Assembly (NCBI GenBank): GCA_002688315.1
Contig: NZCN01000009.1
Location: forward strand, 1-58,965
DNA length: 58,965 bases
DNA from: Candidatus Woesearchaeota archaeon
Lineage (GTDB): Archaea; Nanobdellota; Nanobdellia; Woesearchaeales; UBA10216
Direction of reading: 5' to 3'
The translations under genes and the position numbers were made by a program. The notes under the pieces are model-generated. The model had not been told where the DNA came from and did no database searches. It saw nothing but the letters and a program-made list of their open reading frames with translations. Positions 1 to 58,965 of this stretch are shown piece by piece. The first letter of the stretch is position 1, and every line of letters begins with the position of its first letter.

Positions 1-46
1 ATATAAAAAATTTAGCAGAATTGTTATAAATCTTAAACCTTAATCC

Positions 47-64
47 AGGAACTTACTCGTTCCT
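47..64. other. Short inverted repeat, possible terminator of an upstream gene
   Basis: AGGAAC (47-52) and GTTCCT (59-64) form a 6-bp stem with a 6-nt loop, followed by a short A-rich stretch. No T-run follows on the plus strand. It may end a transcript entering from outside the window or be chance. The rest of 1-177 is AT-rich with TATA-like motifs (for example 131-140) that may serve the next gene. Confidence 0.25.
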
Positions 65-177
65 AAAATCAAAACTCCCGTTAACTTAACAATGCAGGGT
101 AAATATACCATATAAAAAGCATATAGCATTATTTAAATAACAGTTACATAAACTGATTTAATTATTGATTGATAAAA

Positions 178-531
178 ATGTATCAACGAAACAACGCTTT
201 TTATTTTGACGTTCTTACAATTACTTACTCTGAAATTTATGAAATTGCACTTAGAGAGATGAATAGGGACTTGCATAGGTTAAGTGTGCCACGTAGAAGA
301 ATACTTGCACACCATCGCGTTTATGAAATACTAGAAGACTGGGAAGAAGACGTTTTTGAACGTGTTGACGAACTAGTTGGAGAAAATCTTGAGGTATTGT
401 GCGAACTTGAGGAAATAATTGATGCACTCAAAGATTTAAAAGAAGAATACTATGGGCACATTAACGATCCTAGCTTGTACATGCGATTAAAAATACGGGA
501 AGTCACAGCTTCTGAACAACAGACTTCCTGA
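178..531 (+). CDS. Hypothetical protein, 117 aa
   Basis: I do not recognise this family. The product is charged, mostly helical, soluble, with no signal peptide or membrane segment. The middle is rich in Glu/Asp and Leu, suggesting a helical bundle. I chose ATG 178 over an in-frame TTG at 169 because it is the stronger start codon and lies a plausible distance from the AT-rich TATA-like stretch at 151-162. The 3' end overlaps by 29 nt a small zinc-ribbon gene on the opposite strand. Confidence 0.55.
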   Translation: MYQRNNAFYFDVLTITYSEIYEIALREMNRDLHRLSVPRRRILAHHRVYEILEDWEEDVFERVDELVGENLEVLCELEEIIDALKDLKEEYYGHINDPSLYMRLKIREVTASEQQTS

Positions 532-643
532 CATCCATGCTGAAGTTGCAGTAAACGCAGCTTTTTCGCTTTCCTATAACGCTTTCTTTAGTCTGGTATT
601 TCATCTGATTACGGCAACGAGGACACTTAAGCAGGAACATCAT
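503..643 (-). CDS. Small zinc-ribbon protein, 46 aa
   Basis: This short reading frame encodes 46 residues with two CxxC knuckles: C7-P-R-C10 and C29-V-Y-C32, spaced as in a zinc ribbon, with basic residues between (GKRKS). Such micro-proteins in archaea are usually nucleic-acid or protein-binding adaptors; the actual role is unknown. Start ATG 643 lies about 27 nt downstream of an A/T-rich TATA-like sequence on the minus strand (676-665), fitting a leaderless transcript. It is divergent from the tandem-HTH gene at 724 and converges with the preceding gene, overlapping it by 29 nt. The intact cysteine pattern is the main argument that it is real. Confidence 0.7.
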   Translation of the reverse strand: MMFLLKCPRCRNQMKYQTKESVIGKRKSCVYCNFSMDVRKSVVQKL

Positions 644-660
644 AACAAACCATCTGTTGC

Positions 661-689
661 AACTGTTTTTATTTTTAACTGAAACAGTT
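661..689. promoter_or_regulatory. Inverted repeat in divergent promoter region (operator candidate)
   Basis: AACTGTTT (661-668) and AAACAGTT (682-689) are perfect 8-bp arms around a 13-nt AT-rich spacer. The spacer coincides with the TATA-like element of the minus-strand zinc-ribbon gene, and a plus-strand TATA (695-702) for the HTH gene starts just after. Binding here could control both promoters. The arm core ACTGTT/AACAGT resembles the repeat before purF at 15773-15790, with different spacing. Confidence 0.4.
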
Positions 690-723
690 ATCCTTTTATA
701 TTAGGTTAGATTTGCGGATTAGA

Positions 724-1059
724 ATGCCTTCAAAACTTAGTGATAAAGAAATATCTGAAATTGAAGAAGCTTGTAGAGAACTTGATGGAGACATAGCAGA
801 AGTTTCCAGAAGATTAGCTCGGTCGTATAATACTATAGACCTTTATTGCCCGCCAGATATAGAAAGAAATGGAAATCGTGGAGGGCGCAGAAAGCCTCTT
901 TCTGAAGGACAGAAAGATGAAATATGGGAGGTTTTTGAACGAACCGGAAGTATAACTGAAACAGCAAGAGAACTAAATCACCCGTATTCTACTGTTGGGA
1001 ACATAGTTGATTCACCAGAAATTTACGAGAATTCGGAAGGACTGGAAGGAACATTATAA
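724..1059 (+). CDS. Tandem helix-turn-helix DNA-binding protein, 111 aa
   Basis: The protein has two similar helix-turn-helix-like units, roughly residues 4-43 (LSDKEISEIEEACRELDG, then AEVSRRLARSYNTID) and 60-99 (LSEGQKDEIWEVFERTG, then TETARELNHPYSTVGNI). Both read as helix, turn and recognition helix, so a DNA-binding role is likely; the target is unknown. ATG 724 is chosen over TTG 712 because a TATA box at 695-702 lies about 26 nt upstream, giving a leaderless message. It is divergent from the zinc-ribbon gene, with an inverted repeat between them that could be its own operator. Its 3' end overlaps the 3' end of scpB by 6 nt. Confidence 0.6.
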   Translation: MPSKLSDKEISEIEEACRELDGDIAEVSRRLARSYNTIDLYCPPDIERNGNRGGRRKPLSEGQKDEIWEVFERTGSITETARELNHPYSTVGNIVDSPEIYENSEGLEGTL

Positions 1060-1635
1060 ATTTTTATCAGAATTAATTTCTTCATTAGAAGTTGTTTCCT
1101 CAGTTGAAGGTTTATCTTCAGAAGGTTTTTGCTCCTCTGGCTTAGGCTCTTCAATCTTAAACTTTTCCTTGACTTCATCAGCGTTTTTCAGGTCAAAATA
1201 ATTAAAGAAGCGCTCTGTGAGTTTAAGCAATTTAGTTCTTCCATGCTTTTCTCTGCTGATAAAGCCTGTAGATTCGAGCTCAGAAAGATGGTCGTAAGCC
1301 TTGTTTGTCCTTACTTTGATGATATCTGACTGCAGAACAGGCGCTTTCCAGGCAATTACTGCAAGAGTCTCCATCATTGTTCTTGTAAGCTCTGTTTCAG
1401 CAACAATTTTTCTTACTACGTTAGTGTATTGCTCGCGAACTGTTAGTTTCCAACCGTCGCCTTCATCCATCAGCAACAGCGAGGAGTCTTTATTGTCATA
1501 ATCATTTTTTAACTGCTTAAGCTGTTCAGCAACAGTTTCAGGAGAAGTACGGCATATCTTTGAAACCTCTTCAACAGTCATCTTCTTTCCTGAAGAAAAC
1601 AACACAGCTTCAACCTTGTTTTTGATATCTTCCAT
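1054..1635 (-). CDS. scpB: Segregation and condensation protein B (ScpB)
   Basis: ScpB forms a dimer of winged-helix domains and works with a kleisin (ScpA) and SMC to fold and segregate chromosomes. Seen here: an N-terminal winged helix (KVEAVLFSSGKKMTVEEVSK, about residues 7-26) and a second wHTH with the family signature ETLAVIAWKAPV, then SDIIKVRTNKAYDHLSELESTGFI and the GRTKLLKLTERFFNYF stretch. The last 40 residues are a low-complexity Glu/Lys/Ser tail. Length (193 aa) is normal. It lies 27 nt downstream of an unrecognised gene on the same strand, in the place where scpA usually sits. Confidence 0.88.
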   Translation of the reverse strand: MEDIKNKVEAVLFSSGKKMTVEEVSKICRTSPETVAEQLKQLKNDYDNKDSSLLLMDEGDGWKLTVREQYTNVVRKIVAETELTRTMMETLAVIAWKAPVLQSDIIKVRTNKAYDHLSELESTGFISREKHGRTKLLKLTERFFNYFDLKNADEVKEKFKIEEPKPEEQKPSEDKPSTEETTSNEEINSDKNL

Positions 1636-1662
1636 TTTTTATTGTATTTGCAAAGGTAGTAA

Positions 1663-2250
1663 TTATATCTTTTCCCAAAAATTGCCGTTCTTCTTAATAA
1701 GCTTTTCCTGAGTAAAGGCCTGCATGAATGATTCAATCTGCTTTTCATTTATTCCAATTATTTTTGATACTTCAGATGTTGTTTTCCTGCTTTCCAGTAT
1801 TAGCAGCAAAAAGTTCTTCAGAAGATTTGCAGAGTTCTTCTCAAGAATCTTGTTTTTGGCATTAACATCCTTCAGCTTAAAATCAATGTTATGCAAGGAA
1901 GTAAGCATGTCATTAACAAAATTTGAAACATCTGTTGAAGGAATTTTGAAATCTTTAGGTTCACTAACCTCAATAGAAGAAGGCAGATAGTCAAAGCATA
2001 TTCTTGTAAGAACTGTGAAATCTTTAAATAAAATATCAAGCTCTGCAAACGTTGAAAAAAGCTTATCTTTTTCTTTTGGAGGGTTAACCTCACCTGATAC
2101 TACATCAACTTCTTCTTCATCCTTTAATCGCTTAAGAACCAAACGAAGAGTCTCCTCAACATGCTCTTTCGGAGTGCCAAGTATCTCCAGAATCATCTTA
2201 CAGCGCAAATTTCCTTTCTGCACCTTTTCTTCTATCTCCTGCTGCTCCAT
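1663..2250 (-). CDS. Hypothetical protein with C-terminal winged helix, next to scpB
   Basis: I do not recognise the family. The 195-aa product has a helical N-terminal half, a central stretch (about residues 75-150) without clear motifs, and a C-terminal winged-helix-like segment (SEVSKIIGINEKQIESFMQAF, then EKLIKKNGNFW). It is co-transcribed with scpB; ATG 2250 lies about 30 nt from a minus-strand TATA (2285-2277). ScpA also ends in a winged helix that binds the SMC head, so a very divergent kleisin is possible, but ScpA hallmark sequences are not visible. Treat the link to chromosome segregation as guilt by association only. Confidence 0.65.
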   Translation of the reverse strand: MEQQEIEEKVQKGNLRCKMILEILGTPKEHVEETLRLVLKRLKDEEEVDVVSGEVNPPKEKDKLFSTFAELDILFKDFTVLTRICFDYLPSSIEVSEPKDFKIPSTDVSNFVNDMLTSLHNIDFKLKDVNAKNKILEKNSANLLKNFLLLILESRKTTSEVSKIIGINEKQIESFMQAFTQEKLIKKNGNFWEKI

Positions 2251-2489
2251 AGACAGAAAGCATTGATAACGTGTTTTTATAGTTTGCTAAAATACCAAAC
2301 TTGTAGAAAAGAGGTATGCAATGTGTGCTTAAGTTATATTTAAAGTTGATGGATTATAAAAAGTTTTCTTTAGTTAAATTTATATATTAGGATCTTTAAT
2401 ATATTTTTTTTAATGTACATTGAATTTTCTTCAGTAAGTGTAAAAATAGCATGTTTTACTTCTGTGAATAAATTTCTCGAGAGGTATAG

Positions 2490-3101
2490 ATGTTATTAGC
2501 TGAAATTCGTAACATGTATCATAACACTGATAAGGGTCTTAGTCAATGGACTATGGCTTTGACAGTTTCTAAAGAAATTAACTTTGAACAAAGAGTTAAT
2601 AGAGAAAGAAGAAGAGGAACTCACGACTATATTTTGGGGAAAAGACTTGAAATAATTGGATATCGAGAATTAGAATCGGATTGGACAATTGAGGGATTTT
2701 TGAGGCAAGTAACTGAAAAGTTTGGGTTGCCAACAGCAGAGGATCACGATCAACCTTATCGATTTTTTGATTTCATAGATTATGGAGTAATAAGAATTAC
2801 ACCAGAAACAGCGCATCTAGTAGATCCAATCATGGAAAAGTTTGGTTTTACTCCTGGTTTAACTGTCTCAGAAATGTACAGAACACCAAGAGATGTGGAA
2901 GCTGCAGTAAACATTATGAGTGATCTGGCTAATTTAGGACAGTTATTGTACACTGAAAGTGTTTTACAAGGACATGATTTAGCAAGAACAGAACCTCTTG
3001 AAAGAAGTACAGAGATTCATCTGCCTGCAGTAAATGGAACAAAACCATCCGTGAATGGACGTGCTTACACGCCAATAGAAAAAGTTGAGCAAGTAATTTA
3101 A
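2490..3101 (+). CDS. Hypothetical protein, 203 aa
   Basis: Not recognised. It is a soluble protein with many basic residues near the N terminus (FEQRVNRERRRGTH) and a Gly/Asn/Pro-rich C-terminal tail from about residue 170. There is no signal peptide or membrane segment. ATG 2490 is preceded by a purine-rich GAGAGGT (2480-2486), so unlike most first genes here it probably has a Shine-Dalgarno and a leader of about 75-100 nt from TATA-like sequences near 2376-2405. The 239 bases before it form a divergent promoter region shared with the gene ending at 1663. Confidence 0.55.
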   Translation: MLLAEIRNMYHNTDKGLSQWTMALTVSKEINFEQRVNRERRRGTHDYILGKRLEIIGYRELESDWTIEGFLRQVTEKFGLPTAEDHDQPYRFFDFIDYGVIRITPETAHLVDPIMEKFGFTPGLTVSEMYRTPRDVEAAVNIMSDLANLGQLLYTESVLQGHDLARTEPLERSTEIHLPAVNGTKPSVNGRAYTPIEKVEQVI

Positions 3102-3124
3102 AGGGCTACTTCTTGCAGTTTAAT

Positions 3125-3628
3125 ATGGTTGAAAAATTTATTGATATTGTAGACGAAGAAGATAATGTAACAGGCAAAGCAACCTATGAAGAAATAATGG
3201 ATAAAGGATTGATTTTCAGAGCAGCAAATGTTTTTGTTTTTAATTCTAAAGGAGAGCTGTTTGTGCATAAAAGAAGCAGAAATCTTTCTACGTTCCCTGG
3301 CATGTACGATGTCAAAATGGGCGGTATTGTTGACTCAGGCGAATCTTATGATGAAGCTGCAGTCAGAGAGCTAAAAGAAGAAAGCAGAATTGAAAATATT
3401 GAGCTGGAATTTTTGTTTACATTCAAGTTCAGAAGCAGCAAGTACAAAAACAACAGGAAAGTTTACAAATGCGTTTATGACGGAGATATAACGCTTCAGG
3501 AAGAAGAAATCGAAGAAGGAAGGTTCATGACAATAGAAGAAACAAAGAAACTAATTGAAGAAGGAAAAGTATCTGAATCTGCTGTTGAAGTTTTTAAAGA
3601 ATACCTGAGAAAACGAAAAACGTTATAA
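3125..3628 (+). CDS. NUDIX hydrolase (IDI-like family)
   Basis: NUDIX enzymes hydrolyse nucleoside diphosphates linked to another group. The Nudix box is visible: a Gly, then Glu in SGES, then REL-x-EES. The usual final Gly of EExG is Arg here (EESRI). The flanking layout (AANVFVFNSKGELFVHKRS, FPGMYDVKMGGIV) resembles the COG1443/isopentenyl isomerase-like branch rather than MutT. True IDI is encoded elsewhere in the window (46290-46811), and this protein lacks the TNTVCSHP active-site cysteine motif, so it is probably a hydrolase of unknown substrate. ATG 3125 is preferred to TTG 3113. It ends 27 nt before the pyrD start, and the pyr TATA box overlaps its 3' end. Confidence 0.8.
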   Translation: MVEKFIDIVDEEDNVTGKATYEEIMDKGLIFRAANVFVFNSKGELFVHKRSRNLSTFPGMYDVKMGGIVDSGESYDEAAVRELKEESRIENIELEFLFTFKFRSSKYKNNRKVYKCVYDGDITLQEEEIEEGRFMTIEETKKLIEEGKVSESAVEVFKEYLRKRKTL

Positions 3629-3630
3629 AT
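3623..3630 (+). promoter_or_regulatory. TATA box of the pyr operon
   Basis: TTATAAAT lies 26-33 nt before the GTG start of pyrD, so the message is predicted to start at or next to the start codon (leaderless). The box overlaps the stop codon of the NUDIX gene. Just upstream, AACG-AAAAA-CGTT (about 3612-3624) is a short inverted repeat abutting the box. It does not match the purine operator described at 10314 and 15773, so pyr genes are probably regulated separately. Confidence 0.55.
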
Positions 3631-3655
3631 AATCAGCAAAACCACCTTCTATAGC

Positions 3656-4570
3656 GTGGTTAATGTTGAAACAGAATTGTGTGGAATAAAGCTGAGGAAT
3701 CCTACTATACTAGCTTCTGGAATTGTCGGAGTTTCAGGCGCAGCCTGTATGTATGCTGCAAAGAATGGAGCAGGAGCAATTGTTCCTAAATCTATTGGGC
3801 CTGTTGAAAGAGAAGGCCATAATAACCCTGTTCTGACTGAATTTGAAGGTGGTTTCTTAAACGCTGTTGGCTTGCCAAATTCAGGCGTTGACAGCAGCTT
3901 AGAAGAAATTGAATCTGCAATGAAAAACAGCGGAGTTCCTGTGTTTCCAAGTATTTTTGGAGGAACAAAAGAAGAATATGGAGAAGTTGCCAAGAAAATT
4001 TCTGTTCTTAACCCGCAGATGATAGAAGTTAACCTTTCATGCCCCAACACAGCAAATGATTTTGGAACTCCGTTTGCATTGGATGCAAATGAAGCTTCTG
4101 AAGTTATAAAGATAGTAAAAGAAAATACAACAGCTAAAATTTCTGCAAAACTCGGTCCTAATGTGCCTGACATAAAAGCTATTGCAAAAGCAGTTGTTGA
4201 AGCTGGAGCAGATGCTATCTCTGCAATCAACACAATGCCTGGAATGGTGATTGATGTTAAAACAGCCAAGCCTGTTCTTCACAACAAGCAAGGCGGAATC
4301 AGCGGCCATGCGCTAAAGCCAATTGCAGTTAACTGTGTTTACGAAATTTACAAAGCAGTTAATGTTCCAATAATAGGAATAGGCGGTGTTTCAACAGGCG
4401 AGGATGCTGCTGAAATGATAATGGCAGGAGCAACAGCTGTTGGAATTGGAACAGGAATTTACTACAGAGGCATTGATGTTTTCAGCAAAGTCAGTTATGA
4501 ACTGCAAAAATTGATGGATGAATTAGGCTATGATTCAATCGAGAAAATGAAAGGAGCAGCTCACAAATAA
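3656..4570 (+). CDS. pyrD: Dihydroorotate dehydrogenase, class 1B catalytic subunit
   Basis: This enzyme oxidises dihydroorotate to orotate using FMN; the class 1B form passes electrons through PyrK to NAD. The active-site cysteine is in NLSCPNT (Cys129), which marks class 1 rather than the membrane serine-type class 2. The FMN phosphate-binding loops GIGGVSTGEDA and GATAVGIGTGIYY are present near the C terminus. Length (304 aa) is normal. Start GTG 3656 is supported by a TATA box about 28 nt upstream. It is the first gene of the pyr operon, followed directly by pyrK with 1 nt between stop and start. Confidence 0.95.
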   Translation: MVNVETELCGIKLRNPTILASGIVGVSGAACMYAAKNGAGAIVPKSIGPVEREGHNNPVLTEFEGGFLNAVGLPNSGVDSSLEEIESAMKNSGVPVFPSIFGGTKEEYGEVAKKISVLNPQMIEVNLSCPNTANDFGTPFALDANEASEVIKIVKENTTAKISAKLGPNVPDIKAIAKAVVEAGADAISAINTMPGMVIDVKTAKPVLHNKQGGISGHALKPIAVNCVYEIYKAVNVPIIGIGGVSTGEDAAEMIMAGATAVGIGTGIYYRGIDVFSKVSYELQKLMDELGYDSIEKMKGAAHK

Positions 4571-4571
4571 A

Positions 4572-5378
4572 ATGGAAAAACCGGTTATTGTGGAAATAGA
4601 AAAAACGATTGATGAAACAGATGGAATAAAAACAATTTTCATCAAGCATTCAATAGAAGCAAAGCCAGGACAGTTTGTAATGGTATGGATACCTGGACTG
4701 GATGAAAAACCATTTGCTATCAGCTATTTGGAAAAAGAAAAGTTTGGAATTACTGTTGCAGCAGTAGGAGAGTTTTCTGATAATTTATCTAAAATGAAAG
4801 AAGGAGATAAAGTAGGATTAAGAGGACCATATGGAACCAATTATTGCCTTGAAGGAAACAATATTGTAATGGTAGGCGGAGGATACGGAGCTGCATCACT
4901 TGTACTGCTTGCTGAACAAGCGCTTGATAAAAACATGAATATTAAGTTTATCCTTGGAGCCCGTGATAAGAATAAGCTTTTGTATATTGAACGCATTAAA
5001 AAACTGGTTGGAGAAGAAAACCTGATTATAACCACTGATGATGGAAGCATGGGAGCAAAAGGCTTTGTAACAGATGCGCTGAAAGAACTGCTAAGCAAAG
5101 AAAAAGTTGACAAAGTATTTTCATGCGGCCCTGATAAGATGATGAAATCAGTTACTGAACTTTGCACTGAAAACAATGTCAAAGGAGAGATAAGCATGGA
5201 ACGATGGATGAAATGCGGATTTGGGCTTTGCGGCCATTGTTGTGTAGACCCGATAGGAATAAGAGTCTGCAAAGAAGGTCCTGTTATTGATTTTGAGCTG
5301 GCTAATAAAATTACAGAGCTTGGAAGCTATCATCGCGTAAAAAGCAGCAGAAAAGAAAGTTTGGAGGTAAAAAAATGA
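4572..5378 (+). CDS. pyrK: Dihydroorotate dehydrogenase electron-transfer subunit
   Basis: PyrK is an FAD and [2Fe-2S] protein that transfers electrons from PyrD to NAD+. The N-terminal FAD domain (ISYLEKEKFGITVAAVG) is followed by an NAD-binding region (NNIVMVGGGYGAASLVLLAE) and a C-terminal cysteine cluster C-GFGL-C-GH-C-C-VDPIGIRV-C that binds the [2Fe-2S] centre. Length 268 aa is usual. It follows pyrD immediately, as expected for a PyrDK complex, and overlaps pyrB through ATGA. A Shine-Dalgarno-like GGAGG for pyrB lies inside its 3' end. Confidence 0.95.
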   Translation: MEKPVIVEIEKTIDETDGIKTIFIKHSIEAKPGQFVMVWIPGLDEKPFAISYLEKEKFGITVAAVGEFSDNLSKMKEGDKVGLRGPYGTNYCLEGNNIVMVGGGYGAASLVLLAEQALDKNMNIKFILGARDKNKLLYIERIKKLVGEENLIITTDDGSMGAKGFVTDALKELLSKEKVDKVFSCGPDKMMKSVTELCTENNVKGEISMERWMKCGFGLCGHCCVDPIGIRVCKEGPVIDFELANKITELGSYHRVKSSRKESLEVKK

Positions 5379-6298
5379 ATTTTGAAGGACAACATTTACT
5401 AGCAATTGGAGACTTAACAAAAGAAGACTTACTGAAGGTAATAGAAGTTGCAGGAGAGATTGACAAAGACATGGAGAAATACAAAAGTTTGTTAAATGGA
5501 AAAATAGTTTCCACGCTTTTCTTTGAACCTTCCACAAGAACAAGAATGTCATTCCAAGCTTCAATGGAACGCATGGGCGGTTCTATTATAGGATTCTCAG
5601 ATGTGTCAACCAGTTCCTTGCAAAAAGGAGAAAGTTTGCCAGACACAATAAAAATAATCAGCGGTTACTGCGATGTTATTGTTATGAGGCATCCAGAAGC
5701 AGGAAGTGTAGCTAAAGCAGCTGAAGACTCAAGTGTTCCAGTAATTAATGCAGGAGACGGACCAAACGAGCATCCAACACAGACAATTCTTGACTTGTAC
5801 ACTATAATGAAAGAAAAAGGTACGCTTGAAGGGCTAAAAGTGGGATTTGTTGGAGATTTAAGGTTTGGAAGGACAGTTCATTCTCTTGCAATGGCTTTAA
5901 CGCATTTTAATCCAGAATTCTATTTCATATCACCACCTTCGCTTGCTATGCCTGAAAAGTATTTGCAGGAACTAATCAAAAAAGGAATAAAATACCGCCA
6001 GGAAGAAGACCTGTTGAAAGTAAGCAAAGAGCTTGATGTTCTTTACGTAACAAGAATACAAAAAGAAAGGTTTGTAAGCCCAGAAGAATATGCAAAAGTG
6101 AAAGGGATTTACAAGCTAGACAAATCACTTGCTCAGCACATTAAGGAAGACGCGAAGATACTGCATCCACTGCCAAGAGTGGATGAAATGAATCCTGAAC
6201 TTGATGAACTACCGCAGAGCATTTACTTTCAACAAGCACATAACGGCATACCAGTAAGAATGGCATTGCTTGGCTTGGTACTTGGAAAACTGAAATGA
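5375..6298 (+). CDS. pyrB: Aspartate carbamoyltransferase catalytic subunit
   Basis: PyrB condenses carbamoyl phosphate with aspartate, the first committed step of pyrimidine synthesis. The carbamoyl-phosphate site FFEPSTRTRMSF and the aspartate-side motifs HPTQTILDLYTI and ILHPLPRVDE are intact. Length 307 aa is standard for the catalytic chain. The start overlaps pyrK by ATGA, with GGAGGT 8 nt upstream. The regulatory chain gene pyrI, often next to archaeal pyrB, is absent: pyrC follows immediately. Either pyrI lies outside the window or the enzyme is unregulated by nucleotides. Confidence 0.96.
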   Translation: MNFEGQHLLAIGDLTKEDLLKVIEVAGEIDKDMEKYKSLLNGKIVSTLFFEPSTRTRMSFQASMERMGGSIIGFSDVSTSSLQKGESLPDTIKIISGYCDVIVMRHPEAGSVAKAAEDSSVPVINAGDGPNEHPTQTILDLYTIMKEKGTLEGLKVGFVGDLRFGRTVHSLAMALTHFNPEFYFISPPSLAMPEKYLQELIKKGIKYRQEEDLLKVSKELDVLYVTRIQKERFVSPEEYAKVKGIYKLDKSLAQHIKEDAKILHPLPRVDEMNPELDELPQSIYFQQAHNGIPVRMALLGLVLGKLK

Positions 6299-7590
6299 CG
6301 CTTTCTATATTAAAGGGAAAAGTACTTGTTAAGGGAAAATTGGAAAATAGGAACATTCTAATTGAAGACGGAAAAATAATTGAAGTTACTGAAGATACTG
6401 TTAGCAGTAATGATAAAATAAACGCAGAAGGCAAGATTATTCTGCCGGGGTTGATTGACTGCCATGTTCATTTAAGAGAGCCAGGACTAACTCAGAAAGA
6501 AGATTTCAAAACAGGAAGCATGGCGGCAGCAGCTGGCGGCGTAACAAGTGTTTTTGAAATGCCAAACACTAATCCAGCCACTACAACATTACAACTTCTG
6601 CAAGAAAAAAAAGAATTAGCGAAAAAGTCAATTGTTAACTACGGACTTTATATGGGCGCTACTACAGATAACATTGAAGAAATTAAAAAAGCAGAAAACA
6701 TAGCAGGTGTAAAGCTTTACATGGGCTCTTCTACAGGAAATTTGTTAGTAACTGACAAAGAAGCTATAAAAAATGTTTTTGACAGCGGCAAAACAGTTGT
6801 TGTGCATGCAGAAGATGAAGAATTAATGAATAAAAATGCAGAACACTATAAAGATGAGAAAGATCCAGTCATTCACGCAAAGATAAGAAGCAATGAAGTT
6901 GAAGCAACTGCTATAAAAAGCGCTGTTCTAATGGTTGGAAACAACAAAGTACATTTTACGCACACAAGCACCAAAGAAAGCATGGAAATAATAAAAGAAG
7001 CAAAGAAAAATAACAGCAATATCAGCTGTGATGTTACACCTCATCACTTATTCTTAACTTATGAAGAGCTTAAGACGCAAAGAAACTTTGCAAAGATGAA
7101 TCCTGCGCTTAGAAACAAAGAAGATGTTGAAGCATTGTGGAAAGCAATTGATGAGGGAATCGTGGACTGCATTGCAACAGACCATGCAGGGCATACAAAA
7201 GACGAGAAAGAAGCTGACTACTGGGAAGCTCCTTCAGGAGTTCCAGGATTAGAAACAATGCTGCCGCTTTTACTTGATGCTGTTAACAAAGGAAGAATAA
7301 CATTAGAAAAAGTAACAGAGTTAACATCAATTAACCCTGCAAAAATATTTGGAGTAAAAAATAAAGGTAAAATAGAAAAAGGCTATGATGCTGACCTTGT
7401 AATTGTTGATATGAACATGGAGAAAGAAATTAAAAACGAAGAATTGTTTACTAAATGCGGATGGAGTCCATTTAATGGATGGAAATTAAAAGGATGGCCA
7501 GTTACTACAATTGTAAATGGCAATATTGTTTTTGATGATGGGGAAATAAGTGAAGCTAATGGAAAGGAGGTTGAGTTTAAATGCCAATAA
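6295..7590 (+). CDS. pyrC: Dihydroorotase
   Basis: Dihydroorotase cyclises carbamoyl aspartate to dihydroorotate using zinc. The metal motif DCHVHLREPG (near residue 56), a later VVHAED, THTSTKE and CDVTPHH histidines, and the catalytic Asp in ATDHAGHTKDEK are all present, so the protein is an active-type amidohydrolase of class I (431 aa). It overlaps pyrB by ATGA. Its 3' end overlaps the pyrE start by 10 nt and carries the GGAGG ribosome-binding site of pyrE (about 7564-7570). Confidence 0.95.
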   Translation: MTLSILKGKVLVKGKLENRNILIEDGKIIEVTEDTVSSNDKINAEGKIILPGLIDCHVHLREPGLTQKEDFKTGSMAAAAGGVTSVFEMPNTNPATTTLQLLQEKKELAKKSIVNYGLYMGATTDNIEEIKKAENIAGVKLYMGSSTGNLLVTDKEAIKNVFDSGKTVVVHAEDEELMNKNAEHYKDEKDPVIHAKIRSNEVEATAIKSAVLMVGNNKVHFTHTSTKESMEIIKEAKKNNSNISCDVTPHHLFLTYEELKTQRNFAKMNPALRNKEDVEALWKAIDEGIVDCIATDHAGHTKDEKEADYWEAPSGVPGLETMLPLLLDAVNKGRITLEKVTELTSINPAKIFGVKNKGKIEKGYDADLVIVDMNMEKEIKNEELFTKCGWSPFNGWKLKGWPVTTIVNGNIVFDDGEISEANGKEVEFKCQ

Positions 7591-8210
7591 AAGAAGTTGC
7601 AGAAATGCTTTTGAAATCAGAAGCAATAATATTACGACCGCAGGAGCCGTTTAAGTTTGCGTCCGGCATATTAAGCCCGATATATTGCGATAATAGATTA
7701 TTGCTTTCTAAAGTTGAGGAAAGAACAGACATTATTGGGTATTACATTATGAAAATAAAAGATGAAGAGATGGAGTTTGATGTAGTTGCAGGCGTAGCAA
7801 CTGCCAGCATTCCGTGGGCTGCTTTGATTGCTGAAAAGCTTGGAAAGCCAATGATATACATCAGAAAAGCAACAAAAAATCATGGTCGCGAGAATCTTAT
7901 CGAAGGAAAATTGGAAAAAGGCCAAAAAGTTCTAGTGGTTGAGGATTTGGTAAGCACAGGAGGCAGCTCTCTGAACGCTATTGAGGCAGCAAGAAACGAA
8001 GGAGGCGTAGTTGACAAATGCTTAGCAATATTTACCTATGAAATGGAAAAAGCAAAGAAAAGCTTTGAAGAAGCACAATGCGAATTGGTAACGCTAAGCG
8101 ATTTCACCACATTGATAGAAATTGCTGCAAAAAAAGGATACATTAAAGAAGAAGAAATAAAACTATTGCAGGAATGGAACAAGAACCCTGAAGAATGGGG
8201 CAAGAGGTGA
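7581..8210 (+). CDS. pyrE: Orotate phosphoribosyltransferase
   Basis: PyrE transfers ribose-5-phosphate from PRPP to orotate, giving OMP. The PRPP-binding motif VLVVEDLVSTGGSSLNAI and the upstream KATKNHGREN flexible loop with catalytic Lys/His are visible, as is the substrate region FASGILSPIYCDNR. Length 209 aa is normal. A strong Shine-Dalgarno (GGAGG) sits 11 nt before ATG 7581. The next gene starts 5 nt after its stop, with GAGGTGA overlapping the pyrE stop region. Confidence 0.94.
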   Translation: MPIKEVAEMLLKSEAIILRPQEPFKFASGILSPIYCDNRLLLSKVEERTDIIGYYIMKIKDEEMEFDVVAGVATASIPWAALIAEKLGKPMIYIRKATKNHGRENLIEGKLEKGQKVLVVEDLVSTGGSSLNAIEAARNEGGVVDKCLAIFTYEMEKAKKSFEEAQCELVTLSDFTTLIEIAAKKGYIKEEEIKLLQEWNKNPEEWGKR

Positions 8211-8215
8211 ATTGA

Positions 8216-8824
8216 ATGAAACTAAAAATAGGTGTCATGGGCTCAGGGGTAGATAAAAAAGGAGCTTACATATCAAAAAGAGCAAGGGAGCTTGCTTATG
8301 AGCTAGGAAAAGAGATTGCAAAGCACAACTGCATACTTGTAAATGGGGCATGCCGTGGCATTCCGTATATAGCAAGTAAAGGAGCAAAAGATGCAGATGG
8401 TATGGTCATTGGAGTCAGCCCTGCACAGAACTATCACGAGCACATACACACCTACAAGTTTCCAACAGACGTGTACGATATACTTTTCTACACTGGCTTT
8501 GGCTTTAAGGGGAGGAATGTTGTCAATGTCAGCAACTGCGATGCAATAATAGTTGTTTCAGGACATGTGGGAACACTTAACGAGTTTACAATAGCATATG
8601 ACGACGGAATGATAATAGGAGTAATGCAGGGTTCGGGCGGTATTGCAGACTTTGTCGATGACATAATAAAGATAGCAAGCAAAAAAACAGGGGCGACATT
8701 GATTTACGACAAAGAGGAGCATGACCTGGTAAGAAAAATCATACACGCTGTAAGGAAAAAAGAGGTTAAAGACAAAAGAAGCATAAGAAGAGAACACGAG
8801 CACAAGTGCTATAAATGCAAATGA
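8216..8824 (+). CDS. SLOG/LOG-like Rossmann protein in the pyr operon
   Basis: The fold pattern (KIGVMGSG start, NCILVNGACRGIPYIASKGA, VGTLNEFTIAYDDG) matches the TIGR00725/LOG-like branch of SLOG proteins, which bind or hydrolyse nucleotide-type ligands. LOG enzymes cleave nucleoside monophosphates to base and ribose-5-phosphate through PGGxGTxxE; here the motif is SGHVGTLNE, keeping GT and Glu but not the first Pro-Gly-Gly. The C terminus is basic with a CYKCK end. Its place between pyrE and pyrF, with start/stop coupling to pyrF (ATGA), suggests a role in pyrimidine nucleotide handling, which is inference. Confidence 0.7.
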   Translation: MKLKIGVMGSGVDKKGAYISKRARELAYELGKEIAKHNCILVNGACRGIPYIASKGAKDADGMVIGVSPAQNYHEHIHTYKFPTDVYDILFYTGFGFKGRNVVNVSNCDAIIVVSGHVGTLNEFTIAYDDGMIIGVMQGSGGIADFVDDIIKIASKKTGATLIYDKEEHDLVRKIIHAVRKKEVKDKRSIRREHEHKCYKCK

Positions 8825-9612
8825 ACTTTGTGAAAAAGCTTATAAAAAGTGCAGAAGAAAAAAACAGCATTGTTTGTTTAGGCATGGACCCTGTCCTTGA
8901 GGAAATACCTATTAATGAGCAAAGCCCTAGCAAGAAAATAGTGAAGTTCTATAGCGACATAATAGAAGCTACTCACGACAGTATTGGAGCAGTAAAGCCA
9001 AACTATGCATTCTTTGCACAGTACGGATTTCCAGGATTAAGAGCTTTGAAAAAAGTAATTAGTGTTTGTAAGAATAAGAAGTTGCCAGTGATACTGGATG
9101 CGAAAAGGGGCGACATAGGAAAAAGCAGTGCAGCATACGCTAAGGAAGTATTTGAATTCTGGAAAGCAGATGCAGTTACAATTAGCCCTTTTATGGGAAA
9201 AGACAGTGTTGAACCATTTATAAAATACTGTGGAAAAGGAAAAGGTGTGTATATTCTAACAAGAACTTCCAATCCTGGAGCAGCTGATTTGCAAGACTAT
9301 CAAAAAACTGCTGCAAAAGTAAAGGAATGGCATACTGAAGGAGTGGGAGCAGTTGTTGGAGCAACTAACGTGGCTGAACTCAAAGAAATCAATGAAATTT
9401 TTGATGGCAAAATGCCACTACTTATTCCAGGAGTGGGAGCGCAAGGCGGCTCTGCAAAGGAAATTGTTGAAGCTTTGGGAGAAAACATAAAGCTCCACAG
9501 AATCAACAGCAGCAGTGGAATAAACTACGTTTACAAGAAACAAGATACTGATGATTACGCAGGAGCAGCAGCAAAAGCTGTTAAAGAACTAAATGGAGAG
9601 ATTGGTATTTAG
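8821..9612 (+). CDS. pyrF: Orotidine-5'-phosphate decarboxylase
   Basis: PyrF decarboxylates OMP to UMP, the last step of de novo synthesis. The catalytic DAKRGDIG stretch supplies the Lys and Asp tetrad, with CLGMDP at the N terminus and the phosphate-binding PGVGAQGGS near the C terminus. At 263 aa it belongs to the longer (subfamily 2) form rather than the short archaeal-type enzyme. I use ATG 8821 because it gives the ATGA overlap seen throughout this operon; ATG 8815 is also in frame. It ends in a 4-nt convergent overlap with the HTH-PRTase gene. Confidence 0.93.
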   Translation: MNFVKKLIKSAEEKNSIVCLGMDPVLEEIPINEQSPSKKIVKFYSDIIEATHDSIGAVKPNYAFFAQYGFPGLRALKKVISVCKNKKLPVILDAKRGDIGKSSAAYAKEVFEFWKADAVTISPFMGKDSVEPFIKYCGKGKGVYILTRTSNPGAADLQDYQKTAAKVKEWHTEGVGAVVGATNVAELKEINEIFDGKMPLLIPGVGAQGGSAKEIVEALGENIKLHRINSSSGINYVYKKQDTDDYAGAAAKAVKELNGEIGI

Positions 9613-10310
9613 TCTTTAGCTAAAACCAAGTAATTCACTTTATGTTTTTTCTTTAACTCTCTGTAAGCAGAAGAGATTATGAACAACGCAAATATTCCGC
9701 TAATGTTTGCTTTTGCTTGGTCGCAGATGCTTGTTAGAGCTTCAAAAGTTGTGCCTGCTCGGATAACGTCGTCAACAATCAAAACATCGTCGTTTCTTTT
9801 AAGGAGAGATTTAGGAAGGTAAAATGGCGTGCTTATTGGCTTTTCTCCTGAACTTTTCGAAGCATAATGGTCAGAAAATGTAAACTCCTGGGTTAGCTTT
9901 GCATAAATAAATTTAGCACCAATAAGATTAGCTATTGCCTGCGCTATAGGAATACCGTCAGAAGCTGCAGTAAAAACCACGTTTATTTTGCTTTCAAGGC
10001 TTTTTGTAGCTCTGAAAGCTATGACATTAAGAAGAAAAGGCTGGGAAAGAATATGAGCAGTTACAAAGTACTTGCTCTTTTTGGTTTTTGAAGCTTCAAG
10101 AATTTTTGGAAGATAATTTTTTATGAAAAAATTTATGAGAGTTTCTGCTCGGTCTGTTTTCGGAAGAACATAGCCGTTAATGTAGCGATTGAGAACTCCA
10201 GCAGGCAATGACAACTCGCGAGATAGCTTGCGAAACGTCTTCTGCTGCTTCATTGACTGCAGACAGTCAATTGCCAGAAGCTTTATTTTAGTCTCTTCCA
10301 GAGTGTTCAT
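9609..10310 (-). CDS. HTH-phosphoribosyltransferase protein, candidate purine regulator
   Basis: The N-terminal about 60 residues form a helix-turn-helix (FRKLSRELSLPAGVLNRYINGYVLP). A type I phosphoribosyltransferase domain follows, with a PRPP loop VLIVDDVIRAGTTFEAL at about 177-192. Bacterial PurR and haloarchaeal GfcR share this HTH-plus-PRTase design and use the PRTase domain as a PRPP or metabolite sensor. It is divergent from purA across a shared TATA/operator. ATG 10310 is chosen over GTG 10331 because the minus-strand TATA (10347-10338) lies about 30 nt upstream of ATG 10310 but would almost touch GTG 10331. Regulation of pur promoters is inferred from position and motif sharing. Confidence 0.75.
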   Translation of the reverse strand: MNTLEETKIKLLAIDCLQSMKQQKTFRKLSRELSLPAGVLNRYINGYVLPKTDRAETLINFFIKNYLPKILEASKTKKSKYFVTAHILSQPFLLNVIAFRATKSLESKINVVFTAASDGIPIAQAIANLIGAKFIYAKLTQEFTFSDHYASKSSGEKPISTPFYLPKSLLKRNDDVLIVDDVIRAGTTFEALTSICDQAKANISGIFALFIISSAYRELKKKHKVNYLVLAKD

Positions 10311-10345
10311 ATGTGTTACAAGAACATGCACAAAACCTATATAAA
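10311..10345. promoter_or_regulatory. Shared purA / HTH-PRTase promoter with pur operator
   Basis: TGTT-ACAAG-AACA (10314-10326) is an interrupted inverted repeat 23 nt upstream of a TATA box, CTATATAAA (10337-10345). The same arrangement occurs before purF: TGTT starts exactly 23 nt before CTATATAAA there, and the 13 bases ACAAAACCTATAT match in both. The TATA is nearly symmetric and can serve purA on the plus strand and the regulator gene on the minus strand. A protein bound at the repeat would sit over the start of the minus transcript, allowing autoregulation. Confidence 0.6.
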
Positions 10346-10379
10346 GCTTTGTTGATTTGAACTTCTGGAGAGTGAGAAC

Positions 10380-11759
10380 TTGAATAAAATAGTTGTGGGG
10401 GCTTATTGGGGAGACGAAGGCAAAGGCAAAATAGTTGATTTGCTAGCTGCTGATTCTGACTGGGTTGTAAGGTATAATGGCGGTGATAACGCAGGCCACA
10501 CAATTGTTGTGGGGGACAAGCAAGTAGTTCTGCATATTCTGCCATCAGGAGTTTTACAAGGGAAAAATGTTGCTATCGGTCCTGATGTTTTCTTTAATCC
10601 AGGAAGTTTTCTCAAAGACTTGAATCATGTTGTGGAAAGCGGTTTTAAGATAACAGGACGCATAGTCATTGACGAAAGAGCTCATGTGATAATGCCTTAC
10701 CACATCAAACTGGAAGGAAATGAAAAAATTGGAACTACCAAGCGAGGAATAGGGCCTGCTGCAAAAGATAAAGCAGAAAGAACAACTGACATAACTATTG
10801 CAGATATGGTTGGAGAGAATTTTTTGGAGAGAATAAAAGAAGTTGTTTCAGAGAAAAAAGAGGAGCTTATTGCTGCAAATATCCTGACCAAAACGTTTGA
10901 TGATGAGAGATACTGCGAAAGAGTTCATGAAGTTTACTCTGAATATGCTTCAAGAATAAAAGAATACGTTGGAGAAACAAGCTATCTGATATATGAAGAA
11001 ACAAAAAAAGGCAGCGTGCTGTTGGAAGGCGCACAAGGAAGTTTACTTGATGTTGTGCATGGAACAAGGCCTTTCATTACTTCCTCAAACACAATTGCAG
11101 GAGGAGCCGCTTCTAATTTAGGAATTGACTTGAGAAAATTCAAGATAATTGGAATAGTTAAAGCATATCCCACAAGAGTGGGAGAGGGGCCTTTCACAAC
11201 AGAACTTGGAAACTATGAAGACGCTAAAACCGAAGAAAAAATGAAAAAACTTAGCGTTGAAGAAAAGAGAAAAGTGATTGAAGGGGACGAGAAGCTACTT
11301 GGAAGATGGATAAGGATGGACGGAGGCGAGTACGGGGCAACTACCGGACGGCCCCGCAGAACAGGACATCCTGATTTTGTTGCTTTAAGATATTCTGCAA
11401 TGATAAACGGAATAGATGAATGGGTTATAACAAAGATTGATGTTTTAGGAGGCAAGACGTTTAAGGCTGCTGTAGCCTATAAGAAAGACACTAAGATAAC
11501 AGAGAAATTTCCTTTCAGACTTGAAGGATGGGAACCAGTTTATTCTCAAAAAGAATATTTCTGGGAAAGCATGACTGAAGAGCAATGCATTCAGGCAGTA
11601 ACTGGTGGTTATGACGTGCTGCCAGAAAAAATGAAGCAGTACATAAGAGACCTTGTAATTTATACAGGCATTCCTGTGAGAATGATTTCATTAAGCCCAA
11701 AAAGAGAAATAACAGTTGTTAAGGATGTTCTATTAAGAACCACAGAATATCTAAAATGA
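10380..11759 (+). CDS. purA: Adenylosuccinate synthetase
   Basis: PurA joins IMP and aspartate using GTP, the first step from IMP to AMP. Seen: the GTP-binding loop WGDEGKGKIVD, GGDNAGHT, the IMP-site TTKRGIGPAAKDK, and a late GRPRRTGHPDF region. At 459 aa it has the longer bacterial/eukaryotic-like length rather than the short archaeal form (about 340 aa). Start TTG 10380 gives the family N terminus; GGAG about 10 nt upstream supports it. It overlaps the purH N-terminal gene by ATGA, so purA, purH-N and purH-C form one operon. Confidence 0.94.
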   Translation: MNKIVVGAYWGDEGKGKIVDLLAADSDWVVRYNGGDNAGHTIVVGDKQVVLHILPSGVLQGKNVAIGPDVFFNPGSFLKDLNHVVESGFKITGRIVIDERAHVIMPYHIKLEGNEKIGTTKRGIGPAAKDKAERTTDITIADMVGENFLERIKEVVSEKKEELIAANILTKTFDDERYCERVHEVYSEYASRIKEYVGETSYLIYEETKKGSVLLEGAQGSLLDVVHGTRPFITSSNTIAGGAASNLGIDLRKFKIIGIVKAYPTRVGEGPFTTELGNYEDAKTEEKMKKLSVEEKRKVIEGDEKLLGRWIRMDGGEYGATTGRPRRTGHPDFVALRYSAMINGIDEWVITKIDVLGGKTFKAAVAYKKDTKITEKFPFRLEGWEPVYSQKEYFWESMTEEQCIQAVTGGYDVLPEKMKQYIRDLVIYTGIPVRMISLSPKREITVVKDVLLRTTEYLK

Positions 11760-12349
11760 ATGTGAAAATAAACAGGGCAATTATCAGTTGCTATGACAAA
11801 ACCGGACTAAAAGAATTTGTTAGTGAGTTAATTAAGCTAAATCCTGACATCAAGATATTCAGCAGCAGCGGAACTTTCAATGAGCTAAAAGAAGTTGCTT
11901 CAGGCAATCTTGTAGAAGTTTCTGAATATGTTGGCTTTAAAGAAATGCCTTCAGGACTAGTTAAGACCTTACATCCAAAAATACATTCAGGAATACTGGC
12001 TGATTTAGAAGATGAAGAGCAAAAAAGCTATTTAGAAAAGAATGGAATAGAAATTTTTGATTTGGTTGTAGTAAACTTATATCCGTTTGAAGCCAAAAGC
12101 AGCTTCAAGGAAACAAGAAACAATATTGATATTGGCGGGGTTAGCCTGCTGGAATCTGCTTCAAAGAATTTCTTAAGAGTTTCAATTGTTTGCAATGTTA
12201 ATGATTATGGCAAGTTATTGGAAAAGCTAAAAGAAAGCGATTGCAGTAGCGACGATAACACTAGACTTGAACTTTCTAAAAAAGCTGTTGCCTATTTAGC
12301 CAAATACCTTGCAGACATAAATGATTATTTCAAAGATTTGAAAGTTTAA
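11756..12349 (+). CDS. purH: IMP cyclohydrolase (PurH N-terminal domain as a separate protein)
   Basis: This 197-aa protein is the MGS-like IMP cyclohydrolase half of PurH and closes FAICAR to IMP. Family motifs are RAIISCYDKTGL, FSSSGT, a TLHPKIHSGIL stretch and DIGGVSLLESASKN. In most bacteria and eukaryotes it is fused to AICAR transformylase; here the halves are separate genes. HPKIHSG has Ser where Gly is usual. It overlaps purA by ATGA. The transformylase gene follows after 56 nt that contain a 15-codon open frame. Confidence 0.92.
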   Translation: MNVKINRAIISCYDKTGLKEFVSELIKLNPDIKIFSSSGTFNELKEVASGNLVEVSEYVGFKEMPSGLVKTLHPKIHSGILADLEDEEQKSYLEKNGIEIFDLVVVNLYPFEAKSSFKETRNNIDIGGVSLLESASKNFLRVSIVCNVNDYGKLLEKLKESDCSSDDNTRLELSKKAVAYLAKYLADINDYFKDLKV

Positions 12350-12361
12350 TTTAAGGACAAA

Positions 12362-12409
12362 ATGAAACAAATTCACTTCGTTCGTAGCTTCATTTTGAGG
12401 TCAAAATGA
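12362..12409 (+). CDS. Possible 15-codon leader peptide between the purH halves
   Basis: ATG 12362 opens a 15-codon frame (MKQIHFVRSFILRSK) whose TGA stop overlaps the ATG of the transformylase gene as ATGA, the coupling used by the real genes here. The same bases contain an inverted repeat, CAAAATGAA (12358-12366) and TTCATTTTG (12389-12397), that would place the leader start codon in a stem and sits just before the GAGG ribosome-binding site of purH-C. It could be a translational coupler or a chance frame. There is no protein-level evidence. Confidence 0.3.
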   Translation: MKQIHFVRSFILRSK

Positions 12410-13635
12410 AGGATTACAAGAAAAGTTACAAGGAAGTTCTTGGAGATAACTTCCCGAATGATATGGAAATAAGTTTTGGAGAACAGAAACTACAATACAG
12501 GAAAAAAAAGTGGAAGTTTAACAGAGAAGAGATTGGACTGAGATACGGCGATAACCCAGGCCAGGAAGCTGCCTTGTACACGCTGATTGGAGGCAACTTA
12601 AAGCTAGGTGAATGGGAGTTTGTTAATTCTGACGAAGGATTCATAAGCAATCTTGGAGAAAATGAACTTATAGAAACAGGAAAGCACATTGGAAAAAGCA
12701 ATCTTGCTGATTTAGATGCTGCCTTGAACATACTGAAATATTTTGACGAGCCAACTGCGGTAATAGTAAAGCATTCTAATCCAAGCGGAGTTGCAAGCAG
12801 AGAAAGCATAAAAGAAGCTTATGTTGAAGCTAATTTTGCCGACAGAATAGCAGCTTTCGGCGGAGTATTGGTTATAAACAGAAAGATGAACAAGGAAACT
12901 GCAGAAGAAGTTGTCAAAAACTATCTTGAAGTTGCAGCTGCTCCAGAATTTGATGAAGATGCGCTTCAAATTCTTACTACCAGAAAAAACATGAGATTAA
13001 TGAAAATAAAAAAATTAGAAGAACTGCAAAAGTATAAGGGCAAAAGAGTTGTAGAGTTTAAAACTTTAATTGACGGCGGAATAATGGTTCAACAGTCAGC
13101 AGATAATGAAGTTAAAGAATTAGAAACCGCAGAAGTTGAACGTGAAGGGAAAGCTTACAAAGCTAAACAGCCTGAAGAAAAAGAAATAGAAGACATGCTA
13201 TTCGGATGGAAAGTATTGCAAGGAGTTATTTCAAATTCAATGCTATTTGCAAAAGACAAAGTAACTGTTGCTATCTGCGCAGGCGAGCAGGATAGAGTTG
13301 GAGCCACTGAACTTGCAATAATGAAAGCATACAAAAAAGCAGCTGATAGAATTTGCTTTCAAAAATATGAAAAACCATTATGGGAGCTGACTGACAAAGA
13401 AAAGAAAAAAGAAATAGAAGAGGAAGTTGAACAAACAAATGCAAACTTAAAGGGCTCAGTTCTCGCATCTGACGGGTTTCTGCCGTTTAGAGATACAGTG
13501 GATGTTGCAGCAAAGCAAAACATTGTAGGAATAATACAGCCAGGCGGCTCAACAAGGGATTACCAAAGCATAGAAGCATGCAATGAGCACGGAATATCCA
13601 TGGCATTCACTGGCAAAAGAGTTTTCAGGCATTGA
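12406..13635 (+). CDS. purH: AICAR transformylase (PurH C-terminal domain as a separate protein)
   Basis: It transfers a formyl group from 10-formyl-tetrahydrofolate to AICAR. Motifs include LRYGDNPGQEAA near the start, the catalytic Lys-His in AVIVKHSNPSGVA, and ASDGFLPFRDTVDVAAK and QPGGSTRD near the end, so it looks active. Length 409 aa fits the isolated domain. The GAGGT ribosome-binding site is 6 nt before the ATG. Its presence beside two PurP genes (30014-32136), which do the same chemistry with formate and ATP, is notable. Confidence 0.93.
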   Translation: MKDYKKSYKEVLGDNFPNDMEISFGEQKLQYRKKKWKFNREEIGLRYGDNPGQEAALYTLIGGNLKLGEWEFVNSDEGFISNLGENELIETGKHIGKSNLADLDAALNILKYFDEPTAVIVKHSNPSGVASRESIKEAYVEANFADRIAAFGGVLVINRKMNKETAEEVVKNYLEVAAAPEFDEDALQILTTRKNMRLMKIKKLEELQKYKGKRVVEFKTLIDGGIMVQQSADNEVKELETAEVEREGKAYKAKQPEEKEIEDMLFGWKVLQGVISNSMLFAKDKVTVAICAGEQDRVGATELAIMKAYKKAADRICFQKYEKPLWELTDKEKKKEIEEEVEQTNANLKGSVLASDGFLPFRDTVDVAAKQNIVGIIQPGGSTRDYQSIEACNEHGISMAFTGKRVFRH

Positions 13636-13676
13636 CGCAAAGATTTATTAACCCTCCTCTGTAACAAAATAAATTA

Positions 13677-14708
13677 ATGATTTGGGATAAACTATTTCAG
13701 AACAAGTTTCTTATAAGAAATGAAGAAGCAGAAGAGTTGATAGAAAATTTTCTTGTTGCAGCAGTTGTATCTGTTCTTGCAATTCGCTTCTACCTAAACT
13801 TGACAGGTTTCCCAACATTAGGAGGAGAACTTCTTCATTTTGCCCACATGCTTTGGGGCGGCTTGTTCATGCTCATATCAATATTTGTTTTGCTGATTTT
13901 CTTAAACAGGTTTACTTTGCGTTTTGCAGCAGTATTAGGAGGAATAGGCTTTGGAACATTTATTGACGAGCTAGGCAAATTCATAACCCATGACAATAAT
14001 TATTTTTTTCAGCCTACAATTGCCATAATTTACCTGATATTTGTGCTTATCTACATGTTATCGCAAAGCATAAACAGGCTGAAGAAGCTGACAAAGCAAG
14101 AATACCTAATAAATGCAATGGAATTTACAAAAGAAGCAGTTTACAATGACTTAGACGGCCATGGAAAGAAACGAGCATTAGAACTTCTAAAAGAAGCTAA
14201 CCAGAAAGATCCGTTAGTAAAAGCTGTCAGAAGCGTGCTTGACAAAGTTGATCTTGTTCCAGTAAAAGAACCAGGGCTCATTTCAAAAACACACCACATT
14301 TTTCACAAATTATACAGAAAACTCATAAAACAAAAAATGTTTTCAACAGCAATAATTTCTTTTTTCGTTATTTACTCATTAGCAACATTAGCATATACAA
14401 TGCGGTTTAGCTTTTCTACTCCTTCATTCATAAGCCTTGGTCATCTGGCATCATCAACTTTAGCATCTGGCTTTATAATAATAGGTCTGTTGAAAATAAA
14501 AAAGTCAAGGACAAACGCGTACAAAATGTTCAAACGAGCAGTACTAGTTGCAATATTCTTAACAAACTTCTTTACATTCTACCAGCAACAACTCACAGCC
14601 TTGCTAGGCTTTGCAGGAAACATACTGATACTGCTAACATTAAGATACATGATTAGCGAAGAAGAAGAGTTTAAAGAATCTTCAGAAGTGACAACTAAAA
14701 AACTTTAA
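13677..14708 (+). CDS. Multi-pass membrane protein, unknown function
   Basis: I do not recognise the family. About eight hydrophobic segments are visible: roughly residues 25-45, 55-78, 82-100, 110-128, 220-240, 250-268, 285-303 and 308-325, with a soluble helical stretch (about 130-210) between the two halves. Conserved-looking motifs are HFAHMLWGG and GIGFGTFIDELGKFITHD, where His, Asp and Glu near membrane edges could bind a metal or be catalytic. TATA at 13645-13653 is about 27 nt before ATG 13677, so it has its own leaderless promoter. Confidence 0.7.
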   Translation: MIWDKLFQNKFLIRNEEAEELIENFLVAAVVSVLAIRFYLNLTGFPTLGGELLHFAHMLWGGLFMLISIFVLLIFLNRFTLRFAAVLGGIGFGTFIDELGKFITHDNNYFFQPTIAIIYLIFVLIYMLSQSINRLKKLTKQEYLINAMEFTKEAVYNDLDGHGKKRALELLKEANQKDPLVKAVRSVLDKVDLVPVKEPGLISKTHHIFHKLYRKLIKQKMFSTAIISFFVIYSLATLAYTMRFSFSTPSFISLGHLASSTLASGFIIIGLLKIKKSRTNAYKMFKRAVLVAIFLTNFFTFYQQQLTALLGFAGNILILLTLRYMISEEEEFKESSEVTTKKL

Positions 14709-14733
14709 ATAAAAGGCGTAGTGGCTGATTTTC

Positions 14734-15003
14734 ATGGAAAATAAAAAAAAATACGTTGTTGAGTATGACAGGCCGAACTGCATCGGAGCAGGAGCATGCA
14801 CTGCTGCTTCTCCAAAATTTTGGAAAATGAATTATGACAGGGACGGAAAAGCAGACTTAATAGGTGGAAATGAAAAGGAAGACACCACAGCAGTTATTGA
14901 GATAAGTGAGGAAGATTTTGAAGAGATGAAAGCATCAGCAGAGATATGCCCGGTTAACGTTATACGCATAAAGAAGAAAGAAAATAACGAGAAAATTATA
15001 TAA
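14734..15003 (+). CDS. Ferredoxin, probably [3Fe-4S] type
   Basis: The 89-aa protein has only three cysteines placed as in single-cluster ferredoxins: C16, C22 and C72-Pro. The second ligand position of CxxCxxC is Ala19 (CIGAGAC), as in [3Fe-4S] ferredoxins that pair with cytochrome P450s in actinobacteria. The middle carries an acidic insertion (about residues 35-65). A TATA at 14705-14713, overlapping the previous stop, supports leaderless start ATG 14734. The electron partner is unknown; no oxidoreductase is adjacent. Confidence 0.85.
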   Translation: MENKKKYVVEYDRPNCIGAGACTAASPKFWKMNYDRDGKADLIGGNEKEDTTAVIEISEEDFEEMKASAEICPVNVIRIKKKENNEKII

Positions 15004-15013
15004 AAAAAATTAA

Positions 15014-15283
15014 TTAAACTTCAGCTTTATCAACCTTAGCTAATTCTGTAAAAGGGAATGGCCTTTTGTTTGTTGCAAAAGTAGCGTATTTTAGAAAAGT
15101 GTATATCTGGCAGTTCCATATGTGGGAGAACTCAGCCAATTCTTTGCTTCTCTTGCCTGTAACAAGAATCATAACAAAATGAACCAGCACAAGTATTTGA
15201 ATAAGCCCTTTCCATAAACTCAGAATAATCCCAGACACTATAATCACAACAATCCTCATCAAAGCTTCTGTACGTTCAGACAT
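15014..15283 (-). CDS. DUF4389-family small membrane protein
   Basis: Two hydrophobic segments (about residues 8-25 and 27-43) are followed by a conserved-looking segment around HIWNCQIYTFLKYATFATNKRPFPF. The Trp, aromatic residues and final P-F-x-F resemble the C-terminal block of DUF4389 proteins. The function of the family is unknown. It is a monocistronic gene facing the ferredoxin gene. Confidence 0.65.
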   Translation of the reverse strand: MSERTEALMRIVVIIVSGIILSLWKGLIQILVLVHFVMILVTGKRSKELAEFSHIWNCQIYTFLKYATFATNKRPFPFTELAKVDKAEV

Positions 15284-15416
15284 AAAACATCACTCATTAT
15301 TCAATGCAAAACGTTTGGATTTAAATCTTTCTGTTTTCTTGTTCCAAACTAAAAAGCGAGAATTGCGAAGCTTTAAATACCGTTATTTGTTGCCAAAACA
15401 ATAAAGGAGTTTCAAA

Positions 15417-15734
15417 ATGAAAGCTGTTTATTTTAGGTATAATGATGAAGATGCGTTTGAAGATAATAGTATCCACGCTTTAGCCGTTCCTACTCATGGA
15501 GTTATATTGGAAATGGAAACAGTTGTTCCTCAAAAGAATAATCACTATTGGATTAATGAAGACCCTATCCTTATTGCTGAAGCAGAAAAAATTGCTAGAG
15601 GAACGTCTCCAGAAAATAATGGCAAAGTAGTTGAAATTGATGATTCAAGCTCGTTAGCGAAGAATTTAAGAGACGGAACTTTAAGATCTTCAATAGTTGC
15701 CTTGGCTATGCAAGCTATTGTCAACCAAGAATAG
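15417..15734 (+). CDS. Hypothetical protein, 105 aa
   Basis: Not recognised. It is a small acidic soluble protein (start MKAVYFRYNDEDAFEDN) with no membrane segment or cysteine. A TATA at 15371-15380 and a GGAG ribosome-binding site about 7 nt before ATG 15417 make the gene believable. It lies directly upstream of the purF promoter; the 39 bases after its stop run into the purF operator repeat. Nothing indicates a purine role. Confidence 0.55.
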   Translation: MKAVYFRYNDEDAFEDNSIHALAVPTHGVILEMETVVPQKNNHYWINEDPILIAEAEKIARGTSPENNGKVVEIDDSSSLAKNLRDGTLRSSIVALAMQAIVNQE

Positions 15735-15772
15735 AGAAAAAAACCGATTAGTTCTATACGCATTTCCAGTTC

Positions 15773-15807
15773 CACTGTTACACAACAGTGTACAAAACCT
15801 ATATAAA
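15773..15807 (+). promoter_or_regulatory. purF operon promoter with palindromic operator
   Basis: CACTGTT-ACAC-AACAGTG (15773-15790) is a perfect 7-bp inverted repeat with a 4-nt spacer, followed by CTATATAAA (15799-15807). The TGTT half-site is 23 nt before the TATA, exactly as before purA. Transcription is predicted near 15828, leaving a leader of about 85 nt before purF. That leader has a second TATA-like run (15866-15882) and an open frame from TTG 15827 to TAA 15912; either could add a second control level. Confidence 0.65.
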
Positions 15808-15914
15808 ATTAGGAGGTTTTATACATTGTTCTCTTACGGATTTTTTGGTTTAGATAGCAGAGGCATAAAATATAAAATAAAGCTCTTAAGCCATTTTATT
15901 GAGGTGTTATAAAC

Positions 15915-17360
15915 TTGTGCGGAATATTTGGGGTTGCCGGAAGTAAAGAAGCTTCTTCTGAAATATATTTAGGGCTTATGCACCTGCAGCATCGCGGGCA
16001 GGATGCTACTGGAATAACAACTTGCAATGTTGAAAGCGGAGAAGTTTACCGAGTTAAAGATGTTGGACTTGTTTCCGAAGTTTTTAATGAAGAAAATATT
16101 AATTCGCTTAAAGGGACTATTGGAATAGGGCATACCCGCTACCCCACTGTTGGAGTTGGCGACAGAGGAGAAGTACAGCCATTCTTTGTCAAGAAACCTG
16201 ATGGATTAGGACTTGCGTTTAACGGAAATATTGTAAATTACCCTCTTCTAAAGAAAAAAATGAAAGAAGAAGGAAGAGTTTACCTGACTTCTAATTCTGA
16301 TGCTGAAGTTATGCTGCAGATATTTGCTGATGAATACGAAAAAAGCACAGGAATGGATAGTGTTTTCAATGCTGTTAAAAAAGTGCATGACGAAGTTATT
16401 GGAGGATACGCAGTAATCATGATTATAGCGGAAAAAGGAATTCTTGCCTTTAAAGACCAAAACGGAATAAGGCCATTGGTAATGGGAGAAAAAGATGTTA
16501 ATGGAAAGAAAAGCTATGCGTTTGCTTCAGAAAGCATAGCGCTGACAATACAAGGCTACAATAATATAACAGATTTAAAGCCAGGAGAAGCAGTTTTTGC
16601 AGGAAATAACGGAGATATTCAAAGAAGAATTATTGACGCTGACAAGGCAGCTTCCTGTGTATTTGAATGGGTATATTTCTCAACAGTTGAATCAACAATC
16701 GATGGAAAACCAGTTTATGAAATAAGAAAAAAGTTAGGACAAGTTTTGGCAGAAAAGATAACACGCAAATGGCCTGACCTTGAAATTGATGCTGTAATGC
16801 CTGTCCCAGACACAAGCAGATCTGCTGCAAACTCTTTGGCTAAAGTTTTGGGAGTGCCTTATGAAGAAGGGCTTATCAAAAACAGATATGTTGGAAGGAC
16901 TTTCATAATGCCTGCGCAAAAAATGAGAGATAATGCTGTAAAGCTAAAGCTTAAACCTGTTGAATCCGTAATCAAAGGAAAAAACGTAATGATTGTTGAC
17001 GACAGCATTGTGAGAGGAACTACTTCAAAAAGAATAGTGAAGCTAGCGCATGATTCTGGCGCAAAAAAAGTTTATTTTGTAAGCACTTTTCCGCCAATAA
17101 CAAGCCCTTGTTTTTATGGAATTGATTTTCAGCGTTCAGAAGAGTTAATAGCAAGCAACAAAACAATAGATGAGGTTGAAAAAGAGTTAGGTGCAGACAA
17201 ATTGATTTACATGGATGTCGGAGGCCTGGAAAACGCTTTAGGAACAAAAGAGCTATGCACAGGCTGCCTGACAGAAAAATATCCAACTTCAACCAAGCAT
17301 GTTAAAGAGCTTGCGGAATTAAGACGAGAGCACCAAGCTAAGATAAGCGAGGGCTGTTGA
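15915..17360 (+). CDS. purF: Amidophosphoribosyltransferase
   Basis: PurF makes phosphoribosylamine from PRPP and glutamine, the committed purine step. Start TTG 15915 puts the glutaminase nucleophile Cys at position 2 (MCGIFGV), so no propeptide is needed. GAGGTG lies 8 nt upstream. The PRPP loop is VMIVDDSIVRGTTSKRIV. Cysteines in SCVFEWVYF, SPCFYGIDFQRS and CTGC match the four [4Fe-4S] ligands of the Bacillus-type enzyme. It is the first gene of an operon extending to guaA at 33680. Confidence 0.95.
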   Translation: MCGIFGVAGSKEASSEIYLGLMHLQHRGQDATGITTCNVESGEVYRVKDVGLVSEVFNEENINSLKGTIGIGHTRYPTVGVGDRGEVQPFFVKKPDGLGLAFNGNIVNYPLLKKKMKEEGRVYLTSNSDAEVMLQIFADEYEKSTGMDSVFNAVKKVHDEVIGGYAVIMIIAEKGILAFKDQNGIRPLVMGEKDVNGKKSYAFASESIALTIQGYNNITDLKPGEAVFAGNNGDIQRRIIDADKAASCVFEWVYFSTVESTIDGKPVYEIRKKLGQVLAEKITRKWPDLEIDAVMPVPDTSRSAANSLAKVLGVPYEEGLIKNRYVGRTFIMPAQKMRDNAVKLKLKPVESVIKGKNVMIVDDSIVRGTTSKRIVKLAHDSGAKKVYFVSTFPPITSPCFYGIDFQRSEELIASNKTIDEVEKELGADKLIYMDVGGLENALGTKELCTGCLTEKYPTSTKHVKELAELRREHQAKISEGC

Positions 17361-17361
17361 A

Positions 17362-17742
17362 ATGAAAGATGATGAAACAAAAATTCAAGAAATAAAAGAA
17401 GTGCTCAGAGAGTTTGTAAAAGAACGCGACTGGGAGCAGTTTCATACTGAAAAAGACTTGGCAATTGCAATTTCTGTTGAAGCTGCTGAAATACTTGAGC
17501 ATTTCAGATTTAGAAATGGCGAGGATTTGAGAGAGTATCTGGCAAATGACTCTAATAAAAAGGAAATTGCCCATGAACTGGCAGATGTTATGGCATTCTT
17601 AGTAAGACTTGCAGATAAAACAGGCATAGATTTGTCTGAATCGTTTAAAGAAAAGCATGAGATAAATCAATCAAGATTCAGTGTGGAAGAAGCAAAGGGA
17701 AAAGGCTGGATGGACGTCAAGAAAAAAGAAAAACAAAAATGA
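17362..17742 (+). CDS. MazG-like nucleotide pyrophosphohydrolase
   Basis: All-alpha NTP pyrophosphohydrolases remove pyrophosphate from non-canonical or excess nucleotides. The metal-binding signatures EAAEILEHF and HELADVMAFLV are visible, with KGKGWMDVK at the C terminus, as in the dCTPase/XTP3TPA-like single-domain group. Length (126 aa) fits. It starts 1 nt after purF and overlaps purD by ATGA, so it is expressed with purine synthesis and may clean the nucleotide pool. The exact substrate cannot be read from sequence. Confidence 0.85.
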   Translation: MKDDETKIQEIKEVLREFVKERDWEQFHTEKDLAIAISVEAAEILEHFRFRNGEDLREYLANDSNKKEIAHELADVMAFLVRLADKTGIDLSESFKEKHEINQSRFSVEEAKGKGWMDVKKKEKQK

Positions 17743-19040
17743 AAATACTCGTAGTTGGGGGCGGAGCAAGGGAAAACGCAATAGTGGATGCTCTGATTTC
17801 TGGAGGCGCTGAAGTATATTGCGTAATGCCTATGCTTAATCCTGGAATAAAAAAAGCTGCTAAAGGCTATGCAATTGGAGATACAGAAAATGTCAGCGAA
17901 ATAGCTGAATTAGCAAAGAAAAATGAAATCAAACTGGCTGTAATCGGGCCAGAAGCACCACTTGCAGCAGGAATAGTTGATGAGCTTGAGAAAAATGGAG
18001 TAGGATGTATAGGGCCAACAAAAGAATTGGCAAAATTGGAGACAAGCAAAGGTTTTACAAGAAACTTGCTGAAGAAATACAATATTGATGCTTCTCTAGA
18101 ATTTCAGATATTTGACAGCAGCAATCGTATTGAGATTTTAGAATTTCTAACAAAACTAGGAAACTATGTTATAAAGCCAGATGGATTAACAGGAGGAAAA
18201 GGAGTAAAAGTTTCTGGAGAGCATATTAAAAGCAACGAAGAAGCGCTTGCTTATTGCAATGAAATATTAGAAACACATTCTTCTGTTATTGTTGAAGAAA
18301 AGCTTGAAGGAGAAGAGTTTAGCCTGCAAACGCTTACTGATGGAACTGGCTTTTTACATTTTCCAGTTGTGCAGGACCATAAAAGAGCTTTTGACGGAGA
18401 TACTGGGCCAAATACAGGCGGAATGGGAAGTTATAGTGATTCAAACTTATTGCTGCCATTCTTAACTGCTGAAGATGTTGAAGCTGCCAAGAAAATAACA
18501 GAGCAAGTTGCTGCTGCAATAAAACAAGAAGCAGGAACTTACAAAGGAGTAATGTACGGCGGTTTTATTAAAACTACTTCTGGAATAAAACTAATTGAAT
18601 ACAATGCAAGATTTGGAGACCCAGAAGCTATGAATGTACTGCCGTTGTTAAAAACTAACTTTGTGGATGTTTGCAAGGCGGTAGTTGAAGGAAAGCTTAG
18701 CGAAATAAATGTGGAGTTTGAAAACAAGGCAAGTGTTTGCAAATATGTTGTTCCTCGCGGATATCCTGACAGTCCTGAAGTGGGAAAAATAATTGTTCCT
18801 GTTGATACAAAATCACTGGTTTATTACGCTGCTGTTGAGGAAAAAGAAGACGGAATCTACACTACCAAATCAAGAGGAGTTGCGTTTGTTGGAATTGGAA
18901 ATACAATAGAAGAAGCAGAAAAAGTTGCTGAAGAAGCAGCCTCAAAAGTCGAAGGAACTGTGTTTCATAGAAAAGATGTTGGAACAAAAGAACTGGTGGA
19001 TAAGAGAATAGAGCATGTGAGGCAATTAAATGCAGCTTAA
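17739..19040 (+). CDS. purD: Phosphoribosylamine-glycine ligase
   Basis: PurD (GAR synthetase) is an ATP-grasp enzyme joining glycine to phosphoribosylamine. Seen: the N-terminal LVVGGGARENAI, the ATP-grasp core YVIKPDGLTGGKGVKV, DHKRAFDGDTGPNTGGMG and the metal-site EYNARFGDPEAMNVLP. Length 433 aa is typical. It overlaps the MazG-like gene by ATGA and the PurN fusion gene by 11 nt. Confidence 0.95.
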   Translation: MKILVVGGGARENAIVDALISGGAEVYCVMPMLNPGIKKAAKGYAIGDTENVSEIAELAKKNEIKLAVIGPEAPLAAGIVDELEKNGVGCIGPTKELAKLETSKGFTRNLLKKYNIDASLEFQIFDSSNRIEILEFLTKLGNYVIKPDGLTGGKGVKVSGEHIKSNEEALAYCNEILETHSSVIVEEKLEGEEFSLQTLTDGTGFLHFPVVQDHKRAFDGDTGPNTGGMGSYSDSNLLLPFLTAEDVEAAKKITEQVAAAIKQEAGTYKGVMYGGFIKTTSGIKLIEYNARFGDPEAMNVLPLLKTNFVDVCKAVVEGKLSEINVEFENKASVCKYVVPRGYPDSPEVGKIIVPVDTKSLVYYAAVEEKEDGIYTTKSRGVAFVGIGNTIEEAEKVAEEAASKVEGTVFHRKDVGTKELVDKRIEHVRQLNAA

Positions 19041-20286
19041 ACAATTATACAAACCAAGAAATGACAAGATGAGACTAGCTGCATTTATGTCAGGCACTGG
19101 AAGCAACCTGCGCAAGATTCTGGAAAAAAAAGGAAATTTTGAAGTTGTGATGATTTTCACAGATAATGAAAAAAGCAATGCTAAAAAAATTGCTGATGAA
19201 AATAAGATTAGCTATTATTGCAATGATATTCGTGAATATTACCAAAGCAAAGGAAAAGACAGGAAAGATATGAATGTCAGGAAAGAATATGATAAAGAAA
19301 CCGCTGAATTGCTGAAGAAGCATAATGTAGATGTTGTTGTTCTTTGCGGGTATATGAGTGTGGTAACTGAAGAGATATGTGATAATTATTTGACATTAAA
19401 CATTCATCCTGCTGACTTGAGAATTCTTGATGATAAAGGAGCTAGGCTTTATGCTGGATGCATGGGAGCTGGATGCATAAAAAAAGTTATTGAGAATAAT
19501 GGCAAAGAGCTTAGGAGTTCAACGCACATAGTTACTGCAGAAGTTGATGGAGGAGCTGTGATAATGGTTAGTGCGCCTGTAAAGATTGACAATAATGATG
19601 AACGCCAGCTTCTTGAGAAACTAAAAGAGCAAGGAGACTGGAAAGTTTATCCTGAAACTGTCAAGCGGTTAGCTGAAGGACGGTTCTGGATTGGAGAAGG
19701 CACAGTGATTGACCTTGTTGAAGAAAAAACATTGTTAAGAGAAGGTATGAGAAAGATGAGAGAAAATATGGATGATGAGGAAGTGAAGAGTAAAAGCGAA
19801 GCTGCAACAAAAAGACTTCTGGAGCTGCAGGAATATGTAACTGCAAAAACAGTCATGTTTTACATGGGCATAAATAAAGAAGTTCAGACAAATGCAGCAA
19901 TAAGTAATGCACTTGCCAGCAAAAAGAAAGTGGTTATTCCAGTTTCTGACTTAGACAAAAAATGCATAATACCCTCGCAATTAGAATCACTAGATGCAAT
20001 GCGGCTAGGGGCTTATGGAATACCAGAACCTTCTGCAATGAAAGAAGTTAATGCAAATGAAATTGAACTCATAATAGTTCCAGGGCTTGCTTTCGATGAA
20101 AAAGGAAACAGAATTGGATATGGACTTGGATTTTTTGACAGGTTTATGGAAAAAATTGCAGGAAAAAAGATTGCTTTAGCATATGAATCACAGATTGTAG
20201 ATATGGTAAGAACTACTGAGCATGATGTTGCTGTTGACAAAATAATTACAGAAGAAAGAGTTATTGACTGCGGGGTGAGCAGATGA
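19030..20286 (+). CDS. purN: Fusion of GAR formyltransferase (PurN) and 5-formyl-THF cyclo-ligase
   Basis: Residues 14-229 are PurN-like: FMSGTGSNL, catalytic Asn124 and His126 in LNIHPADL, and Asp173 in EVDGGAVI; they would formylate GAR with 10-formyl-THF. The usual PGxxxH after HPxLL is replaced by a Cys/Gly-rich YAGCMGAG stretch. Residues about 232-418 are a 5-formyltetrahydrofolate cyclo-ligase, with GYGLGFFDR at 363-371; that enzyme recycles 5-formyl-THF. No stop or start-like linker separates the domains. GAGG 8 nt before ATG 19030 supports that start over internal ATG 19069. It overlaps glyA by ATGA. Confidence 0.88.
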   Translation: MQLKQLYKPRNDKMRLAAFMSGTGSNLRKILEKKGNFEVVMIFTDNEKSNAKKIADENKISYYCNDIREYYQSKGKDRKDMNVRKEYDKETAELLKKHNVDVVVLCGYMSVVTEEICDNYLTLNIHPADLRILDDKGARLYAGCMGAGCIKKVIENNGKELRSSTHIVTAEVDGGAVIMVSAPVKIDNNDERQLLEKLKEQGDWKVYPETVKRLAEGRFWIGEGTVIDLVEEKTLLREGMRKMRENMDDEEVKSKSEAATKRLLELQEYVTAKTVMFYMGINKEVQTNAAISNALASKKKVVIPVSDLDKKCIIPSQLESLDAMRLGAYGIPEPSAMKEVNANEIELIIVPGLAFDEKGNRIGYGLGFFDRFMEKIAGKKIALAYESQIVDMVRTTEHDVAVDKIITEERVIDCGVSR

Positions 20287-21614
20287 ACAAGAAAAAATTG
20301 CAGGAAACAGATTCTGAGATTAAAGAAACACTACAAAATGAAGAAGACAGACAAGAATTTGGCCTAGAAATGATACCTTCAGAAAATTTTGTAAGCAAAG
20401 CTGTAATGGAAGCAATGGGAAGCGTTATGACAAACAAGTATTCAGAAGGCTACCCAGGAAAAAGATATTACGGTGGAAATGAATTCATTGATGTTGCTGA
20501 AAAAATAGCAATTGAAAGAGTGAAGAAATTGTTTAAGGTTGCTCATGTTAATGTTCAGCCGTACTCAGGCAGTCCTGCAAACGCAGAAGTATACCTTGCA
20601 TTATGCAAGCCAGGCGATACAATCATGGGGCAGAGCCTTTTGGATGGAGGACACTTAACACATGGATGGAAAACAAGTTTTTCAGGTCTGTTCTTTAACT
20701 CTATACAATATCATGTCAAAGCTGATGGCTACATTGACATCGAAGAAGCAAGAAAACTTGCTCTTGAACACAAGCCAAAGCTGATATGGATAGGAGCTTC
20801 AGCATATGCAAGAGAATTTCCATTCAAAGAGCTAGCAGAGATAGCAGATGAAGTTGGAGCTTATCTTGTTGCAGACATTGCGCATATAGCAGGGTTGATA
20901 GTAGCAGGAGCGCATCCAAGCGCCAGCGAGCACGTGCACATTATCACTACAACAACTCATAAAACACTGCGCGGCCCAAGAGGAGCAATGATAATGGTAA
21001 CAGAAAAAGGAATGCAGAAAGACCCTGACCTTGGAAAGAAGATAGACAAAGCAGTATTTCCAGGATTTCAAGGAGGACCTCATGATCACACAACTGCAGC
21101 AATAGCAGTTGCAATGAAAGAAGCAGACACTCCAGAGTTCAAAGAATATGCGCATCAAATTGTTAAGAATGCCAAGGCGCTTGCGCAGGAATTGATGGAT
21201 AATGGATTAAAGCTGGTGTCAGGAGGAACAGATACTCATTTGATTCTTGTTGACTTAACAACAATACAAAAAGGGCATGGAGTTTTTGTGCAAGATGCGC
21301 TTGAAGTTGCAGGAATAACCACTAACAAGAATACTATTCCGCAGGATCCAAGCAGTCCATTTTACCCAAGCGGCATAAGATTAGGAACACCTGCACTAAC
21401 AACCAGGAATATGAAAGAAGAAGAGATGAAGCAAATTGGAAAATGGATTGCTGCAGTAGTTAAAGAAACTGAAAATTACAAACTGCCTGAAGAAAAAGAA
21501 GAAAGAAAAGAATTGCTGAAGAACTTCCGGGCAGAAATAAAGGAAAATGCAGTGCTGAAAGGCTTGCGGGAAGAAGTCAGAGAAATGTGCAAGAGGTTTC
21601 CGTTGTATAAATGA
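20283..21614 (+). CDS. glyA: Serine hydroxymethyltransferase
   Basis: GlyA converts serine and THF to glycine and methylene-THF with PLP, feeding both glycine (PurD) and one-carbon units (PurN, PurH). The PLP lysine lies in TTTTHKTLRGPRGAMI. The substrate-site regions MIPSENFVSK, KYSEGYPGKRYYGGNE and RLGTPALTTRN are intact. Length 443 aa is closer to bacterial GlyA than to the pterin-specific forms of methanogens. It overlaps its neighbours on both sides by ATGA. Confidence 0.95.
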   Translation: MNKKKLQETDSEIKETLQNEEDRQEFGLEMIPSENFVSKAVMEAMGSVMTNKYSEGYPGKRYYGGNEFIDVAEKIAIERVKKLFKVAHVNVQPYSGSPANAEVYLALCKPGDTIMGQSLLDGGHLTHGWKTSFSGLFFNSIQYHVKADGYIDIEEARKLALEHKPKLIWIGASAYAREFPFKELAEIADEVGAYLVADIAHIAGLIVAGAHPSASEHVHIITTTTHKTLRGPRGAMIMVTEKGMQKDPDLGKKIDKAVFPGFQGGPHDHTTAAIAVAMKEADTPEFKEYAHQIVKNAKALAQELMDNGLKLVSGGTDTHLILVDLTTIQKGHGVFVQDALEVAGITTNKNTIPQDPSSPFYPSGIRLGTPALTTRNMKEEEMKQIGKWIAAVVKETENYKLPEEKEERKELLKNFRAEIKENAVLKGLREEVREMCKRFPLYK

Positions 21615-22456
21615 TGAAGATGCCAGCTAAAATAATCGACGGAAAAGAAATAGCGAGAAAGATTCGCGAGGAGATTAAAAAAGAAGTCGCAGCTCTGGAG
21701 AAAAAGCCAGGGCTAGCTGCCATAATTGTTGGAGATAATCCAGCATCAAAAGTTTATGTTGGCATGAAGAGAAAAACATGTGAGGAAGTTGGAATTTATT
21801 CTGAAGAGTTTAAGCTGCCTGAAGAAACAAGTGAGGAAGAATTGCTGGAATTGGTAAGAAAGCTAAACAAGGAAGATAAAATTCATGCTATATTGCTGCA
21901 GTTGCCTATTCCAAAGCATATAAACGAGGAAAAAGCGCTTTCAGCAATTGCGCTTGAGAAAGATGTTGACGGTTTTAATTCAGTAAACATTGGAAAACTT
22001 GTAAGAGGAAATGAAGCTTCTGTACCGTGCACTCCAAAAGGCATAATAAGATTGCTTGAGGAAATTGGTATTGAGATTACAGGGAAAAATGCAGTTGTTG
22101 TGGGAAGAAGCAACATTGTTGGAAAGCCAACTGCATTGATGCTGCTTAACAGAAATGCAACAGTAACTGTTTGCCATAGCAAAACAAAATACTTGGGAGA
22201 GATAACAAAAAAAGCAGACATAATTGTTGTTGCAGTTGGAAAGCCAAATATGATTACAGAAAGCATGGTAAAAGAAGGAGCTGTTGTGATTGATGTTGGC
22301 ATAAACAAAGTTGACGGGAAACTGGTTGGAGATGCTGATTTTGAAAATATTAAGGAAAAAGCTGGCTGGATTACTCCAGTGCCTGGAGGAGTAGGACCTA
22401 TGACAATTGCAATGCTTTTGGAAAATACACTGCAGAGGTATAAAGAAGCAGAATGA
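21611..22456 (+). CDS. folD: Methylene-THF dehydrogenase / methenyl-THF cyclohydrolase
   Basis: FolD oxidises methylene-THF and hydrolyses it to 10-formyl-THF, the donor for PurN and PurH. Key stretches are SKVYVGMKRKTCEEVGI with the catalytic Tyr and Lys, LLQLPIPKHI, the NADP-binding VVVGRSNIVGKPTALMLL and the end PGGVGPMTIAMLLENT. Length 281 aa is normal. With glyA and the cyclo-ligase it completes a small folate module inside the purine operon. ATG 21611 overlaps glyA as ATGA. Confidence 0.95.
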   Translation: MMKMPAKIIDGKEIARKIREEIKKEVAALEKKPGLAAIIVGDNPASKVYVGMKRKTCEEVGIYSEEFKLPEETSEEELLELVRKLNKEDKIHAILLQLPIPKHINEEKALSAIALEKDVDGFNSVNIGKLVRGNEASVPCTPKGIIRLLEEIGIEITGKNAVVVGRSNIVGKPTALMLLNRNATVTVCHSKTKYLGEITKKADIIVVAVGKPNMITESMVKEGAVVIDVGINKVDGKLVGDADFENIKEKAGWITPVPGGVGPMTIAMLLENTLQRYKEAE

Positions 22457-23481
22457 CAAGCTACAAAGAAGCAGGAGTGGATGTAGAAGCAAAAGAAAAA
22501 GCCATAGAAGAAATAAAGGAAAGTGTAAAAGAAACGTTTACTGATGATGTGCTTAGCGCTTCTACAACTTTCAAGTTTGGAGGAACCATTAGTTTGAAAA
22601 GACTAATGGGATATAACGACCCTGTTCTTGTGCTGAGCACAGACGGTGTTGGAACAAAGATGGTTATAGCTGAGAAGATGAAAAAGTTTGATACTGTTGG
22701 AGTTGATATTCTTAACCATTCAATAAATGACGTTCTTACTTCAGGAGCAAAAGCAATGTTTTTTCTGGATTATATTGGCGCTTCCAGGCTTGATGTGAGA
22801 ATTGTCAAGGAAATGGTAGTTGGAATTGCAAAAGAATGCAAAAAGAAAAGCATAATACTTGCGGGCGGGGAAACAGCAGAAATGCCAGGAGTTTACCATG
22901 ATGGAACTTATGAGTTAACAGGAACTGTTGGAGGAATAGTTGAACGAGAAAATATTATTGACGGAAGCAAGATAAAAGAAGGGGATGTTTTGATTGGACT
23001 TGCTTCAAGTGGACTGCATACCAACGGGTATAGTCTTGCTAGAAAAATTTTCTTTGATGATAATAACTACAGTTGCGATGATGACTTGCCTGAAATTGGA
23101 AAACTAGGCGATGCTTTGCTTGCAACTCACAAAGAATATGCAAATTCTGTTTTGCCTTTAGTGGAAAAGAAGCTGATTAATGGCATAATACATGTTACCG
23201 GCGGAGGATTTCCAGGAAATATACCAAGAATAATGCCTCAAGGACTTGGAGCTAAGATAAAGCTTGGAAGCTGGGAAGTGCCTTCTTTGTTCCAGTTAAT
23301 TCAGAATCTAGGCAGAGTAAATGATTATGAAATGTTTAAGACGTTTAACATGGGAATAGGATTAGTGCTTGTGGTTGATAAAGAGAAAAAGAATGAAGTT
23401 ATTGAAATGCTGAATAATGAAAAGGTGCATGAGATTGGAGAAGTTATTGCAAAAGAAGGAATCCAGTATGAAAGCAGTTGA
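22453..23481 (+). CDS. purM: Phosphoribosylformylglycinamidine cyclo-ligase (AIR synthetase)
   Basis: PurM closes the imidazole ring of FGAM using ATP. The PurM/PurL superfamily motifs LSTDGVGTKMVIA, DILNHSINDVLTSGA, LAGGETAEMPGVY, GLASSGLHTNGYSL and HVTGGGFPGNIPR are present. Length 342 aa is normal. It overlaps folD by ATGA and purL by 14 nt. Confidence 0.96.
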   Translation: MTSYKEAGVDVEAKEKAIEEIKESVKETFTDDVLSASTTFKFGGTISLKRLMGYNDPVLVLSTDGVGTKMVIAEKMKKFDTVGVDILNHSINDVLTSGAKAMFFLDYIGASRLDVRIVKEMVVGIAKECKKKSIILAGGETAEMPGVYHDGTYELTGTVGGIVERENIIDGSKIKEGDVLIGLASSGLHTNGYSLARKIFFDDNNYSCDDDLPEIGKLGDALLATHKEYANSVLPLVEKKLINGIIHVTGGGFPGNIPRIMPQGLGAKIKLGSWEVPSLFQLIQNLGRVNDYEMFKTFNMGIGLVLVVDKEKKNEVIEMLNNEKVHEIGEVIAKEGIQYESS

Positions 23482-26272
23482 AGTGTTTTCAAAAGAAAAA
23501 ACTGCCAGAGATAAAGCAATAGAGGGCTCTCTGGCTGATTTTGGAATTAAAGCAGATGTTAGAGTGAGTGATGTCTATTATATAGATAGCAGTTTTAATG
23601 ATGAGGAAATAAAAGAATTGGCAGAAGGATTATTTACAGACAAGTTAACCCAAACTTTTTCAACAGAAACCAGCAATAAGGAAAGTGAGTGGATAATTGA
23701 AGTCAGATATAAAGATGCAGTAAGCGACCCTGCAGAAGACAGCATAATAAGAGCTATTAGAGACTTAGGGAAAGATGCAAAGACTGTAAGGACAGCAAAA
23801 CGCTACTACGTAACTGCTGCTGATGAGAAAGAAGTTCAATTAATATGCAAAAATATTTTGGCTAATGGGATAACTGAAGATTATTATTATGGATATGAAG
23901 AACTTAATGCAGCTGAACCAAGAATAATGGAAGGAAAAGCAAGTGATGAAATTAATGAAGTTGGAATTCTTGACGCAAGCGATGAAGGGCTGCAAAGGAT
24001 AAGCAGAGAAGGTGTTCTTTCACTTTCTTTGGAAGAAATGAAGAAAATAAAAGAATATTTTGAAAAAGAAGGAAGAAATCCTCGTGACGGAGAGCTTGAG
24101 ACACTAGCGCAAACTTGGAGTGAGCATTGCAAGCACAAAATATTCAACAGCGAAATAGAATTTGATAATGGAAAAGAAAAAGAAATCATTGGGAACTTGT
24201 TTAAGGAAACCATAGTAGCTGCCACTAACAAAATTGCTGCAAAAAAAGATTGGCTTGTTTCGGTTTTTAAAGATAATGCAGGAATAATAAATTTTGACGA
24301 CAAAAACAATTTCGCAATGAAAGTGGAAACTCATAACCACCCTTCTGCACTCGACCCTTACGGAGGAGCCTCAACAGGAATAGGAGGAGTTATAAGAGAT
24401 GTTCTTGGAGCTGGACTTGGAGCAAAACCAGTATTCAATACAGATGTTTTTTGCTTTGCAAGAAGCGATTATGATAAAGAACTGCCTTCAGGGATACTTC
24501 ATCCTAAAAGAATTTTTAAGGGAGTTGTTTCAGGAGTTAGCGACTATGGAAACAGGATTGGAATACCCACTGTTAACGGCGCCATAATATTTCATGATGA
24601 TTTTCTTGGAGCGCCTTTGGTTTATTGCGGAACCGGCGGCATAATCCCAAAAGGAATGGAAAACAAGAAAGCAAGCAATGGCGAGCTTATTGTTGTTGTT
24701 GGAGGGAAAACCGGACGAGACGGCTTGCATGGAGCAACATTTTCCTCAGCAATACTTGATGAAAGTAGTTCAAGCAGTGCAGTGCAGATTGGAAATCCGA
24801 TTGAAGAAAAGAAAATGCTTGATGCTCTTCTTCAATGCCGCGATCAAAGACTTTACACATGCATTACTGACTGTGGTGCTGGCGGCTTTAGCTCTGCAGT
24901 AGGAGAAATGGCTGCTTCAACTGGCGCAGAAGTAGAGCTTGATAAAGTTCAGCTAAAGCATGCTGGAATGAAGCCATGGGAAATCTGGATGTCTGAAAGC
25001 CAGGAACGGATGATAATAGCTGTTCCTGAAGATAAAGTTGAAGAGCTTAAGGAAGTTTGCAGAAATGAAGATGTTAATGCTATCGTTATTGGAAAGTTTA
25101 CTGACACAAAAAAACTTGTTGTCAATCATTCTGGAAAGACGCTTGTTGACCTGGACATGGAGTTCCTGCACAAAGGACTGCCACAATTAAAAAGAAAAGC
25201 AAATTGGCAGGAAAAAGGAGAGGAAGAACCGCAACTTGAGGAAAAAAATAATTACAATGAAGAATTAAAAAAAATACTTGCACATCCAAGTGTTGCAAGC
25301 AAAGAAGAAGTTATCAGAAGATACGATCATGAAGTTCAAGGAAACACAATCGGAAAGCCAATGACAGGAGAAGGGCCAAGCGATGCTGCGATAATAAGGC
25401 CTGAGTTTGGAAAGAAAGCATTGGTTATTTCTAACGGAATAAATCCTCGTTATAGTTTTATCAACAGCTACTGGATGGCTGCATCTGTTATTGATGAAGC
25501 TATGAGAAATATTGTAGCTAGCGGCGGAGACATAAGCAGAACTGCATTGCTGGATAATTTCTGCTGGGGATCAACACAAAGCGAAGAAAAGCTTGGAAGC
25601 CTTGTAATGGCTGCAAAAGCATGCCATGACATTGCTGTTGATTATGAAACCCCATTCATTTCAGGAAAAGACAGTTTTCACAACGAGTTTAAATCAGGAA
25701 ATACGACTATAGCAATACCAGACACTCTTCTTATTTCAGCAGTTTCTGTGATTGACGCAACAAATGCAATAACAATGGACCTTAAAGAAGAAGGAAACAG
25801 CATATACCTTGTTGGGAAAACTTATGATGAGCTAGGAGGAAGCCATTATTATGAATTGCTTGAAAAAATTGGAAGAAATGTTCCAAAAGTAAGAGAAGCT
25901 GCAAAGAAAAACATGGAATCATTAACAACTGCCATGAAAGCAGGATTAGTATTGAGCTGCCATGACTGCAGTGAAGGAGGACTAGCTGTTGCTGCTGCTG
26001 AAATGGCCTTTGCAGGAAACATAGGAATGCGAATTAATACTGCAGCTATTCCAAATGAAATTGATAAGAATTATAAGCTGCTGTTTTCTGAATCAAACAG
26101 CAGGTTTTTAGTTGAAGTAAAGAAAGAAAATGAGGAAGAATTTGAAAAGATTACAAATGCAACTAAGATTGGAGAAACTATAGGAGAAAAGAAATTGGTA
26201 ATTGGCGATAATTTAATTGATGCCGGACTTGATGAGCTTAAAGAAGCATGGAAAAAGACAATAAAATGGTGA
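23468..26272 (+). CDS. purL: FGAM synthase, PurS-PurL fusion without glutaminase domain
   Basis: Residues about 1-150 contain two PurS-like alpha/beta units (MKAVEVFSKEKTARDKAI, then WIIEVRYKDAVSDPAEDSII). The synthase core follows: LAQTWSEHCKHK, MKVETHNHPSALDPYGGAST, and a second half with PSDAAIIRPEF and DCSEGGLAVAAAEMAF. There is no C-terminal glutaminase; PurQ is separate. Archaea usually have separate PurS and an approximately 700-aa PurL, so this 934-aa form is closer to the large PurL layout with the glutaminase cut off. ATG 23468 is chosen over upstream in-frame starts because it gives the PurS N terminus and has AAGGAA upstream. Confidence 0.93.
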   Translation: MKAVEVFSKEKTARDKAIEGSLADFGIKADVRVSDVYYIDSSFNDEEIKELAEGLFTDKLTQTFSTETSNKESEWIIEVRYKDAVSDPAEDSIIRAIRDLGKDAKTVRTAKRYYVTAADEKEVQLICKNILANGITEDYYYGYEELNAAEPRIMEGKASDEINEVGILDASDEGLQRISREGVLSLSLEEMKKIKEYFEKEGRNPRDGELETLAQTWSEHCKHKIFNSEIEFDNGKEKEIIGNLFKETIVAATNKIAAKKDWLVSVFKDNAGIINFDDKNNFAMKVETHNHPSALDPYGGASTGIGGVIRDVLGAGLGAKPVFNTDVFCFARSDYDKELPSGILHPKRIFKGVVSGVSDYGNRIGIPTVNGAIIFHDDFLGAPLVYCGTGGIIPKGMENKKASNGELIVVVGGKTGRDGLHGATFSSAILDESSSSSAVQIGNPIEEKKMLDALLQCRDQRLYTCITDCGAGGFSSAVGEMAASTGAEVELDKVQLKHAGMKPWEIWMSESQERMIIAVPEDKVEELKEVCRNEDVNAIVIGKFTDTKKLVVNHSGKTLVDLDMEFLHKGLPQLKRKANWQEKGEEEPQLEEKNNYNEELKKILAHPSVASKEEVIRRYDHEVQGNTIGKPMTGEGPSDAAIIRPEFGKKALVISNGINPRYSFINSYWMAASVIDEAMRNIVASGGDISRTALLDNFCWGSTQSEEKLGSLVMAAKACHDIAVDYETPFISGKDSFHNEFKSGNTTIAIPDTLLISAVSVIDATNAITMDLKEEGNSIYLVGKTYDELGGSHYYELLEKIGRNVPKVREAAKKNMESLTTAMKAGLVLSCHDCSEGGLAVAAAEMAFAGNIGMRINTAAIPNEIDKNYKLLFSESNSRFLVEVKKENEEEFEKITNATKIGETIGEKKLVIGDNLIDAGLDELKEAWKKTIKW

Positions 26273-26976
26273 AAGCATTGATTTTGAGGAGCGCTGGAAT
26301 AAACTGCAATGATGAAACTGAAAAAGGATTTAGAATGGCAGGAGCAGAAACCGAGCAAATTCATGTAAACAAATTAATTTCAGGAGAGAAAAAGCTAACT
26401 GATTATGATATACTTGCACTGCCTGGCGGCTTTAGCTATGGCGACTACATAGCTGGCGGTTCAATCCTTGCAAATCAGCTTTCTGTCAAGCTTAGAAAGC
26501 AAATGGAAGAGTTTATTGAGCAAGGAAAAGTTGTTGTGGGCATATGCAACGGCTTTCAAGTGCTTGTGAAAACAGGATTTTTGCCTGGTGATGGAATGAA
26601 AGCCACGCTTACAAACAATGATTCAGGGAAGTTTGAATGCAGATGGGTAAAATTAAAAGGCAGTAGCGAAATGGATGTTCCTGTTGCGCATGGAGAAGGC
26701 AAATTCTTTGCTGATAATGAAACTCTTGATGAGCTAGAGGAAAATGGGCAAGTAATGTTCAGATATTCATCTTCAGAATATCCTGAAAATCCAAACGGCT
26801 CATTAAGAGATATTGCAGGGATAACCAACACTAGGGGCAACGTAATCGGGCTTATGCCTCACCCTGAAAGACATCTTACATACGATAATCATCCGAAAGA
26901 AATAAGCAAAGAAAGCAATGAAGGAGAAGGACTGAAGTTCTTCAAGAATATAATTGAAAGGTGCAAAACAAAATGA
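26266..26976 (+). CDS. purQ: FGAM synthase glutaminase subunit
   Basis: PurQ is a class I glutamine amidotransferase supplying ammonia to PurL. The nucleophile Cys is in VVGICNGFQVL, the oxyanion region in LALPGGFSYGDYIAGG, and the His/Glu of the triad in GLMPHPERH. Length 236 aa is typical. ATG 26266 gives the standard MVKALILRSAGINCN start and overlaps purL by 7 nt. Overlap with purE is ATGA. Confidence 0.95.
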   Translation: MVKALILRSAGINCNDETEKGFRMAGAETEQIHVNKLISGEKKLTDYDILALPGGFSYGDYIAGGSILANQLSVKLRKQMEEFIEQGKVVVGICNGFQVLVKTGFLPGDGMKATLTNNDSGKFECRWVKLKGSSEMDVPVAHGEGKFFADNETLDELEENGQVMFRYSSSEYPENPNGSLRDIAGITNTRGNVIGLMPHPERHLTYDNHPKEISKESNEGEGLKFFKNIIERCKTK

Positions 26977-27704
26977 CTGTACTTGTAATGTTTGGAAGCA
27001 AAAGCGATGAGGAAACTTACAGCAAGATAGTTGAAGAGCTGAAAAAAGAAGCAATAGAATATGAGCTAAGAATTGCTTCTGCGCATAAAACACCTGAGCT
27101 TGTAGAGGAAATAATAAAAGGAGATTATGATTTGATAATTTCAGGAGCAGGGCTTGCTGCTCACCTTCCAGGAGTCATAGCTGCAAAAAAAATGGTTCCT
27201 GTACTTGGAGTTCCATGCAAAGGAGCTTATGATGGCCTTGACGCTTTTCTTTCAATAGTGCAAATGCCGCCTGGAATACCTGTTCTTTGTGTTAATGAAG
27301 ATAGCACTGCTAAAGAAGCTAAGAAAATTCTGGAGAAATCAGACAAAGTTGCTGTTGTTGGAGAAGGAAAAGCAGCTGAAAAAGCAATGAAAACTCTTGA
27401 AGAGTTTGGAATAGCTTTTGAAATGGGGGATATAGCAGCAGACGCAACTAATCTTGTATTTACAGAAGTTGGAAAAGAAGTTGAGGAAAAAGAAGAGCTG
27501 ATAATTTACTGCCCTGTTGGAGAATCAAAAGCAGAAGACGCTGTTAAAGCAATGAATGCTGCAAAGCATGGGCTATGGGTAGGTGTTAACCGAGGAGAAA
27601 ATGCTGCGATTGCTGCTGCTGAAATCCTTGGAAAAAACATTGAGGATTACCGCAAAAAAATAGCAGAAAAAGTAATAAAAGCTGATGAAGAGGTAAAAAA
27701 ATGA
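26973..27704 (+). CDS. purE: AIR carboxylase PurE with a degenerate second PurE domain
   Basis: The N-terminal domain (about 1-128) has GSKSDEE and SAHKTPE (36-41). Lys instead of Arg in SAH(K/R)TP is a mark of class II PurE, which carboxylates AIR with CO2 directly, and no purK is in the window. Residues about 130-243 look like a second, diverged PurE copy: VAVVGEGKAAEKAMKTLEEF, and GVNRGENAAIAAAEILG matching the usual PurE C terminus, but without SDxxH-type active-site motifs. Fused double PurE proteins occur in some methanogens. Normal single PurE is about 160 aa. Confidence 0.9.
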   Translation: MTVLVMFGSKSDEETYSKIVEELKKEAIEYELRIASAHKTPELVEEIIKGDYDLIISGAGLAAHLPGVIAAKKMVPVLGVPCKGAYDGLDAFLSIVQMPPGIPVLCVNEDSTAKEAKKILEKSDKVAVVGEGKAAEKAMKTLEEFGIAFEMGDIAADATNLVFTEVGKEVEEKEELIIYCPVGESKAEDAVKAMNAAKHGLWVGVNRGENAAIAAAEILGKNIEDYRKKIAEKVIKADEEVKK

Positions 27705-28672
27705 TAAGTGATGAAATAATAAAAAATAATATCAACAATACAGTAAAAGAAACTGATTTTTCTGGTTTAGGAGAGAAGTATAAAGGAAAAGTCAGAGATA
27801 ACTACACAGATAAAGAAAACGGAAAAAGAGTAATAGTAGTAACTGACCGGATAAGTGCGTTTGATGTTGTTCTCGGAACAATTCCTTTCAAAGGGCAAGT
27901 GCTTAACCAGCTTGCTGCGTTTTGGTTTAACGAAACAAAAGATGTTGCTCCAAGTCATTTCATTGAAAATCCAGATCCAAATGTTATGATTGTGAAGCTT
28001 TGCAAGACTTTTCCTGTAGAAGTCATTGTTAGAAATTACATAACAGGAAGCTTATGGAGAGAGTATGAAAAAGGAGAAGATAATTATGGCTTAGGACTTC
28101 CTTCTGGCATGAAAAAAGACCAGAAATTTGACCAGCTGATAATCACTCCAAGCACAAAAGCAGATGAAGGGCATGATTTACCAATGAAAAGAGAAGATGT
28201 TCTTAAATTAATTCCTGAAGAAAAATATGCAAAAATGGAAGAAACAGCGTTAAAGTTATTTGCAAGAGGAAGTGAAATAGCAGCAAAACGTGGGTTAATT
28301 CTGGTTGATACTAAATACGAATTTGGCGAAAGCAGTGATGGCGAAATTCTTGTGATAGATGAAATTCATACTCCAGACAGCTCAAGATACTGGATTAAAG
28401 AAAGCTATGATGAATTATTTGGGAAAAAGCAATCACAAAAAATGCTGGACAAAGAATATATTCGGCAATGGCTAATAAACGAAAAAGGCTATATGGGTAA
28501 TGGACCTGCACCACAACTTTCTGAAGAAGTAATAGTTACAGCAGCAAAAAAATATATTGAATTATATGAATTGATTACAGGAGAAAAATTTGAAGTAGTA
28601 GAAGGCAATGTGGACAGCAGAATAAGAAAAAACTTGTTAAATAAGGGCTTAAAGGTGGAAGAAAATGGATAA
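27701..28672 (+). CDS. purC: SAICAR synthetase
   Basis: PurC joins CAIR and aspartate with ATP. Signatures are YKGKVRDNY near the N terminus, VVTDRISAFDVVLGTIPFKG, PVEVIVRNYITGS and ILVIDEIHTPDSSRYW. At 323 aa it is longer than the compact (about 235 aa) form and resembles the yeast-like long form. It overlaps purE by ATGA and purB by 8 nt. Confidence 0.95.
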   Translation: MISDEIIKNNINNTVKETDFSGLGEKYKGKVRDNYTDKENGKRVIVVTDRISAFDVVLGTIPFKGQVLNQLAAFWFNETKDVAPSHFIENPDPNVMIVKLCKTFPVEVIVRNYITGSLWREYEKGEDNYGLGLPSGMKKDQKFDQLIITPSTKADEGHDLPMKREDVLKLIPEEKYAKMEETALKLFARGSEIAAKRGLILVDTKYEFGESSDGEILVIDEIHTPDSSRYWIKESYDELFGKKQSQKMLDKEYIRQWLINEKGYMGNGPAPQLSEEVIVTAAKKYIELYELITGEKFEVVEGNVDSRIRKNLLNKGLKVEENG

Positions 28673-30017
28673 ATTTGATGCAATAAGCCCATTGGATTAC
28701 AGGTATTATAGCGATAAGCTGCAGCCTTACCTTTCTGAAAACGCCGCCATAAGATATCAATTAATGGTTGAGGTTGCTCTTGTAAAAACACTTGCTGAGA
28801 AAAGAGTTTGCAATGAAAGCATTGCGAAAGAAGTTGAGGAAGCAAGCAAAAAAATAACTGCATCTGAAGTTTATGACGAGGAAAAAAGAATTAAGCACAA
28901 CATAAGAGCACTTGTTAATTGCATAAGAAGCAAAGTTAGTGAGGAAGCAAAACCGTTTGTACACTTTACAGCAACTTCTAACGACATAATATCTACTTCT
29001 GAATCTTTAAGAATAAAAGAAGCTGTTGAAAATGTTTTGTTGCCTGAGCTTCTTGAGCTTGAAAATGTTTTGATAGAAATCGCTGAACAAGAAAAAGATA
29101 CAATACAGATTGGAAGAACGCACGGCCAGCATGCAGAACCAATAACGTTTGGATTCACTATTGCAAGTTATGTTTCAAGATTGGGTGGAAGAATATTGAA
29201 AATAAAAGAAGCTGCTGCTAACCTTAAAGGAAAGTTTTCAGGAGCAGTTGGAGCTTACAATGCTTCCTCGCTTTTTATCAAAGATGCTGAAGAGTTTGAG
29301 AAATCTGTTCTGGAAAAAATAGGGCTTAAGCCAGGAAGCCATTCAACACAGCTTGTGGAAGCTGAATACGTAACTGATTTAATGCACGCAATTGTTTCTG
29401 CAATGGGAGTCATGGCTAACATTGCAGATGACATGAGGCATCTTCAGAGAAGCGAAATATCAGAAGTTTACGAACAGTTTGAATCAGAACAGGTTGGCTC
29501 CAGCACAATGCCGCACAAGCGCAACCCAATAAATTTTGAAAATGTTAAATCAATGTGGAAAGAATTTATGCCAAGAATGATGACAGTTTATTCTGACCAA
29601 ATATCTGAGCACCAGAGAGATTTGACTAATTCAGCTTCTTCAAGGTTTAACACAGAACTAATTGCAGCTGCTATGATAACTGCTTCCAGAATGAAAAAAG
29701 TCATGAGCAAAATAGGAGTTGATAAAACCAGTTTGAAAAATAATTTTGACAAAAATAAGAGCATGATAGCTGCAGAGCCTGCTTACATACTGCTGGCTGC
29801 TGCAGGACATCCTGATGCGCATGAAGCTGTAAGAAAGAAAACACTGGAAGAGCAAGATTTTATTAGCCTTTTAATGAGCGATAAAGAACTTGAACCTTAT
29901 CTAAAAAAAATGACAGAGCAACAACTAGAGATACTAAAGAACCCTGAAAAATATATTGGACTTGCTTCAGAAAAAACACAAAAAGTATGCAATGAATGGA
30001 AGGAAAAGTTAAAATGA
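28665..30017 (+). CDS. purB: Adenylosuccinate lyase
   Basis: PurB removes fumarate from SAICAR and from adenylosuccinate, acting twice in the pathway. The family signature GSSTMPHKRNPINFEN is intact, with HFTATSNDI and IGRTHGQHAEPITFG carrying catalytic His residues. Length 450 aa is typical. The stop overlaps the start of the first purP gene as ATGA. Confidence 0.95.
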   Translation: MDKFDAISPLDYRYYSDKLQPYLSENAAIRYQLMVEVALVKTLAEKRVCNESIAKEVEEASKKITASEVYDEEKRIKHNIRALVNCIRSKVSEEAKPFVHFTATSNDIISTSESLRIKEAVENVLLPELLELENVLIEIAEQEKDTIQIGRTHGQHAEPITFGFTIASYVSRLGGRILKIKEAAANLKGKFSGAVGAYNASSLFIKDAEEFEKSVLEKIGLKPGSHSTQLVEAEYVTDLMHAIVSAMGVMANIADDMRHLQRSEISEVYEQFESEQVGSSTMPHKRNPINFENVKSMWKEFMPRMMTVYSDQISEHQRDLTNSASSRFNTELIAAAMITASRMKKVMSKIGVDKTSLKNNFDKNKSMIAAEPAYILLAAAGHPDAHEAVRKKTLEEQDFISLLMSDKELEPYLKKMTEQQLEILKNPEKYIGLASEKTQKVCNEWKEKLK

Positions 30018-31015
30018 GCTACAAAATAGCAACACTAGGCAGCCATTCAGCGCTTCAGATACTCAAAGGAGCAAAAGATGAAGGATTTGAAACAATAGCT
30101 ATCTGTGAAAAAGGAAGGGAAAAACCATACAAAAGCTTCAGAGTAGCTGACGAAATCATAACACTCAACAATTTTTCAGAGCTAACTAAAATAGAAAGCA
30201 AACTCAGAGAAAAAAATGCAATACTCATACCTCACGGAACTTATACAGGTGTAATGAGTCAGGAAGCTATTGAAAGATTAAAAGTAGCTTATTTTGGCAA
30301 CAGAAAAATCCTCAAATGGGAATATGACAGAACATTGCAGAGAGACTGGCTGAAAAAAGCAGGGTTAACGCTTCCAAAAATATTCAAAAAACCTGAAGAC
30401 ATAGACAGGCCTGTTATCATTAAATTCTTTGGAGCAAGAGGAGGGAAAGGTTTTTTCCTAGCTAAAACTACTGAAGAATTTTACAGAAAATTAAAAGCAA
30501 AAGAAGCAAAAAAATACATAATACAAGAATATGTTATAGGAGCACCAATCTACATACATTACTTCTACTCTCCAATAACTGATGAGCTTGAAATAATGAG
30601 CTTTGACAAAAGATATGAAAGCAATGTAGACAGCATAGGACGAATAGCTGCAAAAGACCAGCTTGATATGGGCCTGGACACAAGTTATAACATAACAGGC
30701 AATGTTCCAATTGTAGTAAGAGAATCTTTGCTACCAGAAATATTTGAAATGGGAGAATCAGTTGTTAAAGCAAGCAAAAAACTCGAGAAACAAGGCATGG
30801 TCGGGCCTTTCAGCCTTGAAACAGTAATAACACCAGACCTTAAGTTCTATGTCTTTGAAATATCTGCGAGAATAGTGGCAGGAACAAATTTTTTCATAAA
30901 TTCCAGCCCGTATGCAGACTTACGCTATAATGGACAGATGAGCACCGGAAGACGCATAGCTCGAGAGATAAAAATTGCAATAGAAAAAAATAAGTTGGGC
31001 GAGGTGTTAATATGA
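30014..31015 (+). CDS. purP: FAICAR synthetase PurP, canonical copy
   Basis: PurP is the archaeal ATP-grasp enzyme that makes FAICAR from AICAR, formate and ATP. This copy keeps IATLGSHSALQILKGAKDEGFE at the AICAR site, the glycine-rich ATP loop FFGARGGKGFFLAK, RYESNVDSIGRI and the C-terminal FEISARIVAGTNFF and STGRRIAREI. It looks fully active. The presence of a folate-dependent transformylase (12406-13635) means two routes to FAICAR may exist. ATG 30014 overlaps purB as ATGA; the second paralog follows with another ATGA. Confidence 0.92.
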   Translation: MSYKIATLGSHSALQILKGAKDEGFETIAICEKGREKPYKSFRVADEIITLNNFSELTKIESKLREKNAILIPHGTYTGVMSQEAIERLKVAYFGNRKILKWEYDRTLQRDWLKKAGLTLPKIFKKPEDIDRPVIIKFFGARGGKGFFLAKTTEEFYRKLKAKEAKKYIIQEYVIGAPIYIHYFYSPITDELEIMSFDKRYESNVDSIGRIAAKDQLDMGLDTSYNITGNVPIVVRESLLPEIFEMGESVVKASKKLEKQGMVGPFSLETVITPDLKFYVFEISARIVAGTNFFINSSPYADLRYNGQMSTGRRIAREIKIAIEKNKLGEVLI

Positions 31016-32136
31016 TAACAAAAAAAGAGCTGCAAACAATAATAAAAGAATACGGAAAAGATGTAACAATAGGAAGCCTTGGAGGGCATTCTGCTCTTGA
31101 TGTTTGCAGAGGAGCAAAAGATGAAGGCTTAAGAACAGTTGTTGTTTGCCAGAAAGGACGCGAAAAAACATATACTAATTACTATAAAAGCAGGAATGGT
31201 GTAGGAGTTGTTGATGAAGTCATTGTTGTTGATAAATTTTCTGACATTGTAAAAGAGGAAGTGCAAAAAAAATTACAACAACTTAATACTGTATTTGTGC
31301 ACAGCAGATATTTCTGGGTTTACTGCGATATTGATAAGATTGAAAACAACTTCAAAATTCCATTTTTCGGAACAAGGCAACTAGTAAAAAAAGAAGAAAG
31401 GCACGAAGAAAACAACCAATATTTTCTTTTGGATAAAGCAGGAATAAAAACACCGCAACGCTTTGAAAATCCCAAAGATATCGACAGGCTTGTGCTTGTA
31501 AAAGTAGCTGAAGCTGCCCGCGTATATGAAAGAGCATTCTTTTTTGCGGCGAGTTACGATGAATATGTTGAAAAATCAAAGCAGTTGTTAGACAAAATAA
31601 CAATCACAGAAGACGCGCTCAAAAGAAGCATAATAGAAGAGTTTGTAGTTGGAGCATTAATAAATTTTAACTTCTTTTACTCGCCGCTCACAAAAAAAGT
31701 CGAGCTATTAGGAACAGACATCAGACGGCAAACTAATATTGATGGCTTGCTCAGGTTAACTGCTCCAGAGCAGAACGAAGTATTGAAGCACAACAAAGTA
31801 AAATACATTGAAACAGGGCATATTGCAGTAACCGTTAAAGAATCTCTTCTTGAAAAAGCTTATGAAGCTGCTGAAAAATTTGTAAAAGCAACACAAAAGC
31901 ATTATCCGCCAGGAATAATAGGTCCTTTTGCTTTGCAAGGAGCTATCATAGCAGGCCCGCCAAAAGAAGAATTCGTGGTTTTTGATGTAAGCATGCGCAT
32001 CCCAGGAAGCCCAGGCACCAGATATACGCCGTACATGAATTATGTTTATGGGCAAGACGTAAGCGTGGGAAGAAGAATAGCCATGGAAATAAAAAAAGCT
32101 GTTGAAGAAGGTAAGTTGTTGGATATAGTGACGTAA
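31012..32136 (+). CDS. PurP paralog lacking the glycine-rich ATP loop
   Basis: It aligns with the preceding PurP from end to end (LGGHSALDVCRGAKDEGL near the start, YGQDVSVGRRIAMEIKKA at the end), but the FGARGGKG loop is replaced by VAEAARVYERAFF and ESNVDSIGR by RQTNIDGLLR. A diverged, non-ATP-binding or different-substrate role is likely. Group-2 PurP paralogs are known in other archaea without a settled function. Length 374 aa. It may form a mixed oligomer with the canonical copy, since both are translated from overlapping frames. Confidence 0.85.
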   Translation: MITKKELQTIIKEYGKDVTIGSLGGHSALDVCRGAKDEGLRTVVVCQKGREKTYTNYYKSRNGVGVVDEVIVVDKFSDIVKEEVQKKLQQLNTVFVHSRYFWVYCDIDKIENNFKIPFFGTRQLVKKEERHEENNQYFLLDKAGIKTPQRFENPKDIDRLVLVKVAEAARVYERAFFFAASYDEYVEKSKQLLDKITITEDALKRSIIEEFVVGALINFNFFYSPLTKKVELLGTDIRRQTNIDGLLRLTAPEQNEVLKHNKVKYIETGHIAVTVKESLLEKAYEAAEKFVKATQKHYPPGIIGPFALQGAIIAGPPKEEFVVFDVSMRIPGSPGTRYTPYMNYVYGQDVSVGRRIAMEIKKAVEEGKLLDIVT

Positions 32137-32156
32137 AATTATTTTTGAGGAAAGAA

Positions 32157-33680
32157 ATGATATTAGTCGTAGACTTTGGAAGCCAGCTAGCACATCTAAT
32201 TGCCCGACGCATAAGGTCATTAGGAGTTTACACTGAGATAGTAGAGCCGACAGTAAAAGCCTCTTGGATAAAAAACCAAAAACCTCAAGGAATAATACTT
32301 TCTGGAGGCCCGCAAAGCGTTTACGAAAAAGATTCCTTAACGTTAGACAAAGAGCTTCTTGAATTAGGAATACCAATATTAGGAATCTGCTATGGGCACC
32401 AATTGTTAGCGCAGGTACTAGGAGCAAAAGTAATACCAGCAAACAAAGAATACGGTAAAGAAACTCTTACAGTAAAAAAATCAAAGCTGTTAAAAGGACT
32501 GGATAAAAAAGAACAGGTATGGGCAAGCCATGGAGATACTGTGTTAAGCGCTCCAGAAGGGTTTGAAGTTGTCGGTGCAACAGAAGAATGCAACATAGCT
32601 GCTTTTGAAAACAGTGATAAGAAAATATATGGAGTGCAGTTCCATCCGGAAGTTGCGCACACAATCAACGGCATGAAAGTATTGAAAAATTTTGTTGAAA
32701 TCACAGGGGGCGGGAAAGGTTACTCAATAAAAGGGCTTGACCGCAAACTTGTTGCAGAAATAAAATCAACAGTAAAGGACGGGGCAGTAATAATGGGAGT
32801 GAGCGGAGGAGTTGACAGCCTAGTAGCCTCTGTTCTGGTAAGAACGGCAACGCCAAACATTTACTGTGTTTTTGTTGACCACGGGCTTATAAGGAAAAAT
32901 GAAAAGCAGGAAGTAGCAGAACTCTACAGAAAGCTGCAGTTCAAGCATTTCTACTACGTTGACGCTGCAAAACTCTTTTTGCACAGGCTGAAAGGAATAA
33001 CAGACCCTGAAAAAAAGAGAAAAATAATCGGGAATACCTTTATTGAAGTTTTTGAGAGGAAAGTAAAAGAGCTAAAAAAGTATCACGACATAAAGTATTT
33101 AGGACAGGGAACAATATACCCTGACAGGATAGAATCTGCAAAAGCTTCCAAGCAGGCTTCTGTTATTAAGACGCATCACAATGTTGGAGGGCTGCCTGAA
33201 AAGATGAAGCTAAAGCTGGTTGAGCCTCTTAAAGACTTGTACAAGGATGAAGTAAGGGAACTGGGAAAAGAGCTGGGATTAAAAAAAGAATGGCTATGGA
33301 AGCACCCATTCCCAGGGCCAGGATTAGCAGTAAGAATACCAGGAATAGTAACTCCACAAAAAATAGCACTTCTAAAAGAAGCAGATGCAATCTTCATGGA
33401 AGAGCTTAAGAAAAGTGGTTATTACGATAAAACCTGGCAGGCCTTTGCTGCACTGCTGCCAGTCAAGGCAGTAGGAGTGATGGGAGACGCCAGAGCTTAC
33501 GGTTATATAATTACGTTGCGGGCTGTTACCAGTCAGGATGCAATGACAGCAGACTGGGCCAAGCTGCCACCAGAATTGCTGGAAAGAGTTTCAACAAAAA
33601 TAACAAAGAAAGTGAAAGGAGTTACGAGAGTATTGTATGACATCAGCCAGAAACCGCCGGCAACGATAGAATACGAATAA
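32157..33680 (+). CDS. guaA: GMP synthase, glutaminase and synthetase fused
   Basis: GuaA aminates XMP to GMP. The N-terminal glutaminase has GICYGHQLLAQ (nucleophile Cys) and GVQFHPEVAHT. The ATP pyrophosphatase P-loop is GVSGGVDSLVA, followed by KTHHNVGGLP and the C-terminal dimerisation domain ending in KPPATIEYE. Many archaea split GuaA into two genes; here it is a single 507-aa bacterial/eukaryotic-like protein. ATG 32157 is preferred to TTG 32145 because TGAGGA lies just upstream. It closes the purine operon; guaB is not in the window. Confidence 0.95.
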   Translation: MILVVDFGSQLAHLIARRIRSLGVYTEIVEPTVKASWIKNQKPQGIILSGGPQSVYEKDSLTLDKELLELGIPILGICYGHQLLAQVLGAKVIPANKEYGKETLTVKKSKLLKGLDKKEQVWASHGDTVLSAPEGFEVVGATEECNIAAFENSDKKIYGVQFHPEVAHTINGMKVLKNFVEITGGGKGYSIKGLDRKLVAEIKSTVKDGAVIMGVSGGVDSLVASVLVRTATPNIYCVFVDHGLIRKNEKQEVAELYRKLQFKHFYYVDAAKLFLHRLKGITDPEKKRKIIGNTFIEVFERKVKELKKYHDIKYLGQGTIYPDRIESAKASKQASVIKTHHNVGGLPEKMKLKLVEPLKDLYKDEVRELGKELGLKKEWLWKHPFPGPGLAVRIPGIVTPQKIALLKEADAIFMEELKKSGYYDKTWQAFAALLPVKAVGVMGDARAYGYIITLRAVTSQDAMTADWAKLPPELLERVSTKITKKVKGVTRVLYDISQKPPATIEYE

Positions 33681-33754
33681 GTCTTGTCACCATTCCATAA
33701 TACTCAACAAAGTATTAATAGTGGTGGCGTTTATTACTCAGTGTAGGTGGTATT

Positions 33755-34435
33755 GTGGGGTTTTTAAAGTTCTTGCATAAAGGTAAAAAGGAAGAGAGCT
33801 CTAAAGAGCTGATTCATGAGCCTTTGCTGCCGCCTAAAATAAACGAAGAGAAAGAAGCAGGAGGACTTCCTGATTTTTCTGAAGAAAGCCATACTGAAGA
33901 GCTAAAGCTGCCTGATGTATCTGAATTGGAAGTTAACGAAGAAGAAAGCCCTGAAATCCCTGATTTTTCTAAACCAGCTGAATTTCACCCAGCTAAAGAA
34001 GAGATATCTCCAATTAAACTACATAAACCGATGGAAATAAGAAAACCTATAGAAATGCCGGAAATACCTATTCCTAAGCCAAGAAAACCAATTGAAATGC
34101 CTGAGATTAGGCTTCCAAAACTAGAACCAGTTGAGCAAAGATCAGAGGAAGCCTACAAATACACTCCTATAAGGCCTACAGGACCTCGTGAAGAAGAACC
34201 AGAGCACCATATTGAAGAAATGCCAAGGATTAGAGGGGATGTTTTTGTAAAAGCACAGGATTACAGGGAAATAATAGAAGGGCTTGAAGATTTGATAAGC
34301 TCGCAAAAGGAAAAGCTTTCAAAAGAAGAAAAAGACGCTTTTATGATTGAGGAAAAAGCGCATGACAAGTTTGTAAATGGGATTGAAGACTTGCAACGCA
34401 ATCTTATAACAACCGAGAATACGATGTTTGAATGA
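33755..34435 (+). CDS. Pro/Glu-rich linker protein with C-terminal coiled-coil module
   Basis: Not a recognised family. The first 160 residues are low complexity, rich in Pro, Glu and Lys, with an internal repeat RKPIEMPEI (about 96-104 and 110-118). Residues 162-226 are a helical module starting DVFVKAQDYREI and ending ENTMFE. The same module, starting PVFVKIDKYREV and ending EHSMIR, is the whole of the next protein. GTG 33755 has a GGTGG ribosome-binding site upstream. The three genes 33755-35057 are closely spaced on one strand and probably form one operon with a common structural role. Confidence 0.65.
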   Translation: MGFLKFLHKGKKEESSKELIHEPLLPPKINEEKEAGGLPDFSEESHTEELKLPDVSELEVNEEESPEIPDFSKPAEFHPAKEEISPIKLHKPMEIRKPIEMPEIPIPKPRKPIEMPEIRLPKLEPVEQRSEEAYKYTPIRPTGPREEEPEHHIEEMPRIRGDVFVKAQDYREIIEGLEDLISSQKEKLSKEEKDAFMIEEKAHDKFVNGIEDLQRNLITTENTMFE

Positions 34436-34444
34436 GGTGAAAAA

Positions 34445-34657
34445 ATGAAAGCCCCGGTTTTTGTTAAAATAGACAAGTACAGAGAAGTAGAAGAAACTAT
34501 CAAGCAAATAAAAGACAAATTACAAGAAGCAAAAGACATGGTGCATCGAATAAGTGAAATGAAGTCAGAAGAAGAGCAAGAACTTCACTTATGGAATGAA
34601 AACTTAAAGCAGATGGAAGAAAAAATATCAGTAGTAGAACATTCAATGATAAGATAA
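34445..34657 (+). CDS. Small coiled-coil protein, 70 aa, same module as upstream gene
   Basis: The complete protein corresponds to the C-terminal module of the preceding gene product: VFVK near the N terminus, YRE, a long amphipathic helix and a short terminal E-H-S-M. It is highly charged and predicted to be a helical hairpin or coiled coil. GAGGTG lies about 5 nt before ATG 34445. Gene spacing (9 nt before, 7 nt after) indicates co-translation with its neighbours. No known family recognised. Confidence 0.65.
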   Translation: MKAPVFVKIDKYREVEETIKQIKDKLQEAKDMVHRISEMKSEEEQELHLWNENLKQMEEKISVVEHSMIR

Positions 34658-34664
34658 GGATAAA

Positions 34665-35057
34665 ATGACGGAAAAAGAAGAGCCAATATATGTAGGAGTA
34701 GAAAACCCTGTAGAGATAAGAAGGGCTCTTTTGGAATCCTCAAAAAGCCTGATAAAAATACTGCAAGAAAATGAAAGCAGAAGGCAAAGAAGAGAGCAAA
34801 AGCATAAGTTTGTGGTTGAACTAAAGAGTAAAATTAAAGAGATTAATCAACTAATAATACACTTAAAATCAGAGCTGCCAAAAATCAAAATGAGCAGTTT
34901 GCCTAAAAAAGCAAAACCAGAGCCAGTTGTTCCTGTTGTTAAAAAAGAAATAAAGCTACTGCCAAAGCCTAAACCAAAACCAATCCGCTTATCAGAAGCA
35001 CAGGAGCTTGAAAAAGAGCTTCACGACATAGAGTCAAAATTGAGCAGACTAGGATAA
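34665..35057 (+). CDS. Coiled-coil protein with Lys/Pro-rich tail, third of the cassette
   Basis: The first about 75 residues (PIYVGVENPVEIRRALLE, then a charged helix) resemble a diverged form of the module in the two upstream proteins; IYVGV/VFVKI and the following EIRRAL/YREVEE positions correspond. A basic Pro/Lys-rich linker (about 80-108) and a final short helix (EAQELEKELHDIESKLSRLG) follow. AAGGAT precedes ATG 34665. The function is unknown; scaffold or filament-type assembly would fit the helical composition. Confidence 0.6.
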   Translation: MTEKEEPIYVGVENPVEIRRALLESSKSLIKILQENESRRQRREQKHKFVVELKSKIKEINQLIIHLKSELPKIKMSSLPKKAKPEPVVPVVKKEIKLLPKPKPKPIRLSEAQELEKELHDIESKLSRLG

Positions 35058-35107
35058 GCTAATTCTAGGTTAAATTTAAATAGCAAACAAAAGCTTCTTT
35101 ATTGTAT

Positions 35108-35238
35108 GCGGGGGTAGCTAAGTCCGGCTAAAAGCGATAGACTCAAGAAAGTTGAGTGGTGAGCGAAAGCAATGATCGCCCATTTATGCGGAATCTATTC
35201 CCTTAGTGGGTTCAGGGGTTCAAATCCTCTCCCCCGCA
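35108..35238 (+). tRNA. tRNA-Leu (CAA) with an anticodon-loop intron
   Basis: The acceptor stem is GCGGGGG (35108-35114) with CCCCCGC (35231-35237) and discriminator A 35238; CCA is not encoded. The T arm is 35214-35230. The anticodon stem ATAGA (35137-35141) pairs with TCTAT (35194-35198). The loop reads CT-CAA-G plus one base, so the anticodon is CAA, and the long variable arm fits Leu. An intron of about 45 nt lies at position 37/38 (about 35148-35192). It contains TTGAG, complementary to the anticodon-loop CTCAA. The central splice helix is imperfect, so exact junctions are uncertain by one or two bases. A T-rich run follows from 35239. Confidence 0.92.
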
Positions 35239-35240
35239 TT

Positions 35241-35738
35241 TTATTTTTTAGAAGATTTTTTTCTTGAATCAAGGATTTTTTTTGCTTTCTTTCTTAAGTT
35301 GCTGTCAAGCATGTAACCAAAGCAATTATCTGCATCGCATTTGCAGGGATAATCCTCGAAATCTTCAAGGTCGTAAGAATAATCGTAAGTAAGTTCTTCG
35401 CCTTTCTTTATACTACGGGCAGCAGCAATCCAAATCTTGCCTTTGCGGATAATTATTTCGCAGTTTGGATCGCAGGAATTGTTAACAAATCTGCCGTCGT
35501 TGTAAGGAACATTGCCGTCTATATCATATTTGCTGTTTAATTCAAAAATAAAAACAGAGCTTTCATTTTCTTTTGCTTTTTCAAGCAGTTCTTCTGAACG
35601 CCTGTCGCCTTCTTTCTTGGTTATTTTCTCACCTTGGTATTCCATGATATAAGTTCCTTTGCGAATATTCTTTGCTGCAAAGACTCCGTTCTTATGGATT
35701 TTTGATTTTGTTATGGAGTATAATTTAGGTTTTGACAT
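35241..35738 (-). CDS. SET-domain protein lysine methyltransferase
   Basis: SET proteins methylate lysine side chains using SAM. This 165-aa protein has the conserved core: GVFAAKNIRKGTYIMEY, RFVNNSCDPNC (83-93, the NHSCxPN region), GEELTYDYSY (113-122) and a post-SET-like cysteine cluster C132-x-C134-x4-C139 that can bind zinc with C89 or C93. That arrangement resembles eukaryotic SET enzymes. The target here is unknown; archaeal chromatin proteins are a natural guess. A minus-strand TATA at 35768-35761 is about 26 nt before ATG 35738. The stop is only 3 nt from the tRNA-Leu gene, which faces it. Confidence 0.88.
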   Translation of the reverse strand: MSKPKLYSITKSKIHKNGVFAAKNIRKGTYIMEYQGEKITKKEGDRRSEELLEKAKENESSVFIFELNSKYDIDGNVPYNDGRFVNNSCDPNCEIIIRKGKIWIAAARSIKKGEELTYDYSYDLEDFEDYPCKCDADNCFGYMLDSNLRKKAKKILDSRKKSSKK

Positions 35739-35818
35739 GCTTTTTGGCTAATTGAAGCTGCTTATATCTTTTTCTATGGTAGAAACCTATATAAATCAGC
35801 AGAAAATTCCATTAGACT

Positions 35819-36199
35819 ATGAAAATAAGCGAATTAACAGCAAGGCAGGGAAATGTTGAAGTAACAGGAGAAGTTACTGAGGTAGAAGAACCTCGCACTT
35901 TCAATAAAGCTGGGAAAGAAGGAAGAGTTACTAATGCGATTCTTAAGGATGACTCTGGACAGATTAAGCTGAGCTTGTGGAACGAACAAATAGATGCGGT
36001 AAAGCAAGGCAGCAAAATAACCATCAAAAACGGTTATGTAAACGAATGGCAAGGAGAACTTCAGCTTACAACCGGAAAGTTTGGAACACTTGAAGTAGGT
36101 GAATCAGCAGGACCAGTTGAAGAATTAAAGGAAGAAACTCCTGCTGAAGAAAAAAAGGAAGAACCCAGCAGTGTTAAGGAAGAGAGTTTAGGAGAGTAA
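35819..36199 (+). CDS. OB-fold single-stranded DNA-binding protein (SSB/RPA-like)
   Basis: Residues about 1-95 form one OB fold of the type found in crenarchaeal SSB and RPA-like proteins: VEVTGEVTEVEEPRTF, then VTNAILKDDSGQIKLSLWNEQ and KITIKNGYVNEWQGELQLTTGKFG. A flexible Glu-rich tail (about 98-126) follows, as in SSB proteins where it recruits partners. ATG 35819 is about 26 nt after TATATAAAT (35788-35796), giving a leaderless start. Near PCNA, it fits a replication/repair neighbourhood. Confidence 0.82.
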   Translation: MKISELTARQGNVEVTGEVTEVEEPRTFNKAGKEGRVTNAILKDDSGQIKLSLWNEQIDAVKQGSKITIKNGYVNEWQGELQLTTGKFGTLEVGESAGPVEELKEETPAEEKKEEPSSVKEESLGE

Positions 36200-36253
36200 T
36201 CGTTATTTCTATCAAAAAGAATTTAAATGCCTTCTTAACACAAGTATAGTGAA

Positions 36254-36327
36254 GGGAGCGTAGTTCAGCCTGGGAGAACACACCGCTGAAGCCGGTGACG
36301 TCCCCGGTTCAAATCCGGGCGCTCCCA
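36254..36327 (+). tRNA. tRNA-Phe (GAA)
   Basis: The 74-nt gene folds as a standard cloverleaf: acceptor GGGAGCG (36254-36260) with CGCTCCC (36320-36326), discriminator A 36327, anticodon stem CACCG/CGGTG, loop CTGAAGC with anticodon GAA, and T arm CCCGG-TTCAAAT-CCGGG. No intron and no encoded CCA. A TATA-like ATTTAAATG lies about 30 nt upstream. Confidence 0.96.
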
Positions 36328-36368
36328 TTGTTAAATAAACTTTATAAATAACAGCAGATTACGGTTTA

Positions 36369-37121
36369 ATGTTGGGGATGGTAATGAAGTTAACTCTCGC
36401 AGAGCCTAAATATTTGAAAGATAGCATATCAATAATTTCTGAGCTTGTTAATGAAACAAGGATTAAAGTAAGCAGCGAAGGTATTGAATTGATTGCAATG
36501 GATCCTGCTAACGTTGCTATGATTGTTTTCAAGCTTCTGCCAAGCGCTTTTACAGAGTATAATGTTGAGAAGCCTGTTGACATTGCGATTAACCTGGCAA
36601 ATTTCAGGCAGATATTGCGAAGAGCAAACCCAACAGACACGCTAAGCATGGAGTTAGCAGATAACAAACTGAAAGTGCAGTTAAAATCATCATCAACAAG
36701 AACATTTGACCTGCCAATAATTGACATTGAGGAAAAAGAGCAGAAAGTTCCTGAGCTGAAGTTTCCGGTAAGCATACAAACTTCTTCAATGGTTCTAAAC
36801 GAAGCTATTGGGGATGCTGAAACAGTAGCAGAATCTGTCAGCTTCATGGCTGAGCCAGGAATCTTTGCGCTAAATGCTGAAGGAGACATGAACAAAGCTG
36901 CCATTGAAATAAAAGCAGACGACACTACAAAGATAGAGGCAACTGAGAAAACAGATTCAAAGTATTCTGTTGAGTATCTTAAGAAAATGATTGAAGGAAG
37001 CAAACTGGCAGACAACGTAACAATACAGTTCAATAAAGACTATCCATTGAAACTAACATACGCAACAGTTGACAAAGTAATGCTCAGCTTTATTCTCGCA
37101 CCAAGAGTGGATAATGAATAA
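36369..37121 (+). CDS. pcn: DNA polymerase sliding clamp (PCNA)
   Basis: PCNA is the trimeric ring that tethers polymerases and other replication factors. The N-terminal half has RIKVSSEGIELIAMDPANVAMI, the interdomain segment STRTFDLPIIDIEE, and the C-terminal LKLTYATVDKVMLSFILAPR, all typical. Length 250 aa is normal. A TATA box at about 36341-36349 places the transcript start at ATG 36369; ATG 36384 (MKLTLAEPK) is a possible alternative. The end lacks a long tail. Confidence 0.95.
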   Translation: MLGMVMKLTLAEPKYLKDSISIISELVNETRIKVSSEGIELIAMDPANVAMIVFKLLPSAFTEYNVEKPVDIAINLANFRQILRRANPTDTLSMELADNKLKVQLKSSSTRTFDLPIIDIEEKEQKVPELKFPVSIQTSSMVLNEAIGDAETVAESVSFMAEPGIFALNAEGDMNKAAIEIKADDTTKIEATEKTDSKYSVEYLKKMIEGSKLADNVTIQFNKDYPLKLTYATVDKVMLSFILAPRVDNE

Positions 37122-37163
37122 GTAAAGACAAATTTTAAAAACTAATAACTAATTCTTACACTC

Positions 37164-38075
37164 ATGGAAAACGTTGTCATTCTAGGGAGTGGGATAGCGG
37201 GACTTACTGCAGCAATTTACAATGCTCGAGCTAATCTGAAGCCTGTTGTTGTTTCTGGAATCAAAGAAGGAGGGCAATTGATGCTGACAACCAGTGTAGA
37301 GAATTTTCCGTGCTTTCCTAAAGGAATACTTGGGCCTGAGATGGTAAGCAAGGCTCGCGAGCAAGCTAAAAAGTTCGGGGCAAGGTTTGAGGATGGAGAT
37401 GTTAAAAAAGTTGAAGTTAAAGGGAAAACTTTTGTTGTAACAACTGATGAAGGCAAAATAGAATCAAAAGCAGTTATAGTTGCTACAGGCGCCAGTGCAA
37501 GAATGCTTGGCCTAGAATCTGAAAAAAAGTATTTTGCAAGAGGAGTGCATACATGCGCTACATGCGATGGAATTTTCTACGTTGGAAAAGAAATTGTAGT
37601 GATTGGAGGAGGAGACAGTGCTATGGAAGAAAGTTTGTTCTTAACAAAGCACGCGACTAAAGTAACTATTATTCACCGCAGAGATTCATTCAGAGCTTCA
37701 AAAATAATGCAGGAAAGGATTAAGAAAAATAAAAAAATATCCGTAATTTTTGACAGTGTTGTTGAAGAAGTTCTTGGAGATGAAGGAAAAGTAACAGGCA
37801 TTAAAATAAAAAATGTTAAAACAAATGAAGAAAAAGAAATGAAGACTGATGCTGTGTTTCTTTCTATTGGGCATATTCCAAACACAAAATTTCTGGAAGG
37901 GGTTGTTGATCTTGATGAGCAAGGCTATATCAAGACAGAGCATAACATGCATACAGCAGTTCCTGGATTGTTTGCAGCAGGAGATTGCCAAGATCGCGTA
38001 TACAGGCAAGCTATAACAGCAGCAGGCACAGGATGTCAGGCTGCATTAGAAGCTGAGAAGTATTTGGAAGCTTAA
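37164..38075 (+). CDS. trxB: Thioredoxin reductase (FAD, NADPH-dependent type)
   Basis: TrxB passes electrons from a pyridine nucleotide through FAD and a redox disulfide to thioredoxin. The FAD motif VVILGSGIAGLTAAIYNARA, the redox pair C131-A-T-C134, the nucleotide-binding GGGDSAMEE and IHRRDSFRAS (basic residues favour NADPH) are visible, ending in LFAAGDCQD. Length 303 aa is typical of the low-molecular-weight type. It faces the rhomboid gene with adjacent stops. Confidence 0.94.
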   Translation: MENVVILGSGIAGLTAAIYNARANLKPVVVSGIKEGGQLMLTTSVENFPCFPKGILGPEMVSKAREQAKKFGARFEDGDVKKVEVKGKTFVVTTDEGKIESKAVIVATGASARMLGLESEKKYFARGVHTCATCDGIFYVGKEIVVIGGGDSAMEESLFLTKHATKVTIIHRRDSFRASKIMQERIKKNKKISVIFDSVVEEVLGDEGKVTGIKIKNVKTNEEKEMKTDAVFLSIGHIPNTKFLEGVVDLDEQGYIKTEHNMHTAVPGLFAAGDCQDRVYRQAITAAGTGCQAALEAEKYLEA

Positions 38076-38690
38076 CTATTTTCTAAGCATATGAGTTTTT
38101 TCCCATTCATCCAGCTGAGTTTCAAGGACATGATCTTTAATTTTTTTAGATTTTTTCTCTATTTTATCGCCAAATTGTTTTCTCCAGTATAAACCAGCAG
38201 CTACACCCATAAACAAGCCAGAAATGTGAGCAATGTTAGCTGTACTACTCGGATAAAATATTCCAAAGATATCCTGGGAAAGCCAGACAATGCCTGCTAT
38301 AAGCATAGGCATAGGAAGGTAATGGATGTAAATAACCATGCCTGGCCGTAATGCAACTAATGCTCCAAGAATTGCGTATATAGCTCCTGACGCACCCAAT
38401 GAGCGAGCATAAGGAGAGAAAATATTTACAAGTATTCCAGCTGTAATAAAAAGCCATAAAATACGGCGTGCTCCAATACGGCCTTCAAGGATTAACCCGA
38501 ACAAAGCTAATGCGAACAGGTTATTGAGCAAATGAGCAGGACTGCCATGCGCAAACACTGATGTTATCAGCCGCCAGGGTTCTATCCACTTTAATTCGTT
38601 TATAAGAAGAAAAGGCTCAGTTGAGAAGATTTGCTGCAGGGCAAAAACTGCTATAATTATTCCTGAAAGCCATAAAGCTATGAAGCGCAT
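38076..38690 (-). CDS. Rhomboid-family intramembrane serine protease
   Basis: Six to seven hydrophobic segments cover residues 3-170. The catalytic Ser is in LGASGAIY (about Ser101), the catalytic His in NIAHISGLFMG (about His155), and the stabilising HxxxN in AHLLNNLF (His53 to Asn57). A charged cytoplasmic tail follows. ATG 38690 is chosen over TTG 38699 because a minus-strand TATA (38722-38711) lies about 26 nt upstream of it. It is divergent from a secreted S16 protease, so two membrane/envelope proteases share a promoter region. Confidence 0.9.
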   Translation of the reverse strand: MRFIALWLSGIIIAVFALQQIFSTEPFLLINELKWIEPWRLITSVFAHGSPAHLLNNLFALALFGLILEGRIGARRILWLFITAGILVNIFSPYARSLGASGAIYAILGALVALRPGMVIYIHYLPMPMLIAGIVWLSQDIFGIFYPSSTANIAHISGLFMGVAAGLYWRKQFGDKIEKKSKKIKDHVLETQLDEWEKTHMLRK

Positions 38691-38778
38691 GTTAAACAAT
38701 AGGGAATATTAATATAAATAATTAGCTAGTTTGTGGTTAAACACAACCCTTTTATACGGTTTTGGGTTTGCTTTTGGA

Positions 38779-40560
38779 ATGAGAATTTACAGATTGCTGT
38801 TATTGTTTGTTATTGGTATTTTGTTTGCACAAACAGCATTAGCAGGAAGCGGGCATACAACATTGCTAGCTACTTCAGAGCCTTTTGAAGGCGGTGTTAC
38901 TGCTGATTTATTTCTTGAAACAAAGCCAGGCACTGGGAAGATTTTTATCGAATCCTTTCCGCTTACAAAGGTAGATACGCAAATTTCAACAAGGTTTGCA
39001 AAAGAAGTTGCGTGCAGTTATCTTGGCAAAAGCTGTGATGAGCTTGACTTTTTTTATACAATAAAAGCAGATGCTGTAATAATAGGAGGGCCGTCAGCAG
39101 GAGCTGCAATGGCTACGCTTACTGTAGCTGTACTTGAAGGAGTTGAATTGAATGAAACAGTTGCAATAACAGGGACAATTAACTCTGGCAATGTTATCGG
39201 GCATGTTGGAGGAATTTCTGAAAAGATTGAAGCTGCAAGCGATGCAGGCATAAAAAAAGTGCTTATTCCAAAAGGTGAAAGGTCAAATTTTGCGCGCAAT
39301 ATAAGCATTGACATGGTTGAGTATGGAAGAGATCTTGGAATAGAAATAGTTGAAGTTTTTAGCCTTGATGAAGCAGTTCAAGAGTTTACAGGGAAAACTT
39401 TTACTCCAGATGATGAAAAAATAGAAGTTGACACTAAGTACAGCGAAGTAATGAAAGAACTTGCAGCAGGACTTTGCAGAAGAACAGAAAGGCTTAAAGG
39501 AAATGTTGAAAGCAGTTCTATTAACAGGTCGCTTGAAGACGCGAAAACAGTAGCAGAGAATCTTAGCCAGCAAGGAGTTGACGCTACAGCTAAAGGAAGC
39601 TTTTATGCAGCAGCAAGTTTTTGTTTTGGAGCAAATGTCAGATATAAGTTTCTTGATTTAATTTCAGAAGAACTTAGTGATGAAGATATTCTGTCTGAAC
39701 TTGAAAACGTAAATGAAAGAGTAGATGAAATCAGAAAAAATCTGAAAAACGCTTCAACTGTTTCAGACGCTCAAATATTAGCCATAGTGCTTGACAGGCT
39801 TACTGAAGCAGAAAGACATACAAACGTTAGTGCTACTTTATTAAATCAGCAAAGAGTGAATAGCATTTATGAACTTGCTTTTTCCATTGAAAGAATTGAA
39901 AGTGCAACAGCCTGGAGCCAATTTTTTGAAGTGATGGGAGAATCAGCAATAACAGAAGATGTTCTTAAGAATGCATGTATAAGCAAACTAGCAGAAGCGC
40001 AGGAACGAATTGAATACGCTTCAATATTACTTAGAGGTGTGAGTGAGAGCTCAAGATTAAGACTTGCAGAAGCACAAGCGTTTGTTGAGACTAAAGATTA
40101 TGTGCAATGCCTGCACAAAGCAACACTTTCAAAATCAGAAGCAAATACATTGCTCAGCGTGTTTGGAGTAAGAGATGAAGAAATTGAAGAAATAGTAGAC
40201 CGCAAGCTTACCGCTGCTCGAACAAGCATTGCAAGACAAAAAGAAATATTCCCAATAGTAGGATATAGTTATTATGAATATGCAAACTCATTAAAAGACA
40301 CAGATAAGTATTCTGCACTTCTGTTCTTAGATTATGCGCTAGAATTCAGCAACATTGACATTTACTTTAAAGACAGTACAACACAAGAATTAAATGTTAC
40401 ACAAGTTAAGACTGCAGAAGAAGCAACACCTGTTGCATTTTACTTTATAGCTGGCATTGCGCTAGGCATAGTTTTAACAATTGTTTTGAAAAAAGCAACT
40501 AAAAGAAAAAAGAAAAGAATTCTAATAAATAGAGCTAAGAAAAAAATAGTTTCTAAATAA
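38779..40560 (+). CDS. Secreted, membrane-anchored Lon-like (S16) serine protease
   Basis: The protein begins with a signal peptide (MRIYRLLLLFVIGILFAQTALA). The S16 Lon protease fold follows, with GGPSAGAAMA (Ser106) and GHVGGISEKIEAA (Lys149); the 43-residue spacing equals that of the Ser-Lys dyad in E. coli Lon. There is no AAA ATPase domain. Residues about 215-550 are long helices, and a C-terminal membrane segment (about 563-580) with a basic tail anchors it, so the protease faces outside. This matches the archaeal COG1750 group. ATG 38779 is supported by the TATA-like TTTTATA at 38750-38756. Confidence 0.85.
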   Translation: MRIYRLLLLFVIGILFAQTALAGSGHTTLLATSEPFEGGVTADLFLETKPGTGKIFIESFPLTKVDTQISTRFAKEVACSYLGKSCDELDFFYTIKADAVIIGGPSAGAAMATLTVAVLEGVELNETVAITGTINSGNVIGHVGGISEKIEAASDAGIKKVLIPKGERSNFARNISIDMVEYGRDLGIEIVEVFSLDEAVQEFTGKTFTPDDEKIEVDTKYSEVMKELAAGLCRRTERLKGNVESSSINRSLEDAKTVAENLSQQGVDATAKGSFYAAASFCFGANVRYKFLDLISEELSDEDILSELENVNERVDEIRKNLKNASTVSDAQILAIVLDRLTEAERHTNVSATLLNQQRVNSIYELAFSIERIESATAWSQFFEVMGESAITEDVLKNACISKLAEAQERIEYASILLRGVSESSRLRLAEAQAFVETKDYVQCLHKATLSKSEANTLLSVFGVRDEEIEEIVDRKLTAARTSIARQKEIFPIVGYSYYEYANSLKDTDKYSALLFLDYALEFSNIDIYFKDSTTQELNVTQVKTAEEATPVAFYFIAGIALGIVLTIVLKKATKRKKKRILINRAKKKIVSK

Positions 40561-40573
40561 GAAAGAGTATAAC

Positions 40574-40634
40574 CCTGGGAAAGCTCCCTTGCGAGAGCTT
40601 TCCTGGGCAAAAAGAGGTGATTAGAAAATTGCCC
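40574..40634. other. Strong hairpin region after the S16 protease gene
   Basis: GGAAAGCTC (40578-40586) pairs perfectly with GAGCTTTCC (40595-40603), extended by two G-T and two C-G pairs. GGGCAA (40605-40610) can instead pair with TTGCCC (40629-40634), which would compete with the base of the first stem. No T-run follows, so this is not a usual archaeal terminator. The rest of 40561-40786 is AT-rich and holds the TATA of the next gene (about 40751-40765). A structured 3' UTR or small RNA is possible. Confidence 0.4.
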
Positions 40635-40786
40635 CAAACTTATATTGAATATAGAGTGGTGTAACTACTATTTAAGTGTTTCTATTCATTAGCATACTAA
40701 AGTAGTGACATGAAAACTAATATGTTTCAATATTGAAAGTAATTATTTCAGATAGATTTAAATAAAAAAACAAGTGTTTTGTGTTT

Positions 40787-41305
40787 ATGAGCTGTGTTGT
40801 ATGCGAAAAAAAGGCAATTGAACATATTGATTTTTGCAGAAGTTGCCTAATGAAAACAATAGAAAAGCGCACCAGAAAGGAAATTTCAAAAAATAGTGTT
40901 AGAAATGCAAAAATTCTTGTAGTAAATGATGGAAATTGCAATGGCGAAGTTAATGCTTACTTGATAAAAAAGATTGTTACTATTACAGATAAAATTAATT
41001 ATGCAAAAAAGATGCGAAATAACAAAGATTATGATTTTATCTCGGTTTCTGATACAGCAGATGATGAAGCTAATCGCTTTCTGGAGTTTATGCTTAATTC
41101 AAGCAAGGAAAAATCTCCAAAAAAGATAATTAAATTGCTAAAAAAGTCTCTGAGCAGTGAAGTATTTGCTTATGCAGAAATAAAAAGAATTAAATACAGC
41201 AAAAAGACTAAATCTTCAGAAATTAGCTTGCTTGACAAGCTTGAAGAGCAGTATAAAGGCTCTAAACAAGGATTATCTAAAGCTTCCGAGAAACTAGAAT
41301 GGTAA
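40787..41305 (+). CDS. Zn-knuckle protein resembling the N terminus of tRNA-thiolation (Ctu/Ncs) proteins
   Basis: The 172-aa protein starts with C3-V-V-C6 and C17-R-S-C20, then RTRKEISKN and ILVVNDGNCNGEVNAYLI. The order zinc knuckle, basic helix, beta strand with a Gly/Asn-rich loop resembles the start of TtcA/Ctu-type adenylating enzymes, but the SGGxDS P-loop is absent. A degenerate Ncs2-like partner or an unrelated zinc protein are both possible. ATG 40787 is preferred to GTG 40781. It overlaps the next gene by 7 nt. Confidence 0.45.
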   Translation: MSCVVCEKKAIEHIDFCRSCLMKTIEKRTRKEISKNSVRNAKILVVNDGNCNGEVNAYLIKKIVTITDKINYAKKMRNNKDYDFISVSDTADDEANRFLEFMLNSSKEKSPKKIIKLLKKSLSSEVFAYAEIKRIKYSKKTKSSEISLLDKLEEQYKGSKQGLSKASEKLEW

Positions 41306-41520
41306 AATTAGGAACAAAAGTAATGCAGATTATATATGGGGAAGTTGTAGTTAGCATTCTTACAATAATTGTATCATACGCATTCTTTACCAATACCACT
41401 CAATCTATAATAAGAAATGTTGTTATTGTAACTTTGGTTTTCCTAGCTGTATATGTGTTATGGATAAAAATGTATGGCAATTATGGAAAGATGTATAAAG
41501 CCAGATTAACAGATGAATAA
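41299..41520 (+). CDS. Small membrane protein, 73 aa
   Basis: Two hydrophobic segments (about residues 9-30 and 38-56) are connected by a short polar turn, followed by a basic tail (MYGNYGKMYKARLTDE). No family recognised. It overlaps the Zn-knuckle gene and is probably co-expressed with it. Confidence 0.5.
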   Translation: MVKLGTKVMQIIYGEVVVSILTIIVSYAFFTNTTQSIIRNVVIVTLVFLAVYVLWIKMYGNYGKMYKARLTDE

Positions 41521-41521
41521 T

Positions 41522-41542
41522 CCGAAAATCTTCCGGTTTTTT
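41522..41542 (+). terminator. Possible terminator: short hairpin and T6 run
   Basis: CCG(AA) at 41522-41526 and (TT)CCGG at 41531-41536 can form a short, imperfect stem followed directly by six T residues (41537-41542). It begins 2 nt after the stop of the small membrane protein gene. In archaea the T-run alone may be the active part. Confidence 0.4.
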
Positions 41543-41582
41543 CTAGGCAAAACATATTAAGGACTAGTTTCTTAACAGTTAA

Positions 41583-42539
41583 ATGAAATTTTTTACATTG
41601 GTTATATTAACAGCAGTGATTGCCAGCTGCACAATAACAGGAAACATAGTAGATGAAACACTTCATGAAGAGCATTTCAATAATACAGTCTTATTTTGCG
41701 GAGATTGCCTGGAAAAACTTATCAGCTATATTGAAAATTCAGAAACAGTTGAGTGTGCATTATACAATACTGACGAAAGAGTTGTTGATGCTGTTGGTGA
41801 TAAAGGCACTATAATTACTGACAGCAACAGTAAAATCAGAGGCAGTAATGTAATAAAAAGAAAATCTTCTGGATTGATGCACAACAAGTTTTGTGTCTTT
41901 GATAACAGCATTGTTTGGACTGGTTCTTTCAACCCAACCAAAAGGAAAGCTTTGGATAATGTGATAATAATAAACTCAACCTTATTGGCTAATAATTATT
42001 TGGAAGAATTTGAGGAATTAAAAAGCAATAGCAGTATTAAAACTACTACTACCAAAATTATTCTCAATAACACTTTAATTGAAAACTATTTTTGCCCTGA
42101 GGATTGCAAATCACAACTATCTTCTTCAAGTAGGTATGGCACTGCATTATTTAGAATTACGAATTTACTCTCCAACGCTAATGAGAGCATATATTTTATG
42201 GCTTATTCTTTTACTCATCCTACGATAGCTAATGAGTTAGTGATTAAGAAATCAGAAGGAATTGATATTAAGGGAATTATTGAGAAAAGCACGACAGGCA
42301 GTCAGTACTCTAAGCATGAAATGCTAGTCAACAACGATGTTGATGTAAAGCTTGAAAGCACAAGCAAGCTACTGCACCATAAGGTGTTCATAATTGACAA
42401 GGAAATAGTGATAACTGGGAGTATGAATCCAACCAAATCTGGTGTTGGTAGAAATGATGAGAATGTGTTAATAATTCATGATAGAGATGTTGGTATGGAA
42501 TATTTAGAGCAATTTGAGATATATTGGAACGCTAGTTAG
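41583..42539 (+). CDS. Exported phospholipase-D-like protein, two HKD motifs
   Basis: PLD-fold enzymes cut phosphodiester bonds in lipids or nucleic acids. Two complete HxKx4D motifs are visible: H100-K102-D107 followed by TGSFNPTK, and H265-K267-D272 followed by TGSMNPTK. The N terminus is a short signal sequence ending VIASC, so Cys16 may be lipid-modified and the protein anchored outside the cell. Extracytoplasmic nuclease or lipase activity is likely; the substrate is unknown. A second, truncated relative lies at 43438-43806. Confidence 0.82.
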   Translation: MKFFTLVILTAVIASCTITGNIVDETLHEEHFNNTVLFCGDCLEKLISYIENSETVECALYNTDERVVDAVGDKGTIITDSNSKIRGSNVIKRKSSGLMHNKFCVFDNSIVWTGSFNPTKRKALDNVIIINSTLLANNYLEEFEELKSNSSIKTTTTKIILNNTLIENYFCPEDCKSQLSSSSRYGTALFRITNLLSNANESIYFMAYSFTHPTIANELVIKKSEGIDIKGIIEKSTTGSQYSKHEMLVNNDVDVKLESTSKLLHHKVFIIDKEIVITGSMNPTKSGVGRNDENVLIIHDRDVGMEYLEQFEIYWNAS

Positions 42540-42949
42540 TAATTAGGAACAATGATGGGAAGTATAACCAGCCTTGCTATTAGATTAACAATTGCTATAC
42601 CAAATATCCGGTCTGCAATAAACCACGCAAGACCTATTAAAGCTGCTTTCTTTGTTTCCTGTTTATAAAATATCTTTATAGCAAAAGCATTGACCAGAAA
42701 CATCACAATCGAAATTATTATAAAATGCAATATTATAGGTCTTAGATCTACATTGGGCGTCGGATACAACTTAAATACTACAAACATGATTAATCCTGCC
42801 ACTGCTGCTGTTTTAAGTGCGGTAAGAAACTTATCTTCCATAAGCTTAAACGCTTGAATTAGTTTAAACAATTTAATTATGCCCCATAAAATTAATACGT
42901 TTACGGCAATAGAAACCAAAAGTAATGAAACATCTATCAAAAGTGGCAT
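42536..42949 (-). CDS. Membrane protein, about four transmembrane segments
   Basis: Hydrophobic segments at about residues 5-28, 44-62, 70-92 and 98-130, with short charged loops. No family recognised. TATA-like TTTAAATAC on the minus strand (about 42978-42970) lies 21-29 nt before ATG 42949. The stop overlaps the end of the exported PLD-like gene by 4 nt. It is divergent from another small membrane protein gene. Confidence 0.55.
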   Translation of the reverse strand: MPLLIDVSLLLVSIAVNVLILWGIIKLFKLIQAFKLMEDKFLTALKTAAVAGLIMFVVFKLYPTPNVDLRPIILHFIIISIVMFLVNAFAIKIFYKQETKKAALIGLAWFIADRIFGIAIVNLIARLVILPIIVPNY

Positions 42950-43044
42950 TGTTTACATTTTTATTCCTATGTATTTAAATCTTTTGAATGAATATTTTGA
43001 GGGAGCATAAATTTTTTAAAGTATAAAAATATGTTTTAATAATT

Positions 43045-43281
43045 ATGAACAAAGGGATCGCTGATTCTTTAGTTGACGTAGAGTTTGCAAGATTAAAAAT
43101 ATTTATTAGAATTCTTCCATTCTTAGCTACTGTAATTGCGATAGTTAGTATCTCAGTATATGTTCTAGATGATAAGTTTAAAGATTATGCAATATTTATT
43201 CTGGCTGGTTCTTTTGCAGTTGGGGCAGTTGTAAATGTGGTAGTGGATAAGAAAGTCAAGAAGATATTTAAGTCGTGCTGA
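43045..43281 (+). CDS. Small membrane protein, 78 aa
   Basis: Two hydrophobic segments (about residues 20-42 and 48-66) and a basic C terminus (KKVKKIFKSC). Not recognised. TATA-like TAAAGTATAAAAA lies about 25 nt before ATG 43045. The 156 bases after it contain no start codon for the next PLD-like gene but do carry residual PLD-like coding sequence. Confidence 0.5.
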   Translation: MNKGIADSLVDVEFARLKIFIRILPFLATVIAIVSISVYVLDDKFKDYAIFILAGSFAVGAVVNVVVDKKVKKIFKSC

Positions 43282-43437
43282 ATCCATAGTATAGACATAA
43301 CGCCCTTTTCGCAACAACAAATCCGGCTCCTCTGAAACTTACTTTCCAACATAGGTGGTGAATCGAGAATTACTTTTCTGTTCTGGTAAATAATTCCCAG
43401 TTGCAATCTCTGTCCTGAAGATGGCTGCATTGATATT

Positions 43438-43806
43438 TTGCAAAATAAAATAAGTGAAGCAGAAAACAGCGTTTATTTTGCAACTTATTCTTTTACGCAT
43501 CCAAAAATAGCTAATGAGCTGATAATTAAAAATTCTAGTGGAATGAAAGTTAAGGGAATAATTGAAAAAGGCAGTAAGTACTCGCAATTTCAAACTCTGA
43601 AATCAAACGGGTTGGATGTAATAGAAGACAGCAGCAAAACGATACTGCACCACAAATTCTTCGTGATAGACGAAAGAATAGTGATTACAGGCAGCTTTAA
43701 CCCTACAAGGAATGGCGATACAAGAAATGATGAGAATTTTTTGGTGTTATATGATGAGGAGGTTGCTGTTACATACCTTAACTATTTCAAAAGTTTGTTT
43801 GGATGA
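43438..43806 (+). CDS. 5'-truncated phospholipase-D-like gene, one HKD motif
   Basis: The 122-aa frame matches the C-terminal half of the exported PLD-like protein at 41583-42539 (YSFTHPxIANEL, GIIEK, LHHKxFxID, ITGSxNPT, RNDEN). One HxKx4D motif is intact. Homology continues upstream of TTG 43438: the in-frame codons before it read CPEDGC, as in the other copy (FCPEDC), then hit a TAA near 43389. So the N-terminal domain and signal peptide are missing, and this is either a decaying copy or a minimal one-motif nuclease that dimerises. No Shine-Dalgarno is visible. Confidence 0.55.
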   Translation: MQNKISEAENSVYFATYSFTHPKIANELIIKNSSGMKVKGIIEKGSKYSQFQTLKSNGLDVIEDSSKTILHHKFFVIDERIVITGSFNPTRNGDTRNDENFLVLYDEEVAVTYLNYFKSLFG

Positions 43807-43841
43807 CAAAACTTTATAAAACACAGCAGAAAACAAGTTTT

Positions 43842-44732
43842 ATGGTTGATATTGTTATTGTTGGGAGCGTTGCCCTTGATACAGTTAAGACTCCTTTTGG
43901 AGAAGTTAAAGAAGTTCTTGGAGGAGCAGCCACTTACTCAAGCTATGCAGCCTCTTTCTTCTCAAAGCCAGGAATAGTTGCTGTTGTTGGAGAAGACTTT
44001 CCTTCTGAACATTTAGATTTGCTAAAAGGAAAAGAAATTGACTTGAATGGAGTGAAGAAAGAGGGGAAAACATTCAGGTGGCAGGGTAGGTATGAGTATG
44101 ACATGAACGAAGCCAAAACACTAAAGACTGAACTTAATTCTTTTGAAAACTTTGAACCAGAGCTTCCTGAAGAGTATAAAAAAACAAAATACGTTTTCCT
44201 TGCAAACATTAATCCTGAATTGCAATTGCAAGTGCTTGAACAAATAGAACAGCCAGAAATTGTAATGCTCGATACAATGAATTTATGGATACAGACAAAA
44301 AAAGAGCAATTGCTGGAAGTTATAAAAAAAGTAAATGTTTTGTTGATGAATGACAGCGAAGCAAGACAATTGTTTGAAACACCAAGCCTTGTTAAAGCAG
44401 CAAGTTCTGCACTAAAACTCGGGCCAAAGCATGTAATAATAAAAAAAGGCGAGCACGGCGCGCTTCTTTTCACAAACAACAGCCATTTTAACGCTCCAGG
44501 ATATCCTCTTGAAGTGATAAAAGACCCAACTGGATGCGGAGACAGCTTTGCAGGAGCACTTATTGGATACCTTGCAAAATCAGGTCTTGATGAGATAAGA
44601 AAAGCAATAATTTACGGAAGCGTAGTTGCTTCTTTCAATGCAGAAGACTTCAGCTTAAACAGGCTAAAGCAAATAAGCAACGAAGATGTATATTCCAGGT
44701 ATAAAGAATTTGAAAAAATGAGAGAATTCTAG
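43842..44732 (+). CDS. PfkB-family carbohydrate/nucleoside kinase
   Basis: PfkB kinases phosphorylate sugars or nucleosides. Seen: the N-terminal VDIVIVGSVALDTVKTPFG, the lid region GGAATYSSYAASFF, and the C-terminal ATP/anion-hole motif DPTGCGDSFAGA, whose Asp is the catalytic base. The substrate is not clear. ATG 43842 is chosen over the upstream frame start because TTATAAAA at 43813-43820 fits a leaderless start there. It converges with the IPK gene and overlaps it by 4 nt. Confidence 0.88.
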   Translation: MVDIVIVGSVALDTVKTPFGEVKEVLGGAATYSSYAASFFSKPGIVAVVGEDFPSEHLDLLKGKEIDLNGVKKEGKTFRWQGRYEYDMNEAKTLKTELNSFENFEPELPEEYKKTKYVFLANINPELQLQVLEQIEQPEIVMLDTMNLWIQTKKEQLLEVIKKVNVLLMNDSEARQLFETPSLVKAASSALKLGPKHVIIKKGEHGALLFTNNSHFNAPGYPLEVIKDPTGCGDSFAGALIGYLAKSGLDEIRKAIIYGSVVASFNAEDFSLNRLKQISNEDVYSRYKEFEKMREF

Positions 44733-45505
44733 AGTTTTATCACAGTTCCAATGCTTTCATTTCCTAAAAGCGCTTCCTTAATGTTATTTTGAGTGTTTCC
44801 ATTAACAACCTGGCAGGTTAAATTGCTCATTTTAAGAATCCATTCAAGCTTGCCTTTCATTCCTCCTGTAACATCAGCATCTTTGGATTCTTCAGCTGAT
44901 ATTTCCTTTAACTGTTCTGCACTCAATGATTTTAATAATTCAGAATTTTCTTTTGAAGGGTCTGCAGTGAACATGCCATCAACATTTGTTGCAAAAACAA
45001 CTTTAGACGCATTAAGCTGGGATGAAAGATTGCTTATTATTTGGTCTCCAGATATTATAGAGCAGCCTTTATTGTCATCAATCGCCGGAGTTCCAAACAA
45101 AACAGGAACCATTCTTTTGCTAAGCAGGTTATTAATTAAATCTGTGTTAATTATGATTTTTCCATCTGTGCTTGTTGTAGTGGAAGAAAGCTGGAATGGG
45201 AAAGCAGGAATGTTTTTTTCATTCAATTCTTTGCAGATAAAGCTGTTTAACTCATTCATTAAAGCCTGGCATTTTGATACTGGAATAAAATCATCAGAAA
45301 TTCCTTGCGCTAACTTGTGCTTTGAAGAAATAGGATGCCCATAAGAACCAGCACCATGAACAATAACCAAATTAAATTTTTGAGCCTGAAGAGAACTTGC
45401 TATTTCTTCAGAGATTCTTGATAAGTTTTGCTTATTCAAAACCGGCTCAGCTTCAGACTTCTTGGTGATAACCGAGCCGCCTAGCTTGATTAGTGTTGTA
45501 TTCAT
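44729..45505 (-). CDS. Isopentenyl phosphate kinase
   Basis: IPK phosphorylates isopentenyl phosphate to IPP in the archaeal mevalonate pathway, feeding membrane lipid synthesis. It is an amino-acid-kinase-fold protein with IKLGGSVITKK near the start and VIVHGAGSYGHPIS (catalytic His57), which separates IPK from related kinases. It ends with a DVTGGMKGKLE segment typical of the fold. Length 258 aa. It overlaps the upstream gene by ATGA, and idi lies two genes upstream on the same strand. Confidence 0.93.
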   Translation of the reverse strand: MNTTLIKLGGSVITKKSEAEPVLNKQNLSRISEEIASSLQAQKFNLVIVHGAGSYGHPISSKHKLAQGISDDFIPVSKCQALMNELNSFICKELNEKNIPAFPFQLSSTTTSTDGKIIINTDLINNLLSKRMVPVLFGTPAIDDNKGCSIISGDQIISNLSSQLNASKVVFATNVDGMFTADPSKENSELLKSLSAEQLKEISAEESKDADVTGGMKGKLEWILKMSNLTCQVVNGNTQNNIKEALLGNESIGTVIKL

Positions 45506-46266
45506 TCTATACCTAGCTGAAGTTGTGGATATATTTGGTGCACAAGGCTATCTTTAGGAACAAGTGATTCCATAAAGCTGCGGACAGCTTCATCAGCTCT
45601 TTCAAGCCTTGCTAAAATATAAGTTTCTGTAGTTCCTTTACTTGCTAAAATAGTCAACATATGTTCGAAACCAATATTATCATCTCTAATACGTCTGAAT
45701 ATTGGTCTAAATTCACCAAAGGGTATTTCATCAAATATTTTTGCTTCTTCTGACACTTCAGTAAATGAAACTTTGGTATATCTTTCAGGGTGAGTCTCTT
45801 GAAGTGAATATATTTCGTCAAACGCTAATTTTAACTCAACAAGTCCATTAAAAATTGGATAGGCATAATCAGCACCAACTCTAACACCGCTAACAGTAGT
45901 AAGTGGTTTTGCTTTTCCCATAATATAATCATACTCATCAACATTTAAATCCCATGTAAACTCAACTACATGTGGGCTATGCCCTTCATAATCTGAAGGA
46001 ACAAGCGGTACTTTAACATTTCCACGCAAATACCTGTTATCAGCTATAGTATGATCTCTTATTCTCATAAAAAAACCAGGTTCAACATTAAAATAATGAT
46101 CTGCGCAAGTAGCTGTTCTGGATTTATTCGCAACTATACCGTACAAACGTCTAACCGCTCTAGCCAAATCTTCGTGCACTCTTACTTCTGTTTCTATTTC
46201 AATTCTGACTGTAGAAACAGAACTACTTTGATCAAGAATAAATTCTAAAGGATCAATTTTACTCAT
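45502..46266 (-). CDS. Hypothetical protein, possible CYTH-like fold
   Basis: I do not firmly recognise this 254-aa soluble protein. The order of motifs (RIEIETEVRVH near the N terminus, ADHYFN, then GFFMRIRD, a strand with Lys, and VVEFTWDLNVDEYDY) is reminiscent of CYTH triphosphatases (ExExK, DxYFD, LRxR), but key residues differ, so the similarity is weak. ATG 46266 is used instead of TTG 46269. It lies between idi (23 nt upstream) and the IPK gene (ATGA overlap), implying co-expression with isoprenoid genes. Confidence 0.55.
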   Translation of the reverse strand: MSKIDPLEFILDQSSSVSTVRIEIETEVRVHEDLARAVRRLYGIVANKSRTATCADHYFNVEPGFFMRIRDHTIADNRYLRGNVKVPLVPSDYEGHSPHVVEFTWDLNVDEYDYIMGKAKPLTTVSGVRVGADYAYPIFNGLVELKLAFDEIYSLQETHPERYTKVSFTEVSEEAKIFDEIPFGEFRPIFRRIRDDNIGFEHMLTILASKGTTETYILARLERADEAVRSFMESLVPKDSLVHQIYPQLQLGIE

Positions 46267-46289
46267 CAAAAAAGGGGTTGGAAATAGTT

Positions 46290-46811
46290 TTATAAAGTTT
46301 TCTCGGAGAAGCGATTTTCAACTTTATCAATAGCAACTCTCAACCAATAACTGTAATTTTCAGGATTTGCCTGGATGTCTTTCTTTAGCTCTTCCATTTC
46401 AACCCATTTCCAGGATTCAACTTCTTCCGGATTAGAAGTTGGATTACCATCATAGTTGCCTATCAGAACATGGTCAAATTCATTCTCTGTAAGGCCATTG
46501 TCAAATTTTGTTTTGTAAGTAAAAGTAAATGCTTCTTTTAGCTCACAGTCAAAACCCATTTCTTCCTTTAAGCGGCGATGAGCAGCTTGTTCAACTGACT
46601 CGCCAAGCCTTGGATGACTGCACACAGTATTTGTCCATAACCCTGGAGAATGATACTTGGATTTTGCACGCTGTTGTAAAAGCAACTTGCCTTCTGAATT
46701 AAATACAAACACTGAAAAAGCTCTGTGAAGCTTTCCGTCTTTATGGGCTTGAAGCTTTTCAGCTGTTCCTATTTGCTTATCATTTTCATCAACTAATATT
46801 ACTTCTTCCAT
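46290..46811 (-). CDS. idi: Isopentenyl-diphosphate isomerase, type I
   Basis: IDI-1 interconverts IPP and DMAPP using Zn and Mg. The active-site cysteine is in LWTNTVCSHPR (Cys64), the second acid motif is TENEFDHV (Glu109 and Glu111), and metal-binding His residues are His23, His29 and His66. Length 173 aa is normal. Many archaea use the unrelated type II enzyme, so type I here is a clade-specific choice. It is divergent from a tandem-HTH gene with an inverted repeat between them. Confidence 0.94.
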   Translation of the reverse strand: MEEVILVDENDKQIGTAEKLQAHKDGKLHRAFSVFVFNSEGKLLLQQRAKSKYHSPGLWTNTVCSHPRLGESVEQAAHRRLKEEMGFDCELKEAFTFTYKTKFDNGLTENEFDHVLIGNYDGNPTSNPEEVESWKWVEMEELKKDIQANPENYSYWLRVAIDKVENRFSEKTL

Positions 46812-46818
46812 ACAAATT

Positions 46819-46863
46819 TGTGTGAAGAATTGGTTTTTAATTTTTTCTCTCTTTCTTCACACA
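46819..46863. promoter_or_regulatory. 11-bp inverted repeat before idi (operator candidate)
   Basis: TGTGTGAAGAA (46819-46829) and TTCTTCACACA (46853-46863) are perfect arms around a 23-nt T-rich spacer that overlaps the probable idi TATA on the minus strand. The divergent tandem-HTH gene starts at 46957 with its own TATA (about 46921-46930). The position suggests control of idi by a DNA-binding protein or, in RNA, a leader hairpin. Confidence 0.45.
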
Positions 46864-46956
46864 TTTATATTAAGTAGAATAACATACATAATAAGTTAAA
46901 TAAGTGTTAAAAAGCATTAACTTTATAAATATAAATACATACAAATTAAGTGCAGA

Positions 46957-47439
46957 ATGAGTAAAATTCCTTACAAAGCGCTTGAAAAATTTGTTAAAAT
47001 ATTTCAGAAAGAGTATAAGGTAGATTTAAGCGAAGTTCTAAAAGAATTAAAAGAAATCCCTAAAGAAATAGAAGTTCCTGCTTCTGTTTTCAGCAGAAAA
47101 CTTAGCAGTCTTGAAACCATTTGCAAATATCTCAAAGAAAATCTTGGTTTAAGTTATCATGAGATTGCAGAACTTCTCAACAGAAATGACAGGACAATTT
47201 GGATTACTTACAGGAATGCGTCTAAGAAGGTGAAGTCAAAATTTGTGGTTAAAGATACAAAGTTAATGATTCCTGTTTCAGTTATCGCTAACAGAAAGTT
47301 AAGTGTTCTGGAAGCTATTGTTTCTTACCTTAGAAAACTCAAGTTAACATACCATAAGATAGCTGTTATTCTGAAACGAGATCAGCGCAATATCTGGACA
47401 GTGCATAGCAGAGCTAAGAAAAAATGGAAAAATTCCTAA
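46957..47439 (+). CDS. Duplicated helix-turn-helix DNA-binding protein
   Basis: The 160-aa protein has two copies of one HTH unit: residues about 41-92 (PASVFSRKLSSLETICKYL, then SYHEIAELLNRNDRTIWITYRNA) and 103-156 (PVSVIANRKLSVLEAIVSYL, then TYHKIAVILKRDQRNIWTVHSRA). The pattern, helix then HEIAxLLxRxxRTIW, resembles sigma-factor region 4-like HTH. The strong similarity of the two units implies internal duplication and recognition of a repeated site. ATG 46957 follows a TATA by about 27 nt. It overlaps the next gene by 16 nt. Confidence 0.7.
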   Translation: MSKIPYKALEKFVKIFQKEYKVDLSEVLKELKEIPKEIEVPASVFSRKLSSLETICKYLKENLGLSYHEIAELLNRNDRTIWITYRNASKKVKSKFVVKDTKLMIPVSVIANRKLSVLEAIVSYLRKLKLTYHKIAVILKRDQRNIWTVHSRAKKKWKNS

Positions 47440-47774
47440 GAAAAAGACTGGAAGAGCTTGTTAAAGAACAGGCTGAAGCAGAGAAAAAGAAAGCTAAAGC
47501 AGCTAGTCTTATAATCAGCCTCAATGAAAAACTGGCTCAGAATGCAATAGTTATTGATGATTATTCTGAAGAGCTTGCAAAACTTAAAGGCACTGTTAAG
47601 AAATTTGAAGATACAATAGCATATTACAAAAACAGTATAGAAAGTGCTGAGAATACTTTGGAAGGGCATCAAAAAAGTATTGTGTGGGAAAAGATACTAA
47701 AGGAAACATCTTTGTTAACTGCTGCTGCAAGCGTAATATTAACAAGCTTGATTGTAGTTCTGATATGGAGTTAA
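47424..47774 (+). CDS. Coiled-coil protein with C-terminal membrane anchor
   Basis: Residues 1-90 are a charged heptad-rich coiled coil (KRLEELVKEQAEAEKKKAKA and onward). Residues about 95-115 are hydrophobic (LTAAASVILTSLIVVLIWS), giving a tail-anchored topology. Family unknown. Overlap with the HTH gene suggests translational coupling. The promoter of ahcY lies just after its stop. Confidence 0.6.
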   Translation: MEKFLRKRLEELVKEQAEAEKKKAKAASLIISLNEKLAQNAIVIDDYSEELAKLKGTVKKFEDTIAYYKNSIESAENTLEGHQKSIVWEKILKETSLLTAAASVILTSLIVVLIWS

Positions 47775-47815
47775 CAAGCAAAAACATTATAAAAAATCGA
47801 TTTTTCAGTTTTTGC

Positions 47816-49081
47816 ATGGAAACCAATGAAAACTACGCAGTAAAAGACATGAACTTGGCAGAACAAGGACTTTTGAACATTGAATATGCAGAAAGCCAGA
47901 TGGGAGCACTGCTTAAAGTAAAGGAACGCTTTGAAAAGGAGAAGCCACTTGAAGGAATAAAAGTAGGAATGGCTCTGCATGTTACCAAAGAAACAGCTGT
48001 TCTGGTAAAAACCCTTATTGCAGGAGGCGCTGATGTTGCTATTTGCAGTTGCAATCCGTTAAGCACACAAGATGATGTAGCTGCTGCGTTGGCTAAATCT
48101 GGCATTAAAGTTTATGCTTATAAGGGAGAGTCAAAAGAAGATTACTATAACTTTTTAGACAAAGTTATTGCATTCAAACCACAGATTACAATTGATGACG
48201 GTTGCGATTTAGTGACAGAAATACATAATAAGAATCCTGAGTTGATTGACGGAATTATAGGCGGAGCAGAAGAAACAAGTACAGGAGTCATAAGATTGCG
48301 AGCTATGGAAAAAGACAATGCATTAAAGTATCCAGTCATAGCTGTTAATGACGCAAACACAAAACACTTGATGGACAATATAAAAGGCACAGGCCAATCT
48401 ACAGTAGATGGTATTCTAAGAGCAACTAACACCATCATAGCTGGGAAAAACTTTGTTGTATGCGGTTATGGTGAATGCGGAAAAGGCTTAGCAAAACGAG
48501 CGCAAGGAATGGATGCTAATGTTATTGTTACAGAAGTTGACCCATTCAGAGCATTGCAAGCAGCTATGGACGGGTTTAGAGTTATGCCTATCAAAGAAGC
48601 TTCAAAAGAAGGAGATATTTTTGTTACAGTAACTGGCAATAAGAATGTGATTGATATTAATCATATGAATTTAATGAAGAATGGGGCCATTCTAGCAAAT
48701 TCAGGACATTTTGATGCTGAAATTAATGTTAATGAGCTTGAAAAAGTTGCAAAGGATAAAAGAACTATACGTGAATTCATGGATGAGTACACATTAGCAA
48801 ATGGAAGTAAGATTTTTATCTTGGGCCAAGCTAGGTTGATTAATTTGGCAAGTGCTGAAGGCCATCCATCAGCAATAATGGCTATGTCTTTCTGTAACCA
48901 AGCTTTTGCTTGCGAATATCTAGTTCAAAACAAAGGAAAACTAGAACCAAAAGTTTACGTTTTGCCAAAGGAAAAAGATGACGAAGTTGCTCAGCTTCAG
49001 TTAGAAGCAATGGGCATCGAATTCGACACTTTGACGGAGGAGCAAAGTAAATATCTCAATTCTTGGCAAGAAGGCACCTAA
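47816..49081 (+). CDS. ahcY: S-adenosylhomocysteinase
   Basis: AhcY hydrolyses S-adenosylhomocysteine, the product of methyltransferases, to adenosine and homocysteine. The NAD-binding VVCGYGECGKGLAKRAQG and substrate-site motifs (GGAEETSTGVIRL, NDANTKHLMDN, NSGHFDAEIN) are intact. At 421 aa with no C-terminal K-Y tail it is of the archaeal/Thermotoga-like short type. ATG 47816 is supported by TTATAAAAA about 27 nt upstream. The stop overlaps the DUF58 gene end on the opposite strand by 4 nt. Confidence 0.94.
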   Translation: METNENYAVKDMNLAEQGLLNIEYAESQMGALLKVKERFEKEKPLEGIKVGMALHVTKETAVLVKTLIAGGADVAICSCNPLSTQDDVAAALAKSGIKVYAYKGESKEDYYNFLDKVIAFKPQITIDDGCDLVTEIHNKNPELIDGIIGGAEETSTGVIRLRAMEKDNALKYPVIAVNDANTKHLMDNIKGTGQSTVDGILRATNTIIAGKNFVVCGYGECGKGLAKRAQGMDANVIVTEVDPFRALQAAMDGFRVMPIKEASKEGDIFVTVTGNKNVIDINHMNLMKNGAILANSGHFDAEINVNELEKVAKDKRTIREFMDEYTLANGSKIFILGQARLINLASAEGHPSAIMAMSFCNQAFACEYLVQNKGKLEPKVYVLPKEKDDEVAQLQLEAMGIEFDTLTEEQSKYLNSWQEGT

Positions 49082-49923
49082 GAAAGTATCCTGTAAAAAA
49101 CGTCAAATATTGGGGTGTTGGTTGTTACCAGGAAAAAGTCTGCTTTCAAGTCAAGGCAAGTTTTGTTAAGGTTTGAAACGTGATTGCCAAGCTGAGATTC
49201 GTACTGTGAGATTAGTCTTGGGCTTACGTAAGTGCGCAAGATTTCATGAGTTTCTGCGTCTTCAAGCTTAACATCTCCTGAAATCTCCAACTCTTTTTCG
49301 CTTGGGTCAAGCACTTGAACAAGCTTTATGTCATGGTTGCCAAGCTTTAACAAGCCTTCTTTTACTTCTTCTGGATCCAAAAGAAAATCAGATATTATTA
49401 TGATTAAGGATTTTGTGCCAAGAAGCTTGCTGTACTTCGCCATTGCATCAAAAAACTTTGATTTACCCTTAATCTTGACTTTATTGAGATGGTCTATCAT
49501 TGTTGCAACGTGCTCCAAACCACGGCGAGGCTGGAAAACATCAAGACTGTCTGAAAAAGTAGCGAATTGGAATCTCTCATGTTCTTTCAGAGAAAGGTAA
49601 GCAAATCCAACTCCAAGCATGGAAGCGTAGTCAAATTTCTTTGGCTTGCCATAATTCATGCTCGCACTGTCATCTACTATGACGTGCACAGTCATGTTTC
49701 GCTCCTCTTCATATTTTTTGATGTATAAGTGGTCTGTTCTGGCATAAATTTTCCAGTCTATCTGCCTAAAATCATCGCCTTCAGAATAAATACGGTGGTC
49801 TTTAAGTGTCGAACCACTGCCAAGATTTATAGATGCTTTGTTGCCAAAATATTTAGAAGTTACACGCTTGCTAAGTATTAAATGGAACCGGTCTAGTTCT
49901 CCTAAGAAATCTGCAGTAATCAT
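49078..49923 (-). CDS. DUF58 domain protein (vWA-like)
   Basis: DUF58 proteins are usually encoded with MoxR AAA ATPases and vWA membrane proteins. The signature YSEGDDFRQIDWKIYART is present, followed by a vWA-like fold with VIVDDSASMNYG, which keeps the metal-site D-x-S-x-S pattern. It has no membrane segment, unlike many bacterial DUF58 proteins. It overlaps the moxR gene by ATGA and is the last gene of the operon. Confidence 0.88.
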   Translation of the reverse strand: MITADFLGELDRFHLILSKRVTSKYFGNKASINLGSGSTLKDHRIYSEGDDFRQIDWKIYARTDHLYIKKYEEERNMTVHVIVDDSASMNYGKPKKFDYASMLGVGFAYLSLKEHERFQFATFSDSLDVFQPRRGLEHVATMIDHLNKVKIKGKSKFFDAMAKYSKLLGTKSLIIIISDFLLDPEEVKEGLLKLGNHDIKLVQVLDPSEKELEISGDVKLEDAETHEILRTYVSPRLISQYESQLGNHVSNLNKTCLDLKADFFLVTTNTPIFDVFYRILS

Positions 49924-50864
49924 TTTTTGATTTTATCCAAAAACAGTTTTACAGCATCATCAGGGGTCATGCCTTTTCTTTCTGCTTCAAAATTAAGGAT
50001 AAGTCTATGGCGCAATACAGGATATGCCATAGCTTTTATGTCATCAGAGCTAACATGATTTCTTCCATTGATCAAAGCTCTGGCTTTTGCTGCCACAATA
50101 AGACCAATTGAAGCACGAGGGCTTGCTCCATACTCAATTACATCTTTCTTATTTCGCGTAGCTGTAATCAGTTTAACAACTTCCTGCTTTAAGTCAGTAG
50201 CTACAGGAACTTGCCTTGAAAGCTGCTGCAAAGAAAGCAAATGGTTTTTGGTCATAACAACCTTAAGACGCCTTTCAGAATGTTCGTATGCATACTTGTT
50301 AACAACTTCAACTTCTTCATCATAAGTTGGATAATTTGCTTTTATTTTTAGCAGAAAACGGTCTGACTGAGCTTCTGGCAAAGGATATGTTCCTTCTTGC
50401 TCAATAGGATTTTGAGTGGCAAGAACAAAAAACGGCTTATCGAGCTTGTAAGTAGTATTGCCAACAGTAACCTGCTTTTCCTGCATTGCTTCCAGCAAAG
50501 CTGACTGAGTTTTTGGAGTTGCACGGTTTATTTCATCTGCCAGAACAATGTTTGCAAAAACAGGTCCAGGATGGAATTTGAACTCACGACTGCCGCCGTG
50601 CTCCTCTATAACATAAGTTCCTGTTATGTCAGAAGGCATCAAATCAGGAGTATGCTGGATTCTGCTAAAGCGCAAATCCATTACTTTAGCTAATGTTCGG
50701 ACAGTAAGTGTTTTCGCAAGCCCAGGATAGCCTTCAAGCAAAGCATTGCCATCAGAAAGCACAGAAACCAATATCTGCTCTACAACACGGTCCTGGCCAA
50801 CCACAACTTTTCTTACTTCTGAGAAAAGCTCTGAAAATATCTTCTTATAGGCAATCATTTCCAT
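49920..50864 (-). CDS. MoxR-family AAA+ ATPase
   Basis: MoxR ATPases act as chaperones that assemble or activate partner complexes, often with vWA proteins. Walker A is GYPGLAKT (45-52), Walker B is IVLADEINR (106-114), with the sensor-1 region ATQNPIEQEGTYPLPEAQSDRF. Length 314 aa is typical. The ORF has ATG at 50864 and 50858. Adjacent genes encode DUF58 and two large vWA membrane proteins, matching the MoxR-DUF58-Bat-like set. Confidence 0.93.
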   Translation of the reverse strand: MEMIAYKKIFSELFSEVRKVVVGQDRVVEQILVSVLSDGNALLEGYPGLAKTLTVRTLAKVMDLRFSRIQHTPDLMPSDITGTYVIEEHGGSREFKFHPGPVFANIVLADEINRATPKTQSALLEAMQEKQVTVGNTTYKLDKPFFVLATQNPIEQEGTYPLPEAQSDRFLLKIKANYPTYDEEVEVVNKYAYEHSERRLKVVMTKNHLLSLQQLSRQVPVATDLKQEVVKLITATRNKKDVIEYGASPRASIGLIVAAKARALINGRNHVSSDDIKAMAYPVLRHRLILNFEAERKGMTPDDAVKLFLDKIKK

Positions 50865-50900
50865 TTAAACTTTAATAAACAGAAATATAAAGGTTTCTGT

Positions 50901-51710
50901 TTAAGAACCAGCCAGCGTGTTAAAGTAGTTCTTCACTAATTTAAGGTCTTCCTTTGCAATTTCTTCTTCAAAGCTTTCTGCTGCCACAGCTTGGATTTCA
51001 GAAGGGTAAGACTCGGAGAAATCAGGGAAATCAGCTTCCTGGATTTCTCTGATTGAGAGTTCTGTTCCTGCAGGCCTAATCCTTATTTTGATTTCATCAT
51101 CTCCAAGCTTTACTACAGTTGGCTTTCCGTAAATATCATCACTGGTTTTCTTCAAGCCAGTATCCTGGCTGCCGACTGCAAACCGTATCTTTGAGCTGCC
51201 TGAGCCGCCTGTTCCAGGGCCTTCTTCTGCTTCCTGTGATTCCTGATCAACTAAGTTAAAGTTGAAATTAAGCACTCCAAAAGTTACTGGAGAAAGCAAT
51301 AATATCAGAAATGCCAAAGCAACTATTCCTATAGATTTCATATAAATCTTTCTTTCATTAAGAAAAGTTGATTCTTCAACCTGTCTTAAATCATGAAGAA
51401 CTTCTGAGTGAAGCTCTTTAACAACAGGATTTTCTTCAGTTGAATGTTCTGCAGCTGTCCTAAGCTTTTCATCTAAATTTTGGTATTTTTGCTCAACAAG
51501 CTTTATTTTGCTCAGTTTAAGCTTCTTTCTCAAAACATAAACAAAATAAATCAGAGAGATAGTTACAGGATATATAAGCGGAAGGTTGAAAATAGAAAGC
51601 ACCAGAAGCAAGATAAGAAACAGAAGAATTGTGTTTATTGAAGTATCAAATATAATCAGATTGTTAAGAGTGTTCCTCACGTCAGCTATTGCGTTTTTGA
51701 ATGCTTTCAT
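50901..51710 (-). CDS. Membrane protein of the MoxR-vWA operon
   Basis: Hydrophobic segments at about residues 22-40, 43-61 and 125-147 flank a charged helical stretch (about 65-120). The C-terminal about 110 residues are outside or inside the membrane as a soluble domain with a Gly/Ser-rich linker. I do not recognise a named family. The fixed place between vWA and MoxR genes suggests it is a subunit of the same envelope complex. Confidence 0.65.
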   Translation of the reverse strand: MKAFKNAIADVRNTLNNLIIFDTSINTILLFLILLLVLSIFNLPLIYPVTISLIYFVYVLRKKLKLSKIKLVEQKYQNLDEKLRTAAEHSTEENPVVKELHSEVLHDLRQVEESTFLNERKIYMKSIGIVALAFLILLLSPVTFGVLNFNFNLVDQESQEAEEGPGTGGSGSSKIRFAVGSQDTGLKKTSDDIYGKPTVVKLGDDEIKIRIRPAGTELSIREIQEADFPDFSESYPSEIQAVAAESFEEEIAKEDLKLVKNYFNTLAGS

Positions 51711-51711
51711 C

Positions 51712-52212
51712 TTAACACGTATAATCCGGATTAATCTGCTTATTCAGGCTGCAGATGTCATCGTTTAAGGCGTTAATCCTGTTTTTCTGATTTGTAACAG
51801 CGCTGTCAAGATCTGCTATTTCTATGTCCTTTTTGAGGATGTCATATTTTGCATCAGACAATTCAGATTCTGTTTGCTCCAATAATACTGTTGTTGAAGC
51901 AAGCTTTTCCTGAGTTGCTGTAAGCTCTGTGTATAGTTTGTCTCTTTCAGCTTTAAGCCTGTTATAGAGTTCCTCAAGCTTTTTCTTATCAGTTGACTTA
52001 ACTGAAAGCTCAGTGGTTGTACGATTAAGCTCAGTAAGTTTTGTTGTGAAGTTCTTGCTGATTTTGCTCAGCTCTTCTGCTGTAGTCTCATATGTTTCTG
52101 AAATATTCTTAAAGTTGCTCTGATAATACGTAGTTAAAAGGACAATCGAAAGCAGAACTATAAGAACTAACACCAACATAAGCAAATTTACGTTTTTTCT
52201 CATATATGCCAT
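51712..52212 (-). CDS. Single-pass coiled-coil membrane protein
   Basis: An N-terminal membrane segment (about residues 9-29) is followed by a long coiled coil (about 35-155) with regular heptads and Thr/Glu-rich composition, ending in a short Cys-containing tail (DDICSLNKQINPDYTC). It may act as an extracellular or periplasm-like spacer within the vWA complex. No family recognised. It is separated from the next downstream gene by 1 nt. Confidence 0.6.
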   Translation of the reverse strand: MAYMRKNVNLLMLVLVLIVLLSIVLLTTYYQSNFKNISETYETTAEELSKISKNFTTKLTELNRTTTELSVKSTDKKKLEELYNRLKAERDKLYTELTATQEKLASTTVLLEQTESELSDAKYDILKKDIEIADLDSAVTNQKNRINALNDDICSLNKQINPDYTC

Positions 52213-52234
52213 TTTTATTAACTAAAAGTGTTAA

Positions 52235-54616
52235 TCATTTATTTGTTTTTCCCTCTTGCACTCTGCGAACAGCTATTTCTGCCAAAAATACCAAAAGAGC
52301 TGCCAATAAGAATATCCAGGAATAAGAGGAAGGCGCAGATATTATGCGCTTTGAATCGGATTTTACTTTTTCCACTATTTCTTTTACATCCTGCTGGCTG
52401 AAAATTTTCCCTCCTGTAATGCTTAATGCCTGTTCAAGGTCAGGATTCATGCCAGTCATAGCATATTCTTTTTCATAATTAACTGATGCAACAGCATCAA
52501 AAAACTTTGCTGAGCCAGTTTCTTCAGGAGTAAAAGAAGCTTCATACAATCTTTTGCCTATTTTTGAGAATTTCAAAGAGTCATGCTCAGGAAAGCTTCC
52601 TGATACAACATGAATTTCCATCTTATCTCCGAGATGAATATCTTTTATATCAACATCAAATTTCTTATTTCTGCTTAAGTCTCCAATAGCCCAATTAACA
52701 GACCTTGTAATAAGAGCTGAATTCTTAGAAGAAAGCAATTCAGAACCCCAAGCAGAACCGTCATCTGTGGAAATCGCTACTATCCTTCCAAGACCAAGCC
52801 TTGAAACAGTTACAACAGGATTGTTGTTGTGGGTTGCTACAAGCAAGTCTGCATTAGGCTTTGGAACAACCTGATTAAAGCCGTTAACTTTTGCTGAAAT
52901 TTTCAATCCTCTTGTTATGAAATGGTGAGAGTTTACAATCTCAAGTGAAAAAGAAGAGCCAGAAGGCGAATCTTCTGATTCACCAAAAAGAACTTTAAGA
53001 CGTTCTGTTTCATCAGGCTCAAAATAATAGCCATTGCCTGTATTAGCAATATCCTGCATGTGCTTACGATTAGTGCCTTCACCAACTCCAACAGCATATA
53101 CTTTAATTCCAGTGTTTGCAGCTATCTGCGCATTGTGCAAATCATCTGCATAGCTTCCTGATTTTCCGTCAGAGAATATTATGATGTTTCTGCTTCCTTC
53201 CAAAGGACCAAGTATTTTTCTTGCTGCTTTTATTCCTTCATCAACTCTTGTGCCGCCTTTGTATACCAACTTTTCAATTCTTCCTCTAATGTAAGCTTCG
53301 CTTCCAAGAATTTTTGTTAAGTCTGAAACTATAAAAGCATCTGTGTTAAATGCTATGACAGCTACTCTATCATTTTTCCTTAAATCATCAAGAACTCCAA
53401 TTGCCAATGCTTTTTCAACTTCTTGAACTCTTGCATTTGCTCCTTTTTTAAAGCCTGCTCCGGTAGAACCTGAGATATCTATTACCAAAACAATGCTCAC
53501 ATCATCTTTCTTGCCTTCTTTGCCTTTTCCAACCCTAACAGGAAGCATTCCTTCAAAGAGCGAGTTTCTATAACCTCCTCGGTCATACGAATTCTTCCCT
53601 CCAAAAACAACCAATCCATTGCCATCAACCACATAATTGCTTAACTTGTTTACATCAATTTCAGATTCACGCATGTCATCAAGAACAACTGCTGAATAAC
53701 TGTTAAGATTGCTTTGAACACTGCTAACAGATGTTGTATGGTATAAAGATGTTAATATGTTACTTACAGGAGCTGAGTCTTTTCCTACAAAAAGAATTTT
53801 TGGTTTTGGTTCGACTTTAACAGTTTTATAAAAAACATTGTTCTGGTTGAAGAAATCAGTTATTATTACTTCTGCCTTTATAGTATGGTAACCTTCAGCA
53901 AACTTTTTTGTAATTGATGCAACATTACTGCCTGAATAAACACCATTAAGAACTTCTGCATTATTTATAGACACAATCAACCTGTATTCTCTTGTATTGC
54001 CAACTTGGTTTACAACTATATCAAATGTGTTTTCCTCTGCATTTGTTGTAACCCTAGACCCAAAAACCATTACAGATGTATCGTCTTTATTTACCTGAAG
54101 GTCGACAGCGCTTATTGTTGAATTCAAGCTGGATGCAAGCACAAGCATATCGCCCAAGCTCCTGCCATAATTATTATTGCCATCGCTTACTAACAAAATG
54201 TTATCATCGCCATCATTTGCCGCTATCAAAGCATCACCGATTGCTGAAATATCTCCAGAAGCAAATGTTTTAGAACGCACAGGAATGCTTTTCTTAAGCT
54301 CATTCTCCAGGCTAGAAATTCCTGAAGTGTCAAAAATACCCATTGAACTTGAGTTATCTATTAGTAAAGTCAGAGTTGGATCTCCTGTTCTTAAAACAGT
54401 TTGAAGAGTGAAAGGAGAAGCCATTGCTATTATCAAAAATATAAAAATAAGTGAGCGGGAAATTAAAATAAACGAGCGTTGCTTAACTTTTTCTTGGAAA
54501 GTTTTTCTTGCCTGAATTTTTTTAAATTTAACAAAATCTTTTCTTATTATTAAAATAAGTGCTGCAAGAACAGGCAAAATCAGCAAAAGCAGTTTAGGAT
54601 TTTGAAATTCTACCAT
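52235..54616 (-). CDS. Large membrane protein with two vWA-type domains
   Basis: Two N-terminal membrane segments (about 8-24 and 50-68) and one near the C terminus (about 770-787). A first vWA-like domain has LLIDNSSSMG (MIDAS D-x-S-x-S). A second, complete vWA domain starts VLVIDISGSTG near residue 385 and keeps the downstream Thr and Asp positions (KGGTRVDEGI, IIFSDGKSG). A glutamine-amidotransferase-like stretch (ILFVGKDSAPVSNIL, then VVLDDM) lies between them. The layout resembles BatA/BatB-type proteins. vWA domains bind protein ligands through Mg2+. Confidence 0.82.
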   Translation of the reverse strand: MVEFQNPKLLLLILPVLAALILIIRKDFVKFKKIQARKTFQEKVKQRSFILISRSLIFIFLIIAMASPFTLQTVLRTGDPTLTLLIDNSSSMGIFDTSGISSLENELKKSIPVRSKTFASGDISAIGDALIAANDGDDNILLVSDGNNNYGRSLGDMLVLASSLNSTISAVDLQVNKDDTSVMVFGSRVTTNAEENTFDIVVNQVGNTREYRLIVSINNAEVLNGVYSGSNVASITKKFAEGYHTIKAEVIITDFFNQNNVFYKTVKVEPKPKILFVGKDSAPVSNILTSLYHTTSVSSVQSNLNSYSAVVLDDMRESEIDVNKLSNYVVDGNGLVVFGGKNSYDRGGYRNSLFEGMLPVRVGKGKEGKKDDVSIVLVIDISGSTGAGFKKGANARVQEVEKALAIGVLDDLRKNDRVAVIAFNTDAFIVSDLTKILGSEAYIRGRIEKLVYKGGTRVDEGIKAARKILGPLEGSRNIIIFSDGKSGSYADDLHNAQIAANTGIKVYAVGVGEGTNRKHMQDIANTGNGYYFEPDETERLKVLFGESEDSPSGSSFSLEIVNSHHFITRGLKISAKVNGFNQVVPKPNADLLVATHNNNPVVTVSRLGLGRIVAISTDDGSAWGSELLSSKNSALITRSVNWAIGDLSRNKKFDVDIKDIHLGDKMEIHVVSGSFPEHDSLKFSKIGKRLYEASFTPEETGSAKFFDAVASVNYEKEYAMTGMNPDLEQALSITGGKIFSQQDVKEIVEKVKSDSKRIISAPSSYSWIFLLAALLVFLAEIAVRRVQEGKTNK

Positions 54617-56406
54617 TATAAATCGCCTCTGAATTTTATATAAAGCAGCTCTGCAAATATCAAAATAGCAGCAAGAAGCGCTAAAAGAGAATCAAAACTT
54701 TTTGTCTCTGTCAACTTTGACGTTTCAATAGTTATCTGTTTTTCCTCTTCAGAGAAAGCAGTTGCATCAGAGCTCACTGAAGATTCGCGAATGTTAAGGA
54801 GATTGGCTGCCACTTTTCTGTCATAAGTATAAAACCCTGCCTTGTCTAAAAGCAAGCGGTCTGTTTTTATTTTACCAAGCGGAGTATCAACAGTTTGTTT
54901 TTTTATCACATCAATTCTTCCAGTCTCAAAGTTAAAATTATCCAAGTTCTCTGTTTTTGCTAAAAAGTTAATCAGCCTTGACCAAAATTGAGGGTAAGTT
55001 ATTGAGCTTTTGAAACTGCTGTAATCATCAAGCAAGCCATAGTACACCACAGTTCCAGAGCCAAGGCCAGACAAGGTAAGAACAGGGCTATCCTGGGCGC
55101 TTACAATAGTAGTTGCCCCGTCCTTAGCTTTAACATTCAGGAATCTTTCATTAACTCCAAAATCAATGCCATCGGTAAAGTAATTTGTTATGTTTATTAT
55201 GTTTCTTGAAACTCCTCCTAAGCCAAGAACTTCAACAGGCAAAAATTTTATTTTTGCACTATCAAGATCCTCCTGGGTTGTTATTATAACACTTGAGCCA
55301 TTCTTTGTTGAGCGTTCAATTTCATTATAATAGCCAGGCAGCATTAATTTTGCGTCAAACTTGTGAAGTATAATCACATCGTAATCAAATTTGCTGACAA
55401 CAGGCGGCTTTGCAATATCCAAGCTTATGTCAGAAGCTGCTAAAAGAGCTGCCTCAAGATTGGTTTTCTCAGAGTTTGTTATTAACAGAACCTTTGTTTT
55501 TGTGTTCGCAGGAACACTAACATAAGCAGTATTGTCTGCTTTAAAGTCATCGTCAACAATCAGCCTTACTTCAGTCTGGCCTTGAAGCGTATCAAATTCA
55601 AATTCTTCCAAAGAGCGCGGTTCAAGGGTAATAGTTGCCTGGTCTTTTATTCCGTTGTTAACAACCTGTATTTTCACTGTTTCTGCTTTTTTATTGAAAT
55701 TTTCCAAAGCAACTTTAGCAGTGGATTTGTCAACATCCAAGTCAATAATGCCAACATTACTTGCCTGACCTCCAAAATTAAAAAATCTAACAACAGCATC
55801 TTTAGAAACTGACCGCTTAGCTACCAAAGGGTCAATACCTTCTGTAGCTATAAAATCGCTTAACACAATAATCTTGCCTTTTCCTCCCAACAAATCACGG
55901 GCAACCAAAATTGCATCGCCAATGTTTGAGCTCGTGTCCAGCGGTTTAATAGCTTTCAAAACTTTTTTAGCAGCTTCAGGGTTGCTGCTTTCCAACACAA
56001 CCCTTGGAACATTGGAAGCAAGAACAAGGCTGACTCTGCCTTTAAGAAGCTCCTCAGCTTTGCTAACAGCCTGTTCAAATCTTGTTTTACCATCCTGTTC
56101 GGTCTGCATGCTTGCAGACACGTCCAGAACAATAACCAGGTTTCCAGACTTTTCAGCTGTTACTTCTGAAAAAAATCCCATAACAGAAAATGCAAGAAGC
56201 GAAAGTATGAGAAGCTGAAGCAAAAATAAAACACTCCTGATAAGATGCCTGAGAAACGAATGAAATCGCGTAGAGCCATGCTGACTAATAAAAAACATGA
56301 GAGATGGTATTGTCTGTTCAGTTGGCTTAGGCCTGCGTAAATACAAGATTACGAACGGTATAAGAGCAAGAAACGCTAAACCTCCAATAAGACGTTCGAA
56401 TGGCAT
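54616..56406 (-). CDS. BatA-like membrane protein with one vWA domain
   Basis: Membrane segments at about 8-22, 54-78 and 572-590 bracket the protein. Residues after the second segment have VIVLDVSASMQTEQDGK, the vWA metal site. The N-terminal PFERLIGGLAFLALIPFVILYLRRPKP block is typical of BatA-type proteins. ATG 56406 is chosen over TTG 56412 because the minus TATA (about 56442-56432) lies about 30 nt upstream. It is the first gene of a six-gene operon; the next overlaps by 1 nt. Confidence 0.8.
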   Translation of the reverse strand: MPFERLIGGLAFLALIPFVILYLRRPKPTEQTIPSLMFFISQHGSTRFHSFLRHLIRSVLFLLQLLILSLLAFSVMGFFSEVTAEKSGNLVIVLDVSASMQTEQDGKTRFEQAVSKAEELLKGRVSLVLASNVPRVVLESSNPEAAKKVLKAIKPLDTSSNIGDAILVARDLLGGKGKIIVLSDFIATEGIDPLVAKRSVSKDAVVRFFNFGGQASNVGIIDLDVDKSTAKVALENFNKKAETVKIQVVNNGIKDQATITLEPRSLEEFEFDTLQGQTEVRLIVDDDFKADNTAYVSVPANTKTKVLLITNSEKTNLEAALLAASDISLDIAKPPVVSKFDYDVIILHKFDAKLMLPGYYNEIERSTKNGSSVIITTQEDLDSAKIKFLPVEVLGLGGVSRNIINITNYFTDGIDFGVNERFLNVKAKDGATTIVSAQDSPVLTLSGLGSGTVVYYGLLDDYSSFKSSITYPQFWSRLINFLAKTENLDNFNFETGRIDVIKKQTVDTPLGKIKTDRLLLDKAGFYTYDRKVAANLLNIRESSVSSDATAFSEEEKQITIETSKLTETKSFDSLLALLAAILIFAELLYIKFRGDL

Positions 56407-56501
56407 ATTCAATCAACATTGGAGTTTAACATGTTTTAAAGTTTTCTACTACTGCTTTTCAGAATTAGTTCATTATAACATTAATGGCAATAATAACTAT
56501 G

Positions 56502-56669
56502 TTAATCTTTCTTCTTCTCTTTTTTCTTCTTCATGGATTCAGCTTCGTCTTTCTCATAGCCTTCTACAAATGCGCCTTCTTGCGGTTCAATTTCAGCATC
56601 GTCTACCATTTGCTCGCGCTCATCTGCTTCATCAATATTTTCTTCCTGTTCTGGATCTTTTTCTGCCAT
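56502..56669 (-). CDS. Small acidic protein with Lys-rich tail, 55 aa
   Basis: This short frame starts MAEKDPEQEENIDEADEREQ and ends in a run of Lys/Glu (SMKKKKEKKKD). It has GAGGTG 7 nt before ATG 56669, a good archaeal ribosome-binding site. The N-terminal three-quarters are strongly acidic and the tail strongly basic, so it is probably unstructured alone. It lies between the 88-nt structured element (upstream) and the vWA operon (downstream). Function unknown. Confidence 0.55.
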   Translation of the reverse strand: MAEKDPEQEENIDEADEREQMVDDAEIEPQEGAFVEGYEKDEAESMKKKKEKKKD

Positions 56670-56694
56670 TGTGTTGCACCTCGTTATACCTTTA

Positions 56695-56782
56695 GCTGCC
56701 TTGGTTCAGCTTCACTGAACCTAATTTTTCCCTCCCTTCGAAAAGTTAAGGGAGGGAAAAATTAGCCCTGGGGCGAGGCAGC
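56695..56782. other. 88-nt palindromic element, predicted four-way junction
   Basis: GCTGCCT (56695-56701) pairs with AGGCAGC (56776-56782) and encloses three perfect hairpins: GGTTCAG/CTGAACC (56703-56721, 5-nt loop), a 17-bp stem TAATTTTTCCCTCCCTT/reverse complement (56722-56764, 9-nt loop) and GCCC/GGGC (56765-56774). Only two bases are unpaired at the junction. It lies between rnhB and the 55-aa gene, 25 nt before the small gene start. It could be a structured RNA, a processing or termination signal for rnhB, or a small non-autonomous mobile element with terminal repeats. Confidence 0.6.
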
Positions 56783-56793
56783 TTCGTTAAATA

Positions 56794-57447
56794 TTAAAAC
56801 TCATCCATCTTTTTCTGCTTCTTCATTGCAAGCATTTTCTTATAAGGAGCCCATGTTTTCCTGAAGATATCAGGATGTTTTTCAGCGTTTTCCTTCAAAA
56901 ACTTGGCTGTTTTCGGATCTGCCATGTATCCAGAACCAAAGTCTCCTGCTTCTTTTTTAATTTTTTCTATTTCTTCCTCTCTTGTAACCTTTGCGAGTAT
57001 GGAAGCAGCAGCACACTCAACGTAATTTAAGTCTGCTTTATGCTCAACAACAGCATCAACCTTTTTGTTGTCAAGCAAGTTTAGCAAGTATTTTTTGTAA
57101 GCACTAACATTGTTGCTCGGACAGTCAATTATAATTTTATCCGGCTTTAGTGCATTAATTATCTTGGCAGAAGTCTGAGCTTCAAGCCAGTTAAGATTTA
57201 AGTCATCAGATTCTAATGCTGCGTCTATTTCTTTTGGAGATACTACAAGTATCTTATGTTTTTTAACAATAGAATTTATTTTCTTGAACAAAGCAACTCT
57301 TTTTTTTTGCGATAATAATTTAGAATCTTTCACTCCAATGCTTTTCAAACTCTCAATGTCTTCTTCGTCCACCAATACGCCTGCCATTACCATGCTTCCT
57401 ATCAATGGACCTCTAGCCGCTTCATCAATTGCTACTGTTAAAACCAT
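56794..57447 (-). CDS. rnhB: Ribonuclease HII
   Basis: RNase HII cuts RNA in RNA-DNA hybrids, including single ribonucleotides in DNA. Catalytic acids are Asp8 and Glu9 (AIDEAARGPLIG), an Asp in IIDCPSNN and one in HKADLNYVECAAASILAKVTR. The GRG motif that recognises the ribonucleotide reads Ala-Arg-Gly here. Length 217 aa is typical for archaea. A minus-strand TATA-like element (57477-57465) lies about 24 nt before ATG 57447; the tRNA-iMet promoter lies next to it, in the opposite direction. Confidence 0.93.
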   Translation of the reverse strand: MVLTVAIDEAARGPLIGSMVMAGVLVDEEDIESLKSIGVKDSKLLSQKKRVALFKKINSIVKKHKILVVSPKEIDAALESDDLNLNWLEAQTSAKIINALKPDKIIIDCPSNNVSAYKKYLLNLLDNKKVDAVVEHKADLNYVECAAASILAKVTREEEIEKIKKEAGDFGSGYMADPKTAKFLKENAEKHPDIFRKTWAPYKKMLAMKKQKKMDEF

Positions 57448-57525
57448 AAACTATCAGTGTGAGAAGCAGTTTTTAAAGTTTTAGCCTAAAGATTTATAAA
57501 TCAATCTAAGGTTCTTTTGCTTTAT

Positions 57526-57682
57526 AGCGGAATAGGGCAGAATCTGCAACACGAGTTGTAGTTGTCCAACTAGGAGTGCCCGATGGGCTCATAACCCATA
57601 GGTCGCTGGAAGTTCAATAGGAACTAGCGAATTCAAATTAGTGAATGTTTTGGCATTTACTATGGGTCTCCAGCTTCCGCTA
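57526..57682 (+). tRNA. Initiator tRNA-Met (CAU) interrupted by three introns
   Basis: Exons 57526-57540, 57570-57609, 57632-57637 and 57669-57682 join into a 75-nt tRNA: acceptor AGCGGAA/TTCCGCT with A1-U72, D arm GGGC/GCCC with a 10-nt loop, anticodon stem ATGGG/CCCAT (three G-C pairs, initiator mark), loop CTCATAA, T arm GCTGG-TTCAAAT-CCAGC, discriminator A. Each intron has a bulge-helix-bulge with cuts after the second base of each 3-nt bulge. D-loop intron: central helix GGGC/GTCC, bulges AG|A and AA|C. T-arm introns: CGCT/AGCG with GG|A and AA|T; and TTCA/TGGG with AA|T and TC|T. The last motif forms only after the middle intron has been removed. A TATA-like ATTTATAAA lies about 27 nt upstream. 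Confidence 0.9.
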
Positions 57683-58870
57683 CTTTTGAGCCAAAGCGAG
57701 TATTCGCTTTGGCTTTTTTTTAATTGCATAAAATTTTCTCTGTAATTTGTCAACTTTAATTAGTTCTATTTTGTTTTTATTTATTAAACGATTTAAGACA
57801 TCTCTTACAGTAGCATTATTTATTTTTAAATTTCGTGTAATTTCATTTCGGTAACTGGTTTTGCTACGTTGTATATAAGAGAATATTTGTTGTTCATTAA
57901 GTTCAGGATTTGTTCTTAGTCTAGTAATATTAACGCTATTCTTCAGTTCTCTTGCTTTCTTTCGACCTACTTGTGTTACAAAATATCCTTTTTTATCAAT
58001 AGAAAGATATCTTTTTTGAATAAGTGTTGTAATCCTAGCATGGATAGCACGTCTACAAAGATAATTAAAGAGCTTATGTACGTCTCTTATGCTGAAAAAT
58101 TTTTCTTTTAAATCTAAAAGTTTTACCAAAGTTATTTCCCATGCTTTTGACTTAAAATTCTTAACAACATCCTCTAATCTTTTTTGATGTGATTTCAGAG
58201 CAAAGCCTATTCTTAGAAACTTAGTTACATTTTCTTTATCTCCAAAATAAAGCATGTATTTGTAACCGTAATCTTTTATATAATACTTTAAGATTTTTGA
58301 ACGTATATCAAATTTTGTGTTTAATAATTTACATAGTTCTTGCAGATACGATAAATCAACACTATGAAATCTGACATCGTTCCCTTTCCTGTAATCATAT
58401 ACTGATCCTTCCATAGCGAAAGCATAACGTAAATAAGTAATCACAACATTTTCTGGAGAGTTCCAAATCCATTTCGGAATTCTAGCATCTTCATCAGATT
58501 TATGAATATCTAAACAAGAATGTAAAAATCTAGAAAAAGTACTTCTTGAAATGTGTAACATTAAGCAACCATTCTTTTCAGTAATTCTCCCAGATATGCC
58601 GAAATATTTGTAACATATATCTGCAAACTCTTTTACTTTTTGCAAATCTTTCTTTTGCGAAAACATAACAGAAGAATAATTTTTCCCCACACACCCATCT
58701 AAAATCATAGCTGCTATTTTCGCTAAATCTTCATTCAATATTATCGGAAGTTTAATGTAAAAAGGGTATGCTTTACCGTATTGCAAACAAACGGTTCCAT
58801 TCTGTTCAGAATAATTAAGCTCTTTCGGAATATCTTTCTTTTCAATTTTAAGGTATGTTGTTTGATACAT
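57680..58870 (-). CDS. LAGLIDADG endonuclease-like protein with C-terminal winged helices
   Basis: Two LAGLIDADG-type helices are visible: LAKIAAMILDGCVGK (about residues 49-63) and VVITYLRYAFAMEGSV (about 142-157), with acidic Asp58 and Glu154 at the catalytic positions. After them come two winged-helix-like stretches, about residues 255-315 and 335-390 (SYRNEITRNLKINNATVRDVL). The protein could be a homing endonuclease or a DNA-binding regulator evolved from one. ATG 58870 is chosen over TTG 58936: GGAGGAGA lies 7 nt upstream. The TAG stop (57682-57680) overlaps the last three bases of the tRNA-iMet gene. Confidence 0.75.
   Translation of the reverse strand: MYQTTYLKIEKKDIPKELNYSEQNGTVCLQYGKAYPFYIKLPIILNEDLAKIAAMILDGCVGKNYSSVMFSQKKDLQKVKEFADICYKYFGISGRITEKNGCLMLHISRSTFSRFLHSCLDIHKSDEDARIPKWIWNSPENVVITYLRYAFAMEGSVYDYRKGNDVRFHSVDLSYLQELCKLLNTKFDIRSKILKYYIKDYGYKYMLYFGDKENVTKFLRIGFALKSHQKRLEDVVKNFKSKAWEITLVKLLDLKEKFFSIRDVHKLFNYLCRRAIHARITTLIQKRYLSIDKKGYFVTQVGRKKARELKNSVNITRLRTNPELNEQQIFSYIQRSKTSYRNEITRNLKINNATVRDVLNRLINKNKIELIKVDKLQRKFYAIKKKPKRILALAQK
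57689..57721 (+). terminator. Hairpin and T8 terminator after tRNA-iMet
   Basis: AGCCAAAGCGA (57689-57699) pairs perfectly with TCGCTTTGGCT (57704-57714), 4-nt loop, followed by a T-run to 57721. It begins 7 nt after the tRNA end on the plus strand and would terminate the tRNA transcript. On the minus strand the same bases encode the last residues of the LAGLIDADG-like protein. Confidence 0.65.
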
Positions 58871-58903
58871 TTTATTCTCCTCCAAAAACCTCAATCTAAC
58901 GTT

Positions 58904-58934
58904 GAGATTTCTTGCACTTGTTGAAAGAAATCTC
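58904..58934 (-). promoter_or_regulatory. Hairpin in the leader of the LAGLIDADG-like gene
   Basis: GAGATTTCTT (58904-58913) and AAGAAATCTC (58925-58934) form a perfect 10-bp inverted repeat with an 11-nt spacer, 34 nt upstream of the start codon at 58870. It may be a leader hairpin or operator. Its presence argues against starting translation at the upstream TTG 58936. The last 31 bases of the window show no recognisable gene. Confidence 0.4.
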
Positions 58935-58965
58935 ATAGTTTGGCGAAGAGGACTTCTTAGCCAAG

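Follow-up and report, generated by a model that had tools for sequence, protein, structure and literature searches.

An initiator tRNA gene interrupted by three bulge-helix-bulge introns in a Woesearchaeales genome, and zero to five introns in the same gene of its relatives

The initiator tRNA locus and its surroundings

The window analysed here, the whole stretch of 58,965 nt, is contig C9 of a 912,474-base, 15-contig assembly with an estimated completeness of 99.7%. Direct reading of a 157-nt stretch on its forward strand (57526-57682) reveals an initiator tRNA gene composed of four exons (15, 40, 6 and 14 nt) and three insertions (29, 22 and 31 nt). The features of the locus are as follows.

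56794-57447 (-): RNase HII gene, divergent neighbour (Pfam PF01351, 1.8e-42)
57493-57501 (+): putative TATA-box-like element TTTATAAAT, 25-33 nt upstream of the tRNA, read from the sequence
57526-57540 (+): exon 1, tRNA positions 1-15 (acceptor 5' strand, positions 8-9, D-stem 5' strand, A14 and G15)
57541-57569 (+): intron 1, 29 nt, in the D loop at position 15/16
57570-57609 (+): exon 2, positions 16-53 (D loop and stem, anticodon arm with CAU, variable loop, T-stem 5' strand)
57610-57631 (+): intron 2, 22 nt, at position 53/54
57632-57637 (+): exon 3, positions 54-59 (T-loop UUCAAA)
57638-57668 (+): intron 3, 31 nt, at position 59/60
57669-57682 (+): exon 4, positions 60-73 (T-stem 3' strand, acceptor 3' strand, discriminator A)
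57683-57720 (+): probable terminator region, with a T tract (CTTTT) and a hairpin GCCAAAGCGA/TCGCTTTGGC with a T run, judged from the same letters
57680-58936 (-): LAGLIDADG endonuclease-like ORF, convergent neighbour, separate from the tRNA (PF14528, 1.3e-8), true start probably near 58870

Joining the exons without 57541-57569, 57610-57631 and 57638-57668 yields AGCGGAATAGGGCAGCTAGGAGTGCCCGATGGGCTCATAACCCATAGGTCGCTGGTTCAAATCCAGCTTCCGCTA, a 75-nt initiator tRNA. The spliced product, which runs from AGCGGAA to UUCCGCUA, folds into a full cloverleaf carrying the A1-U72 pair, the CAU anticodon and, within GGG CUCAUAA CCC, the GGG/CCC base of the anticodon stem; the CCA end is not encoded by the gene. 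ARAGORN identifies this product as tRNA-Met(cat) with a score of 118.0, and it is the same mature tRNA as in 51 intron-free relatives. The unspliced locus is matched by neither ARAGORN nor Rfam, and all that a permissive Rfam search returned were sRNA matches at the downstream terminator, rejected as due to chance.

The intron boundaries were determined by two methods. In a SPLITS-like search of all 15 contigs, bulge-helix-bulge (BHB) candidates were spliced in silico and the products submitted to ARAGORN, amounting to 250,935 combinations of one to three BHB introns. The best register for the initiator locus is exactly the triple listed above, scoring 118.0 against 110.4-112.0 for neighbouring registers, and the identical triple is again the top reading when the scan is extended with canonical-loop introns. 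The same pipeline applied to three Markov-shuffled genomes (about 250,000 combinations each) gave zero tRNA matches. Additionally, identical boundaries emerge from an independent spliced alignment that used a profile built from intron-free relatives. An earlier, sequence-only reading of this DNA had proposed these three insertions around a 75-nt archaeal initiator tRNA and had named SPLITS as a check; both methods confirm the proposal, and the SPLITS-like search returned that reader's own triple as the best register.

The three-intron gene is the only initiator found in this draft genome and is thus apparently single-copy. Specifically, the anticodon-arm word GGGCTCATAACCC has a single exact occurrence in the genome, and BLAST with the mature consensus matched the initiator locus alone; the sole one-mismatch match to GGGCTCATAACCC was rejected as a second initiator, not being tRNA-like. 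The genome search for another initiator suggested by the sequence-only reading therefore came back empty, by word search and BLAST across the 15-contig draft. Because all initiation depends on one tRNA, every protein would require three correct splicing events.

The spacing between the RNase HII gene and the tRNA is 79 nt and is kept at about the same length in the same-genus genome G001 (by tblastn); the closest relatives of the RNase HII are labelled Woesearchaeota or Nanoarchaeota. TTTATAAA/TTTAAA words lie upstream of the initiator gene in many relatives. The stop of the LAGLIDADG ORF overlaps the last 3 bases of the initiator tRNA, and no counterpart of this ORF was seen beside the initiator gene in G001, G002 or G005. 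In total, three LAGLIDADG-family ORFs of the genome overlap tRNA ends (57680-58936 (-) in the window, C8:56-718 (+) and C5:18615-19391 (+)): those at the initiator and at an elongator-Met-like gene on C8 converge on the tRNA 3' end, and the one on C5 runs into the 5' end. The residues EENKM at the probable start are common to the LAGLIDADG ORFs of C9, C8 and C15. A link between these ORFs and the gain of tRNA introns is worth testing.

Other tRNA genes of the genome are interrupted as well. ARAGORN run without introns recovers 18 tRNAs, and at least 34 tRNA loci were called in an inventory that is incomplete. Apparent two-intron tRNAs lie at C1:22298-22444 (+), C6:3056-3173 (-) and C8:704-845 (-), with introns in the D loop and anticodon loop or both around the anticodon, and a leucine-type tRNA at 35108-35238 (+) of the window carries an intron of about 34 nt (ARAGORN; Rfam 43.3 bits). 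A tRNA-Arg(TCG) gene (C14 near 3300-3351, -) and a tRNA-Glu-like gene (C15 near 1210-1247, -) share nearly identical 59/60 T-loop introns, reading CATACTCACTG[G/A]CGTTCGTA..., a likeness suggesting that one tRNA gene acquired its intron from another by transposition or conversion, a mechanism already proposed for Thermoproteales. Transposition into the initiator gene from other tRNAs of the same genome was considered and rejected, as its three introns show no convincing similarity to them (best match 14 nt, E=0.03). Standard tRNA finders miss such genes, and apparently missing tRNAs in DPANN genomes may hide behind introns. Elsewhere in the window, the ORF translations across 3656-30017 read as an extended series of genes for de novo biosynthesis of pyrimidines and purines, which is unusual for a sub-megabase DPANN genome.

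Intron motifs and the modelled order of removal

All three introns display a 4-bp central helix (H) between two 3-nt bulges, with the cut after the second bulge base, just as the sequence-only reading had described. In intron 1, the central helix is GGGC(57535-57538):GUCC(57564-57567), flanked by bulges AG|A and AA|C, and the outer helix has at most 2 bp. In intron 2, the central helix CGCU(57604-57607):AGCG(57626-57629) is accompanied by an inner helix h' of AGUUC:GAACU and by bulges GG|A and AA|U, and no outer helix is present. Introns 1 and 2 are therefore of the relaxed HBh' type, lacking the outer helix h that a strict hBHBh' motif contains. In intron 3, the central helix UUCA(57632-57635):UGGG(57663-57666) contains two U-G pairs, whereas h' extends over 9 bp (UAGUGAAUG:CAUUUACUA). 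The outer helix of intron 3 is the T stem itself (GCUGG:CCAGC), which is joined to H only once intron 2 has been removed, so that h exists only after that step; this contiguity, pointed out in the sequence-only reading, is confirmed.

The small insertions could alternatively be remnants of mobile elements or group I introns, an idea to which the LAGLIDADG endonuclease-like gene touching the tRNA 3' end lends some colour. However, group I introns are much longer than 22-31 nt, Rfam finds none in the 58,965-nt window, and all three insertions carry the BHB bulge signature, common to relatives at the same sites. We regard this origin as extremely improbable and treat the insertions as BHB introns.

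Base-pair probabilities were computed for all eight splicing intermediates at 37 C, using energy models that represent the RNA without protein, modifications or co-transcriptional folding. In the full precursor, the central helices of introns 1 and 2 are formed (H1 1.00, H2 0.99) and the T stem is absent (0.00). The T stem cannot form while H2 is paired, because H2 uses the T-stem bases 57605-57607. Removal of intron 2 raises the T stem to 0.90, and to 0.99 with intron 1 also gone. When intron 3 goes first in the model, the T stem reaches 0.97 and H2 drops from 0.99 to 0.02, so that the motif of intron 2 is lost and intron 2 would be trapped. On the other hand, intron 1 is unaffected in every modelled intermediate, and its removal looks independent of that of the other two.

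Does this competition impose an order? Both in the studied gene and in relatives, the outer helix of the 15/16 and 53/54 introns is very short or lacking, and an enzyme that cuts them must cope without it; the inner helix h' of intron 3 forms with a probability of about 0.98 with or without intron 2. Intron 3 could thus be cut as a relaxed HBh' motif like introns 1 and 2, the introns being real and their order not obligatory. Against this stand the great weakness of H3 without the T stem, with a modelled pairing of only about 0.08 even after intron 2 removal, and the predicted loss of H2 if intron 3 leaves first. We consider removal without obligatory order possible but less likely than not. 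The modelling supports intron 2 before intron 3 as a preference rather than an obligation, with no fixed order for all three; an order is not strictly needed, because an enzyme that cuts introns 1 and 2 already does so with little or no outer helix. Sequential splicing as claimed in the sequence-only reading thus survives for introns 2 and 3, as a favoured order, and falls away for intron 1 and as a requirement. Ordered removal of close introns, in which one may have to leave before the next motif forms, has already been described by the tRNAscan-SE 2.0 authors (PMC8450103).

Initiator tRNA introns across the order

One initiator locus was identified and spliced in silico in each of 111 genomes of the same order, and ARAGORN calls the spliced product tRNA-Met(cat) in 111 of 111. 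Accepted loci scored at least 85, against less than 5 for loci holding no initiator. Seven loci that were mis-centred or without an initiator were left out (spliced scores below 5, with four to eight nonsense introns) and serve as accidental negative controls; two low-scoring loci, G003 (52.8) and G014 (68.6), were also excluded. The number of introns per initiator gene is zero in 51 genomes, one in 27, two in 13, three in 15, four in 4 and five in 1; counts at sites 38/39-40/41 are approximate, since junction calls there have weak motifs and are probably 37/38 in another register. The sequence-only reading had thought three introns unusual in such a genome, which does not hold within the clade, where 20 of the 111 relatives have three to five. 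The four-intron genes belong to G001 (same genus), G008 (same family), G038 and G082, and the five-intron gene to G078 (locus L254 on C82), with introns at 20a/21, 29/30, 37/38, 43/44 and 59/60.

The intron sites of the studied gene recur among these relatives: 15/16 in 8, 53/54 in 10 and 59/60 in 13. Combinations vary, with 15/16 and 59/60 occupied in the same-family G005 and 15/16 and 53/54 in G030. In the same-genus G002, the initiator carries an intron homologous to intron 3 (ACAGTAAATGTTTTCGCATTTACTGGGATTC vs TTAGTGAATGTTTTGGCATTTACTATGGGTC), together with introns at 29/30 and 37/38 instead of 15/16 and 53/54. In this homologue, the end pair of h' changes from U-A to C-G and an inner G-U becomes A-U. 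The series from zero to five introns suggests that introns have been gained and lost rapidly throughout the lineage.

The motifs themselves are conserved. The bulge signature, G|A on the 5' side and AA|Y on the 3' side, is common to the 15/16 introns and to almost all 53/54 introns, and the site and bulges of intron 1 are identical in eight relatives. The outer helix is absent from the 53/54 introns in all genomes examined and has at most 2 pairs in the 15/16 introns, which makes both groups relaxed HBh' introns, with H and h' maintained across relatives; the 59/60 introns of relatives use the T stem as outer helix. Covariation was assessed by permuting intron strands among genomes and counting exon-intron central-helix pairs, with P values that are rough because the genomes are related. 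At 53/54, 43 of 44 H pairs are formed vs 37.7 expected (P=0.0008), and at 29/30, 81 of 84 vs 71.7 expected (P=0.0002). At 15/16, all 36 of 36 H pairs are formed, but the H5' exon strand is invariant and carries no covariation information; the same applies at 59/60, where nearly all pairs are formed on an invariant exon strand.

These data bear on whether the locus might be a decayed, unspliced initiator pseudogene, with the working initiator lying in an assembly gap. The assembly is a 15-contig draft, and ARAGORN and Rfam fail to see the gene before splicing, both of which would fit such a view. Yet splicing in silico gives a flawless cloverleaf in which every initiator mark is present, the intron motifs are maintained by covariation, and the estimated completeness of the assembly makes an intron-free copy hidden in a gap unlikely. 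Moreover, BLAST of the multi-intron relatives, including the four- and five-intron genomes and the same-genus G001 and G002, showed no intact initiator copy, so that the same gap would be needed repeatedly. A pseudogene is accordingly very unlikely, slightly less so than an origin from mobile elements or group I introns. Taken together, we are highly confident in the reading of the locus as a functional, apparently single-copy initiator gene with three BHB introns at 15/16, 53/54 and 59/60, which would be spliced by EndA, normally with intron 2 before intron 3, and would undergo fast intron turnover.

The splicing endonuclease and comparison with known systems

Searches returned a single EndA gene, which a contig break divides: the end of C5 and the start of C13, which are adjacent contigs, share exactly 99 bases and jointly encode a protein of 175 aa. 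The protein contains PF02778 and PF01974, that is, N-terminal and catalytic domains with the Y/H/K residues, and is an alpha-type enzyme encoded by the one gene found; this is the outcome of the check on endonuclease subunit type that the sequence-only reading had proposed. Its best solved relatives are the catalytic subunit of Nanoarchaeum equitans (3iey_A, 1.2e-38), a two-domain Methanopyrus kandleri protein (5x89) and Methanocaldococcus jannaschii EndA (1a79), with the last of which it aligns nearly end to end. A search of the genome for another EndA gene, such as a separate beta subunit, found none by PF01974/PF02778 at E<=10 or by protein search, at which a diverged beta could escape. An EndA homologue is present in 56 of 59 genomes searched, nearly always one per genome. 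The RtcB ligase gene lies on C14.

Reviews tie the cleavage of relaxed motifs to (alpha-beta)2 and epsilon2 enzymes and to CSL/ASL loops (PMC6379350, PMC12397907). In a comparison covering 1a79 and ARMAN-2 EndA, the EndA of this genome has, relative to 1a79, no insertion resembling a CSL/ASL loop before the second N-domain strand; ARMAN-2 EndA has about 7 extra residues at this place, and the EndA proteins of relatives agree with the one studied. The sequence-only reading held that non-canonical sites need a broad-specificity endonuclease; the intron sites are indeed noncanonical and two of the motifs relaxed, yet the gene found is a single alpha-type one without such an insertion, and an enzyme of a known broad-specificity type was not identified. 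Either the alpha-type EndA may be broad in some other way, or the searches may have overlooked a partner subunit that has diverged.

From the boundaries, motifs, apparent single copy, recurrent sites, covariation, EndA and RtcB genes and modelled helix competition, we infer how the gene is matured. EndA would cut each intron in its two 3-nt bulges and RtcB would ligate the exons; intron 1 would be removed independently, and intron 2 would normally be removed before intron 3, through competition between H2 and the T stem. The introns would be members of a pool of short introns with rapid turnover, gained and lost by Woesearchaeales tRNAs at a fixed set of positions. A bolder claim, for which we judge the chances evenly balanced, is that the collinear tRNA genes of Woesearchaeales are the most fragmented on record, the single initiator containing as many as five introns, and that competition between motifs and stems imposes the order in which a homotetramer-type EndA, lacking the known loops, cuts their relaxed HBh' introns. 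If this is true, the accepted link of broad specificity to CSL/ASL loops or a heteromeric enzyme is incomplete. The clade offers a natural series of zero to five introns in one essential RNA, which allows tests of intron gain and loss, of ordered removal and of whether relaxed motifs demand a special loop or a second subunit in EndA.

Multi-intron tRNAs are known in Thermoproteales (PMC4390854, PMC8450103) and in N. equitans and ARMAN (PMC4033280), in line with what the sequence-only reading had stated on Thermoproteales and ARMAN/DPANN lineages. ARMAN (Micrarchaeota, with epsilon2 EndA) resembles the studied genome in being DPANN with multiple, noncanonical tRNA introns, but the EndA of ARMAN-2 is a three-unit enzyme with an ARMAN-specific loop (PMC12397907), neither of which is found in the EndA studied here. 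In the Asgard Atabeyarchaeia and Freyarchaeia, reported in 2024, 92-95% of tRNAs have introns and over half have several (PMC11291895); the likeness is that many tRNAs carry several introns, in another phylum. Disrupted initiators are known as well, namely the split initiator of N. equitans and the permuted initiator of Thermofilum pendens (PMC3218864). Both need BHB cleavage to mature, as the studied gene would, and the break in T. pendens lies at 59/60, the site of intron 3; however, the former is trans-spliced and the latter permuted, whereas the studied gene is one collinear gene with three cis introns.

The closest precedents in intron number are the three-intron tRNAs of Thermoproteales, Pyrobaculum calidifontis tRNA-Glu(UUC) and P. 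islandicum tRNA-Pro(UGG) (PMC4390854, PMC8450103), which likewise have as many as three short BHB introns per tRNA, located at noncanonical positions. They differ in tRNA isotype and occur in hyperthermophiles with a heterotetrameric EndA, whereas here the affected tRNA is the initiator, the host is a Woesearchaeota-like DPANN archaeon whose single EndA gene is of the alpha type, and relatives have four and five introns. The studied gene is a new case of a known kind, three being the stated published maximum per archaeal tRNA. The initiators with four and five introns in relatives go beyond this limit of three, as given in the literature up to 2021, and no report of four was found in a search of freely accessible article texts. 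The stronger finding, beyond the single gene, is the lineage-wide series of zero to five introns in one essential tRNA.
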